Virus record (IMG/VR): IMGVR_UViG_3300030098_005235
Location: 1 to 39,459 of that record
Length of the DNA: 39,459 nt
Reading direction: 5' to 3' (one strand)
From: a virus
Shown: positions 1 through 39,459 of the stretch, in pieces
Position numbering within the stretch: the first letter of the stretch is position 1
How the letters are laid out: each line of letters begins with the position of its first letter
Translations under genes and position numbers: made by a program
Notes under the pieces: generated by a model
What the model was told of the DNA's origin: nothing
The model's database searches: none
The model's input: the letters and a program-made list of their open reading frames with translations, nothing else

Positions 1-57
1 CCGGGAGTAGCGGCGATGGGTTGGCGTGGCTGGGGATGAGTTGAATGTTGCGTTCAT
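1..57 (-). CDS. Partial small protein, N-terminus only
   Basis: The first 19 codons of a leftward gene that runs off the left edge; the visible residues are MNATFNSSPATPTHRRYSR. The ATG is chosen because it follows the CAACAACAGGA ribosome-binding leader (65-75) shared by many leftward genes here and sits below a promoter-like pair at 87-114. Too little is visible to name a product. Confidence 0.5.
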   Translation of the reverse strand, partial: MNATFNSSPATPTHRRYSR

Positions 58-86
58 GTTGCTGTCCTGTTGTTGGGTGTGCCTAT

Positions 87-114
87 GATTTAGACACGGT
101 TTGTGGTTGGTCAA
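87..114 (-). promoter_or_regulatory. Predicted sigma-70-like promoter (copy A)
   Basis: Read on the - strand: TTGACC (114-109), a 16-base spacer, then TAAATC followed by ATAGG. It lies just upstream of the CAACAACAGGA leader and the ATG at 57. The -35 sequence, spacing and downstream leader match the arrangements at 1004-1032 and 7048-7076, which is the main support. The rest of 58-302 holds no gene I can support. It contains one perfect hairpin, GACCAC-TCC-GTGGTC, at 200-214. Confidence 0.55.
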
Positions 115-302
115 GTGGGGTAGTGGGGATAAAAGTGAGTGGGTCCAGGGCCGCTTCGTCAATCCACGGCTGCCTGGCACTAACGACGCCACTCGCGCCG
201 ACCACTCCGTGGTCAGGGGCTATGTTTTATAAGTCGCGAACTTACTTCTTCATCGGGAACTTCTCGCCACCCCGACTAGTCCATAGCGATTGGACACGTA
301 TC

Positions 303-668
303 TTATGCCAGTGCATTGGCCTTCAGTTTCTCAAACTCCGATGGCTCGATGATGCACAGCGGCCACAGGTTTTTCTCCACGCTGTGGGTGAAGTCCTCAA
401 GAACATCAGAGTTCCTGATGGTCGCCATGCCTGTGCCATGGTTTCGCTCCAATGCTCGGATGGCATCGGAGAGCGCAACCACCTGGCCCCGTAGTCCTTG
501 GATGGCTTCCTTGTGGGTGTAGCCAAAGGCTGTCGGTGAGATGTTCAGCACCGGCTTGAACGACACGGTTGCACGCACGCCCACGTCGTTCTCTTCAAAC
601 TCCAGGTAGACGGGCTGCGTCTTGCTGTCGTCGTTGAGCCAGGTCATCAGTTCGATTGCGAATGTCAT
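303..668 (-). CDS. Hypothetical phage protein, 121 aa
   Basis: Not recognised. The start at 668 gives MTFAIELMTW and is placed by an AGGAG site in the leader CTCAACAGGAGAAGAGTGAC; a longer upstream extension would overlap the preceding gene. The product is mixed alpha/beta in composition, with no membrane segment and no cysteine-pair motif. Only one base separates it from the stop of the 670-981 gene, so the two are probably co-transcribed from the promoter at 1004-1032 and translationally linked. Function unknown. Confidence 0.75.
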   Translation of the reverse strand: MTFAIELMTWLNDDSKTQPVYLEFEENDVGVRATVSFKPVLNISPTAFGYTHKEAIQGLRGQVVALSDAIRALERNHGTGMATIRNSDVLEDFTHSVEKNLWPLCIIEPSEFEKLKANALA

Positions 669-669
669 G

Positions 670-981
670 TCACTCTTCTCCTGTTGAGGTTGGTAGGCTG
701 GCGTCACTCCAGACAATGGTGTCCGGTGTCTCGATGGATTCATACCCGTCGTGCTCGGTCACTCGATAGATGCTGCCTTTGACTTCGACCACTTCCAGTG
801 CCGAGTGGCGACCGCTGGCGCTATCGCCCAGTTGCTCCACCGTCTTGACCAGGAACTGGTCGTGGCGGACTGTCTCCAGGTCGTCGAACTCTCTGTCGCT
901 CAACGTCTTGTACATGATCTTGCCTATCTTCGAGAGAGTGAAGCCACCGAAGCAGCAGTTGATAACAATCTTGGTCGTCAT
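670..981 (-). CDS. Small conserved phage-type protein with KIVINCCFGGF N-terminus, 103 aa
   Basis: The product begins MTTKIVINCCFGGFTLS. From memory, an N-terminus of the form KIVINxCxGGFxLS recurs in small hypothetical proteins of many phages; no function is established to my knowledge. The middle carries a charged stretch (LSDREFDDLETVRHDQFLV) and the C-terminus is Ser/Thr/Glu-rich. The start at 981 is fixed by the leader CAACAACAGGA and a promoter directly upstream. It is the first gene of a short leftward unit with the 303-668 gene. I am confident it is a real gene, not of its role. Confidence 0.8.
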   Translation of the reverse strand: MTTKIVINCCFGGFTLSKIGKIMYKTLSDREFDDLETVRHDQFLVKTVEQLGDSASGRHSALEVVEVKGSIYRVTEHDGYESIETPDTIVWSDASLPTSTGEE

Positions 982-1003
982 GATTCTGTCCTGTTGTTGT
1001 CTA

Positions 1004-1032
1004 TGATGTTGTAACATGTTTCCAATAGTCAA
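1004..1032 (-). promoter_or_regulatory. Predicted sigma-70-like promoter (copy B)
   Basis: Read on the - strand: TTGACT (1032-1027), a 17-base spacer and ACATCATAG. A CAACAACAGGACAG leader and the ATG at 981 follow. It lies just after a strong hairpin (1043-1074) that would end the upstream unit, giving a terminator-promoter boundary. The -10 match to TATAAT is modest; the shared layout with copies A and C is the better evidence. Confidence 0.5.
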
Positions 1033-1042
1033 GTAGGGCAGG

Positions 1043-1074
1043 GGGGCCGCCGACCCGTGTGAATCAGCGGCCCC
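1043..1074 (-). terminator. Hairpin terminator after the 1085-1459 gene
   Basis: An eight-base perfect stem, GGGGCCGC pairing with GCGGCCCC, around a 16-base loop. It lies 11 bases past the stop codon at 1085 in the leftward direction and just before promoter copy B. No clear T-run follows, so it may be a weak terminator or an RNA-stabilising structure. Confidence 0.5.
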
Positions 1075-1084
1075 GCCTGGTCTG

Positions 1085-1459
1085 CTACTCGGCAGCAGCG
1101 GCGATGTATTCCTGGCGCAAGTCGGCAAACTCGGCCATGAGGTCCTCAAGAAACTCTACCTTGGCCCGAGCTTCAGAGGGGTCTTTACTGCCCCGGCTTC
1201 CTTGACCGGGCTTCCCGAAATCCACAAGCTCACCCCTTATATCAGAGGCGAGCCACCGGAGGTGGGTAAGAAGGTTGAGCAGGCCGTAGGCCCCTGCTGC
1301 AAACTTCTCACTCCAGTCCAGGTAGGTGTTGGCTGCGTCTGTGCGCTCGACCAACAACGATGCCTCGATGTGGACGACGCCAACGATGTAGCCAGCAGTG
1401 GACGTTTCGATGACCTCAATGAATGTGCCAGGCATGTTTTCAATCTGGATTGATTCCAT
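1085..1459 (-). CDS. Hypothetical phage protein, 124 aa
   Basis: Not recognised. I chose the ATG at 1459 (MESIQIENMPG) because it follows AAAGGAGTAAAGGAC, a strong ribosome-binding site with good spacing. An in-frame ATG at 1552 (MSKPTADTST) would add 31 residues and also has a usable GAGAGG site, so a 155-aa product is possible. The N-terminal half is beta-rich, and the C-terminal third looks like a charged helix (EARAKVEFLEDLMAEFADL). A 56-base tandem duplication lies directly upstream and includes the 1552 start region. Confidence 0.75.
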   Translation of the reverse strand: MESIQIENMPGTFIEVIETSTAGYIVGVVHIEASLLVERTDAANTYLDWSEKFAAGAYGLLNLLTHLRWLASDIRGELVDFGKPGQGSRGSKDPSEARAKVEFLEDLMAEFADLRQEYIAAAAE

Positions 1460-1546
1460 GTCCTTTACTCCTTTGAGTGGAGGGCTTCCCCTCCAGGTGC
1501 GTGGCCCGCCCTGCCACGTTGGGGTGCTGGTATCAGCGGTTGGTTT

Positions 1547-1658
1547 GCTCATCTGTTCCTCTCATCGGTGTGTACGCGATTCAGGTTTGGCCCCGACATG
1601 AAGCTCATCTGTTCCTCTCATCGGCGTGTACGCGCTTGAGGTTTGGCCCCGACATGAA
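1547..1658. repeat. 56-bp tandem direct repeat, two copies
   Basis: Copies at 1547-1602 and 1603-1658 differ at only a few positions, and a further five bases of the unit (GCTCA) continue at 1659-1663. On the - strand each unit runs from TGAGC, which is the stop codon of the 1661-2107 gene, to the AGAGGAACAGA site before the possible ATG at 1552. The duplicated segment is therefore an intergenic spacer with its ribosome-binding site. Confidence 0.9.
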
Positions 1659-1660
1659 GC

Positions 1661-2107
1661 TCACTCTTCGTCATCGAAGGTTGGCCACTTGGTCGGCCAG
1701 TCGGGGCACGTCTCGGCCTTGTTGATCACAGCCAGCACTTGTTGTGGTGACTGCCAGCCCAGGACTTGGTCGAACTTTTGAAGCATGACCATGACCCCCG
1801 TGGGATTGATCACGGCCACCTCAGCGTTGGGGCTGTCGCATGGTCCTTGCTTGTGGCGAACGTCAGAGTAGCAAGCCTCGCCCCACTGCACAGAGACCTC
1901 GTACCCATTGGCGCAGTGGTACGTGAAGCCACGCCCCTCTCGCCTTTCGTCAAGGTTCGGCGTAACCTCGCCGGCCATGTCGGGGTCGTTACTCAGGCAC
2001 GCCATCAGGTCATACATAGATGGCGGGGTCTCAATGATTCCGGCTGCAACAAGCCGCTCGATGGTGAGGTAGTGTTGCTCGCTCGTTAGGATGTCTTTCG
2101 TGGTCAT
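1661..2107 (-). CDS. Hypothetical phage protein, 148 aa
   Basis: Not recognised. The product starts MTTKDILTSEQHYLTIERL and ends in an acidic tail, FDDEE. It is soluble, with three scattered cysteines and no obvious metal motif. The ATG at 2107 follows AGGAGAAAGAC, a clear ribosome-binding site. The stop codon coincides with the edge of the 56-bp tandem repeat. Likely a small accessory protein of the leftward early region. Confidence 0.75.
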   Translation of the reverse strand: MTTKDILTSEQHYLTIERLVAAGIIETPPSMYDLMACLSNDPDMAGEVTPNLDERREGRGFTYHCANGYEVSVQWGEACYSDVRHKQGPCDSPNAEVAVINPTGVMVMLQKFDQVLGWQSPQQVLAVINKAETCPDWPTKWPTFDDEE

Positions 2108-2197
2108 GTCTTTCTCCTGTACCTATAGGGACAAGTTGGGTCCGCGATTCGGACACGGGTCTGTTGGTTTTGTTGGAAAAGGTGGGGTGGCGACGAC

Positions 2198-2210
2198 CCC
2201 CCGGAGGGGG
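2198..2210 (-). terminator. CCCCC-GGA-GGGGG hairpin after the 2231 gene
   Basis: A perfect five-base G/C stem with a three-base loop. It lies 20 bases past the stop of the 2231 gene in its reading direction and is followed further on by CACCTTTTCC. A second small hairpin, GTCCG-CGATT-CGGAC, is at 2140-2154, upstream of the 2107 start. A weak terminator is the most likely reading. Confidence 0.4.
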
Positions 2211-2230
2211 CCGCAGCCATGTCGCTCAAC

Positions 2231-2506
2231 CTACAGGTCGAACGGGTTGAGCGGGGCGTCATCGCTGTGACTCAGTTCATCCGTGAAGATGTCAACAGTC
2301 AGGTCTTCGTCGGCCCACGCGGCCTCTACCTCATCGACCACAGCCGACCGCTCTACAGCGTGCCACGGCTTGAATCGCACAAGGTCGCAACGTCGCCACT
2401 CGACGACACCGCTATCGCCCTCCATCATTGGGATGATGACGACGGTACCGAACTGGTGCCGAATCACAATCGCAGTGAGTTGGAGGGACTGCCACGTCTC
2501 ACGCAA
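2231..2506 (-). CDS. Hypothetical phage protein with uncertain, possibly non-canonical start, about 91-103 aa
   Basis: Not recognised. The coding frame is convincing (composition and acidic C-terminus SHSDDAPLNPFDL), but no ATG or GTG sits at a ribosome-binding site. The first usual codon is TTG at 2506, with no SD. The family leader CAACAACAGGAG ends at 2548, 42 bases earlier. Five bases after that AGGAG is an in-frame ATC (2542-2540), giving a 103-aa product that would begin (M)QPQPSDLPRRTLRETW. Either a rare ATC start or a TTG start with a long leader is possible. Confidence 0.65.
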   Translation of the reverse strand: MRETWQSLQLTAIVIRHQFGTVVIIPMMEGDSGVVEWRRCDLVRFKPWHAVERSAVVDEVEAAWADEDLTVDIFTDELSHSDDAPLNPFDL

Positions 2507-2634
2507 GGTGCGGCGCGGCAGGTCTGATGGTTGGGGTTGGATAAGCTCTCCTGTTGTTGGGGTTGGTGTTCTGCTGGCTCACCCGACAGAACGTGTTGGT
2601 GGTTTGAGCCGGACATGGGTCTGCCGGTGGGCCA

Positions 2635-3186
2635 TCAGTCATTGGTGATGTGGCATCCATTCGGTCGACTGGGCGGTGACCAGTTGCGCCAGTCTTTTCG
2701 GTCAATCCTGTACGCCCTGCAAAAGGCTGTGACTGACTTGACGGACGAGTCGTGGCCGTTGTTGTAGACGCCGATGAACTTCAGCAACTCATCCATCGTG
2801 ATGTCGCCGAACCTGAATCTTGCGTCAACGACACGCTGTGGTCGAAGGTCAGGATTGCGCTGACCCATGAGACTGAGTCGCTTGTACACGTCGCCGACGT
2901 TGTCGAGGGTCAGCTTCATGTGCCCTGTTCGTGGCAGGGCGTCAAAGATCAGCCACTTGCAAACCGGGTCCATGCGACCGACGAGTGTGTCGTCGGTAAT
3001 GTCGTCGGGCTTGACGCTCTTGTCGATGAGGTAGAACGACGGCTCTGGCCACTCAGCGCGAAGCTGACTCTTCAAGTCGTTCGTGTCCTTCTTGTTGAAG
3101 AGGGTCGCGTATTCGCGGATTGTCATCCGCCAGTAGCAGACGCTCTTCCAGTCCTTCACGTCTTCCACATTCCAGGTCACTGGCAT
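2635..3186 (-). CDS. Hypothetical phage protein, 183 aa
   Basis: Not recognised. Begins MPVTWNVEDVKDW. Composition suggests a soluble alpha/beta protein, and the basic C-terminal third (FCRAYRIDRKDWRNW) could bind nucleic acid, which is only inference. The start at 3186 is preceded by ACCGAGAGGTGACATC and lies inside the last codons of the upstream gene (overlap 3177-3186), so translation is probably coupled. The preceding gene's last codons also encode this gene's ribosome-binding site. Confidence 0.75.
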   Translation of the reverse strand: MPVTWNVEDVKDWKSVCYWRMTIREYATLFNKKDTNDLKSQLRAEWPEPSFYLIDKSVKPDDITDDTLVGRMDPVCKWLIFDALPRTGHMKLTLDNVGDVYKRLSLMGQRNPDLRPQRVVDARFRFGDITMDELLKFIGVYNNGHDSSVKSVTAFCRAYRIDRKDWRNWSPPSRPNGCHITND

Positions 3187-3458
3187 GATGTCACCTCTCG
3201 GTTGATGCAGGCGGGGCAGACCCACTGGGAGAACCCGTACTCGTCAGGGTTGTGCCGGTAGACCCAGCCCTTTCGCTTCAGGTTTCGCTCCGCGCTGTCC
3301 GGTTCGAAAGCCCCTACGTCACCGTCGTAGGCCATCACCGTTTCGTGGCACCGGGGACGGCTCTCGAACTCTTGGACTTGGCAGTACACATCGACCTGGA
3401 CGCTGCTGCCGCGCAGTGTGTCTCTGAGTGCGTCGTAGGCATTGGTTGGCTTTTTCAT
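3177..3458 (-). CDS. Small protein with C-terminal CPAC motif, 93 aa
   Basis: Not recognised as a named family. Cysteines occur at CQVQ, in PRCHE, and as a CxxC pair (VCPACINREVTSCQ) at the end, so a zinc site is possible. The start at 3458 follows the same ACCGAGAGGTGACATC ribosome-binding segment as the downstream gene and overlaps by four bases (ATGA) the stop of an 11-codon mini-ORF at 3455-3490. Its own end overlaps the next gene by 10 bases. Confidence 0.75.
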   Translation of the reverse strand: MKKPTNAYDALRDTLRGSSVQVDVYCQVQEFESRPRCHETVMAYDGDVGAFEPDSAERNLKRKGWVYRHNPDEYGFSQWVCPACINREVTSCQ

Positions 3459-3476
3459 GATGTCACCTCTCGGTTG
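3184..3476 (-). repeat. 21-bp leader duplicated ahead of two successive genes
   Basis: The sequence CATGATGTCACCTCTCGGTT(G) occurs identically at 3184-3204 and 3456-3476. On the - strand it is CAACCGAGAGGTGACATCATG: ribosome-binding site, spacer and start codon. Each copy also encodes the peptide NREVTS in another frame, once at the end of the 3177-3458 protein and once at the end of the mini-ORF. Confidence 0.9.
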
Positions 3477-3490
3477 TTGTTGAAGGTCAT
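3455..3490 (-). CDS. 11-codon leader mini-ORF
   Basis: ATG at 3490 follows AACAGGAGACTGAC, a full family leader, and encodes MTFNNNREVTS. Its TGA overlaps the next ATG as ATGA. The peptide ends with the same NREVTS as the neighbouring gene's C-terminus, so it looks like the stump of a duplicated coupling segment. It may load ribosomes for the 3458 start; the peptide itself need not be functional. Confidence 0.5.
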   Translation of the reverse strand: MTFNNNREVTS

Positions 3491-3519
3491 GTCAGTCTCC
3501 TGTTGGTTGTTGTGGCGCT

Positions 3520-3855
3520 TCAGGAAAGGCGCACCGGGCGCGGGTCCTGGTCGTTGTTGGCGGGCGCGTGGGCGTCATCGTCGTCGTAGTCGAACTCGTC
3601 CTCGTCCTCGTCCTCGTCGGTGGGGGGGCCGGGAAGGGTCTCTCCAAGGTAGTCGTCGAACAAGACCAGGAACCACTCAGCATCGCTAATGCGCTGCTGC
3701 ATGGCCTCGCTGGAAAGTTGGGCCCCAGGCTTCATAAGGTCGGTCAGCAGCCGCTGTAGTTCGCCACGGATGACCCGCGAACGCTCGCGAAGCGAGATGC
3801 CCTCGCGTCCCATGGCGCTGATGTCGAACGTGTTTGTGGTCGGGGTAGTGGTCAT
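3520..3855 (-). CDS. Hypothetical protein with acidic tail, 111 aa
   Basis: Not recognised. The central part is helical and charged (LRERSRVIRGELQRLLTDLM). The C-terminal third holds an acidic run of alternating D and E followed by FDYDDDD. Such tails occur in DNA-mimic and protein-binding phage products, but that is only an analogy. The ATG at 3855 follows the leader CAACAGGAGACTGAC. A hairpin at 3880-3897 separates it from the larger gene upstream. Confidence 0.7.
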   Translation of the reverse strand: MTTTPTTNTFDISAMGREGISLRERSRVIRGELQRLLTDLMKPGAQLSSEAMQQRISDAEWFLVLFDDYLGETLPGPPTDEDEDEDEFDYDDDDAHAPANNDQDPRPVRLS

Positions 3856-3879
3856 GTCAGTCTCCTGTTGAAGGTGGGT

Positions 3880-3897
3880 GGCCCCCCGAAGGGGGCC
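3880..3897 (-). terminator. GGCCCCC hairpin with UUCG-type loop after the 463-aa gene
   Basis: On the - strand GGCCCCC-TTCG-GGGGGCC, a seven-base perfect stem closed by a TTCG tetraloop, starting eight bases after the stop of the 3906-5297 gene. No T-run follows. The stability and position suit a terminator or a 3'-end protector between two transcription or processing units. Confidence 0.55.
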
Positions 3898-3905
3898 GGG
3901 TGAAG

Positions 3906-5297
3906 TCACTGCGCCGGAGTCAGGACGCAGCGGTTCACCTTGGTTTCAGTCACGCCACGGTACTCACCGTGACCCTTGATGGTAGCGACCAGGGTGTAGG
4001 TGTTGCCCACCACCACCCGCTCGCCGTCGTCGGAGTTGGCCCGCCCGGAGGCGAACCACTTGAGCACGTTGCCCTCGGTGTCGGTCATCGAGACCAACTC
4101 TTTGGTGCCATAGTCACCGTCGAAGAGCCGAGTGTCGCTGACCGTGACGGTCAGTGCAGCGTGGGCTTCAGCACCCTTGCGCTTGTCCGCAGCGGAGAGC
4201 TTGCGGCCAATCTTGTCACCGGCCCTGCCGATGGCAGCGCTCACCTTGGCGGCAACCTCACGCTCACGGCGCAGCCGCTCACCCTTGACGTGCCGCTGGT
4301 AGGCAGCGACCGCACTGCACACGATGCCAAGCTCACGGTAGGTGATGCCACCCAGGGAGCAGGCCACCTTGAGGTTCCAGAGGTAGTCACTGTCGGTGTC
4401 GTCAGCGATGGCCTCGGTCCACTCGATGATGGCGTCGGCTTGCTCGCGCTCAGCGTCACCCCAGGGGGCTACGAAGTTGGGCCCGTCCTGGTCCCACTCC
4501 ACACACTTCCGCCTGTCGTCGGTCTCGGTCAGGGTACCCAGGACATGGTCAGCAGTGGCATGGTAGCCGAACTGTCGGGCGTTGCCCCGGCTGGTCCAGC
4601 CGCGAAGCTCGACCGATGCCACCGTGATGGCGAGCACAGCCCGCACATCCCAGGCACTGATGCCGCTGGAGCCAGCGCCCCAGTCGTCGTCGATGAAGTC
4701 GCTAAGCTCACGCTCGTACTGAGCAGAGCGCAGGATCTCAGCACCCGTGGCCTCGCCTACATAGTCCCGCAGGCACTGGCGACCGACCTGCTTGCGCAAG
4801 CCGTCGTCGTGCTGGATGACATAGGTATCGTTGCGCTTGCGTGCTGTGTTGCAGTGCTCGCACACCGGACGTGAGGTGCGGATGATGGGGTCCACCGCAG
4901 CGCCCTCGAAGTGGGGCGAGGTGCGGACCACATTGCGGTAGCCGTCCTCAGTGGCGACGTGCTGGATGGCGGCGACGAAGGACCAGCCATCGAAGTGGAC
5001 GGGCTTGGCGACCAGGGTGAACAGCGCGTAGCGGTGCCACACGGTTACGTCTGCCTCGTTGCGCTTGGGCACTGAGATGTCGCCCACCTTGGTCAGCACC
5101 GGGGCATCGAGGCCCAGGCGGCTGGCCTTGCTGACCAGCTTGTCGAACCGCTTGTGCAGTTGTGCGAGGTTGGCGGTGGGCACACGGATGGTGGTGTGCT
5201 CGGTGCCATCGGCGTCGGTCGCGATGTAGTCACGCTCACGGCGCTCGATGGTGCCGGTGTAGTCACGGTCGATGATGAGCTTGGTTTGCGGGTTCAC
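3906..5297 (-). CDS. Conserved phage/plasmid-type protein with CxxC zinc-like signature, 463 aa
   Basis: The product carries a CEHCNTARKRNDTYVI segment (C146, C149) followed by VGRQCLRDYVG (C175). From memory, this pattern recurs in a large uncharacterised family of phage and plasmid proteins; a bound zinc is plausible, and no activity is known to me. The C-terminal 100 residues are basic then beta-rich (TLVATIKGHGEYRGVTETKVNRC). The start is GTG at 5297 after a perfect AAGGAGGTGCCAA site. Its first bases overlap the upstream stop as GTGA, so translation is coupled. Extending upstream would only mirror the preceding gene. Confidence 0.85.
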   Translation of the reverse strand: MNPQTKLIIDRDYTGTIERRERDYIATDADGTEHTTIRVPTANLAQLHKRFDKLVSKASRLGLDAPVLTKVGDISVPKRNEADVTVWHRYALFTLVAKPVHFDGWSFVAAIQHVATEDGYRNVVRTSPHFEGAAVDPIIRTSRPVCEHCNTARKRNDTYVIQHDDGLRKQVGRQCLRDYVGEATGAEILRSAQYERELSDFIDDDWGAGSSGISAWDVRAVLAITVASVELRGWTSRGNARQFGYHATADHVLGTLTETDDRRKCVEWDQDGPNFVAPWGDAEREQADAIIEWTEAIADDTDSDYLWNLKVACSLGGITYRELGIVCSAVAAYQRHVKGERLRREREVAAKVSAAIGRAGDKIGRKLSAADKRKGAEAHAALTVTVSDTRLFDGDYGTKELVSMTDTEGNVLKWFASGRANSDDGERVVVGNTYTLVATIKGHGEYRGVTETKVNRCVLTPAQ

Positions 5298-5575
5298 TTG
5301 GCACCTCCTTGTGCTTTCAAGTCCTTGGCGGCACGGCGTGCCAGTGTCTTCATGTACCCAGGGGCATTGGTGTGTCCGCTGACCAGGCCAGCGAAGGCCC
5401 ACACAAAGTCCCTGTTGTCCACGCACATCATGCTGCCGTCACCGACACGGGCCGCCACGTATGGATCCGTGATGCTGCCCGCTCGGCTTGGGTCGAATGT
5501 GATGTAGGCGTTGTTCTTGGTGCTGCTCCAAGACTGCTTGCCGTCGCTCTCAATCCTGTGGATGACGCTGCTCAC
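5294..5575 (-). CDS. Hypothetical phage protein, 93 aa
   Basis: Not recognised. Begins (V)SSVIHRIESDGKQSW; the middle holds a beta-rich stretch (NNAYITFDPS) and the C-terminus is basic, ending LKAQGGAK. The GTG start at 5575 follows GGAGGTGCCAA and overlaps the stop of the upstream gene as GTGA. Its own last codons, encoding GGAK, form the identical ribosome-binding site for the next gene. It sits between a membrane protein and the 463-aa zinc-type protein in a tightly coupled trio. Confidence 0.75.
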   Translation of the reverse strand: MSSVIHRIESDGKQSWSSTKNNAYITFDPSRAGSITDPYVAARVGDGSMMCVDNRDFVWAFAGLVSGHTNAPGYMKTLARRAAKDLKAQGGAK

Positions 5576-5808
5576 TTGGCACCTCCAAGCTGGACACGCT
5601 CCAGCGGCACGATGAAGAGGCGCAGTGAGAAGAAGGACCAGGCGGCGAGGGCGGCCCACGCGCCAAGCTCTTGGGTCTGGGTCAGCCCGGTGAACCATGC
5701 CCGGTCGGGCTCGACCAGGAAGTTGGCGAGGATGAGCACCAGCAATGGCGCGGCTCCGAAGAGCAGGTGGGACACGACGGCCTTGGTGATGGTGGTGAAG
5801 AGGGTCAT
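5572..5808 (-). CDS. Small two-segment membrane protein, 78 aa
   Basis: Two hydrophobic stretches predict two membrane helices: about residues 10-31 (AVVSHLLFGAAPLLVLILANF) and about 47-67 (LGAWAALAAWSFFSLRLFIV). The short polar link contains EPDRAWFTG. Size and topology would fit a holin, but it lies in the early region far from a lysis gene, so I leave the role open. The ATG at 5808 follows CAACAACAGGAGCCCATC. The C-terminal LGGAK codons supply the ribosome-binding site for the next gene. Confidence 0.75.
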   Translation of the reverse strand: MTLFTTITKAVVSHLLFGAAPLLVLILANFLVEPDRAWFTGLTQTQELGAWAALAAWSFFSLRLFIVPLERVQLGGAK

Positions 5809-5872
5809 GATGGGCTCCTGTTGTTGAAGGGGGCGGGGCTTTGTTGCGCAGGCCCCGGACTGCGGAGGGTTC

Positions 5873-6820
5873 TTACTTGGCGGCCATCTCGGCCACGTCG
5901 GCGTTCTCAAGGATGAGCTTGGCAGCCTTCTCCGCATCGGATGCGGCCTTGATGATGGCCCTCTTGTCACCCTTGAGTACCTTGAGCCATGAGGCCAGGT
6001 AGCTGGCGTGGTCCGCTCTCGGCTCGGCGGGCTGGCTGATGCCGCAGTCAGCGCAGAGGAAGGCGGCGGCCAACTCAGCGACCAACTCCTCGAAGGCATA
6101 CGCCTGGTCACCGAACCGCTTGGACTTGCTGAAGTCCCGGTCAAGGCGAGACTCGTGCCCGGTGCTGTGTCCAGCCTCGTGGAACGCCACACTGAAGTAG
6201 GATGCCTCGTCCTCGAACTGCTCGAAGCGGGGGAGTTGGATGCGGTCCTCAGTGGGTGAGTAGTACGCACGGTTGCCGCCATGCCCGACGGGCACCACCT
6301 CGGTCCATGCGTCGAGCACGTCCTTGGCCTTGCTGTGGTTGTCGCCAGCCTCGGAGCCATCGTGGTCCTCGACGGTGGGCTCGGGACCAGGCGCGTACTC
6401 GCTGCCCTCTTCCCATTCAATCTGGCAGGCATTGAACACGGAGTACAGCTTGGGGTACGGGATGGTAACGGGCTGGCCGTCCCGACCGATGACCGGCTGG
6501 CCTCGCTCGTCCTTCTTAGGGAAGAACAGCCACTTGACGATGCGCGTGGACTTCTCGCCCTTGCGGACCTGGCCGCCCTTGCCTTGGGCTCCCTTGTAGG
6601 TGTGCCACTGGTTGGACCAGTAGCCCATCGAGTGGGCGGTAGCCCAGCACAGCAGGACGTTGATGCCCTTGTAGGGGTTGCCGGTCGCACCGCTGAGGGG
6701 GCGCAGGGTGGAACCACCAAGCCCCTTCCACTGAGCACGCCAGGGCTGGGTGCCAGCCTCCAGCGCGTCGATGATGGAGTCGGTGATCACTTGGTACGGG
6801 TCGAACTTCTTCTTAGCCAT
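5873..6820 (-). CDS. ArdC-like antirestriction / zincin metallopeptidase-domain protein
   Basis: A 315-aa protein of typical ArdC length and two-domain plan. The N-terminal domain (about residues 1-140: DPYQVITDSIIDALEAGTQPW, then YKGINVLLCW) matches the ssDNA-binding domain of the family. The C-terminal zincin-like domain has HEAGHSTGH with H214, E215 and H218 as expected metal ligand and catalytic residues, and FEELVAEL near 243-250 for the third ligand. In known family members ArdC protects incoming DNA from restriction. Start at 6820 after CAACAACAGGAGCCCATC. It heads the coupled early genes downstream and fits an anti-host-defence role on DNA entry. Confidence 0.93.
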   Translation of the reverse strand: MAKKKFDPYQVITDSIIDALEAGTQPWRAQWKGLGGSTLRPLSGATGNPYKGINVLLCWATAHSMGYWSNQWHTYKGAQGKGGQVRKGEKSTRIVKWLFFPKKDERGQPVIGRDGQPVTIPYPKLYSVFNACQIEWEEGSEYAPGPEPTVEDHDGSEAGDNHSKAKDVLDAWTEVVPVGHGGNRAYYSPTEDRIQLPRFEQFEDEASYFSVAFHEAGHSTGHESRLDRDFSKSKRFGDQAYAFEELVAELAAAFLCADCGISQPAEPRADHASYLASWLKVLKGDKRAIIKAASDAEKAAKLILENADVAEMAAK

Positions 6821-6868
6821 GATGGGCTCCTGTTGTTGTTGAGATGGTTTAGCTTTCGCGCTGCTCTA

Positions 6869-6883
6869 CCCTTGCAGCAAGGG
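6869..6883 (-). terminator. CCCTTG-CTG-CAAGGG hairpin
   Basis: A perfect six-base stem with a three-base loop between the stop at 6891 and the ArdC start at 6820. No T-run follows, so it may be a weak terminator or an element in the ArdC leader. Confidence 0.35.
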
Positions 6884-6890
6884 CGTACAG

Positions 6891-7022
6891 TTATCGGGAG
6901 AGGGGAGTGATTCGGGCGAGCATCTGAACCGGGCGGCTACCCTGGGCAGCCGGGGTGCAGCGGCGCAGGTTCACGACTCGGTAGCCACGGCGTCGGAAAG
7001 CGTTGAAGGTGGTCGTGCTCAT
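6891..7022 (-). CDS. Small basic protein, 43 aa
   Basis: Encodes MSTTTFNAFRRRGYRVVN..., a 43-residue, strongly basic peptide with eight arginines and one cysteine. The ATG at 7022 follows CAACAACAGGAGTTCCC, and a promoter (7048-7076) lies just upstream, so it is probably the first product of this unit. Basic composition suggests nucleic-acid or membrane contact, which is inference. Not recognised. Confidence 0.65.
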   Translation of the reverse strand: MSTTTFNAFRRRGYRVVNLRRCTPAAQGSRPVQMLARITPLSR

Positions 7023-7047
7023 GGGAACTCCTGTTGTTGCTGCCCTA

Positions 7048-7076
7048 CATTTAGTTACGGGCAGGTGGATGGTCAA
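7048..7076 (-). promoter_or_regulatory. Predicted sigma-70-like promoter (copy C)
   Basis: Read on the - strand: TTGACC (7076-7071), a 17-base spacer, TAAATG (7053-7048), then TAGGGCAG and the CAACAACAGGAG leader of the 43-aa gene. It is the best of three similar promoters ahead of leftward genes and would drive the unit that includes the ArdC-like protein. Confidence 0.65.
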
Positions 7077-7423
7077 GTCAGGTACAAGGCCAAAGGCGGT
7101 CATAATGTGTCCGCTTCGGCATGAAAGTGGCCCCCAGTCCCTTGACGTGACAACGGTTAGGTCAGGTCAGGGGGACTGTAAATAGGTACGGTTCAACCTG
7201 GATAGTTGGACTCTGTCCTATCTGTCCCTACCTACTCTAAGAAAGTAGGGGGGGGTAGTAATAGAGAGGGAGGGGGGCGCGAGAGGGCCCAGGTAGGGTC
7301 AGGTTTCTTTTCAGAAACAAGGGGGACAGGTAGGGACACCCAGGATATTGCCGGTTGACCCTGGGATATTCAGTGTCCCACAAGGGGGACACGGTGGCCC
7401 CCTGTCCCTTTACTTGTCAAGGG
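7077..7423. other. Gene-free interval with hairpins and GGGGGAC/GTCCC repeats
   Basis: No supportable gene. CCTACT-N7-AGTAGG forms a stem at 7231-7249 and runs into a G-tract. TGTCCCTACCT at 7223-7233 is repeated inverted as AGGTAGGGACA at 7328-7338. GTGTCCC-N6-GGGACAC is a perfect seven-base hairpin at 7373-7392. Stretches of GGGGGAC and CCTGTCCC recur. It could be a regulatory or origin-like region, or the termination zone of the leftward genes at 7424-8754; the sequence does not decide. Confidence 0.5.
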
Positions 7424-7645
7424 TCAGTGGCAGTCAGACCGCCACGGGCCATAGGGCTTGCCGGTTCTGAAGTCGATCTTGCGATACTTGCCAACCTCGC
7501 CAGCGCCATCGCACTCCTGGCAGGTGGCTGCACTGTCGCCGCAACCTGGGTACCAGATTCGGCCGCGACCCTCGCAGGTCTTGCACTCGGTCACCCGCCA
7601 AAGCTGCTTGCCATCGGCGGGGTCGTTGGTGATGAACTCATACAT
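7424..7645 (-). CDS. DnaJ-type double zinc-finger protein, 73 aa
   Basis: Two CxxCxGxG units, CKTCEGRG (residues 21-28) and CQECDGAGE (42-50), form the zinc-binding half-sites characteristic of the DnaJ central domain. No J domain or client-binding domain is present. Short stand-alone proteins of this kind occur in phages and probably use the fold for protein or nucleic-acid contacts. The ATG at 7645 follows CTGGAGCCCACC. The nearly identical leader of the 31-aa gene upstream (GGAGTCCACC) suggests a shared expression signal. Confidence 0.85.
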   Translation of the reverse strand: MYEFITNDPADGKQLWRVTECKTCEGRGRIWYPGCGDSAATCQECDGAGEVGKYRKIDFRTGKPYGPWRSDCH

Positions 7646-7659
7646 GGTGGGCTCCAGGG

Positions 7660-7755
7660 TTAGCGGTTCAGCCAGGTGTCAAAGTCAACATACGGCTGGC
7701 CAAGGTCAATCATGCATCGCACATAGTTGTCGTATCGGTCTTGAAGGGTTCCCAT
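7660..7755 (-). CDS. Very small protein, 31 aa
   Basis: ATG at 7755 after CACCTGGAGTCCACC; encodes MGTLQDRYDNYVRCMIDLG... and ends FDTWLNR. Short, acidic and aromatic-rich, with well-placed start and stop 14 bases before the DnaJ-type gene. The ribosome-binding segment closely matches that of the next gene, which supports translation. Function unknown. Confidence 0.55.
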   Translation of the reverse strand: MGTLQDRYDNYVRCMIDLGQPYVDFDTWLNR

Positions 7756-8275
7756 GGTGGACTCCAGGTGTAAAGGTTTCTTGACGTTGAGGTAAGGTTC
7801 TCTTGACGCCGCGCCCCTCGCTCGCCCCGTTCTCAGGGGATGCCGCATCTGGCGATATGCCAGGGGCAAGGCGGGATATGCGCGACTCAGAATCGGTAGT
7901 TCGGGGCTGCCTGTGGGTCATGGGCTGGGCCGAATCCGGCGGTGCCTGACCTCGATGGGGCTGCCTTTGCCCCACCCGCTGGCCGATACCCCAGGGGGAA
8001 CCGGCACAACGGGGGAGCGGTGAGGGTTGATGATATGCTGCGGGGCAGCCGGGGTAGACTCGCCTCAACGGCTGGGCTCAACCCCTCCCTGTACACAGGG
8101 GGAACCCAGCCGGAGGCTATGTTCGGAGATGGGACCGGGGGAAAGCCCCCGGCCCCCCCGTTAGATCGCCTGTGCAGTTCCGCGCAAGGGGAACAAGGCA
8201 GGGCCGCCTGGGTTTGCACGCCGGGGGCCATACGATCTGACGGGTTGCGGCGGGGGATACGCTCCCCCGGGGCGG
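7756..8275. other. Gene-free, GC-rich stem-loop region (left part)
   Basis: Reading frames are open by GC richness on both strands, but none has a ribosome-binding site or protein-like composition. Perfect stems include GGGGC-N7-GCCCC (7957-7973), GCTGC-GGG-GCAGC (8037-8049), nested CTGGG/CCCAG around CCCTGT-AC-ACAGGG (8072-8109), and CCGGGGG-AAAG-CCCCCGG (8135-8152). Together with 8755-9574 this is the most structured part of the window. Confidence 0.6.
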
Positions 8276-8596
8276 TTAGTTGGCGTGGAAGGTGATGAGG
8301 TAGCTGGCGTAGTCCTCGGCGTGCATGTTGTGCTTTTTGGCAAGGGCGAAGACCTGATTTCGGTAGGTCTCGCTGCCCATGTCAGCGAGCATCCCCTGGC
8401 TGGAGAGTTCGTCGTACCCCCCGCCATCGAAGACGAGGGCCACGCACTTGCCGTAGCCGAGGCTCTCACTCTTGGCCGTGTCCCACACGACGGTGTCGGA
8501 GAACGATGCGTACTTGGGTCCGCAGAGTTCGATGGACTCCTCGCGGAACTTGCGGACCAGGGCCTGGAGGTCTGTGATGAATCGCTTGGCGCTCAT
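8276..8596 (-). CDS. Hypothetical phage protein, 106 aa
   Basis: Not recognised. Begins MSAKRFITDLQALVRKF, with a charged N-terminal helix, then a Gly-rich turn (FDGGGYDELSS) and a helical C-terminus. The start at 8596 overlaps the stop of the 53-aa upstream gene as ATGA and has only a weak GGGGTGG site, so it is probably translated by re-initiation. It is the last gene before a long stem-loop region. Confidence 0.75.
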   Translation of the reverse strand: MSAKRFITDLQALVRKFREESIELCGPKYASFSDTVVWDTAKSESLGYGKCVALVFDGGGYDELSSQGMLADMGSETYRNQVFALAKKHNMHAEDYASYLITFHAN

Positions 8597-8754
8597 ACTG
8601 CCACCCCGCACGCAGCGAGGAACCGCTTTGAGTCGAATCGTGGGTTGGTCTGGCGGAGCGTGCCACACCAGTCGCGGGCGGCTTCCCGCCGGGCGACCGG
8701 GTTGGTGATGAGGGCGATGGTTTGGGCGATGAGTTTGAAGTGCTTGCGGGTCAT
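8593..8754 (-). CDS. Small conserved phage-type protein, 53 aa
   Basis: Encodes MTRKHFKLIAQTIALI..., ending TNPRFDSKRFLAACGVAV. From memory, many phage and bacterial hypothetical proteins share this pattern: an N-terminal (K/R)xFxxIAxTI helix and a C-terminal (A/T)TNPRFDxxRFLxACG. No function is known to me. ATG at 8754 follows AACAGGAGTCAGC. The stop overlaps the next start as ATGA. This is the first leftward gene of the window's divergent region. Confidence 0.85.
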   Translation of the reverse strand: MTRKHFKLIAQTIALITNPVARREAARDWCGTLRQTNPRFDSKRFLAACGVAV

Positions 8755-9574
8755 GCTGACTCCTGTTGGTTTCGGCCCTGCTGGGCCTGGCTACTGCCAC
8801 CGCTTGCGCGGTCATCAGGGGGCGAGCATCACGCCCCGACCAATCGTGCCCCCCCCCGCTGGGGGGGTGTTCATCCCCCTGACGCCATGGCATCAGGGGG
8901 GCCCACCATGAGGAGGTGGGTGGCCTGCCTTCCCGTCTATTCAAGTCCACCGGGAAACTATGGACCACAGATGACTCAGTACATCGGAGAGCCGGGCCGT
9001 TCCTCTGGCGCAGGGGGCAAGCCCCCCACTCTGTCACCAGAGCAGTGTCATGGATAGGTCCGTGGCTCAGGTACCGTCCACCGTCTGCGGCACACCTGCG
9101 TGCTCCGGGTCCATCGCTTGCGGCCCCATGGGGCTCGCGGAATGGTCGTGCACTACGGCTGCGTGGCTCAAGTGGGCTCGGCTCGCCCCTGTATAGGGGG
9201 TCATCGCCTCGCTGTCGTACCCTGCTGTGGGTTGCTATCCATGTCCTTCATCCCACCTCGACCGTTTCGGGCTGACTACTCTGCCTGGTGTTCTCGGGGT
9301 TGCCCCGAACGCTGCCAGGCGTTTCGCCTCCCGGGGGTTCCCCCGGTGTCGATGGGTCGCAATCGCGATTCCAGAGAGCGGGTCGGGGCTCGGTGCCGCC
9401 GACGATGAGAATCTGGACACTGGCTGCCCAGCGGCAACCCCCCCATAGCAAAATAAAGTGAAGAAAGTCCGTAAGTGTGCGGAATCATTAAGGAAAAGAT
9501 TTTCATTTTGTTTGTTGGGCAGAAAGTTAGGCAAGAGGGGTTGCCGCCATGCCATCGGTGCACAAGTTCTTCGC
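8755..9574. other. Gene-free, GC-rich stem-loop region (right part)
   Basis: No convincing gene. Perfect or near-perfect stems: CCCCCCC-GCT-GGGGGGG (8851-8867); CCCCCTGA/TCAGGGGG with inner GCCATGGC (8875-8900); CTCTGG/CCAGAG enclosing GGGGGCAAGCCCCC (9003-9042); palindrome GCCCCATGGGGC (9123-9134); CCCCT-GTAT-AGGGG (9186-9199); GCCTGG/CCAGGC around TCGGGG-TTG-CCCCGA (9283-9320); CCGGGGG-TT-CCCCCGG (9331-9346); palindrome AATCGCGATT (9361-9370). The interval divides leftward from rightward genes, so it is a natural place for an origin, divergent promoters or structured RNA. Confidence 0.6.
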
Positions 9575-10024
9575 ATGCACGCAGTCCTTGCCTTCTCGAA
9601 CCGCACCGCAGCCGACCCCCGGCAGCGGGCCCGGTGTGTTCGCACCGGACGGTTCGTGGCCTGGTCCCGCGCTGCTGCTCTCCGCCTCCCCGGTGCTCCG
9701 GCGGTGGTGGTCCTGACCCCGGCCCCCGTGGCTCAGGTCGAGACCCCCGCCCCCTCCCCGGTGGTGGTGGTGGCCGATGCCCCCGCCCTGGTGGTGGTGG
9801 CTGAGGCTTCTCCTCTCCGCGCGCGCGTGTCCCGCGTGGCCTCCGGCTTCAGCCGGTGGGGCCGCCGGGTGGCTGCTGCTGCTGCGGTGGTGGTGGCCAC
9901 TGCCCTGGGCACGGTGCCCGGTGCCAGCCAGGCCGACCAGGTCGACCAGGTCGCAGCCCTCGCCCAGCGCGGGAACCAGGCGGATCGCGAGGCGACCCCC
10001 CTCCACCGGAGGTGGACCATGTGA
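9575..10024 (+). CDS. Possible Ala/Val/Pro-rich protein with one membrane-like segment, 149 aa
   Basis: Beginning MHAVLAFSNRTAADPRQRAR, this frame has third codon positions that are nearly all G or C over 130 codons, unlike the other five frames. It encodes RCVRTGRFVAWSRAAALR, repeated VVVV-type runs with prolines, and a hydrophobic stretch AAAAAVVVATALGTVPG. No SD precedes the ATG. A better site (AAGAGGGGTTGCCGCC) fits an ATG at 9549 in another frame that stops at 9717. A frameshift, a different start, or no gene at all are possible. Confidence 0.4.
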   Translation: MHAVLAFSNRTAADPRQRARCVRTGRFVAWSRAAALRLPGAPAVVVLTPAPVAQVETPAPSPVVVVADAPALVVVAEASPLRARVSRVASGFSRWGRRVAAAAAVVVATALGTVPGASQADQVDQVAALAQRGNQADREATPLHRRWTM

Positions 10025-10374
10025 CGGGGTGGACCAGAGGTCCAGGCCGGACCCACTCCACCCTCAGCCCTCTGGGCTGGAAACGGAGACCCCTCCCCCC
10101 TTCGGGGGGCGGGATGGGGGTGCTGGGGCTGGCCGGAGGCCAGGTGGGGGCCGAGAGGGGGTCGATGAGGCCCGCAAAAAAAAAATCTGAAAAGCCCCCC
10201 CCGTTAAGCCAATAGATAATAGTAGAGATAGAGATGTAGAGGGTTCAGCAGTCTCGGCAGGTTACGGGCTTAGAATGCCGGAATACAGCGTTGTAGGCCA
10301 GTCTTTTGGGGCGCCGCAGTTGAATCGTGTGCTTTGGGCGTATAGGATGCTTGGTGCAGGCTGAGGTTCTTGAG
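10025..10374. other. Gene-free interval upstream of the first rightward operon
   Basis: Contains CCCCC-TTCG-GGGGG (10096-10109) and a run of ten A (about 10174-10183), then an abrupt switch to AT-richer sequence near 10205 (AATAGATAATAGTAGAGATAG). The GATAAT at 10215-10220 could be a -10 element for the genes starting at 10375, but I see no matching -35. The hairpin may close the 9575-10024 frame. Confidence 0.45.
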
Positions 10375-11370
10375 ATGGTTGTAGACCACATTTGTTTGGG
10401 CAGGTTTTACCCGAAAGAGGGCGTTCCAGGCGTTTTGTCTCTTCCAGTTGTGGATCCTTCTGAGATTGACACCTACAGAGAGGTTTCTGCTGTTGGGCAG
10501 GCTGAGGACGTTCATTTCTTCAGGCTGACATCGATACCGAAGCAGGCTGATGACTGGTTGCTTCCTGGCGATGTTGTCTGTCGCTACGGTGCGCTGGACG
10601 AGGCCATGATGGATCTTGTTCGGCCAAATGCGACATCTTTGCTTGTTCTGGGTGAAAGGCATGACCGTTTGGACCACGATTCACTTGATAAGGCCAGAAG
10701 TGACTCTATTGGCGGACATTGCTGGTCTTTTCATCGCTCAGATACGCAGTTGACGATTTGCGACCCTTTTGGGCGTGTTGCTGCTCTTTGCGTTGCTCCA
10801 GGCAGGTTGACGCGCATCTTCAAGCGCTTTTCCTCGATTGTGCCCAAGACTGAGACCCAGCATGAGCGTCATGCGCGTTTGCCGTCGGACGTTTTGCGTG
10901 CTGGGCAGTTTGTGCTCCGAACATTGCATCGAGAGATGCTGAAGCATGGCCGAACTGTTCCTACGGACGTTTACAGGAAGTTCCGCAAGGCTGCGCAACA
11001 CTTGTACGACCAGCGCATACGCTGCGCGAAGTATCTGCCTGATTCGGAGACTTTGCGCATTCACTTCAGCAGTTGGCGGGGCTATAGGCAGCGTTCGCGC
11101 GCTTTCATCGGACTGTGTAAGCAGGTCTACCAGGAGAATCCTTCGGCCTTGCCAAGGCCGCTACGGCTGATGGCTTCGAAGCACTACCACATTAAGTGGG
11201 TGCGCCTTTCTCCAAATGAGTGGGAAGAGTGCATCTGGTTCTGGTATGACCACCATGATGGCATTTGGGACCAGCCATTTGGCATGAGCGAGGAGCCAAA
11301 CGTGCCATTTGGCATGAGTGTCATGGAGCCTGGTTGTGCTGACTACAAACGATGGGCGTACAAGAACTGA
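10375..11370 (+). CDS. Hypothetical protein, 331 aa
   Basis: Not recognised. I chose the ATG at 10375 (MVVDHICLGRFYPKEG) because it follows GAGG at suitable spacing; further upstream starts are possible. The protein is soluble. A basic, helix-rich middle (about residues 170-290) is rich in R, H, W and Y, and the C-terminus contains two copies of PFGMS, 10 residues apart, from a 15-base repeat at 11274-11288 and 11304-11318. The stop overlaps the next ATG (TGATG at 11368-11372). Position beside a resolvase gene hints at DNA metabolism. Confidence 0.7.
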   Translation: MVVDHICLGRFYPKEGVPGVLSLPVVDPSEIDTYREVSAVGQAEDVHFFRLTSIPKQADDWLLPGDVVCRYGALDEAMMDLVRPNATSLLVLGERHDRLDHDSLDKARSDSIGGHCWSFHRSDTQLTICDPFGRVAALCVAPGRLTRIFKRFSSIVPKTETQHERHARLPSDVLRAGQFVLRTLHREMLKHGRTVPTDVYRKFRKAAQHLYDQRIRCAKYLPDSETLRIHFSSWRGYRQRSRAFIGLCKQVYQENPSALPRPLRLMASKHYHIKWVRLSPNEWEECIWFWYDHHDGIWDQPFGMSEEPNVPFGMSVMEPGCADYKRWAYKN

Positions 11371-11690
11371 TGGAAGCTTTGGCTCGACGTGCTCAGCACC
11401 AGCTTCGGATGGTTCTCAGCGAGTGGTATTCGTGGCTTTCGGCTCGTTCTTTGCGCGAATCGGACTGGAAGATGGTTCCTTGGTGGGCAAAGCGAATTCC
11501 TTCCCAACTTGACCTACCGTGGGCGCTACACGAGCTTGAGTCCTACGTAGACAACCCTGCTATGATTAAAATCCTGTACATAAAGGTCGACGAGACCTAC
11601 TTGGCCGCAAAAAAGCTTGACGGTTTGCCCGACATGACTAATTTGCACAAGACGGTCAAGGAACTCTACGAGGCATTCGATAATGGCTGA
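11352..11690 (+). CDS. Hypothetical protein, 106-112 aa
   Basis: Not recognised. Two in-frame starts are possible: ATG at 11352 (MGVQELMEALARR) and ATG at 11370, which overlaps the upstream stop by one base (TGATG) and suits re-initiation. The product is helical, with tryptophans in the N-terminal half (EWYSWLSARS, MVPWWAKR) and a charged C-terminus. The 3' end overlaps rusA by eight bases, placing it in a coupled three-to-four-gene unit. Confidence 0.7.
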   Translation: MGVQELMEALARRAQHQLRMVLSEWYSWLSARSLRESDWKMVPWWAKRIPSQLDLPWALHELESYVDNPAMIKILYIKVDETYLAAKKLDGLPDMTNLHKTVKELYEAFDNG

Positions 11691-12219
11691 TTTCCCATTT
11701 TTCGCAGTGATTCCTGGTGCTCCGATTGGCAAGGGTCGTGGCAGGGCGGCTGTGGTTGGGGGGCATGCGCGCATCTACACGCCGAAGCGCACAGCGGAGT
11801 GGGAGCGTGGAACAGCGTTTGTTCTACGGGGCCTGTGGAAGGATGTTCCATTCGATGGGCCTGTAGAGGTTCGATTGCTTGCAGCAGCGCCAAGACCGAA
11901 GCGATTGATGCGAAAGAAGGATCCTGATGGGCTTATCTGGAAGCCGAAGACTCCAGATGCAGACAACATAGAGAAATGTACGTGGGATGCGATTGTGATG
12001 GCAGGAATCATTCGAGATGACTGCTTGGTAGTAAAGAGCGAATGTCAAGACTGCTATGCAGAGAAAGATGGTATTCCTCGTGTTGAGATTATGATTAGAC
12101 CGATTCAATGTGAGCCGAAGTCCTTTATTCCAAAGGGCCAGGCATTAAGTGAGGTGAATAGTGATTTGGATGATGCTGGTGATTCTTGCGATGACAACTG
12201 GGACATCGCATGCTTCTGA
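11683..12219 (+). CDS. rusA: RusA-family Holliday junction resolvase
   Basis: A 178-aa protein with the RusA signature: PDADNIEKCTWDAI (D92, D94, K98) and IIRDDCLVV (D112-D113), matching the catalytic aspartates and lysine of RusA, which cleaves Holliday junctions symmetrically as a dimer. The N-terminus PGAPIGKGRGRAAV is the usual first strand with its basic patch. In phages such enzymes resolve branched replication or recombination intermediates before packaging. The last 20 residues (SDLDDAGDSCDDNWDIACF) are encoded where a second gene starts in another frame and may be an extension. Confidence 0.93.
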   Translation: MADFPFFAVIPGAPIGKGRGRAAVVGGHARIYTPKRTAEWERGTAFVLRGLWKDVPFDGPVEVRLLAAAPRPKRLMRKKDPDGLIWKPKTPDADNIEKCTWDAIVMAGIIRDDCLVVKSECQDCYAEKDGIPRVEIMIRPIQCEPKSFIPKGQALSEVNSDLDDAGDSCDDNWDIACF

Positions 12220-12688
12220 CATACCTGAACTGAAGTACCGATGGGGCGAAGAGGCTGCCGATGTTGCTGCCGCTAATGGTTGCCCAGTTCAGAGAGTTGT
12301 AGAGACATACAAAGGCTCGGGGCGTTCCCACTTTAGTGTTTTGTGTGAGAATGGTCTGGGTCGTATGCTGCCGCAGATTATGTATGTCTGGTGCAATTCT
12401 GCTCCTGACGAGTTCAGTGATATTGAGTGTGGCACGTTTAAGCGCAAGAGTGAGGCTGGGATGGCGCTTTCGTCGTTTCCGTTTGAGCGCGAGCTACGGT
12501 ACGAGGCGCTGAACTACCATTGTTCGGTTCGTGACGCGGACGTGGTTCGTTTGGGTTGGAGCGCAAAGATGCAGCAGTGGGCGATATTGAAGTTTCGCTG
12601 TGCGGAGGATCATCCTGATTCGCCGGCCAGAAGTGCTGGTTGTGGGTTCTCTGGCGTGACAAAGTATTGCCGATTCTTGCGTGAGTGA
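12161..12688 (+). CDS. Predicted exported eight-cysteine protein, 175 aa
   Basis: The start is GTG at 12161 after GAGGTGAATA. It gives MIWMMLVILAMTTGTSHA, a hydrophobic leader ending in an SHA site typical of signal peptidase I, though lacking the usual basic N-end. The predicted mature part has exactly eight cysteines (41, 62, 78, 90, 121, 147, 161, 170), consistent with disulfides outside the cytoplasm. No known fold is recognised. It overlaps the last 59 bases of rusA in a different frame and is followed by a strong terminator. It could act on the envelope, in superinfection exclusion, or as a secreted effector; none is shown. Confidence 0.75.
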   Translation: MIWMMLVILAMTTGTSHASDIPELKYRWGEEAADVAAANGCPVQRVVETYKGSGRSHFSVLCENGLGRMLPQIMYVWCNSAPDEFSDIECGTFKRKSEAGMALSSFPFERELRYEALNYHCSVRDADVVRLGWSAKMQQWAILKFRCAEDHPDSPARSAGCGFSGVTKYCRFLRE

Positions 12689-12740
12689 GGTTTGGTGCAT
12701 AGAATGGTCTTGAGGCGTCATGTCCTCATTCTGTTGTTGT

Positions 12741-12778
12741 GGTCCGCTGGCTTTCGTAGCTGGCGGACCATTTTTTTT
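12741..12778 (+). terminator. Strong intrinsic terminator
   Basis: GGTCCGC pairs with GCGGACC around a partly paired loop containing TTTCG, and is followed by ATTTTTTTT. It lies 52 bases after the exported-protein gene and closes the first rightward operon. Confidence 0.92.
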
Positions 12779-12783
12779 GTTAT

Positions 12784-12812
12784 TTGACTGTGATGGTCGA
12801 AATAAGTAGTGT
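12784..12812 (+). promoter_or_regulatory. Candidate late-operon promoter
   Basis: TTGACT (12784-12789), a 17-base spacer and TAGTGT directly after the terminator. The -35 is identical to that of leftward promoter copy B, but the -10 match is poor. It would give a leader of about 175 bases that contains the second hairpin at 12894-12925. The rest of 12813-12994 holds no gene. Confidence 0.35.
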
Positions 12813-12893
12813 GATTTGGCCTGTGGTCGATTTTACAGTCCCCATTGCAGTATTTTTGGCTATAGGAAGGTCAAGTTGTTGATCTATGCTCGA

Positions 12894-12925
12894 CCTCTGG
12901 GGGTGTTGAACCTCCAGAGGTTTTT
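12894..12925 (+). terminator. Second intrinsic terminator or attenuator
   Basis: CCTCTGGGGG pairs with CCTCCAGAGG (one G-T pair) around TGTTGAA, followed by TTTTT. It is either a tandem back-up for the terminator at 12741 or, if transcription starts at 12784-12812, a leader terminator ahead of the 12995 gene. Confidence 0.8.
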
Positions 12926-12994
12926 GCTTGTTGCCTTTCCGTGATGGGCAGAATGGAGTAAAGTATTGTGGCGAGAATCCTTTAGGGAGATGCT

Positions 12995-13369
12995 ATGGCG
13001 CTATCGATTGCCTCAGGTTCAAGTTTTTCGTACAAGTTGGCCGTCGAGTCTGACCTTGAGGCCGATCCCAAGGTCAACATTTTTGGGGCTGGCGCAAAGG
13101 TGTACGCGATTGATGTCAACAACGCCGCGAACTCTGGAACGGTGGTGTACTTGAAGCTGTATGATGCAGCGTCGACGGTAACGGCTGGCACAAGCAAGCC
13201 GGACCATCAGATTCGGGTTGCTGGCGGTGGCCGAGTGATTGCGTATTACCCAGGCGGGGTTGTTTTCCAGAACGGTATTTCGATGAATTGCTCGACCACT
13301 TCTGGTACGGGCGGTGACGCGACCACTGATCCTGCTGCGTCAGTTACAGTCAACCTTGTGGTTGCTTAG
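12995..13369 (+). CDS. Predicted beta-rich virion-type protein, 124 aa (paralog 1)
   Basis: Begins MALSIASGSSFSYKLAV after AGGGAGATGCT. The core VYAIDVNNAANSGTVVYLKLYD...KPDHQIRV and the end TTDPAASVTVNLVV align well with the next gene. From memory, small proteins of this pattern (NN-x-VYLKLYD-x-PD) occur in phage structural modules and may be head- or tail-decorating beta proteins; no function is firmly known to me. It heads the second rightward operon, which suits a highly expressed product. Confidence 0.75.
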   Translation: MALSIASGSSFSYKLAVESDLEADPKVNIFGAGAKVYAIDVNNAANSGTVVYLKLYDAASTVTAGTSKPDHQIRVAGGGRVIAYYPGGVVFQNGISMNCSTTSGTGGDATTDPAASVTVNLVVA

Positions 13370-13378
13370 GAGCGATAG

Positions 13379-13756
13379 ATGGCTTTGCTCAAATCAGATG
13401 TATCAAATCCACTTGGCACGCTGGTTGCGACCGAGAGTCAGGGTTTGGCGAGTAGTGTGACTCAGATTGATGACTCTGGTGGCACGATTTACCAGATTGA
13501 GATCAACAACTCTGGGAACCAGTCGGATGTTTACTTGAAGCTGTATCAAGGCTCGGGGAACACACCTACGGTTGGTTCTACGGCTCCTGACCACATCATC
13601 AAGTGCCTTTCGGCGTCGACGGTCAGCGTGGCTTACCCAGACGGCCTTGCGTACACTGTGGCGCTTTTTGCTGCTGTGGTGTCTGGTTCTGGCGGCACTG
13701 AGGGCACGACGGACCCGACCGGGACCGTGAAGTACAGTATTCGCTATACGACATGA
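13379..13756 (+). CDS. Predicted beta-rich virion-type protein, 125 aa (paralog 2)
   Basis: Starts MALLKSDVSNPLGTLVA after TAGGAGCGATAG. It shares with paralog 1 the order MAL..., IYQIEINNSGNQSDVYLKLYQ, APDHIIK, a TxGTTDPTG-like segment and a terminal beta strand. Identity looks moderate, so the tandem duplication is not recent. Two versions suggest related but distinct positions on the particle, or a mixed assembly. Not a named family. Confidence 0.75.
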   Translation: MALLKSDVSNPLGTLVATESQGLASSVTQIDDSGGTIYQIEINNSGNQSDVYLKLYQGSGNTPTVGSTAPDHIIKCLSASTVSVAYPDGLAYTVALFAAVVSGSGGTEGTTDPTGTVKYSIRYTT

Positions 13757-13764
13757 GGTGAGCG

Positions 13765-14508
13765 ATGAGTGATCGTGGGCAACCAGTAAAGCCTGTTCCA
13801 GAGGGCGCGCCGCCACCGACAGAGCCAGTCTTGCGGGAGCGTGCTGCTCCACTACCTATTGAGGATGCTTATCACTCGAAACGAGCAACCTTGCGTGAGG
13901 ATGAAGACGAGGTGCTCTCTGGGTCGATGTCTGCGGGGCGTGCGTCGGACTTGCTTGGCCAGCTTGATCGTCTGATGTCCGAGTATCGGTCGCTTCCTGC
14001 GGATGATGCTGAGTTGATGAAGTGGCGGCACCGGATTGAGCGCCATGATCGTCTTCAGGACGAGATTGACGCGATTTCCGACCATCTTGGTGTCGAGAGC
14101 CCGCTTGATCGAGGTCCGGCTGGAGTCGAGTACCAAGGCCCTGGGCCGTCTACGCTTGAAGAATACTACGAAGAGCGCGAGAAGCCCGGCAGCGAGTATC
14201 GTCTTGGCGAGACATTGTTGCCCGAGGCTGACCCAGACCCGCTGATTGAGGGGATGGCTGACCGTGAACGACTACGAAGAGCGCGAGAACGTCAAGGAGG
14301 AGGGCCGATGGTCAACTTTTACTTTCGAGGAAAAGAAAAGGTCGGTGACTTTCTGAGCGACTACAGTCCGTCCGACCTTTACTTTCAAGGAAAAGAAAAG
14401 GTCAGTGACTTTCTGAGCGGCGTTGCGGACGACCAAAGAACTGGCACAGGCAAGGTTGGTGTTGCCCCGAAGCTGGCTCAAGAAGCACCCCCAGGCAAAG
14501 AGTTCTAA
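13765..14508 (+). CDS. Charged, repeat-containing protein, 247 aa
   Basis: Starts MSDRGQPVKPVPEGAPPP after GAGGTGAGCG. The N-terminus is proline-rich and disordered, and the centre is a charged helix (LLGQLDRLMSEYRSL). Near the C-terminus two 20-residue units repeat: FYFRGKEKVGDFLSDYSPSD and LYFQGKEKVSDFLSG. An AAGGAGG site with an in-frame ATG at 14308 could start a separate 66-aa C-terminal product. Not recognised; its place among small late genes suggests a minor virion or assembly protein. Confidence 0.7.
   Translation: MSDRGQPVKPVPEGAPPPTEPVLRERAAPLPIEDAYHSKRATLREDEDEVLSGSMSAGRASDLLGQLDRLMSEYRSLPADDAELMKWRHRIERHDRLQDEIDAISDHLGVESPLDRGPAGVEYQGPGPSTLEEYYEEREKPGSEYRLGETLLPEADPDPLIEGMADRERLRRARERQGGGPMVNFYFRGKEKVGDFLSDYSPSDLYFQGKEKVSDFLSGVADDQRTGTGKVGVAPKLAQEAPPGKEF
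14295..14310 (+). promoter_or_regulatory. Strong internal ribosome-binding site and start
   Basis: AGGAGG at 14295-14300, seven spacer bases, then an in-frame ATG at 14308. This is a stronger site than the gene's own. It would yield a 66-aa product, MVNFYFRGKEK... to GKEF, consisting almost only of the two 20-aa repeats and the tail. Confidence 0.5.
14318..14419. repeat. 60-bp-period direct repeat inside the 13765-14508 gene
   Basis: The 42 bases at 14318-14359 recur at 14378-14419 with two visible differences (CGAGG/CAAGG and TCGGTG/TCAGTG). They encode YF(R/Q)GKEKV(G/S)DFLS twice. Confidence 0.9.
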
Positions 14509-14811
14509 ATGGCCATGGCTCCCGACCAATCCCCAGCAATTGACCCTGAGGGTGAATTTGCGCGCGAGTTCCGCCAGAGCGGGACCATTGATGCGGACGC
14601 ATTAATGCGGCGCGCTGAGGAGCGGCTGGGCGGTCACGACATGGGTGGTCGTGGCATGAGCAATGAGTTGCTGAGTGAGATGGCTACAGAGTTGGCCTAC
14701 ATGCGATATGGCTGGGCCCTGGATGACTACTCACCGGAAGAGTACCGCAAGCTTGTGGCTGAGGAGCGCTCTCGGGTCATCTCTATTTTGAAGCAGCGCG
14801 GAACCATGTGA
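14509..14811 (+). CDS. Hypothetical protein, 100 aa
   Basis: Starts MAMAPDQSPAIDPEG directly after the upstream TAA with no spacer, so it is probably translated by coupling. Helical and charged, with a C-terminal helix (YSPEEYRKLVAEERSRVISIL). Ends in a TGATG that opens a five-codon mini-ORF. Not recognised. Confidence 0.7.
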   Translation: MAMAPDQSPAIDPEGEFAREFRQSGTIDADALMRRAEERLGGHDMGGRGMSNELLSEMATELAYMRYGWALDDYSPEEYRKLVAEERSRVISILKQRGTM

Positions 14812-14828
14812 TGTATCGGTATTGTTGA
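14811..14828 (+). other. Five-codon mini-ORF bridging two genes
   Basis: TGATG at 14809-14813 ends the previous gene and starts ATG-TAT-CGG-TAT-TGT (MYRYC). Its TGA overlaps the next ATG in a second TGATG at 14826-14830. With no SD before the 14828 gene, stepwise stop-restart translation through this bridge is a reasonable reading. Confidence 0.5.
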
Positions 14829-15301
14829 TGGGTAAAGGACACACATACTACGAGCGTCGAGTGAACAAGGCTGGTGAACCTGTCTATGTTTCTGTTCGGC
14901 GCCCCGTTATGCCTGACCCGACCGATGAAGAGTTGATTCGGGAAAAGGAAGGCCGGGAGGCTCGTGACTACCGCGAGCAGGACGAGATTCACGCTTACGA
15001 TGTCATGCAGGCCCGCAAAGCTGCCAAGAGTCCCTCTATTGGGTTTTTCGAAGGCCCGTCCGGTGAGACTGAGGCGTCAATGATGTCTCAGTTCCGCAAC
15101 GAACAGGACTACAAAGAGACCTTTGATGCAAACCTCAAGGCGCACCTTCAGCGCTTCAAAGACGAGGGTACGCTGCCTGTGATGTATCCTGGGTCTGCGT
15201 GGAACTTTACGACACGCACAGGTAGGCCAAGTGCCAGCCAGCTTGCTGTGTATGAATCTCTTCAAGAAGCATATAGACTTAAGGATGAGGGCAAGATCTA
15301 A
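14828..15301 (+). CDS. Hypothetical protein, 157 aa
   Basis: Starts MGKGHTYYERRVNKAGEPVYV at the second TGATG; no SD is visible. Acidic/basic helical middle (TDEELIREKEGREARDYREQDE), then FFEGPSGETEASMM and a C-terminal part with WNFTTRTGRPS. The TAA overlaps the next ATG (TAATG). Not recognised; one of a chain of small late genes. Confidence 0.7.
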   Translation: MGKGHTYYERRVNKAGEPVYVSVRRPVMPDPTDEELIREKEGREARDYREQDEIHAYDVMQARKAAKSPSIGFFEGPSGETEASMMSQFRNEQDYKETFDANLKAHLQRFKDEGTLPVMYPGSAWNFTTRTGRPSASQLAVYESLQEAYRLKDEGKI

Positions 15302-15810
15302 TGGCAACCCAAAAACCCGTCAGTTCCGCGCCTGTTCTAAAGCCACAGCAGGCTCCTCCAACACCATCCGGCCCCGTGAAGGCTCCCGCTGCTGCTCCGC
15401 CACCCCAGCAGTCTCCTGATGCCATCCTACAGGGGGCTATGACAGCCCCGGCTCCGCCGCCGGTTATGGGGCAAGCCCCGACCCCAAACGAGATAGCGCA
15501 GCGCACCGAGGCGTTGATGGCTGCGGCTGGGACAGCGCCGCCTGCAAGCCCCGATCTGGAGCTTGCCCGCCTTCGAGAGGAGCGGGTGCGCCTGGGTATG
15601 GAGACTGACCCCATGCTCCGAGAGCAGCGCATTATTCAGCAGAGGCAATTGGAGGAAGCGGCACGCGAGCAGCAGGAAAACCAGGCCCGAATGGGGCTAA
15701 TCCAGCAACTGGGCATTCCCGCAGAGCAGGCAGCCGCGATGACTACTCCGCAGCTTCTACAGATGAGGCAGCATGCGATGTACATGCGCGAACTGTATGG
15801 AGGCTACTGA
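15301..15810 (+). CDS. Pro/Ala-rich, Gln-rich helical protein, 169 aa
   Basis: The first 85 residues are disordered and rich in P, A and Q. Residues from about 85 on form a charged, glutamine-rich helix (REERVRLGME, QRQLEEAAREQQEN), then LGIPAEQAAAMTTPQLLQM. Such a layout occurs in scaffold-like or assembly proteins, but no family is recognised. Start overlaps the upstream stop (TAATG); the stop overlaps the next start (TGATG). Confidence 0.7.
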   Translation: MATQKPVSSAPVLKPQQAPPTPSGPVKAPAAAPPPQQSPDAILQGAMTAPAPPPVMGQAPTPNEIAQRTEALMAAAGTAPPASPDLELARLREERVRLGMETDPMLREQRIIQQRQLEEAAREQQENQARMGLIQQLGIPAEQAAAMTTPQLLQMRQHAMYMRELYGGY

Positions 15811-15977
15811 TGAGCAAGATTGTTGAACAAGTGAAGAAGGCCGTCCTAAGCAACCCTGAGCGCCCCAACGCCGCCGGTCTTGAGGTCATCGACGCTGAGA
15901 TTGAGCAGTCTCGCCAAGACAAGTGGAACCGCCTTGTAGAGGCCGCAAAGAGCATTGAGCCAAAAAATGGCGACTAA
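15810..15977 (+). CDS. Small protein, 55 aa
   Basis: ATG in a TGATG overlap; encodes MSKIVEQVKKAVLSNPERPN... and ends SIEPKNGD. A single amphipathic, charged helix pair is likely. The next gene starts 11 bases before its stop. Not recognised. It fits neatly in the stop/start chain, which supports it being real. Confidence 0.7.
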   Translation: MSKIVEQVKKAVLSNPERPNAAGLEVIDAEIEQSRQDKWNRLVEAAKSIEPKNGD

Positions 15978-16269
15978 GTACAAGCGAAGTGAGGCCATTA
16001 AGAAGATGGCCGTGAATCGTCCCAGGCGAATCAAAAAGGGTGAGCCTGGGTACGGTAAGAAGAAGTTTGTGGTTCGCGCTAAGCAGGGAGACAAAGAAAA
16101 GACCATCCGGTTTGGAGATGCGAAGATGGAAATCCGTAGGGATGACCCGAAGCGGCGCAAGAACTTTAGAAGTCGCCATGGCTGCGACAAGCAGTCTGCA
16201 AAGAACAAGCTGACCGCAAAGTATTGGTCTTGTTACCAGTGGCGCGGCGGCTCAAAGGTGAAATCATAA
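15967..16269 (+). CDS. Small basic protein with FRSRHGCD...YWSCYQW end, 100 aa
   Basis: Very basic. It starts MATKYKRSEAIKKM and has a middle GDKEKTIRFGDAKMEIRRDDPKRRKNFRSRHGC and an aromatic end, AKYWSCYQWRGG. From memory, small proteins with K-T-I-R-F-G, RRK(N/S)F(R/Y)xRHxC and YWSCxxW recur in phage genomes near structural genes; the activity is unknown to me. The two conserved cysteines and histidine could bind metal. Start and stop overlap both neighbours. Confidence 0.8.
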   Translation: MATKYKRSEAIKKMAVNRPRRIKKGEPGYGKKKFVVRAKQGDKEKTIRFGDAKMEIRRDDPKRRKNFRSRHGCDKQSAKNKLTAKYWSCYQWRGGSKVKS

Positions 16270-16505
16270 TGGACGAAAGCGACAAGTACCTTGCTGAAAA
16301 CATGTCTGGCAAGACGGACCCAAAGAAGGCTCTGAAAAAGGCTTCTCAAAACCTTGCTAAGGCATCCAAGGCTCACGCTAAACAGTCGAAGCAGCTTGCT
16401 AAGGCGTCCAAGGTGCATGCAAGTGACTCTAAGATTGTTGGTAAGGTTGCCAAGAAGATGAAGAAAGGAAACCCGCACGGGTACAAGGTTAGCAGTTCGT
16501 ACTAA
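16269..16505 (+). CDS. Lysine/alanine-rich helical protein, 78 aa
   Basis: TAATG overlap start; begins MDESDKYLAENMSGKTDPKK. The middle is a regular K/A/S repeat (ASQNLAKASKAHAKQSKQL, then AKASKVHASDSK), much like H1-type or histone-tail-like sequences, and would be a strongly cationic helix. DNA or nucleoprotein binding is plausible by composition only. Ends in a TAATG overlap. Confidence 0.7.
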   Translation: MDESDKYLAENMSGKTDPKKALKKASQNLAKASKAHAKQSKQLAKASKVHASDSKIVGKVAKKMKKGNPHGYKVSSSY

Positions 16506-16936
16506 TGGCGCTTGATCTAATAGACATAGAACTGATGGAGTCGTTCTCCTTTCCTGAGGGCAAGGTGGCGCTTGCTGCGCGCGAGGTCCGGCCAGTCGTG
16601 GTCGAGAGCGAACCGGCTGGGTCATTTCGTCCAGAGATGGAAGATGCGCAGGGCCAGGCTCTGGACAAAGAGTATGAAGATGCGATGGCCGAGATGGACC
16701 GACTTAAAAGCAATACGCTTGCTGTTGAGGAAGAGTATTTCGAGTTCCCGCACAAGGTCCGTTTGGCTGGAGCCGACCAAAGGATTAAGTCATTGAAATC
16801 CCAGTGGGACTCACTTACTGATAAGATGGCTACGCAAGAGGGTATTTTAAGTGAGCTTCGTGAGCGCCGGAGAAAAGGTGGCCGCGATTTGGTTTTCCAT
16901 AGATTGCAGGAAGCAATGGAATCGGGAGAAGTCTGA
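16505..16936 (+). CDS. Coiled-coil protein, 143 aa
   Basis: Start in TAATG (MALDLIDIELMESF). The second half has heptad-like spacing (DQRIKSLKSQWDSLTDKMATQEGILSELRERRRK), predicting a coiled coil; the first half is acidic. No family recognised. The stop overlaps the next start (TGATG). Confidence 0.7.
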   Translation: MALDLIDIELMESFSFPEGKVALAAREVRPVVVESEPAGSFRPEMEDAQGQALDKEYEDAMAEMDRLKSNTLAVEEEYFEFPHKVRLAGADQRIKSLKSQWDSLTDKMATQEGILSELRERRRKGGRDLVFHRLQEAMESGEV

Positions 16937-17157
16937 TGGCTAAAGGAATGACCCCTGAACAGGCACTTCGTGGTGGCAAGTACGTGCTACGCAAGAAGAA
17001 GGATCAGAGCAAGTCTCCAGATAGTAAGAAGAAGTCTATGGGACAGCTTCTTAAAGAGGGAAGTGCCCTCGCAAAAGGCGACAAGTTGACTAATAAAGGT
17101 GAGAAGATTGATGCAGATGATATGGATGAGAAGGCTAAGTCCTTCAAATATGCGTGA
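16936..17157 (+). CDS. Small lysine-rich protein, 73 aa
   Basis: Starts MAKGMTPEQALRGGKYVLRKKKDQS in a TGATG overlap. About a quarter of the residues are lysine, with a less basic acidic stretch (KIDADDMDEKAK) near the end. Resembles its neighbours in composition rather than sequence. Possibly DNA-binding; not recognised. Confidence 0.65.
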   Translation: MAKGMTPEQALRGGKYVLRKKKDQSKSPDSKKKSMGQLLKEGSALAKGDKLTNKGEKIDADDMDEKAKSFKYA

Positions 17158-17160
17158 GTG

Positions 17161-17322
17161 ATGAGCAAAAAGAAGAAGCTGACATCAAGTCAGCAACTAA
17201 AGTTGGCCCGAAAGCTTCGGGCTTATGAAAAAAAGAATCCGGGCGCGCTTAAAGATGACAAGAAGCGCGCTCAGAAGGTGGCGATATTTGCTTCCGAAAT
17301 ACTAAAAGGTGAGAAGAAATGA
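17161..17322 (+). CDS. Small lysine-rich protein, 53 aa
   Basis: ATG at 17161, three bases after the previous stop; encodes MSKKKKLTSSQQLKLARKL... and ends SEILKGEKK. A single basic helix is likely. The codons for KGEKK contain the AAGGTGAG ribosome-binding site of the SSB gene, and the TGA overlaps its ATG (ATGA). Not recognised. Confidence 0.7.
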   Translation: MSKKKKLTSSQQLKLARKLRAYEKKNPGALKDDKKRAQKVAIFASEILKGEKK

Positions 17323-17735
17323 GTGTAAACAAGGTGATTTTGGTTGGCCGTTTGGGTACGGACCCTGAGCTTCGCAGAACAAAGAACGACTTTGCTGTGG
17401 TCAATGTTCGTGTTGCGACCAACGACCGAAAGAAAGAAGGGGATACTTGGGTAGACCACACAGAGTGGCACACCGTCACGGTTTGGGGTCGCCAGGCCGA
17501 AAACCTCGCCAAGTATTGCTCCAAGGGGAAGCAGCTTTACATTGAGGGCCGCCTACAAACGCGCGAGTTCCAAGACAAGTCTGGCATTGACCGCAAGGCT
17601 ACTGAGGTGGTTGCAGACCAAATCAGGTTCCTTGGTGACAGAAGTGAGGGCACGTCGCAGCGAAGCGCTCCGTCAAACGGGCACTCTCCGGTTGCGTCTT
17701 CCTCTTCAAATGCTGACGCTGAAATCCCGTTTTAG
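17319..17735 (+). CDS. ssb: Single-stranded DNA-binding protein
   Basis: A 138-aa bacterial-type SSB. It begins MSVNKVILVGRLGTDPELRR, continues EWHTVTVWGRQAENLAKYCSKGK and YIEGRLQTREF, and so spans a complete OB fold to about residue 110. A Ser/Asn-rich linker and the acidic tip DAEIPF follow. That tip is the recruiting tail through which SSBs bind replication and repair proteins. It protects single strands during phage replication. It is the last gene of the 12995-17735 chain and converges on a leftward gene, the two stops sharing bases (TTTAG). Confidence 0.97.
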   Translation: MSVNKVILVGRLGTDPELRRTKNDFAVVNVRVATNDRKKEGDTWVDHTEWHTVTVWGRQAENLAKYCSKGKQLYIEGRLQTREFQDKSGIDRKATEVVADQIRFLGDRSEGTSQRSAPSNGHSPVASSSSNADAEIPF

Positions 17736-17929
17736 GGCTTCTTGGTCTTCTTCCACTCTTTGTGGAACAAGTCAGTCATATCCACGAGATACTTTGCTTT
17801 TTCATCGCGAGATGAAAGCTGTACATGATCGTTGAGTTTCTGGCCTTCCTTGGCCATTGACTCAACAATCGTGCTGTGTGGAATGCAATCTGGAGTGCTC
17901 TTATCTGTGCTGTTGTTCTGTGTAGACAT
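17732..17929 (-). CDS. Lone leftward small protein, 65 aa
   Basis: The only leftward gene I accept right of 8.8 kb. Encodes MSTQNNSTDKSTPDC... and ends FHKEWKKTKKP, with charged helices in between. No SD precedes the ATG. A TTGACC, 17 bases, TACCAT pair on the - strand just upstream would give a nearly leaderless message. The frame fills the gap between SSB and the packaging genes exactly, with a stop overlapping the SSB stop. Not recognised; moderate confidence. Confidence 0.55.
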   Translation of the reverse strand: MSTQNNSTDKSTPDCIPHSTIVESMAKEGQKLNDHVQLSSRDEKAKYLVDMTDLFHKEWKKTKKP

Positions 17930-17976
17930 AGAATCATGGTAAAGATAACAAGAGCCCCGGTCAAGCAGAGGACGCA

Positions 17977-18543
17977 ATGAGCGACGAATCAGACACCAAA
18001 GATGAGAAATGGAAAGCAAAGTGGACCAGCCCATCTGAGGTTAGGCAGGGGGAGGATGGGCACATTCTTCATCCTGAGGTCGAGGAGTGGCTTGTGTCTA
18101 AGGGACGTAAGTTCAGACCCACCCAGCACCAGGAGCGCTTTCGTAAGTTGGCCATTCGGTTGGCCAAGCGCGGCAAGTGTTTTCGTGGGGAGTGGTTCCG
18201 TGAGTCACACAACCCAAAGTGGACTGGGGCTCCGGTCGATGAGGAAGTCTGGAAGACCTGGGTAGAGCTTGGAGAGCCATTCATGAAGTGGTTCTTCACC
18301 GACTTTCCGGGCATGACCGAGATTGGTGACATTGAGTTTCAGATGATGGATTTCCAGTTCTGGACTGGTGTTCGGGATGGCATGAGCGAGGGTGAGGAGT
18401 GGGCCTTCCGGCAGTATTCGAAGGTTCGCATTGAGCCGAACACCAAGCAGAAGGAAGACAACGAGCCTCAGATGCGCGAGATCCGTGAATACCTTGGCCT
18501 CAAAGGCGGGAACTCTTGGCGCGCTGAAACTGGTGAGGCGTAG
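17977..18543 (+). CDS. Terminase-adjacent protein, possible small terminase subunit, 188 aa
   Basis: Starts MSDESDTKDEKWKAKW after GAGGACGCA. The protein is Trp-rich (GEWFRESHNPKW, EVWKTWVEL, FMKWFFTDF) and helical, with a basic N-terminal third (RKLAIRLAKRGK). The only reason to suggest TerS is that its stop overlaps the large terminase start (TAGTG). No helix-turn-helix is clear to me, so a different packaging or regulatory role is possible. Confidence 0.6.
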   Translation: MSDESDTKDEKWKAKWTSPSEVRQGEDGHILHPEVEEWLVSKGRKFRPTQHQERFRKLAIRLAKRGKCFRGEWFRESHNPKWTGAPVDEEVWKTWVELGEPFMKWFFTDFPGMTEIGDIEFQMMDFQFWTGVRDGMSEGEEWAFRQYSKVRIEPNTKQKEDNEPQMREIREYLGLKGGNSWRAETGEA

Positions 18544-20132
18544 TGAAGTTCACTGGATTGCATGGCGGTTCCCACGAGGGCAAGAAGCTCAAAGAGCTTG
18601 CTACGCATCCAGAAGAGTTCATTGGTCGTCTAAAGATTGTAGATGAGAAGGGGCAGGAGCGGTATTTCGATACTCCTTTCTCTGAGCAGGTGTTGGCGTT
18701 GCAGGACTTCATGTCGCCTGCTGAGACCGTGATTCACTACAAACCTCGTCAGATTGGTGACACTACTGTTGCCACTGCCTACAACTTCAACTACCTCTAC
18801 TGGTGCCCGGACCCGGTGCGCTGTCTTGTTGTTGCTGATTCCTACGAGTCGACTGATGCGATCTTTGGCCGGGTCCGGCACTACTATCGGTCCCTGCCCG
18901 AGTTCATGAAGCGCAAGGTTGGTAAGTCCAACAAGCGTGAGTTGGTCTATGAAGACACGATGGCCGGTTTCCGATGCATGACTGCGGGCGGTAAGAGTGA
19001 GGCCCGTGGTTGGACGTACCAGCGCCTGCATGCCGATGAGTTGGCGTTCTGGCCGAATGCGGAAGAGGTCTGGGCTTCAATCACCTCGACGATGCACGAG
19101 GGGCCTCACCGCAAGACCATCATCATTTCGACTGCGGATGGCCCCGGAAACCTGTACCACCAGAAGGTACTGGCTGCGATTGAAGCTGAGCGGAATGGTG
19201 ACCCGAATGTCCGGTTCCGTTTCTTTAAGTGGTCGGATCACCTTGCGTACCAGCTTGAGCCCGCCAAGGGTTGGGAGCCTGATGAAGAGGAGTGGCAGCT
19301 TGCGCAGCACCATGGACTGACGATGCCACAGCTTTATTGGCGTCATGACAAGATTCATGGCGTCAACGGTATCGGCATTTCCAGGTTCCGTCGCGAGTAT
19401 CCACTGACCATTGAAGATGGCTTTGCTGTCTTTGACGGGTCATGGTTCGATTCGGACTATCTGAACCAATTGATTTCGACCGTCAAGCCTATTGAGGGCA
19501 ACGTCCGCATCTATGAGCGACCCATTCCGGGCGAAACGTATGCGATTGGTGTTGACCCGAGTTGGTGCAACGGTGGTGACTATGCCGTTGCGCAAGTTCT
19601 AAGTTCCAATGGAAAGCAAGTGGCGACCTTGTCAATGAACGAGGGTGGCGAGATTCTTTTCGCTACCAAGGCCATTGAGCTTGCCCTTCACTACAACAAG
19701 GCCAGGGCCCTGGTTGAGTCCAACCCCGGCGGCGCAGGCACGGTGGTGCTACGGGAGTTCAGGAAGGCAGGTCTTCCGCTCTGGAGTGAAGCAACAACAA
19801 TGTCTGGTGGCTTGAGTAAGACGCCGAAGTATTGGACAACTTCACGCGGAAGCAAGCAAGAGGCGTATGCGCATTTGCGCCAAATGGTAAATGGTGATGC
19901 GCTTGAGTTGTGTGACCTTTCAACCGTGCAAGAGCTTATGCACATTCGAGAGGTAAATGGAAAGATTGAAGGTCAAGATGGCTACCATGATGACCACGCG
20001 GATGCTTTAATGTTGGCTGAGTGGAACCGCCGCTCGCTCCCAACAGCGGACATTGCACCACATCTTCGCCCAAAGCGTTATTATGCCAGACGGAATCCTT
20101 TCAATGCCGCTAAGAGATTTGGTGAAGGCTGA
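18543..20132 (+). CDS. terL: Terminase large subunit
   Basis: A 529-aa packaging motor. ATPase motifs: deviant Walker A KPRQIGDTT (K67-T75), in which the usual lysine after glycine is Asp and a lysine sits upstream; Walker B RLHADELAF (D165, E166); coupling motif IIISTADG (193-200). RNase-H-like nuclease acids: IGVDPSWCNGGDY (D338), LVESNPGG (E392) and HDDHADALML (D484/D487). It cuts concatemeric DNA and pumps it into the prohead through the portal. The start is GTG at 18543, overlapping the upstream TAG. Portal follows in a TGATG overlap. Confidence 0.96.
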   Translation: MKFTGLHGGSHEGKKLKELATHPEEFIGRLKIVDEKGQERYFDTPFSEQVLALQDFMSPAETVIHYKPRQIGDTTVATAYNFNYLYWCPDPVRCLVVADSYESTDAIFGRVRHYYRSLPEFMKRKVGKSNKRELVYEDTMAGFRCMTAGGKSEARGWTYQRLHADELAFWPNAEEVWASITSTMHEGPHRKTIIISTADGPGNLYHQKVLAAIEAERNGDPNVRFRFFKWSDHLAYQLEPAKGWEPDEEEWQLAQHHGLTMPQLYWRHDKIHGVNGIGISRFRREYPLTIEDGFAVFDGSWFDSDYLNQLISTVKPIEGNVRIYERPIPGETYAIGVDPSWCNGGDYAVAQVLSSNGKQVATLSMNEGGEILFATKAIELALHYNKARALVESNPGGAGTVVLREFRKAGLPLWSEATTMSGGLSKTPKYWTTSRGSKQEAYAHLRQMVNGDALELCDLSTVQELMHIREVNGKIEGQDGYHDDHADALMLAEWNRRSLPTADIAPHLRPKRYYARRNPFNAAKRFGEG

Positions 20133-22537
20133 TGGCTGAAACAGACAACAAGCATGATCAGATTCCGCACTCCGTCGTTATGGAGCACCTTCGGGCTCAC
20201 GACAAGAGCATGCGCAAGAACCGCCACCGCTGGGCGCTGTACAAGTCTACATACCTGACTCGGTATTGGGATTTTGTTCAAAACAAGAACCGGGCATCGA
20301 GTCCAGCCAAGCGTCTTAGTGATGTTGAGGTTGAAGTCAACCGGATGTGGGGCGTGCTTTCCACGTACCTTTCAGCCTTGTACCCACGGGCGAGTCGTGC
20401 AGTCATGGGGCCAGACCCTGCCGGTATGGGTGACCCCTCAAAGGCGGCTTTGGCTGTAAACCGGTGGCTTGCTTCTCGTAAGATTCATCAAAGGGTCATG
20501 TCTGCTCTTCGTCAGGGCCTATTGTACCCTGGTTGTGGTGCGAAGATCGGGTACTCTCCTGGCTCTGGCAGCCCCCTTGACCGCGTGTGGATGCGCGTGA
20601 TTCCGTGGTGGGAGATTATTCTTGATAGCGATGTTTGCGATGCAGAGGATGAGCGGTTCCGTGGTCACGTCTACTACCGACCAAAGGCAGACGTTGAGCG
20701 TGAGTACGGTCTTGAAAACCTTGCGGGCACACGCCGTATAGACTTCCTGGCCGAACAAGGAACGGCTGATGGCAAGTCTGTTGTTCGAAAGAACGACAAG
20801 GCAAACACAGATGAGCAAGCCTTCGTTCGTGTGCTTGAGCTTTGCAACTTGAAGGACACGATTAAAGATGAAGACAATCCAGACATCGTCTATCAAGGCC
20901 GCCTTGAAATATATGTACTTGGCCAGGGCGCTGCATCGAAAAAGCCTGTGTACATGGGCCCGCTGCCGTTTGCTAACCCTGATGGCACAGCTACCTCGCA
21001 CATCGTCCCGCTGATTTTCAACTCTGAGCCAGAGTTTCCGCTTCGCGGAATCTCTCAGACATCTCGGCTGATGCCCCAGATTCGCGAGTTGAATGCCTAT
21101 CGGTCGTTCATGGCGATGGCTACCCGTAAGGACACTCGGCAGTATGTCACCCGCAAAGGCACCTTGAGCGGTGAGGAGATGACAAACCTGACTGAGGGTC
21201 ACGATGGATTGATTCTTCAGGTAGACCAGAACTTTGACCGCCCGCTAACGGACGCGATTCTTCCGATTCCAACGGCACCCATTTCGTCCAATGTCGCCAA
21301 GTATCTTGCGGAGGTCGAGCGCGATCTTGAGCGAGTGATTGGCACAAGCCCTCAGGCGCGTGGCCAGGTGACGAAGGCAACAGCCTTTGAAGTTCAGACT
21401 ATGCAGATGTACACCGAGTCTGAGTTCGGGATGCATGCGACGATCAAGGACGAGTGGCTTGCAGAGATGGTCAAGCTCCTGCTTCGGGCCTTGATTGCTG
21501 CGATGACGGACGATGGTGACTCCCGTGGGGCGTATGAAGACGAGGAGACCCGGGTTGCTGAAGTCGGCGCGATTCCAGACGAAGGCCAAGAAGAGGCCGA
21601 GCCCGAGGCCAAGGAAGAGCCTTGGACGGTTGAGCGAATCAAGGACATCGCGAAGAAGGCCGGCATCGACACCAATGACGATGACTTCAAGGCCCTGGTT
21701 GAGAAAATCACTGGCAAGTCTGACTTGGGTGACTTGTCTGATGAAGAGCTACAGATGCTTGGCGGCTCTCTTGGCGGCATGGAGCAGACTCCAGACCGAG
21801 ACCTTGATGAAGAGGAAGAGGCCCAGTCCAAGCAATTGCTGGTTGATAATATCTCCGCCTCACAGCAGCCGTATGTTGACGATGAGCTTACTCCAAATCT
21901 CGGCGCCACCGTTGAGAGCGATACAGCCATCACCATTCGCCAGCAGACACTCGCTCTTCATGAGCGTGGCGAGAACGTCATGGTCAGTGTTGCCGACCTC
22001 GATGCGTGCTTTGACATCTCTTTTGTTGAGGGAGGCAGAACGCCTCTTACAGATGCGGCAATGCAGCAAAACCTTGTGGCTCTTCTTCAGCCATACACTG
22101 CGCTCTGGCAGGCCGCTCAGGCCCCAGGCGCTGATGGGTTGTTTGCCAAGTCGTACATGAAGGTCATTGCTGAGCGGTTTGACCTGCCGAAGGACTTGCA
22201 CCCTGATGAGCTTTTGGCGCAAGCAGAGGAAGAAGCCAAGGAGCAGGAAGAAGAGGGGGGCCAGCAGCCCGCTCCAGCCGGGGCTCAGGCCGCTCCACCA
22301 GGCGCTCCACCAGGCGCCCCGCCGCCAGGCGCTGAAGGTCCTGAGGACGCACAACTGCAAGCGATTATCGGGGAGATCTCCCAGCTTCCGCCGGACCAGG
22401 CAATAGGTGAACTAAAGAAGCTGTTTGCTTCTGACCCCAAGATGGTTGAGATGCTTTCAGCAATGGAAACCATGCCACCCGCTCAGCAGCAACAGATGCT
22501 GTCGCAAATTCTTGGAGCAGCCGGTGCCCCTGTATAG
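20132..22537 (+). CDS. Portal protein, 801 aa
   Basis: Directly after the large terminase. N-terminal and central parts (YKSTYLTRYWDF, then NRMWGVLSTYLSALYP, WWEIILDSDV, ELNAYRSFMAMATRKDTRQ, IGTSPQARGQVTKATAFEVQ) have the pattern of large podovirus-type portals, which form the dodecameric DNA channel and tail-attachment vertex. Residues about 475-560 are an acidic insert containing a short helical module (WTVERIKDIAKKAGI). The C-terminus is Pro/Ala/Gly-rich then helical, a likely flexible internal end. The next gene overlaps the last 14 bases. Confidence 0.88.
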   Translation: MAETDNKHDQIPHSVVMEHLRAHDKSMRKNRHRWALYKSTYLTRYWDFVQNKNRASSPAKRLSDVEVEVNRMWGVLSTYLSALYPRASRAVMGPDPAGMGDPSKAALAVNRWLASRKIHQRVMSALRQGLLYPGCGAKIGYSPGSGSPLDRVWMRVIPWWEIILDSDVCDAEDERFRGHVYYRPKADVEREYGLENLAGTRRIDFLAEQGTADGKSVVRKNDKANTDEQAFVRVLELCNLKDTIKDEDNPDIVYQGRLEIYVLGQGAASKKPVYMGPLPFANPDGTATSHIVPLIFNSEPEFPLRGISQTSRLMPQIRELNAYRSFMAMATRKDTRQYVTRKGTLSGEEMTNLTEGHDGLILQVDQNFDRPLTDAILPIPTAPISSNVAKYLAEVERDLERVIGTSPQARGQVTKATAFEVQTMQMYTESEFGMHATIKDEWLAEMVKLLLRALIAAMTDDGDSRGAYEDEETRVAEVGAIPDEGQEEAEPEAKEEPWTVERIKDIAKKAGIDTNDDDFKALVEKITGKSDLGDLSDEELQMLGGSLGGMEQTPDRDLDEEEEAQSKQLLVDNISASQQPYVDDELTPNLGATVESDTAITIRQQTLALHERGENVMVSVADLDACFDISFVEGGRTPLTDAAMQQNLVALLQPYTALWQAAQAPGADGLFAKSYMKVIAERFDLPKDLHPDELLAQAEEEAKEQEEEGGQQPAPAGAQAAPPGAPPGAPPPGAEGPEDAQLQAIIGEISQLPPDQAIGELKKLFASDPKMVEMLSAMETMPPAQQQQMLSQILGAAGAPV

Positions 22538-23117
22538 TTACCTGTGTGATTCGTGTGGTGTTGAGCGAGATGAAATCTTTCGCTACGACAGCCGACCTGA
22601 CTCAATTTCCTGCAAAGAGTGTGATGGGACATCTCGTTACGTCATTCGGATGTCAATGGCCCAGGCCAACGATGCCGGGAATGAAAAGACCTACAACTCG
22701 GAAGGCAACGGCCTGGTGATGCACCAATTCAAGTGCAGATCGTGTGAGTTTATTTTCGATGAACTGATTGACCGAAAGGAAGGTGAGTCACACGATGATC
22801 CGCAAGAGTGCCCAAAGTGTAGCTCATGCGATTCTGTATGGATTCCTTCTGCAAGAATCGATAGGTGGAGCGAGCGTTTTCCTTACTATGATCGTGGTCT
22901 TGGTGTCATGCTTGAAAGCAAGGCGCACAGAAGAGAGATATGTAAGCAGCGCGGGCTAACGCCTGTAGATGGTGATTGGGATATTGATTCTGAGTACAGA
23001 AAGATGGATGATATAAACGAGAAGGAAGACCGCGAGTACGCTGAGTATTGCGATAAGTTTGATAACTCTCCCGAATTTCGAGAAGTTCGAAAGCTTCGGG
23101 ACCAAGGAAGACTTTAA
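22524..23117 (+). CDS. FmdB-type double zinc-ribbon protein, 197 aa
   Basis: Start is GTG at 22524 after GGAGCAGCCG, giving (V)PLYSYLCDSCG, the standard opening of FmdB-type zinc ribbons. First ribbon: C8, C11, C30, C33. Second: C71, C74, C96, C99. The remainder is charged and helical (DIDSEYRKMDDINEKEDREY). Small FmdB-like proteins occur often beside phage portal and head genes; their exact role is not known to me. It overlaps the portal's end, so expression is coupled to it. Confidence 0.8.
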   Translation: MPLYSYLCDSCGVERDEIFRYDSRPDSISCKECDGTSRYVIRMSMAQANDAGNEKTYNSEGNGLVMHQFKCRSCEFIFDELIDRKEGESHDDPQECPKCSSCDSVWIPSARIDRWSERFPYYDRGLGVMLESKAHRREICKQRGLTPVDGDWDIDSEYRKMDDINEKEDREYAEYCDKFDNSPEFREVRKLRDQGRL

Positions 23118-23126
23118 GGAGCCAAC

Positions 23127-23768
23127 ATGCCAGTCGATCCAGTGACCGGAGCCCGCCTACCCTACCCCGGAGAGCCCGGATACGATCCAGCCATGGCTGC
23201 TCCCCCTGCCGGAATGCCTCCAGAAGGAATGCCTCCAGAAGGAATGCCTCCAGAGGGAATGCCCCCAGAGGGAATGCCCCCAGAGGGAATGCCGCCCGGA
23301 GACATGGCGTCTGACCTTGCTCAGATTGCAGGCCAAGCGCCCATGCCGGAGAAGCCCTTTACCATTAAGGCTCTTGAAACGCTTTTGAAGCAGTTCAACG
23401 AGACCATCAACAAGTTGTCTGGTGGTGACCTGCCCCAGGTGGAACTGGACTTTAGTGGCACTGAGGGCAACAAGTGGGCAGACCCTCTTCCGCCGCAGCT
23501 TTTTGTCCCGCTGGTTGCAATCAACGAGGCGCTGCGTGTTGTCGAGGATGGGAAGTATTTCGACAAGTACGGCTTTGACCCGATGGAGATGACTTCTGAT
23601 GTAGAGGTCAGAAAGGCCACGGCTCAGCTAAAGCGCATGGCAAAAGACAAGAAGCTTTCTGATGCGCTTATGGCACCTGAGGAGGGCGCTGAAGAGATGG
23701 CTGAAGCACCGCCATCTCCCGGCAACTTTGATGAGCAAGATGAAATGCTTGCAGAAGGTCTTGCATAA
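23127..23768 (+). CDS. Head-region protein with GMPPE repeats, 213 aa
   Basis: Starts MPVDPVTGARLPYPGEPG after AAGGAGCCAAC. Residues 29-58 are six tandem five-residue units (GMPPE x5, GMPPG). A helical domain follows (FTIKALETLLKQFNETINKL), then FVPLVAINEALRVVEDGKYFDKYGFD and an acidic end. Position between portal and scaffold suggests a minor head or assembly protein; not recognised. The repeats could vary in number between relatives. Confidence 0.7.
   Translation: MPVDPVTGARLPYPGEPGYDPAMAAPPAGMPPEGMPPEGMPPEGMPPEGMPPEGMPPGDMASDLAQIAGQAPMPEKPFTIKALETLLKQFNETINKLSGGDLPQVELDFSGTEGNKWADPLPPQLFVPLVAINEALRVVEDGKYFDKYGFDPMEMTSDVEVRKATAQLKRMAKDKKLSDALMAPEEGAEEMAEAPPSPGNFDEQDEMLAEGLA
23211..23300. 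repeat. 15-bp tandem repeat, six copies
   Basis: GGAATGCC(T/C)CCAGA(A/G) repeats from 23211 to 23285, with a sixth divergent copy GGAATGCCGCCCGGA to 23300. It encodes the GMPPE units of the 213-aa head-region protein. Confidence 0.95.
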
Positions 23769-23830
23769 GTTGCATCATTCCTCTCTAAAGTGGTACATTC
23801 GTGAACGACTAACAATGGAGTCATAAGAGC

Positions 23831-24838
23831 ATGGATTCAACAACACAGATTGCTGACGAAGCGGCTGCTGCACCAGGGGACGGTGCAGTTCAGGCTGCTG
23901 ACTTGGCGGGGTTGGTCGATATTGAACCGACCGCAGCAGACGCGGAGCAGGTTGCGGCACAACCTGAAGCTGAAGTTCCGTCTATCGAGGTTGAGCCTCC
24001 GGCTGTCGAGCCGGAAGTTGAGGCATCGGCACCAGCGGAAATTAGTGAGGATGTTTTTAACCCCCTCACGTCTGTCCTTGGTGACATTGAGGAGCTTGAG
24101 ACCGACAAGTTCTACGACAACATCACGGAAGACGACATCAAGGAGCTTCCGACTGTTGCGCGTCGAATGCTTCACAACTTCCGTCTTGCTTACGAGATTG
24201 AGAAGTCGAAGCTTGGTCACTCTACCAATGCATCTGAAACCAAGCTGGCGGAGAGAGAGCTTGAGCTTCAGAAGATGGAGCGTGACTTTGCTCGCCGTCA
24301 AGCGGAGTTCAGTGCGCTGGCGAATGATCCAAAGGTTCAGGAAGTTCTGAACACGCCAGAGGGTGAGCTTCCAGACATTCTTAGTGAAGAGGGCATTCAG
24401 GCACGCATCCAGAAAGGCATTGCCGAGGGGATGCGAAATGTTCTCTCCCCAATGCAGCAGGCGTCTGCCCAACATGCCAAGCAAACAGCTTATCTTGAGT
24501 TTTTGGAGTCCCATCCAGAGCTTAAGCAGCCCAGCTTCAAAAATGAAGTGTCAGCCCTTGTACAGGGTCGACGCGGGACTGATGCACCGATTTCAACAGA
24601 GGATGCGTACCAGATTGTGAAGGCGCGTCGAGTTCTTGCTGAGCAAAATGCTCGCATTGAGTCTGAGCGCCGTGCTCGTGCTCAATCTGCTCGACGTGTT
24701 AGTAAGCAATCTATGAGCAGCGCTCCTGGTGTTGAGGACATTCCTGTAAACGTCAAGAAGCGTGGCGCTCATGCTATTGCCAATTGGCTACAGTCAAACC
24801 CGGAAGCCGCAAAGAGAATTGCGGGTGAAGTTCGCTAA
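23831..24838 (+). CDS. Scaffold-like capsid assembly protein, 335 aa
   Basis: The classic layout just before the major capsid gene. A strongly acidic, Ala/Pro-rich N-terminus (about 1-75) comes first. A helical middle with charged heptads follows (ERELELQKMERDFARRQAEF). The C-terminal helical part is basic (RRARAQSARRVSKQS, then WLQSNPEAAKRIAGEVR), as expected for a scaffold that binds coat protein. No catalytic motif is visible, so it is not obviously a protease. Start at 23831 (MDSTTQIADEA) with weak GGAG/AAGAG signals. A 62-base gap precedes it, with no clear promoter. Confidence 0.72.
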   Translation: MDSTTQIADEAAAAPGDGAVQAADLAGLVDIEPTAADAEQVAAQPEAEVPSIEVEPPAVEPEVEASAPAEISEDVFNPLTSVLGDIEELETDKFYDNITEDDIKELPTVARRMLHNFRLAYEIEKSKLGHSTNASETKLAERELELQKMERDFARRQAEFSALANDPKVQEVLNTPEGELPDILSEEGIQARIQKGIAEGMRNVLSPMQQASAQHAKQTAYLEFLESHPELKQPSFKNEVSALVQGRRGTDAPISTEDAYQIVKARRVLAEQNARIESERRARAQSARRVSKQSMSSAPGVEDIPVNVKKRGAHAIANWLQSNPEAAKRIAGEVR

Positions 24839-24855
24839 ACCCATAGGAGCATGAG

Positions 24856-25911
24856 ATGCCCACCACTAGTCTGACCATCGGCAACGAACTGCTGTCGACC
24901 ACGATGCACATTCTGATGAAGGAATGGCGCGATAACATTCATGAGTCGACCGCATTCTTGGATGCGAGCGAGCGCGTTCACGGCGCCGGTCAGCCTTCCC
25001 AGGCTGGTGGCACGCGGATTGTGATTCCGCTTGGATTTGAGGACCACTCGTCCACTACGCGACTGAGCACTGGTTACGAGCGCATCGACCTTAGTGTCGA
25101 GGACGTGTTCAAGCCTGCCGTGTACTCGTGGGCACACGTTGTTCGCCCCGTGGCGATTTCTTCTGAGGAAGAGATGGTCAACCAGGGTGACGCTGCGGTC
25201 CTCTCCATTCTGGAGAACCGGGTCACGATGACTGCAAACGCATTGAAGCGTGAGTTCGTCAAGCAAATCGTCCAGGGTGGCGTTGCCGGTTGGGAAGACT
25301 GGGGCACGCTCAACGGTGTTGATGCTGCGGCCACTGGCTCAGTTGCTGGATTCCTTGAGGAAGATGCTGTTGGTTCTCAGGGCAACACGGTTGGAGGCGT
25401 CAGCAAGTCTACCTTTAGCTCCAAGACTGGTTGGCAGAACCAGCGCTTTGATGGCGCCGGCTCGTTCAACTCGAACGGTCTTGCGGGTCTATATGACCTG
25501 AAGGTTGAGATTGCTTCCGTGTCTCCGAACGGTGACCCGAACGTGATTCTTGCCTCTCGGGCCGGCTTCAAGAACCTGAAGCGCGCTCTTCAGGCTCACG
25601 AGCGGTACGTTGACCAGAGCAAGATCGATGGCGGTCGTCTGGTTGAGTATTGGGATGGTGTGCAGATTAACGTCGAGCGCAACATGCCGAACGCTGGTGC
25701 CACCACCGGTGGTGACCCGATCAGCTTCTACATGCTGAACATGAACGACATCCACTGCTTGTGGGATCCGAAGGGCTACTTCGACCTGTCCGACTTCGAG
25801 ACGGTGTCTGGTGAGTACGACGTTCGCGCCGCGAAGATTCGCGTCCGTGGTCAGCTTATCGCTAAGCACCTTGGTTCGAGCGGTCTGGCGTTCGACCTGG
25901 AAACATTCTAA
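24856..25911 (+). CDS. Major capsid protein, 351 aa
   Basis: Start after AGGAGCATGAG (MPTTSLTIGNELLSTTM). The sequence has the pattern of HK97-fold coat proteins of this size: an N-terminal arm, a central beta-hinge region (GGTRIVIPLGFEDHSSTT), the long helix around ENRVTMTANALKREFVKQIV, and a conserved end (WDPKGYFDLSDFETVSG, ...RVRGQLIAKHLGSSGLAFDLETF). Position after the scaffold and a following hairpin agree. It forms the icosahedral shell. Confidence 0.87.
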   Translation: MPTTSLTIGNELLSTTMHILMKEWRDNIHESTAFLDASERVHGAGQPSQAGGTRIVIPLGFEDHSSTTRLSTGYERIDLSVEDVFKPAVYSWAHVVRPVAISSEEEMVNQGDAAVLSILENRVTMTANALKREFVKQIVQGGVAGWEDWGTLNGVDAAATGSVAGFLEEDAVGSQGNTVGGVSKSTFSSKTGWQNQRFDGAGSFNSNGLAGLYDLKVEIASVSPNGDPNVILASRAGFKNLKRALQAHERYVDQSKIDGGRLVEYWDGVQINVERNMPNAGATTGGDPISFYMLNMNDIHCLWDPKGYFDLSDFETVSGEYDVRAAKIRVRGQLIAKHLGSSGLAFDLETF

Positions 25912-25924
25912 GTCTTCTTAGATT

Positions 25925-25956
25925 GGGTGGGGGTCATGTCGGCCTCCACCCTATTT
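25925..25956 (+). terminator. Weak intrinsic terminator after the capsid gene
   Basis: GGGTGG pairs with CCACCC, with a second GG/CC pair inside, then TATTTCAT. Likely a partial terminator that lowers expression beyond the coat gene, or an mRNA 3'-end stabiliser. Confidence 0.5.
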
Positions 25957-25988
25957 CATAGCCATAGAATCAAAAGAGAGAGGATATC

Positions 25989-26432
25989 ATGGCAGTTCAC
26001 AAGATTGATGGCGTCGATGGCGTTAATCATTTTCCGAAGAAGCTTGTCACCCTGTACGCATCCGCTGCATGCACGGCTGGAAAGTTTGTAGCAATCACAA
26101 CTGATACCACCAATGGGCTTGGGGCCTCGGTCTCGGATGCTGCCGTTGGGCCCGGATCCACTGAGGCAAACGGCCTTACGTTCGGCATCGCAACCGAAAC
26201 GGTTGCTGCTGGCGCAAACGTCGTAGTTCAGACGGCAGGGAAGTATGAGAATGCCTCTGTGGCTTCCAGTACCGCTGCTGGCGATGCGCTCACTGGCCCA
26301 CTTAGTGGTGGAACAGCCGGGATGGCAGATCGTCTTGCGGAGACAACCTTCGGTGCAACCGTTGCTGTTGCTCTTGAGGCTGAGTCCAGCAACCTGGCAG
26401 ACGTTATGATTGTCGACCAGGGCTTCTTCTAG
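25989..26432 (+). CDS. Decoration or head-stabilising protein, 147 aa
   Basis: Follows the capsid gene with its own GAGAGGATATC site. Composition is Ala/Thr/Gly/Val-rich and beta-like: AGKFVAITTDTTNG, then TFGIATETVAAGANVVVQTAGKYENASV and AAGDALTG. From memory, this resembles the small DUF2190-type capsid decoration proteins of phages. Expression is bracketed by hairpins on both sides, as expected for a gene needed in high copy number. Not proven. Confidence 0.65.
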   Translation: MAVHKIDGVDGVNHFPKKLVTLYASAACTAGKFVAITTDTTNGLGASVSDAAVGPGSTEANGLTFGIATETVAAGANVVVQTAGKYENASVASSTAAGDALTGPLSGGTAGMADRLAETTFGATVAVALEAESSNLADVMIVDQGFF

Positions 26433-26463
26433 GCCATTTTCGCTACCGGGCCTCGCGCCCACT

Positions 26464-26506
26464 ACCGGCAGGCGGGGTACAATACCTTGTCTGCCGGTTT
26501 TCTTTT
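26464..26506 (+). terminator. Strong intrinsic terminator before the tail genes
   Basis: ACCGGCAG pairs with CTGCCGGT, with inner GGTA/TACC pairing, and is followed by TTTTCTTTT. It lies between the decoration gene and the tail-tube candidate. Confidence 0.85.
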
Positions 26507-26517
26507 AGGGGTGTGCC

Positions 26518-28233
26518 ATGAATCTGCTTGAACTGCGCCAAGAAATCAACGCTGCCTTGGACTACAACCCGGACCTTAAGCAGTACCGGGACATGACTGC
26601 GCGGATTCTAAATCGGCACTACCTACAGCTTTCGACGCAGTACCCGTGGTTGTTCTTCCACACAAAGTACCGCATGACCCTTCGTGCAGACATCGAAGGT
26701 GACTCAGACACGCAGATCCAGATTGGTGACGCGAGCGAGGCTGTAGCCAATACCAAGGTGTTTCCTGTTGGAAGCAACCAGTGGCTTCAGACCCCCGAGA
26801 TGATGGGCAACTATTTGGTTCTCAAAGAGTCCATTGACCAAGCGTCTGACAAGGCCGGTCATGGCGGCTATCACTCCGAGTATCTGATCACTGGGTTGTA
26901 CTACTCTGAGAGCTATTCTGCCTCTGGCTCTGGTGAGGGCGGCGGTAGTTACATCAATCGGTACAACGTGCCTGATTCGAGCCGGCCTGGTCAGGCTGGC
27001 CACTACATGGTTGTTGATCGTCCAATCATTGACCCATCAACCCATGAGGCATCTGGTATTCAGGGGACTGCGCCGACGATCACCAAGGTTCCCATTGACG
27101 AGTACACCATTCAGTTCCGCCGGTATTGGTTGCCTGGCGATTGCATGGAGGTGCTTGGTATTGTGGACCGTGGGCTTACCAGCCCGGTGCATACCGAAAG
27201 TGGAGACGCGGCCTCTACGTCTACCAAGACGGCTCCAGAAAACGGCAGGCTGACGTTCATTGATGCGCGTAAAGAGGAGATGGTCTACCTGGATCGAGAC
27301 AACGCTGGCGATCCCGTGATTGGGATTGAGGCGGAGCCTATGTTCATTCATCCGCCACCTGGGCCACCAAAGTTGCGCGAGGTTGGCGTTGATGAGGTGG
27401 CTGAAATCAACTCTGTGCAGCTTCAAAATGGAGATACATACGAATACTGCTACACATTCCTGTACTGCGGTATTGAGTCGCCCCCTTCGCCAGTGGCATC
27501 AATCAAGATTCAATCTGGCCGCGCGGTGGAAATCTCTCATCTTATCGATACTCGGGGCGTATACCCTGACTACGATGAAATGGATGGCTCTGGTAACGCT
27601 GACCCGTCGAAGCAGCCCTCTGGCATGTACAAGCGCATCTATCGTCGCAAGGTTGATGGTGGCGTTTCTCACATCCACCAAGGCTTCCAGCGTTGGCACC
27701 ACGTTGCAGACGTTGCGGAAGGGGCGGGCGTAGACCACACCGCTCGCTTGTATGATGTAGGGGAGAAGATCCAGGGCGACACAGGAACTCTGGTGGAGCC
27801 GACGTATCTTGGCTGGCCAGGCAGTGACCGCACACAAAAGAACCGCTGGACGTATCATGACGGCCAGATGCACAAGCTGTTGATTTTGGATGAGTCTGGC
27901 CCCCGTCAATCAATCCGGGTCTACCGCCGCCCGTTGAATGATACGGATGTCGAGGTGCGCTATTTGCGCCGACCGCGTCGATTGGTAGCAGATGCAGACA
28001 CGCCTGAGTGGCCGCCCCAGTTTCACCATCTTTTGGTGTACAAGACCCTTCAGGACATCTGCCTACAGCATGGCATGACCAGCCATTCTCAAATCTACGA
28101 GAAGCGCGCTGATGAGCTTTTGGACCGTATGCGTCAAAAGCACCTGTCACGACCTGATAGACTGTATGTACGCAGTGGCTTTGACCAGCCGATCTATGAG
28201 CGTGAGCGCTGGGGAGTGCCGACGAAGTCATGA
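26518..28233 (+). CDS. Head-tail connector / tail tubular protein A-like, 571 aa
   Basis: Start after AGGGGTGTGCC (MNLLELRQEINAALDYNPDL). N-terminal ARILNRHYLQLSTQYPWLFF and C-terminal HHLLVYKTLQDICLQHG...ELLDRMRQKHL helices resemble the ends of phage gatekeeper or tail tubular A proteins that seal the portal. The middle 350 residues are a large beta-rich insertion. The assignment rests on gene order (after coat, before a propeller-like hub) and these helices. The TGA overlaps the next ATG (ATGA). Confidence 0.6.
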   Translation: MNLLELRQEINAALDYNPDLKQYRDMTARILNRHYLQLSTQYPWLFFHTKYRMTLRADIEGDSDTQIQIGDASEAVANTKVFPVGSNQWLQTPEMMGNYLVLKESIDQASDKAGHGGYHSEYLITGLYYSESYSASGSGEGGGSYINRYNVPDSSRPGQAGHYMVVDRPIIDPSTHEASGIQGTAPTITKVPIDEYTIQFRRYWLPGDCMEVLGIVDRGLTSPVHTESGDAASTSTKTAPENGRLTFIDARKEEMVYLDRDNAGDPVIGIEAEPMFIHPPPGPPKLREVGVDEVAEINSVQLQNGDTYEYCYTFLYCGIESPPSPVASIKIQSGRAVEISHLIDTRGVYPDYDEMDGSGNADPSKQPSGMYKRIYRRKVDGGVSHIHQGFQRWHHVADVAEGAGVDHTARLYDVGEKIQGDTGTLVEPTYLGWPGSDRTQKNRWTYHDGQMHKLLILDESGPRQSIRVYRRPLNDTDVEVRYLRRPRRLVADADTPEWPPQFHHLLVYKTLQDICLQHGMTSHSQIYEKRADELLDRMRQKHLSRPDRLYVRSGFDQPIYERERWGVPTKS

Positions 28234-30461
28234 AAACTCAAGCGTTTACTCTTGCCCGCCTTCGCGGTGTCGATCTTCGGTATCAGGTCTCGCCTGACTC
28301 TGCGTATGACGTTCAAGACATGCGGTGGACGCTGAATGATTCTTGGACATCGTGTGGCGGCTTCCGCCCAATCACTAAGTATTCACGCAAATACGAGCCC
28401 TGGGGCACCGTGGTTGTCTCTGGCGCTGTGAGTTCCGAGTTTTCCCCGCCTACTCCTGGTGGTGGCTCAACGGGTGGGATTTCACCGACTACAGGTGCCA
28501 CCGTTTCGGACAACGCCACCATCCAGTCTCTTCATTGGTTCTCTCAGCACAATGGCGCCAGGCAATTCCTAATCTGGGAAGATGACAAGGGATCTCTTTC
28601 ACGGTTTCGTGGAGACACGCCAAACGCGCCATACGTGTACTTGAAGGATCGTCAGAACAAGATTTGGGACGGCACTGAGCGCTCAAGGTTTGTGACCAGA
28701 ACGCCGGGCGCCTCAACACAGTCCGTTGTTTGGGGTGGCCGTATCTACATGGTGAATGGCCAAGACGAGCCGATTGTTTACGATGGTCGGGTCACAGGTC
28801 GCGCTGGGTACATTCAGGCGCCGGGTCCGCCTGGTGCTGAGTTGGTGTTCCGTGACTATGACACTGAGAGCACGTCGTATTGGCTTGGAACACGAGTCAG
28901 AAACCAGGGTCTTGGCTCAAGCCTGCCTTTTGACTCTGGCGAGGGTGACGGAAAGCTGTGCGCCTACAAGTACCGGGTCACGTTTGTGAATCGGCGCGGC
29001 CAAGAAAGTCCCATGTCGGAGCCCAGCACGCTGGTGCAGTTTGAGTGTGGAGACAAAGGCAAGACTCGATTCGTGCAACTAAACCTGCCTACCGGCGATG
29101 CGGAAACGGTAGCGCGTAGAATCTACCGGACCCGAGATGTCTATGACTCCTATGGGCAGCCGACGAGTCGGAACTACGGGTACAACTACTACTTTGTGAA
29201 GGAAATCCAGGACAACATCACGACCACCTTCGAGGATGGCCTGAGTGATGGAAACCTTGGGGCTTTGGCAGACCCGGAAGACTTTGGGCCGTGGCCCGCT
29301 CAAGCCAAGTTCATCGCAACATTCAAGAACACGATGTTTTTGGCTGGTATGCCGAACAACCAAATCCAGTTCAGCGCTCCGAACATGCCAGAGGTTTTTC
29401 CGCTCAACAACGTGTTTGACATTAGCGAGGGCGACGGTGGTGACATCACGGGCATCTACCCAACGAAGAACGCTCTTGTCGTGTTCAAGCGGCGCGGGAT
29501 TTACTTGGTCAAGGGTGATCCAGCCAACGGCTTCTATGTACAAACCCTGACGAAAGACATGGGGTGTGTTGCCGCAAACAGCATTGCAGAGGTTCCTGGC
29601 GTTGGTTTGGTCTTCCTCTCTGAGACTGGCATTTACGTGCTTGAGGGCGCCCTGGAGAACACCGGCTCTCCTACCGGCATCACTGAGCTTAGTGTGCCTA
29701 TTCGAGACTGGTTTGATGACTTGTCAGACTCGGCGCTCGCTGGTGCCGTAGGCGTCGTTTACCACCGGGACCGCGAGTTCTGGTTGTGCCTACCCGGCCT
29801 TGGTGAGACTGAAAACACGTTGGTGTATGTCTTCCATTATCCAGTAGGTACATGGAGTCGCCGGTTTGACGTTCCCGTTCGGTGCGCTGTTGAGTCAAAA
29901 GACCACAGAGGCTACCTGTTCTTTGGTAGCTCAGACCCCGAAAGGCGGCCTGGAATCCATGTCTACACTCATTCAGAGATACGAAAGGGCTCAAACTGGG
30001 GCGGCCCTGAGACAACGAAGGTTTCTCCCCTTTACCAGACGGCGCCATTGAATTTCGGCAATGTCTACTCTGGGGTACAGCCAGCTTATGTGAATGTGTT
30101 TGCTGTTGCTCGCGGCAATCTCGGGATGTCTTTGAACCTTAATGTCAACAGGTCTTTGGATCAGACCCTAACGGAGTCAAAGTCTACTTCTCAGAGAGAC
30201 CTTATTTCTCCTTCTGATTTCTACAGTGATGACTTGTTGTTTGTTGATTCAACTGAGTGGGGCCACTACCGACCGATTCCATTCAGATATGATGTGAGCC
30301 TGATGCACGAAAGCCTGGTCACTGAGCTTCAGTTGATCATGACCGCAACGGACTCAGACAACCCGCACATTGAGCTTGTGGGCTATGACATTGAAGCGAA
30401 GGTCGGGGCACAGCGCGATATTCGTGTCCTTACGGATGTTTTGACTGCGGATCGGAGGTAG
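28230..30461 (+). CDS. Tail-hub protein, tail tubular protein B-like, 743 aa
   Basis: A large beta-rich protein, probably with propeller-like blades. The segments SVVWGGRIYMVNGQDEPIVYDG, GKLCAYKYRVTFVNRRGQESP, MFLAGMPNNQIQFSAPNMPE and RRGIYLVKGDPANGFYVQTL look like successive blades. The T7 gp12 and P22 gp10 hub families have this general pattern. It would form the tail tip below the connector. Start ATG at 28230 overlaps the upstream stop. Three appendage genes follow, as would suit a hub they bind. Confidence 0.68.
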   Translation: MKTQAFTLARLRGVDLRYQVSPDSAYDVQDMRWTLNDSWTSCGGFRPITKYSRKYEPWGTVVVSGAVSSEFSPPTPGGGSTGGISPTTGATVSDNATIQSLHWFSQHNGARQFLIWEDDKGSLSRFRGDTPNAPYVYLKDRQNKIWDGTERSRFVTRTPGASTQSVVWGGRIYMVNGQDEPIVYDGRVTGRAGYIQAPGPPGAELVFRDYDTESTSYWLGTRVRNQGLGSSLPFDSGEGDGKLCAYKYRVTFVNRRGQESPMSEPSTLVQFECGDKGKTRFVQLNLPTGDAETVARRIYRTRDVYDSYGQPTSRNYGYNYYFVKEIQDNITTTFEDGLSDGNLGALADPEDFGPWPAQAKFIATFKNTMFLAGMPNNQIQFSAPNMPEVFPLNNVFDISEGDGGDITGIYPTKNALVVFKRRGIYLVKGDPANGFYVQTLTKDMGCVAANSIAEVPGVGLVFLSETGIYVLEGALENTGSPTGITELSVPIRDWFDDLSDSALAGAVGVVYHRDREFWLCLPGLGETENTLVYVFHYPVGTWSRRFDVPVRCAVESKDHRGYLFFGSSDPERRPGIHVYTHSEIRKGSNWGGPETTKVSPLYQTAPLNFGNVYSGVQPAYVNVFAVARGNLGMSLNLNVNRSLDQTLTESKSTSQRDLISPSDFYSDDLLFVDSTEWGHYRPIPFRYDVSLMHESLVTELQLIMTATDSDNPHIELVGYDIEAKVGAQRDIRVLTDVLTADRR

Positions 30462-30463
30462 CG

Positions 30464-31474
30464 GTGGCTTGGAGATTTCCTGATGTGTTGCCTGTGGACG
30501 GCGATGTTCTTCACGTCTCTCACTGGAACGACAACATTGATGTTTACTCAAGCGAGTTGAACGGGTTTCTGGATAGAGACAATCTTCGCAAAGACATCAT
30601 TAAGCGCTCAATGGTTCGTAGGAACGCTTTTGTGAAGGTGTTTTACAGCGCCGATGCTGATACGGATGGGCCAAGCCCAGAAGATCCAGAGAATGACTTC
30701 GATATTCCGATGAGAACTACGGCATGGTCAAGTTTTGACGGCTCTGAAACTATCGACAAGATGCCATCTGTAGAGTTTTCTGCTGACACTGACGGCTGGG
30801 TAGAGTGTGACTTTCACGCTTCCTATCAGTGGCGTGAGCCGGCAGATCCCCCAGGCGGGTCACAGGCTTGGTTTCAGTACAACGCAGGCACAACGGCATT
30901 TCAATACTCGGGCTCTGGTTATCCGCCATTTCCCGTTACTTATCCCCGAGTGCATGCTGAATTTGGCTTTCCGGCTGAGACCCCTCAGAGTGTTCAAGAC
31001 GATTGGGATGATTTTTTCCATCAGTGGAATAACACCGCGACTGATCCTGTTTGGGTGCCTACTTCAACAGGCTCATACGCAGGCGCTGGGCATTCAGGGG
31101 CTGGCGCCCCATCGTGCAAGCATTTCAATGGTGGGTTTGCCGAAAAGCCCAGCGATGATGATTGTGTAGCGTTCCGAATCACGGTCGATGGAATCACCGT
31201 TGCCGAGACTGGTTGGCTGTCTATCGGTCTTTACCGAAACGGCGTTTACTTGACTGCTGCTGCGCCTGTGTCTGCTGGTAGGCATACAATCAAGACTGAA
31301 GTTCGTGCCGCCCGTGTCTCTAAAATGCAGGCGACCGCTTCTGTGCTTGCAGCGTCGGAAACCGGTCTTACATCTGTGAATCCGATCAGTGAGGATGCAA
31401 CGCGGGTTCCGAAAATGGGCGCCAAGTGTCGTGTTCGTGGTCGCGCGCTTACTGTAGTTTATAGGAAGAGATGA
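30464..31474 (+). CDS. Fibre-like appendage protein 1, 336 aa
   Basis: Start is GTG at 30464 after GGAGGTAGCG (V/M-AWRFPDVLPVDGDV). The N-terminal 45 residues (HVSHWNDNIDVYSSELNGFLDRDNL) look like the anchoring module of podovirus fibres: PxDG, a WN(D), an L-N-G and a D-N-L. The rest is beta-rich with Gly/Ser loops, like a shaft or receptor-binding tip. Not a known enzyme; no lyase motif seen. One of three tandem proteins with a similar start. ATGA overlap to the next gene. Confidence 0.6.
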   Translation: MAWRFPDVLPVDGDVLHVSHWNDNIDVYSSELNGFLDRDNLRKDIIKRSMVRRNAFVKVFYSADADTDGPSPEDPENDFDIPMRTTAWSSFDGSETIDKMPSVEFSADTDGWVECDFHASYQWREPADPPGGSQAWFQYNAGTTAFQYSGSGYPPFPVTYPRVHAEFGFPAETPQSVQDDWDDFFHQWNNTATDPVWVPTSTGSYAGAGHSGAGAPSCKHFNGGFAEKPSDDDCVAFRITVDGITVAETGWLSIGLYRNGVYLTAAAPVSAGRHTIKTEVRAARVSKMQATASVLAASETGLTSVNPISEDATRVPKMGAKCRVRGRALTVVYRKR

Positions 31475-32562
31475 TGGGTAGAGTCAGTCCGCCAAAAGTT
31501 CAGCCAGGCCAATCAGTTACATCTGGCGCGATTAATGATGGCATTGCCAGCATTCGAGGCCAAGCATCGAACATTGATGCTCTAAATGTTCGCGACGAGG
31601 CGTTGGAGGCAAGGCAGTTTCAAGACCCTGCGTTTATTCGAGACTTTTCTTGGTTTCAAGCGCGCGGTGTGTCATCACCATTGACTCGGTATGTGAATGA
31701 TGGCGAGCCTGTGTCTGGCCTAAATCAAATACCGGTTTGGGATTCGGCAAATGTCACAAACAAGAACGGTGCGCTCGGCCCTGCAATGGGTAGCACCCAT
31801 ATTAGTCCTCATGTCATTGTACAGAACAATGGCAACAAGTTTGATGCGTCTGTTATCAAGTGCTCTTTTTCGATCTGGATGAACGATATTGCATTTCAGA
31901 CATACAGGCGCACCTATAAGCAAAGGTGGAAAGGCCCAATCATTAAGTGTGCTCTCGGCAGAAGGGGCAGTCCAAGCACTGACGGCGAAGACTACACCAT
32001 AGAGATGTCTACCGTTCAGTGGTTCCAGTTGCCGTGGAGCGGTGGTCTGTGGAACAGCTTTGCAGAGTCAGATGGAGACGTATCATTTTACACTCCGAGT
32101 GGAGCGACTGGGCCAACGCTACTCAGTAGCTCCATGCTTAGTGGTTGGTATGAAAATGAATTTGGCGCCAAGCAAATTGTTCCACACCAGAAGTGGGCTG
32201 ATTTTGGGTTTTCCCCAGGAGACTCGCCAAGCCCAAACACCTTCTCATATAACTTTACATACCAGGCGTGCTTTGTTTGGAAGCCTACCGGCGGAGACCA
32301 ATCAACAACATTTGTGCCAATCATTAAAATGACATTTGATGATACTGTGCCGTGCATTTGGGGCACTGAAATAACCGAGCCTATATCTTCAACAAGAACC
32401 AGTGAATGGGAAGTTGTAGATGAAGACGAGTCTTCTGAGTCCTATGAAGCGGAACATTCCGGCACAGCAAGGTATGTGCGACAAGGAAACAATGAACTTT
32501 TCCAGGGCGTACACATTAGAAACCTGACAATGAACGCCGTGACATACTCTGGGGGTCGATAA
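31471..32562 (+). CDS. Fibre-like appendage protein 2, 363 aa
   Basis: ATGATG start after AGGAAGAG. The N-terminus PPKVQPGQSVTSGAINDGIAS, then ALNVRDEAL, matches the module of the neighbours in spacing. The body is aromatic- and Gly/Ser-rich and probably beta (WFQLPWSGGLWNSFAES, TSEWEVVDEDESSESYEAEH). An acidic patch lies near residue 315. The product is likely a structural appendage, receptor contact unknown. Its TAA overlaps the next ATG (TAATG). Confidence 0.58.
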   Translation: MMGRVSPPKVQPGQSVTSGAINDGIASIRGQASNIDALNVRDEALEARQFQDPAFIRDFSWFQARGVSSPLTRYVNDGEPVSGLNQIPVWDSANVTNKNGALGPAMGSTHISPHVIVQNNGNKFDASVIKCSFSIWMNDIAFQTYRRTYKQRWKGPIIKCALGRRGSPSTDGEDYTIEMSTVQWFQLPWSGGLWNSFAESDGDVSFYTPSGATGPTLLSSSMLSGWYENEFGAKQIVPHQKWADFGFSPGDSPSPNTFSYNFTYQACFVWKPTGGDQSTTFVPIIKMTFDDTVPCIWGTEITEPISSTRTSEWEVVDEDESSESYEAEHSGTARYVRQGNNELFQGVHIRNLTMNAVTYSGGR

Positions 32563-33401
32563 TGCCTCTTGGTCCAGGCTGGTCTACATTTACACCAGGC
32601 GACCCGTTTAGCCCGGATTCTATTGCCGATAGATTCGGTGAGTTAGAGAACTGGGTCAACGGCAGCATCAACGAAGAAGACTTGAAAACCGACCCGTGGG
32701 TCGACTCCCGCCATGTTTTCAAGCCGGAGTTTTACGGATCACCAGCGCCCCGAGTGGAGGCTGTGTCGGGTGATACGCACTACAGGTATCGTCCGCACAA
32801 CATTGAGTCTCGGTACTACCGACATGAGCAGGGTGGTTGGTACAGGGAAGATAAGATTGGGGCGCCGCCAAACCTTGGTTTGTATGATGATGCGATTCCG
32901 CAGGCTGATGGTCTTTTTACCCCTGTTGAGGGGCTTTCAGGGTCTATTCACTTGGACTCCAGGTCGTTGGTTACAGTCAATGCAAACTGGTTTTCAATGG
33001 AGTCTGGGGGAGACACGGGGTACTCCAAACGGGAAGATAAGAATGTAGCCCTGGATGACAGGTGTGCTATGTTTATGCTTCAATACCAAAGCCCAGACTC
33101 AGGGAATGCTGACAGGAAGTCTGTATTTTCAACACGTAGGGTTTTGTATGCAACTTCCGATACTGGATACAAGTTTAGGCGTCAAAACTTTAGCCTAACT
33201 TGGATGCAGGAACTAAACCCTGGTACACACCACATTTGGGTTGGCGTGATGTATCTGCTTAAGAACATCTCAGGGAATGGCTACTTTGCGCTTGAAGATG
33301 ACGATGGAACCAAAGAGGGCCACAGGGTGAAACACATCTATGTTGACCCGCGAAACTTTGTCCTGAGCGCGGCAAGGATTTACCGTGATAGAACGGAATA
33401 A
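32562..33401 (+). CDS. Fibre-like appendage protein 3, 279 aa
   Basis: Starts MPLGPGWSTFTPGDPFSPDSI. The N-terminal module (RFGELENWVNGSINEEDLK) resembles the other two appendage proteins in length and pattern (W/L-N-G, E-D-L). The rest, with YRYRPHNIESRYYRHE and GTHHIWVGVMYLL, is beta-like. Probably a third tail appendage or a trimerising partner. Start overlaps upstream stop. No enzymatic motif seen. Confidence 0.58.
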   Translation: MPLGPGWSTFTPGDPFSPDSIADRFGELENWVNGSINEEDLKTDPWVDSRHVFKPEFYGSPAPRVEAVSGDTHYRYRPHNIESRYYRHEQGGWYREDKIGAPPNLGLYDDAIPQADGLFTPVEGLSGSIHLDSRSLVTVNANWFSMESGGDTGYSKREDKNVALDDRCAMFMLQYQSPDSGNADRKSVFSTRRVLYATSDTGYKFRRQNFSLTWMQELNPGTHHIWVGVMYLLKNISGNGYFALEDDDGTKEGHRVKHIYVDPRNFVLSAARIYRDRTE

Positions 33402-33427
33402 TGTTAGACTGACTTTGAGGGTTTCTA

Positions 33428-33988
33428 ATGGCACGGCTTAGCGCATACGAGAAGCGGCAGGTTGACCGCTACGCTGACCAGCGCAGGATGGAAGCCAAGG
33501 CTCGCGGCCAGGCGGGTGGCACGGCGGTTGGCGGTGGCGCGGGTGCGGCGATTGGTGGAATTATTGGTGGCATCGCTGGGGGGGGCTTTAATCCTTTTAC
33601 TGCTGCGGCTGGGGCTGCAATTGGCGGCGCTATTGGTACAGCCGGGGGCTTTGGTATTGGAAGTCTATTCGGAAAGAAGGGCGGGAAGGCCGAAGAGGAA
33701 GCCCGCGCGCAGGCTACCGCAGACACCAAGTACCAGAAGAAGCTGGCAGAGAAGCAAGAGAAGGAGCAGGCCAACATTGCTTGGCGTGAGTCAAAGGCAC
33801 AAGAAAGCGCCGCTGCCGCTGAGTCAGCGATGGCTCAAAGGGCCGCAAAGGGCGGTGGTGTTCGCCGTGGCGATGCCGACGTAGTCTTGTCTCAGGGAAT
33901 GGCTGGTGTCGGCGGTGCGGCCTCTGGCGGTGGTTCCGGCTGGGATTCAATGAAGGCTCGCAAGGGCTGGTCAGGCACGGTCGCATAG
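33428..33988 (+). CDS. Internal virion / ejection protein with glycine zipper, 186 aa
   Basis: Short basic N-terminus, then a long glycine-zipper hydrophobic region (about residues 31-82: GAGAAIGGIIGGIAGGG, GAAIGGAIGTAGGFGIG). A charged helix (EEEARAQATADTKYQKKL) and a Gly-rich end complete it. This layout matches T7 gp14-type ejection proteins, which insert in the outer membrane during DNA entry; homology is not shown. Start follows GAGGGTTTCTA. It heads the ejection block. Confidence 0.68.
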   Translation: MARLSAYEKRQVDRYADQRRMEAKARGQAGGTAVGGGAGAAIGGIIGGIAGGGFNPFTAAAGAAIGGAIGTAGGFGIGSLFGKKGGKAEEEARAQATADTKYQKKLAEKQEKEQANIAWRESKAQESAAAAESAMAQRAAKGGGVRRGDADVVLSQGMAGVGGAASGGGSGWDSMKARKGWSGTVA

Positions 33989-33997
33989 GGGAACGAT

Positions 33998-35107
33998 ATG
34001 GCTAAGCCTCTTCCAAAAGATTTGTCACAAGCTCAGCCGGGCGCTGCTGTCGGCACCATGAGTCGAGATCCGTACTCCATGATGATGTTCACTCAGATGG
34101 ACCCATCTCAACGCGCAGCGTGGTTCCAAGCGACTGGGCAGCAGGCGCAGGCTCAAGCATGGCAAAAGGTTGCTCTTGGTACTGCTGGCGTTAACGCAGG
34201 TCTTGGTGCTCTTCAGTTGGGCATGGCCTACGCCATTGAGAGTGCCCCCGGTGTCGCTCCTCCGCCATACACGGGCGGTCCAATCTGGTGGTCGTCGCGG
34301 CAGCGTGTGGCCAGAGAAGAGGAGCTTACAGCGCCGGGCCGCGCCATGGCTGCTGAGGCCAGAAGGCGCAGAGAGGCCGCGACCGCCGCCTCGGACGTGC
34401 GGACCTCTGCCGGCCAGCAAGAGCGTGCAGCCAGGGCAGAGCAGGAAGCTTTCAGAGGATACCAGGAAGCTGCCCGTGCTCAGCGGAGCAAGGAAGAGGC
34501 CGCAGAGGCAGCGCAGAAGTCGGCTGAAAAGTATGCCGCCCGACAAGCCCGGTTTGCGTATGACGTTCAAGAAAGAGAGCGTCAGCGACAAGCGAAGATG
34601 AATCTGCTGTCTGGGGCCTTTCGGGTTGGTGGAGAGCTTTTGTCTTCAGTTGCGCCATCTATCGCAGGTGCAGTGGCTCAAGGGGCACAAACAAAGGCTG
34701 CTGCTGCCCAGTATGGAATGACGCCTAAGGAATACAAAACCGCAATCAGGGCTCCTGGCCAATATGCGGCGACTGGCCAGAAATTGTTAGGTGTTGAACG
34801 TGAAATTGCTGAGCGAGGCAAGGCCGGCAAAGACGTCTCCGAGCGGCTGTCAACTAAGCACCACAACCTTTTTCAAAAACAGAGAGAAATTGCACAAGGG
34901 GCTGTTGCTGTGGGGGCCCATGAAGAATGGTTTCCCGGCTATGCGACTGAGCCTCCCACGCCCCCAATTGCGCCTGTGGCTTCCAATCCTCCGTTTTTGT
35001 CTAAGCCCCCTCAGTTTGATGTTAATGACCAAATACTGTCGCAAAATATCTATGGAGGGTCTGTTCCTGTCTGGTCTCCATACCATATTCCGGGCAGCGT
35101 GAAATAA
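33998..35107 (+). CDS. Internal virion protein candidate, 369 aa
   Basis: Start after GGGGAACGAT (MAKPLPKDLSQAQPG). One hydrophobic segment at about 58-80 (VALGTAGVNAGLGALQLGMAY) and another at about 203-232 (LLSGAFRVGGELLSSVAP). A long charged, Ala/Glu/Arg-rich helix lies between them (EEAAEAAQKSAEKYAARQ). The C-terminus is Pro-rich. Such helical, partly membrane-active proteins are typical of the T7 gp14-16 position. Not assignable to a specific one. Confidence 0.6.
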   Translation: MAKPLPKDLSQAQPGAAVGTMSRDPYSMMMFTQMDPSQRAAWFQATGQQAQAQAWQKVALGTAGVNAGLGALQLGMAYAIESAPGVAPPPYTGGPIWWSSRQRVAREEELTAPGRAMAAEARRRREAATAASDVRTSAGQQERAARAEQEAFRGYQEAARAQRSKEEAAEAAQKSAEKYAARQARFAYDVQERERQRQAKMNLLSGAFRVGGELLSSVAPSIAGAVAQGAQTKAAAAQYGMTPKEYKTAIRAPGQYAATGQKLLGVEREIAERGKAGKDVSERLSTKHHNLFQKQREIAQGAVAVGAHEEWFPGYATEPPTPPIAPVASNPPFLSKPPQFDVNDQILSQNIYGGSVPVWSPYHIPGSVK

Positions 35108-35109
35108 TA

Positions 35110-35682
35110 GTGGCATGGCGCAACGGACGATCAGTTGCTGCCGACGACCGCACAGAAAGCGGTAGGCGCAGGTTTTCACTTTCTGGTGATGCCTCACCTA
35201 AAACCAGGCTTCCAAGAGTATTGTTGCCGGCAAACAAGCCTGGTAGGAGCCGCATTCAAGACGGCTTCTTTGATAGCTCGACCCTTCAGGACAAGATTGC
35301 GCCAGGCGCTTTGACCAACGCGGTCGTGTCTGTGCTTTTTTCGGTTGGCTCATTTGCTGCCAACGCCGCGACACGGGCCTTGTTTGCTTCTGGCTTTGTG
35401 GACTCTGACTTGATTGCGCCTGGCGCTGTGACCAAGACCAAGCTTGCTGATGGCTTCATGAAGCAGGCAGTTCTTACTGGCGCTGCTGCCGGGTCTTTCA
35501 AGCTAACTGGAATCAATGTGGGTGATGCGCTCGTTTATGTTTACGAGCAAAATGGCACAAGCGGCCTCATCACGGATAGAACATCTGAGTTCAAGATTCA
35601 GTCGAAAGACTATATTAGCAATGTTGGTGGTACAAGCACTGCGGGTGATAAGCTATTGGTGCTTTACTTGGACCTGACCTAA
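35110..35682 (+). CDS. Structural protein candidate, 190 aa
   Basis: Start is GTG at 35110, with no clear SD; (V)AWRNGRSVAADDRTESG. The middle has an alternating small/hydrophobic motif (SSTLQDKIAPGALTNAVVSV, VDSDLIAPGAVTKTKLADG), which repeats S-x-L-(Q/I)-x-(K/A)-PGA(L/V)T. The C-terminus is beta-rich (DALVYVYEQNGTSGLIT). It could be a small tail spike or pilot protein. Not recognised. Confidence 0.55.
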   Translation: MAWRNGRSVAADDRTESGRRRFSLSGDASPKTRLPRVLLPANKPGRSRIQDGFFDSSTLQDKIAPGALTNAVVSVLFSVGSFAANAATRALFASGFVDSDLIAPGAVTKTKLADGFMKQAVLTGAAAGSFKLTGINVGDALVYVYEQNGTSGLITDRTSEFKIQSKDYISNVGGTSTAGDKLLVLYLDLT

Positions 35683-35691
35683 GAGGCTACT

Positions 35692-38619
35692 GTGGCAAAT
35701 CAATTTACACAGAACTACACTACCTATATCGACACCTGGCGCAGGAACATGGACCCTCAAAGGGATTTCGCCGCACAGCAGTATATGGCTGGCAAAGGTT
35801 CATCTGGCGGCGGCAGCGACACGTTGCAGACGCTCAAGATGGTCACAGAGCTACAGAAGATCAAGAAGGCCCGTAGCGGTGCAACGGTCAGCCCAGCGGC
35901 TGTTCTACAGGCGCTGATGAAGCTGCAAGACACTCGCACACAGGCCCTTGTAGAAGACAAAGCGCAAATCAGCAAGTTGGCGAAAGACTACATTGACGCA
36001 TCTGATAAAAACCGCGCCATGCTTGATTGGCGAACGGAAACTCCTCATGCCACAAAATGGTTCACGAATAACGTAACTGCGGTCGAACAAGGCGTGAAAA
36101 GACAGACGACACCAAACTATGCCGATACGTGGCTTAAGCGCGCCCAAGGGGTCACAGCCGACAAGACTTTGAAGGCTAAAAACCAAGCAACAAAGGATGC
36201 ACTCCTTAAAGATATTGCGTTGCAGGCAAAAGCTGCCGCCAACGAAGACTCTCGCCACATGGAAGGGTACAACGCCATAGTCAAAGAGTTCTTTAATGGC
36301 AGAGAACCTGAAGAGTACATTGCATCTACATACCCAGTTTTCGATACAAAGACTGCGCGAGACATGGCAACGAGAGCAGTCAATCCCGGCATCGAAAGCT
36401 TGGATGAAGAAATCGAATCAATGAGGGTTGTGGCAAATCGCGAGTTTGGCTACCCGCTTGCTAAAGGTCAGAAGGTCACTCCAGACATGCTGGCCCAAGC
36501 AAAGGTGGGTCAAGCTGACGAGATTGATAAGCTAATCAGTGAGTTGATCACTAAGTCAATGGGCGGCCAGAACATGCCTGGCTACGCAGGCCAAGGGGCC
36601 AGGACCAACATGGCTCAGATGATTCTTGGCAATGCACTGGCCATGCCACCAATGATTGGGGCTGCTGCGATTGGGGCTTCCCCAAGAGTCATGCGCATGG
36701 CGCTTGAGTCAGAAAGAGAGATGGCCAAGTACCAGCGAGAGCGGATTGCTTTCGAGGATAAGTACGGGTACGCGCCCGGCACTCGGCGGTTTGAAGACAC
36801 GCCTACGCCGCCGCCTGTGCAACAAATGCCAATCAAGCCAGTCACGGTCGGAACCATCCTTCCCGGTGAAGACGAGTTCGGTGGGAACTTCTATAGCTAC
36901 ATGTCCGATCAGCTTGGCCAAGCATCTTCTCTAGTGGCGAGTAAAGACGCGGCAGATCAGAGTGAAGGTGTAGGAATCTTTACGGGACTCTTCGAACAGA
37001 TTGATGCGTTTCCGCCCTCTGCCCAAGAAATGATCGCCATTGGTATGGGCTATCCAAGCTACGAAAAGCTCAACGAAGCCCGTTCTGAGACTATGAAGCC
37101 CGATGAATGGAAGGTCTTTGTTGATGAGGCGATCAAGGATCCAAAGCGGTACGAGTTTGGTGAGGTTGGGGCAATTTACGAAGAATTTCTTAATAAGATT
37201 GAGACCGACGACCCGAATAACCCAGAGACCTACGTAAAGAATGTACAGGGTCTACGTCAGTTCATTGCGGTTCTCCCTGAAGAGGTGCGCGGTGAATATG
37301 GAGACAACCTGCTTAGGCAAATCAATGAGTCGTTCGAGCGCATGAGGGCAACCAAGCCAGGTACTGCTGAACGGAATGATTCTTTTGATGGCCTTAAGGG
37401 TGCGCTGGGTTCATACAGAGAGGAAGTAGAAGAAGACTTTGAGCAAGGCCCAGAAAGAAGAAAGATGGCTCAAACCTTTCGGTCTGAAATTCTTCAGGAA
37501 CCCACGCCTGAACCAGCGCCCCCTCCACCATCAAGCTTGGACGCCTTCGATCCAAAAGACTTAGAACCACTTGAGTTGAGACTTGAGGATCTTCAGACCA
37601 GAAGAGACACGCTTGTAAAAAGCTTTGCACCAGACGAGACACTGGCAAAAGAGAAACGGGAAATCGAAGAGACGTTGGCTTCGTTGAGAGAATCGCTGAC
37701 TGCCCAAGGCCGCAATGTTGAGGCGCGACAGTTGCTGAAAGAGCGAGAGGCGGCCCTAAAGGCGGACGAAACGAAGCTTGCTAAAATTAAGAATGTGATT
37801 CGTGCCCAAAAAGCTGGGCATGAAAAGGTGATTGCTGCGCGCGGGGGTGAAGGCACGTTTGAGGCAATGGCCCAATCGGACGAGGCAATTGAAAAGTTGA
37901 GACAGAAGAGAGACAAGGACGCCGATACAACGAAAACTCTTGAGGCCCAGTATGGTCGCTACAGGGACATGTTTGTGGAAACTCTCGGTGAAGAAGATTC
38001 TGACCTGAAAGCAAAGATGCAAGGCGCTGAGTTCGATAGACAAATTCGTACCGGCGAACTGGACCCAAGGTTTAGGGACTTTCTTCAAAGCCCACCTGAA
38101 TCGGATGTGGATATGAATGATCCGTTTGGCATCCCTGAGGAAGTAGATCAAGACATTGTCACTCGATACCTTGCATCGAGGGCCCGTGATCAGCAAAACG
38201 ATGGAAAGCTTGGTGAGGCTATGGCTGCTTTCAAGGCTGAATTTCCTGAGGAACAATGGAATAGAGAAGATTCTGAATTTGAAAAAGTGATCGAAGAACA
38301 CGCCAAACTGGCAGCCCCACTTGAAAAAGAAATCGCTGCACAGAAAGGCTTGGTCGAAAGGTTGAGAGCCAAGGTTGAGAGCTTGCCGCAGCCTACCCCT
38401 GATATTCAGTCTCAAATTGATGTTAAGAACCGCCAATTGCAGGCCCTCAATGCATCAGTGAGAGGTAGGGCAAAACAGCTTGACACAGTTAACCAACAAA
38501 TAGCCAAACTTACCCAGCAAATTGAAGGCTTGAGTAAGCCAGCAGCCTCGGCTCCGGTTGCGGCTGCAACTCCTCCAGTTGACACCAGCGCGGTGGATGC
38601 AGCGATTCGAGGTCTCTGA
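35692..38619 (+). CDS. Large internal virion / ejection protein, 975 aa
   Basis: Start GTG at 35692 after AGAGGCTACT. Residues 1-290 are helical and charged; a hydrophobic stretch near 307-330 (LGNALAMPPMIGAAAIGAS) could be a membrane patch. Coiled-coil heptads fill about 620-760 (LEDLQTRRDTLVKSF, KREIEETLASLRESL) and 860-950 (LEKEIAAQKGLVERLRAKV). Size, helix content and position match large podovirus core or ejection proteins such as T7 gp15/gp16 that make a periplasmic conduit. The stop overlaps the transglycosylase start (TGATG). Confidence 0.65.
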   Translation: MANQFTQNYTTYIDTWRRNMDPQRDFAAQQYMAGKGSSGGGSDTLQTLKMVTELQKIKKARSGATVSPAAVLQALMKLQDTRTQALVEDKAQISKLAKDYIDASDKNRAMLDWRTETPHATKWFTNNVTAVEQGVKRQTTPNYADTWLKRAQGVTADKTLKAKNQATKDALLKDIALQAKAAANEDSRHMEGYNAIVKEFFNGREPEEYIASTYPVFDTKTARDMATRAVNPGIESLDEEIESMRVVANREFGYPLAKGQKVTPDMLAQAKVGQADEIDKLISELITKSMGGQNMPGYAGQGARTNMAQMILGNALAMPPMIGAAAIGASPRVMRMALESEREMAKYQRERIAFEDKYGYAPGTRRFEDTPTPPPVQQMPIKPVTVGTILPGEDEFGGNFYSYMSDQLGQASSLVASKDAADQSEGVGIFTGLFEQIDAFPPSAQEMIAIGMGYPSYEKLNEARSETMKPDEWKVFVDEAIKDPKRYEFGEVGAIYEEFLNKIETDDPNNPETYVKNVQGLRQFIAVLPEEVRGEYGDNLLRQINESFERMRATKPGTAERNDSFDGLKGALGSYREEVEEDFEQGPERRKMAQTFRSEILQEPTPEPAPPPPSSLDAFDPKDLEPLELRLEDLQTRRDTLVKSFAPDETLAKEKREIEETLASLRESLTAQGRNVEARQLLKEREAALKADETKLAKIKNVIRAQKAGHEKVIAARGGEGTFEAMAQSDEAIEKLRQKRDKDADTTKTLEAQYGRYRDMFVETLGEEDSDLKAKMQGAEFDRQIRTGELDPRFRDFLQSPPESDVDMNDPFGIPEEVDQDIVTRYLASRARDQQNDGKLGEAMAAFKAEFPEEQWNREDSEFEKVIEEHAKLAAPLEKEIAAQKGLVERLRAKVESLPQPTPDIQSQIDVKNRQLQALNASVRGRAKQLDTVNQQIAKLTQQIEGLSKPAASAPVAAATPPVDTSAVDAAIRGL

Positions 38620-39459
38620 TGGCTGCTCCAGGTCGATATACGCCAGACATTCAGGCTCGCGCGGGCGGAATTCTGGAGGCGTATGGTGATAAGATTGGAC
38701 CAGACTTTGCCAATCGGCTTGTTGAGGTTGCCGACGATCTCGAAATCGACCCAATGATTCTGGCCAATCAGATTGATACCGAGACAAGAGGCACATTCGA
38801 CCCGGCCCAGCCGAACCTTGCCGGCAGTGGTGCTGTTGGCCTGATTCAGTTCATGCCGAAGACTGCTGCCCGCCTGCTAAATGAGGCCGGGTTTGTTGGC
38901 TTTGAGCCAACGGTTCGCGGAAAACGGCAGGTGTGGTCTCGCAAACAACAAGACGAAGCAGAAGAAGCTTTCAAGAACATGGACTCGGACATGCAGTTGC
39001 ACTTTGTTCGCAGCTATCTGATGCCGTACAAGGGCAGAATGAAGACTGCTGGTGACCTTGGCATGGCTGTGTTCTTTCCCAGGGCTCTGGGCAAGGGTCG
39101 TGACTACGACATTGAAGACTGGTATCGTCGAAACGCACCGTCAAGCCTTGAGCGTTTTAAGCGTCAGAACAAGGGAATCAGAACCGCTGGCGACTACATG
39201 GACTTGGTTGAAAAGCGTGCTCGCCACACAAGAAGGCGCCTGGGGATACCCGGCGGGTGGGTCATGAAGCATGGTCCAGGTAGCGAGGAAGAGGGCGGGG
39301 GCAGCGAAGACGTTTTGATTGAGGGGATGAGCGAGAATCCGTACTTTGAAACGCTTCCGATAAGACCCGGCCAGACGGGGGGCCGCATTGAAACGCTTCC
39401 GATAACACCCGGCCAGACGGGGGGCCGCATTGAACTGCTCACCTCTGGGGAAGGCTCAG
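38619..39459 (+). CDS. SLT-type lytic transglycosylase, partial (C-terminus cut by window end)
   Basis: 280 codons are visible and remain open at the edge. The N-terminal domain has the soluble lytic transglycosylase (SLT) pattern: ILANQIDTETRGTF (E55 is the expected catalytic acid), GSGAVGLIQFMPKTAARL (69-86) and GDLGMAVFF. Family members cleave peptidoglycan glycan strands to 1,6-anhydromuramic acid. Here, after the ejection proteins, it would open the wall during DNA entry, as the N-terminal domain of T7 gp16 does. The visible C-terminus is Gly/Glu-rich, then 42-base tandem repeats. Confidence 0.88.
   Translation, partial: MAAPGRYTPDIQARAGGILEAYGDKIGPDFANRLVEVADDLEIDPMILANQIDTETRGTFDPAQPNLAGSGAVGLIQFMPKTAARLLNEAGFVGFEPTVRGKRQVWSRKQQDEAEEAFKNMDSDMQLHFVRSYLMPYKGRMKTAGDLGMAVFFPRALGKGRDYDIEDWYRRNAPSSLERFKRQNKGIRTAGDYMDLVEKRARHTRRRLGIPGGWVMKHGPGSEEEGGGSEDVLIEGMSENPYFETLPIRPGQTGGRIETLPITPGQTGGRIELLTSGEGS
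39348..39431. repeat. 42-bp tandem direct repeat, two copies plus start of a third
   Basis: Copies at 39348-39389 and 39390-39431 differ by a single base (AGA/ACA) and encode ETLPIRPGQTGGRI and ETLPITPGQTGGRI. A further GAA-CTG at 39432 suggests the start of a third, diverged unit near the window edge. Confidence 0.95.

Follow-up and report, generated by a model that had tools for sequence, protein, structure and literature searches.

Comparative evidence for a leftward-oriented structured RNA locus with a variant hammerhead ribozyme in a family of uncultivated phages

The stem-rich intervals at 7756-8275 (field 1) and 8755-9430 (field 2) of the window, the 39,459-nucleotide stretch of viral DNA analysed here, are on comparative grounds parts of a leftward-oriented, non-coding, structured RNA locus, which lies at the same divergent point in 13 phages and is probably transcribed into a long folded leftward RNA. 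Within field 2, one element on the minus strand is, judged by its core, its helices and its covariation, a hammerhead ribozyme with an unusual junction. We consider it reasonably probable that the locus is the leader of a leftward transcript that cuts itself into a structured RNA and a downstream mRNA, with antitermination probable and cleavage predicted. The original prediction, of a dense field of stem-loops that might be an origin, a structured RNA or a regulatory hub, named neither the ribozyme nor the strand, the boxA-like motif or the union of the two fields in relatives; of the roles that it offered, structured RNA is borne out by two covarying minus-strand elements in a non-coding locus, while no signal of an origin was found.

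The window is almost identical to part of a 74,963-base IMG/VR contig (99.9% over 11.2 kb). The GenBank phage collection holds no DNA match to it, and its terminase is less than 30% identical by protein to those of GenBank phages among the best matches listed. Scanning IMG/VR for the terminase yielded 53 loci, and parts of the region proved to be conserved when 50 relative records were searched by DNA. With the gene at the divergent point as anchor, the equivalent place was inspected in 20 phages, and 13 of them have a G+C-rich interval there, mostly without a credible ORF for about 1.5 kb; conservation in relatives is clear. Bacterial genomes, searched for a host, gave no match to the hammerhead pattern and no terminase relative.

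Comparison also indicates that the interval evolves as non-coding sequence. The mismatches are evenly spread over codon phase in seven interval comparisons (p 0.37-0.88) and most gaps break frame, while control genes of the same phages are strongly phased (ardC-like gene, p = 2e-6; terminase, p = 1e-35), which agrees with the earlier remark that there is hardly any coding signal. Hidden genes were rejected as an explanation: the region does contain long stop-free frames, because of its high G+C, but its substitutions lack codon phase. The genes around the two fields are the following.

8593..8754, minus strand: first leftward gene, 53 aa, with the Shine-Dalgarno sequence AGGAG directly after ribozyme stem III
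8276..8596, minus strand: second leftward gene, 106 aa, overlapping the first by ATGA
7660..7755, minus strand: next leftward gene, 31 aa, after field 1
9575..10024, plus strand: first rightward gene, which marks the divergent point

Pfam gave no match for the products of 8593-8754 and 8276-8596, and the latter has no relative outside the near-identical contig. The product of 9575-10024, a small protein without an assigned family, has an N-terminus (AFSN..A..RQRARC..TGRFVAW) conserved in the phage family, and a variable tail. A 73-aa protein with two CXXC pairs, encoded at 7424-7645 on the minus strand, weakly resembles the DnaJ central domain, with a Pfam score under the cut-off. Field 2 lies between leftward and rightward genes, as had been described, but field 1 lies inside the leftward block, between the genes at 8276-8596 and 7660-7755. 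Small genes separate the pieces of the locus in the window, G003 and G046, and in the window it is the genes at 8276-8754 that split field 2 from field 1. In G004, G018, G021 and G023 the homologues of the two fields are contiguous, with no intervening gene, and fields 1 and 2 are therefore taken as one locus.

Perfect stems with a loop of 3-12 nt and 6 bp or more per arm were counted against dinucleotide shuffles. There are 10 in 8755-9430, where 2.1 are expected (p = 0.003), and 3 in 7756-8275, where 2.15 are expected (p = 0.35); the stems are present as they had been placed, but they are in excess in field 2 and not above chance in field 1. One C9/G7 run accounts for five of the 10 as overlapping registers, which leaves about six distinct stems, and no iterated repeat family runs across both fields, in keeping with the statement that the stems are not copies of one element. 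The stability of folding, set against shuffled sequence, depends on the strand. On the minus (leftward) strand the z-scores are -3.65 for 7756-8275 and -2.99 for 8766-9450, but on the plus (rightward) strand they are only -0.61 and -1.41. Given this leftward-only excess and the chance-level count in field 1, the claim of density is partly right, and the strand is the useful clue. Fold z-scores of 120-nt windows are uninformative for the region (plus-strand mean -0.39, equal to that of the whole window, with no outlier); the only such windows with a z-score below -4 are at 12701-12920, 17801-17920 and 24601-24720, outside the locus. With 60-72% G+C over most of its length, the region exceeds the 55.6% of the window as a whole.

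Rfam returned no known RNA besides a sub-threshold hammerhead in the window and the relatives scanned, and its weak matches to miRNA, snoRNA and lncRNA families were set aside as chance in G+C-rich sequence. No tRNA or tmRNA was found in the window; ARAGORN gave one tRNA-Thr, in G012, outside the conserved interval. The parts of the hammerhead, all on the minus strand, are as follows.

8764..8845, minus strand: type III hammerhead ribozyme (Rfam RF00008 below cut-off, covariation, model R1, fold)
8845-8839 with 8770-8764, minus strand: stem III, 5 pairs
after C8838, minus strand: predicted cut, from the hammerhead layout
8837-8819, minus strand: stem I
8818-8812, minus strand: CUGAUGA core
8811-8788, minus strand: two inserted hairpins, CCGCGCAAGCGG and TGGCAGTAGCCA, between core and stem II
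8787-8774, minus strand: stem II
8773-8771, minus strand: GAA core

Read by hand, the window RNA is 5'-GATTGGT C / GGGGCG TGATGCT CGCCCC CTGATGA (two hairpins) GGCCC AGCA GGGCC GAA ACCAACA-3', the slash marking the predicted cut. The RF00008 score on the minus strand at 8764-8845 is 22.9 bits against a cut-off of 48.5, the best relative reaching 32.9. Thirteen copies were laid out helix by helix, 12 of them checked letter by letter and the thirteenth set from its sequence, and all 13 have CUGANGA, GAA, the A15.1-U16.1 pair and H17 before stem I. Covariation over these copies supports three helices and an open end at stem III: in the nine copies within the phage family, two-sided changes occur in 11 of 19 pairs, and 164 of 171 cells are paired, where the maximum in 2000 shuffles is 142. 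In alignment A4, 95.3% of cells are paired, against at most 50% when the partners are slid. A loop-loop pseudoknot is likely: loops I and II could pair over 3 nt, with one compensatory change (GCU/AGC to GCC/GGC). The pairing resembles the pseudoknots described by Perreault et al. (PMC3088659). Model R1, built without the copies of the window, G018 and G035, scored these left-out copies at 47.3 bits (E 4.9e-13), 50.9 and 36, respectively, and it also found a third copy in G053, a contig reached by the hammerhead pattern.

The window copy is classed as a variant because its stem II does not sit directly on the core, which departs from the hammerhead consensus. The gap after A9 is 24 nt in the window and 14 nt in G018, against 1 nt in most of the other copies and none in G035. 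The 24-nt insertion of two hairpins is absent from G003 and G046; in G018 a single hairpin occupies this junction. Stems I, II and III persist around the insertion when the window copy is folded to minimum energy. Natural insertions in the core lower the activity of some hammerheads and are tolerated in others (PMC3088659), and the window ribozyme, with its 24 extra nucleotides, may be slow or dead.

Hammerheads are found in seven of the 13 related uncultivated phages with the locus and are missing from six, and self-cleavage would therefore not be universal among the 13. G004 has two, at 73095-73153 and 68038-68098, one before a small gene and the other directly before module B (described below). 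In locus L133 (IMGVR_UViG_3300012940_000043, G053) three hammerheads of the same make lie within 1.3 kb (38894-40177), two of them flanking a gene, and in locus L109 (G023) stem II and GAAAC are repeated directly after the hammerhead (about 2460-2530), like a partial duplication of the ribozyme.

The position of the ribozyme bears on a rival explanation, plain mRNA processing, by which the hammerhead does no more than trim leftward messages at their 5' ends, and the other stems are leader that plays no part as a separate RNA. We think this rather unlikely. It fits the window, G003, G046 and one copy in G004, where the ribozyme lies just before a Shine-Dalgarno sequence and a start codon, and a role in processing transcripts has already been proposed for phage hammerheads, one of which lies 13 nt before a helicase gene (PMC3088659). 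It does not account for G018, G021, G023 and the second copy in G004, where the ribozyme is followed by module B and not by a gene, nor for the conservation of module B and the 5' domains, which are themselves non-coding.

At its 5' edge the locus has four further features.

9441..9574, minus strand: A+T-richer stretch, presumed leftward promoter region, from position and composition only
9382..9403, minus strand: short hairpin GTCGG...CCGAC, from folding, just before the boxA-like motif
9367..9380, minus strand: degraded boxA-like motif CGCTCTCTGGAATC, from motif comparison with relatives
8846..9366, minus strand: type-alpha structured 5' domain, aligned with G003 and G046

The G+C content is 46% at 9401-9520, and no sigma-70-like promoter or terminator above chance was found in the region. 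Hairpins similar to that at 9382..9403 precede the boxA-like motif in most relatives. The pattern [CT]TCTTTNA[AC]ATC is present as a single copy per phage in 10 of the 13, at the 5' edge and in the leftward direction only; these copies match the gamma-proteobacterial boxA consensus GYTCTTTAANA (PMC5725501) except at position 8, and the window copy has three mismatches. Compared with the family form CTCTTTGACATC, the window sequence CGCTCTCTGGAATC matches at 9 of 12 positions, and G003, with CGCTCCTTGACACC at the equivalent place, is degraded too.

The 5' domain that follows is about 500-900 nt long across the phages and falls into five sequence types that can hardly be aligned with one another; a search for sequence common to the five gave only boxA, the hammerhead, module B and some short motifs on the 3' side. 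The type-alpha domain of the window is best kept in a core at 9186-9236 (AGCAACCCACAGCAGGGTACGACAGCGAGGCGATGACCCCC...GGGG), shows no codon phase and has frame-breaking gaps in 15 of 19 cases. For four of the types, the alignment within the type folds more stably than its column-shuffled controls (z -4.7 to -6.1 leftward), but in two of these, beta and delta, the opposite strand does as well or better, and the strand of the 5' domain is accordingly assigned from the ribozyme, module B and boxA.

In 10 of the 13 phages the locus carries, at its 5' edge and leftward only, a hairpin followed by a boxA-like motif, and it lies at the head of a leftward operon, which would also suit a cis-acting antitermination leader. 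The whole structured stretch would then act mainly on RNA polymerase, modifying it as nut, put or rrn leaders do, before being removed by the ribozyme. This seems unlikely to us, since the locus is far longer than known leaders of that kind, the motif is degraded in the window and G003, and the 5' domains share hardly any sequence across types.

On the 3' side of the ribozyme there are several smaller elements.

8246..8275, minus strand: module A, hairpin CCGGGGGAGCGTATCCCCC at 8270-8252 with CGCC/GCC flanks, shared with relatives
8135..8152, minus strand: perfect hairpin CCGGGGGCTTTCCCCCGG, from the stem count
8057..8122, minus strand: module B, invariant CATAGC and an 18-pair covarying stem-loop (covariation, model R2)
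7812..8053, minus strand: 3' domain, non-coding, 87% identical to G003 over 242 nt

Module A is present in six phages (G003, G046, G015, G016, G012 and the window), with a varying stem and a constant loop region, and it occupies the corresponding stretch in most of the six phages that lack a hammerhead. G023 has a hairpin like CCGGGGGCTTTCCCCCGG before module B. Module B itself is recovered by model R2 exactly once each in 12 of the 13 phages (two of which, G013 and G014, were outside the training set of the model) and in none of 41 other records; 92% of its cells are paired, with two-sided changes in 7 of 18 pairs. Compensatory changes in relatives are thus present in both the hammerhead and the module B stem-loop. 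A short motif around TATCGCGTGGCCG lies 3' of module B in G004, G012, G018, G021 and G023, and in a looser form in G015; it could be a further small RNA element. Further left, the stretch at 7028-7424 shares 81% identity with G003, for the most part lacks a plausible gene, and carries repeated CCTACCTGTCCC-type motifs.

In G003 a small ORF separates module B from the 3' domain; the window retains, at about 8027-8058, only what appears to be the end of this ORF, as if the gene had been deleted and the RNA modules kept. This apparent scar, the 24-nt insertion in the ribozyme junction and the degraded boxA-like motif could all be signs of a decaying copy that is losing its function in the window phage. 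Such decay is quite improbable in our view: the window ribozyme has lost none of its core nucleotides and none of its three stems, G018 likewise has a junction hairpin and yet keeps its stems, and preservation of module B and of the 3' domain is good. A replication origin or other DNA-level site, which the intergenic place between divergent blocks and the high G+C with inverted repeats might recall, is extremely improbable, given that the GC skew is positive throughout the region with no inflection (as profiled on the 39-kb fragment of a genome of about 75 kb), that no iterons or iterated initiator sites were found across the fields, and that compensatory changes and a ribozyme core indicate RNA.

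The reading as a self-cutting leader would work as follows. We infer that a promoter near 9441-9574 starts a long untranslated leftward RNA, and that RNA polymerase would pass through the long untranslated stretch with the aid of the boxA-like element close to the 5' end of this RNA. The RNA would fold into the type-specific 5' domain, of about 520 nt in the window; the hammerhead at 8845-8764 on the minus strand would cut after C8838, freeing this domain as a separate structured RNA. The message downstream would thereby acquire a new 5' end, some 80 nt ahead of its first start codon. Modules A and B and the 3' domain would be further structured pieces among the small downstream genes. The leftward orientation is common to the fold z-scores, the ribozyme, module B and the boxA-like motif. 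Against the leader reading it must be said that no sigma-70 promoter was found, that the boxA-like motif is degraded in the window and departs at position 8 from the published consensus, that the window ribozyme carries 24 nt inserted at the stem II junction, that six of the 13 phages have no hammerhead, and that the 5' domain alignments of types beta and delta do not favour the leftward strand.

The core (CUGANGA...GAA, A15.1-U16.1, a predicted cut after C), the three helices and the loop I-loop II pairing liken the ribozyme to the type III hammerhead (RF00008; phage hammerheads, Perreault et al., 2011, PMC3088659), from which it differs in its sub-cut-off RF00008 score and in the extra base or hairpin(s) between A9 and stem II. 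Like the published phage hammerheads (PMC3088659) it can lie just before a phage gene; unlike them, in some relatives it is followed by an RNA module instead. The 5' edge resembles rRNA-type leaders with boxA in having a hairpin and then GYTCTTTNANA (the boxB-boxA order) at the start of a long untranslated structured RNA (PMC5725501, PMC10250234). It differs in that position 8 of the phage motif is G, C or T against A in the consensus, that no rRNA lies downstream, and that the window motif is degraded. GOLLD and ROOL are likewise large structured phage RNAs of unknown function, and GOLLD, too, combines a constant 3' region with a 5' region that varies (PMC12286853). In contrast to them, the window locus is not beside tRNA genes, carries a hammerhead, and lies at the divergent point of early-looking gene blocks, and the Rfam covariance models for GOLLD and ROOL gave no match in the window or the relatives scanned.

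Phage hammerheads before genes are already known (PMC3088659). The literature search, mostly without subscription journals, found no description of the locus; its coverage leaves novelty unproven, and we regard the locus as likely to be new. Few large structured RNAs are known from phages, and most of them have no known function. Here a known ribozyme occupies a defined point within a long RNA that lacks annotation, in a family without a DNA match among GenBank phages, and since the ribozyme predicts an exact RNA end the locus is directly testable. Tentatively, the locus could represent a novel class of large RNA in phages: a leftward transcript that starts with a boxA-like element, carries one of at least five exchangeable types of 5' domain and a shared module B, has the 3' end of the freed RNA set by a hammerhead in part of the family, and acts in trans during infection, together with a hammerhead that tolerates extra helices at the stem II junction. 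Such junction insertions would widen the range tolerated by the hammerhead fold. The combination of a constant frame with exchangeable 5' domains suggests a phage RNA that is under diversifying selection or recombines frequently.
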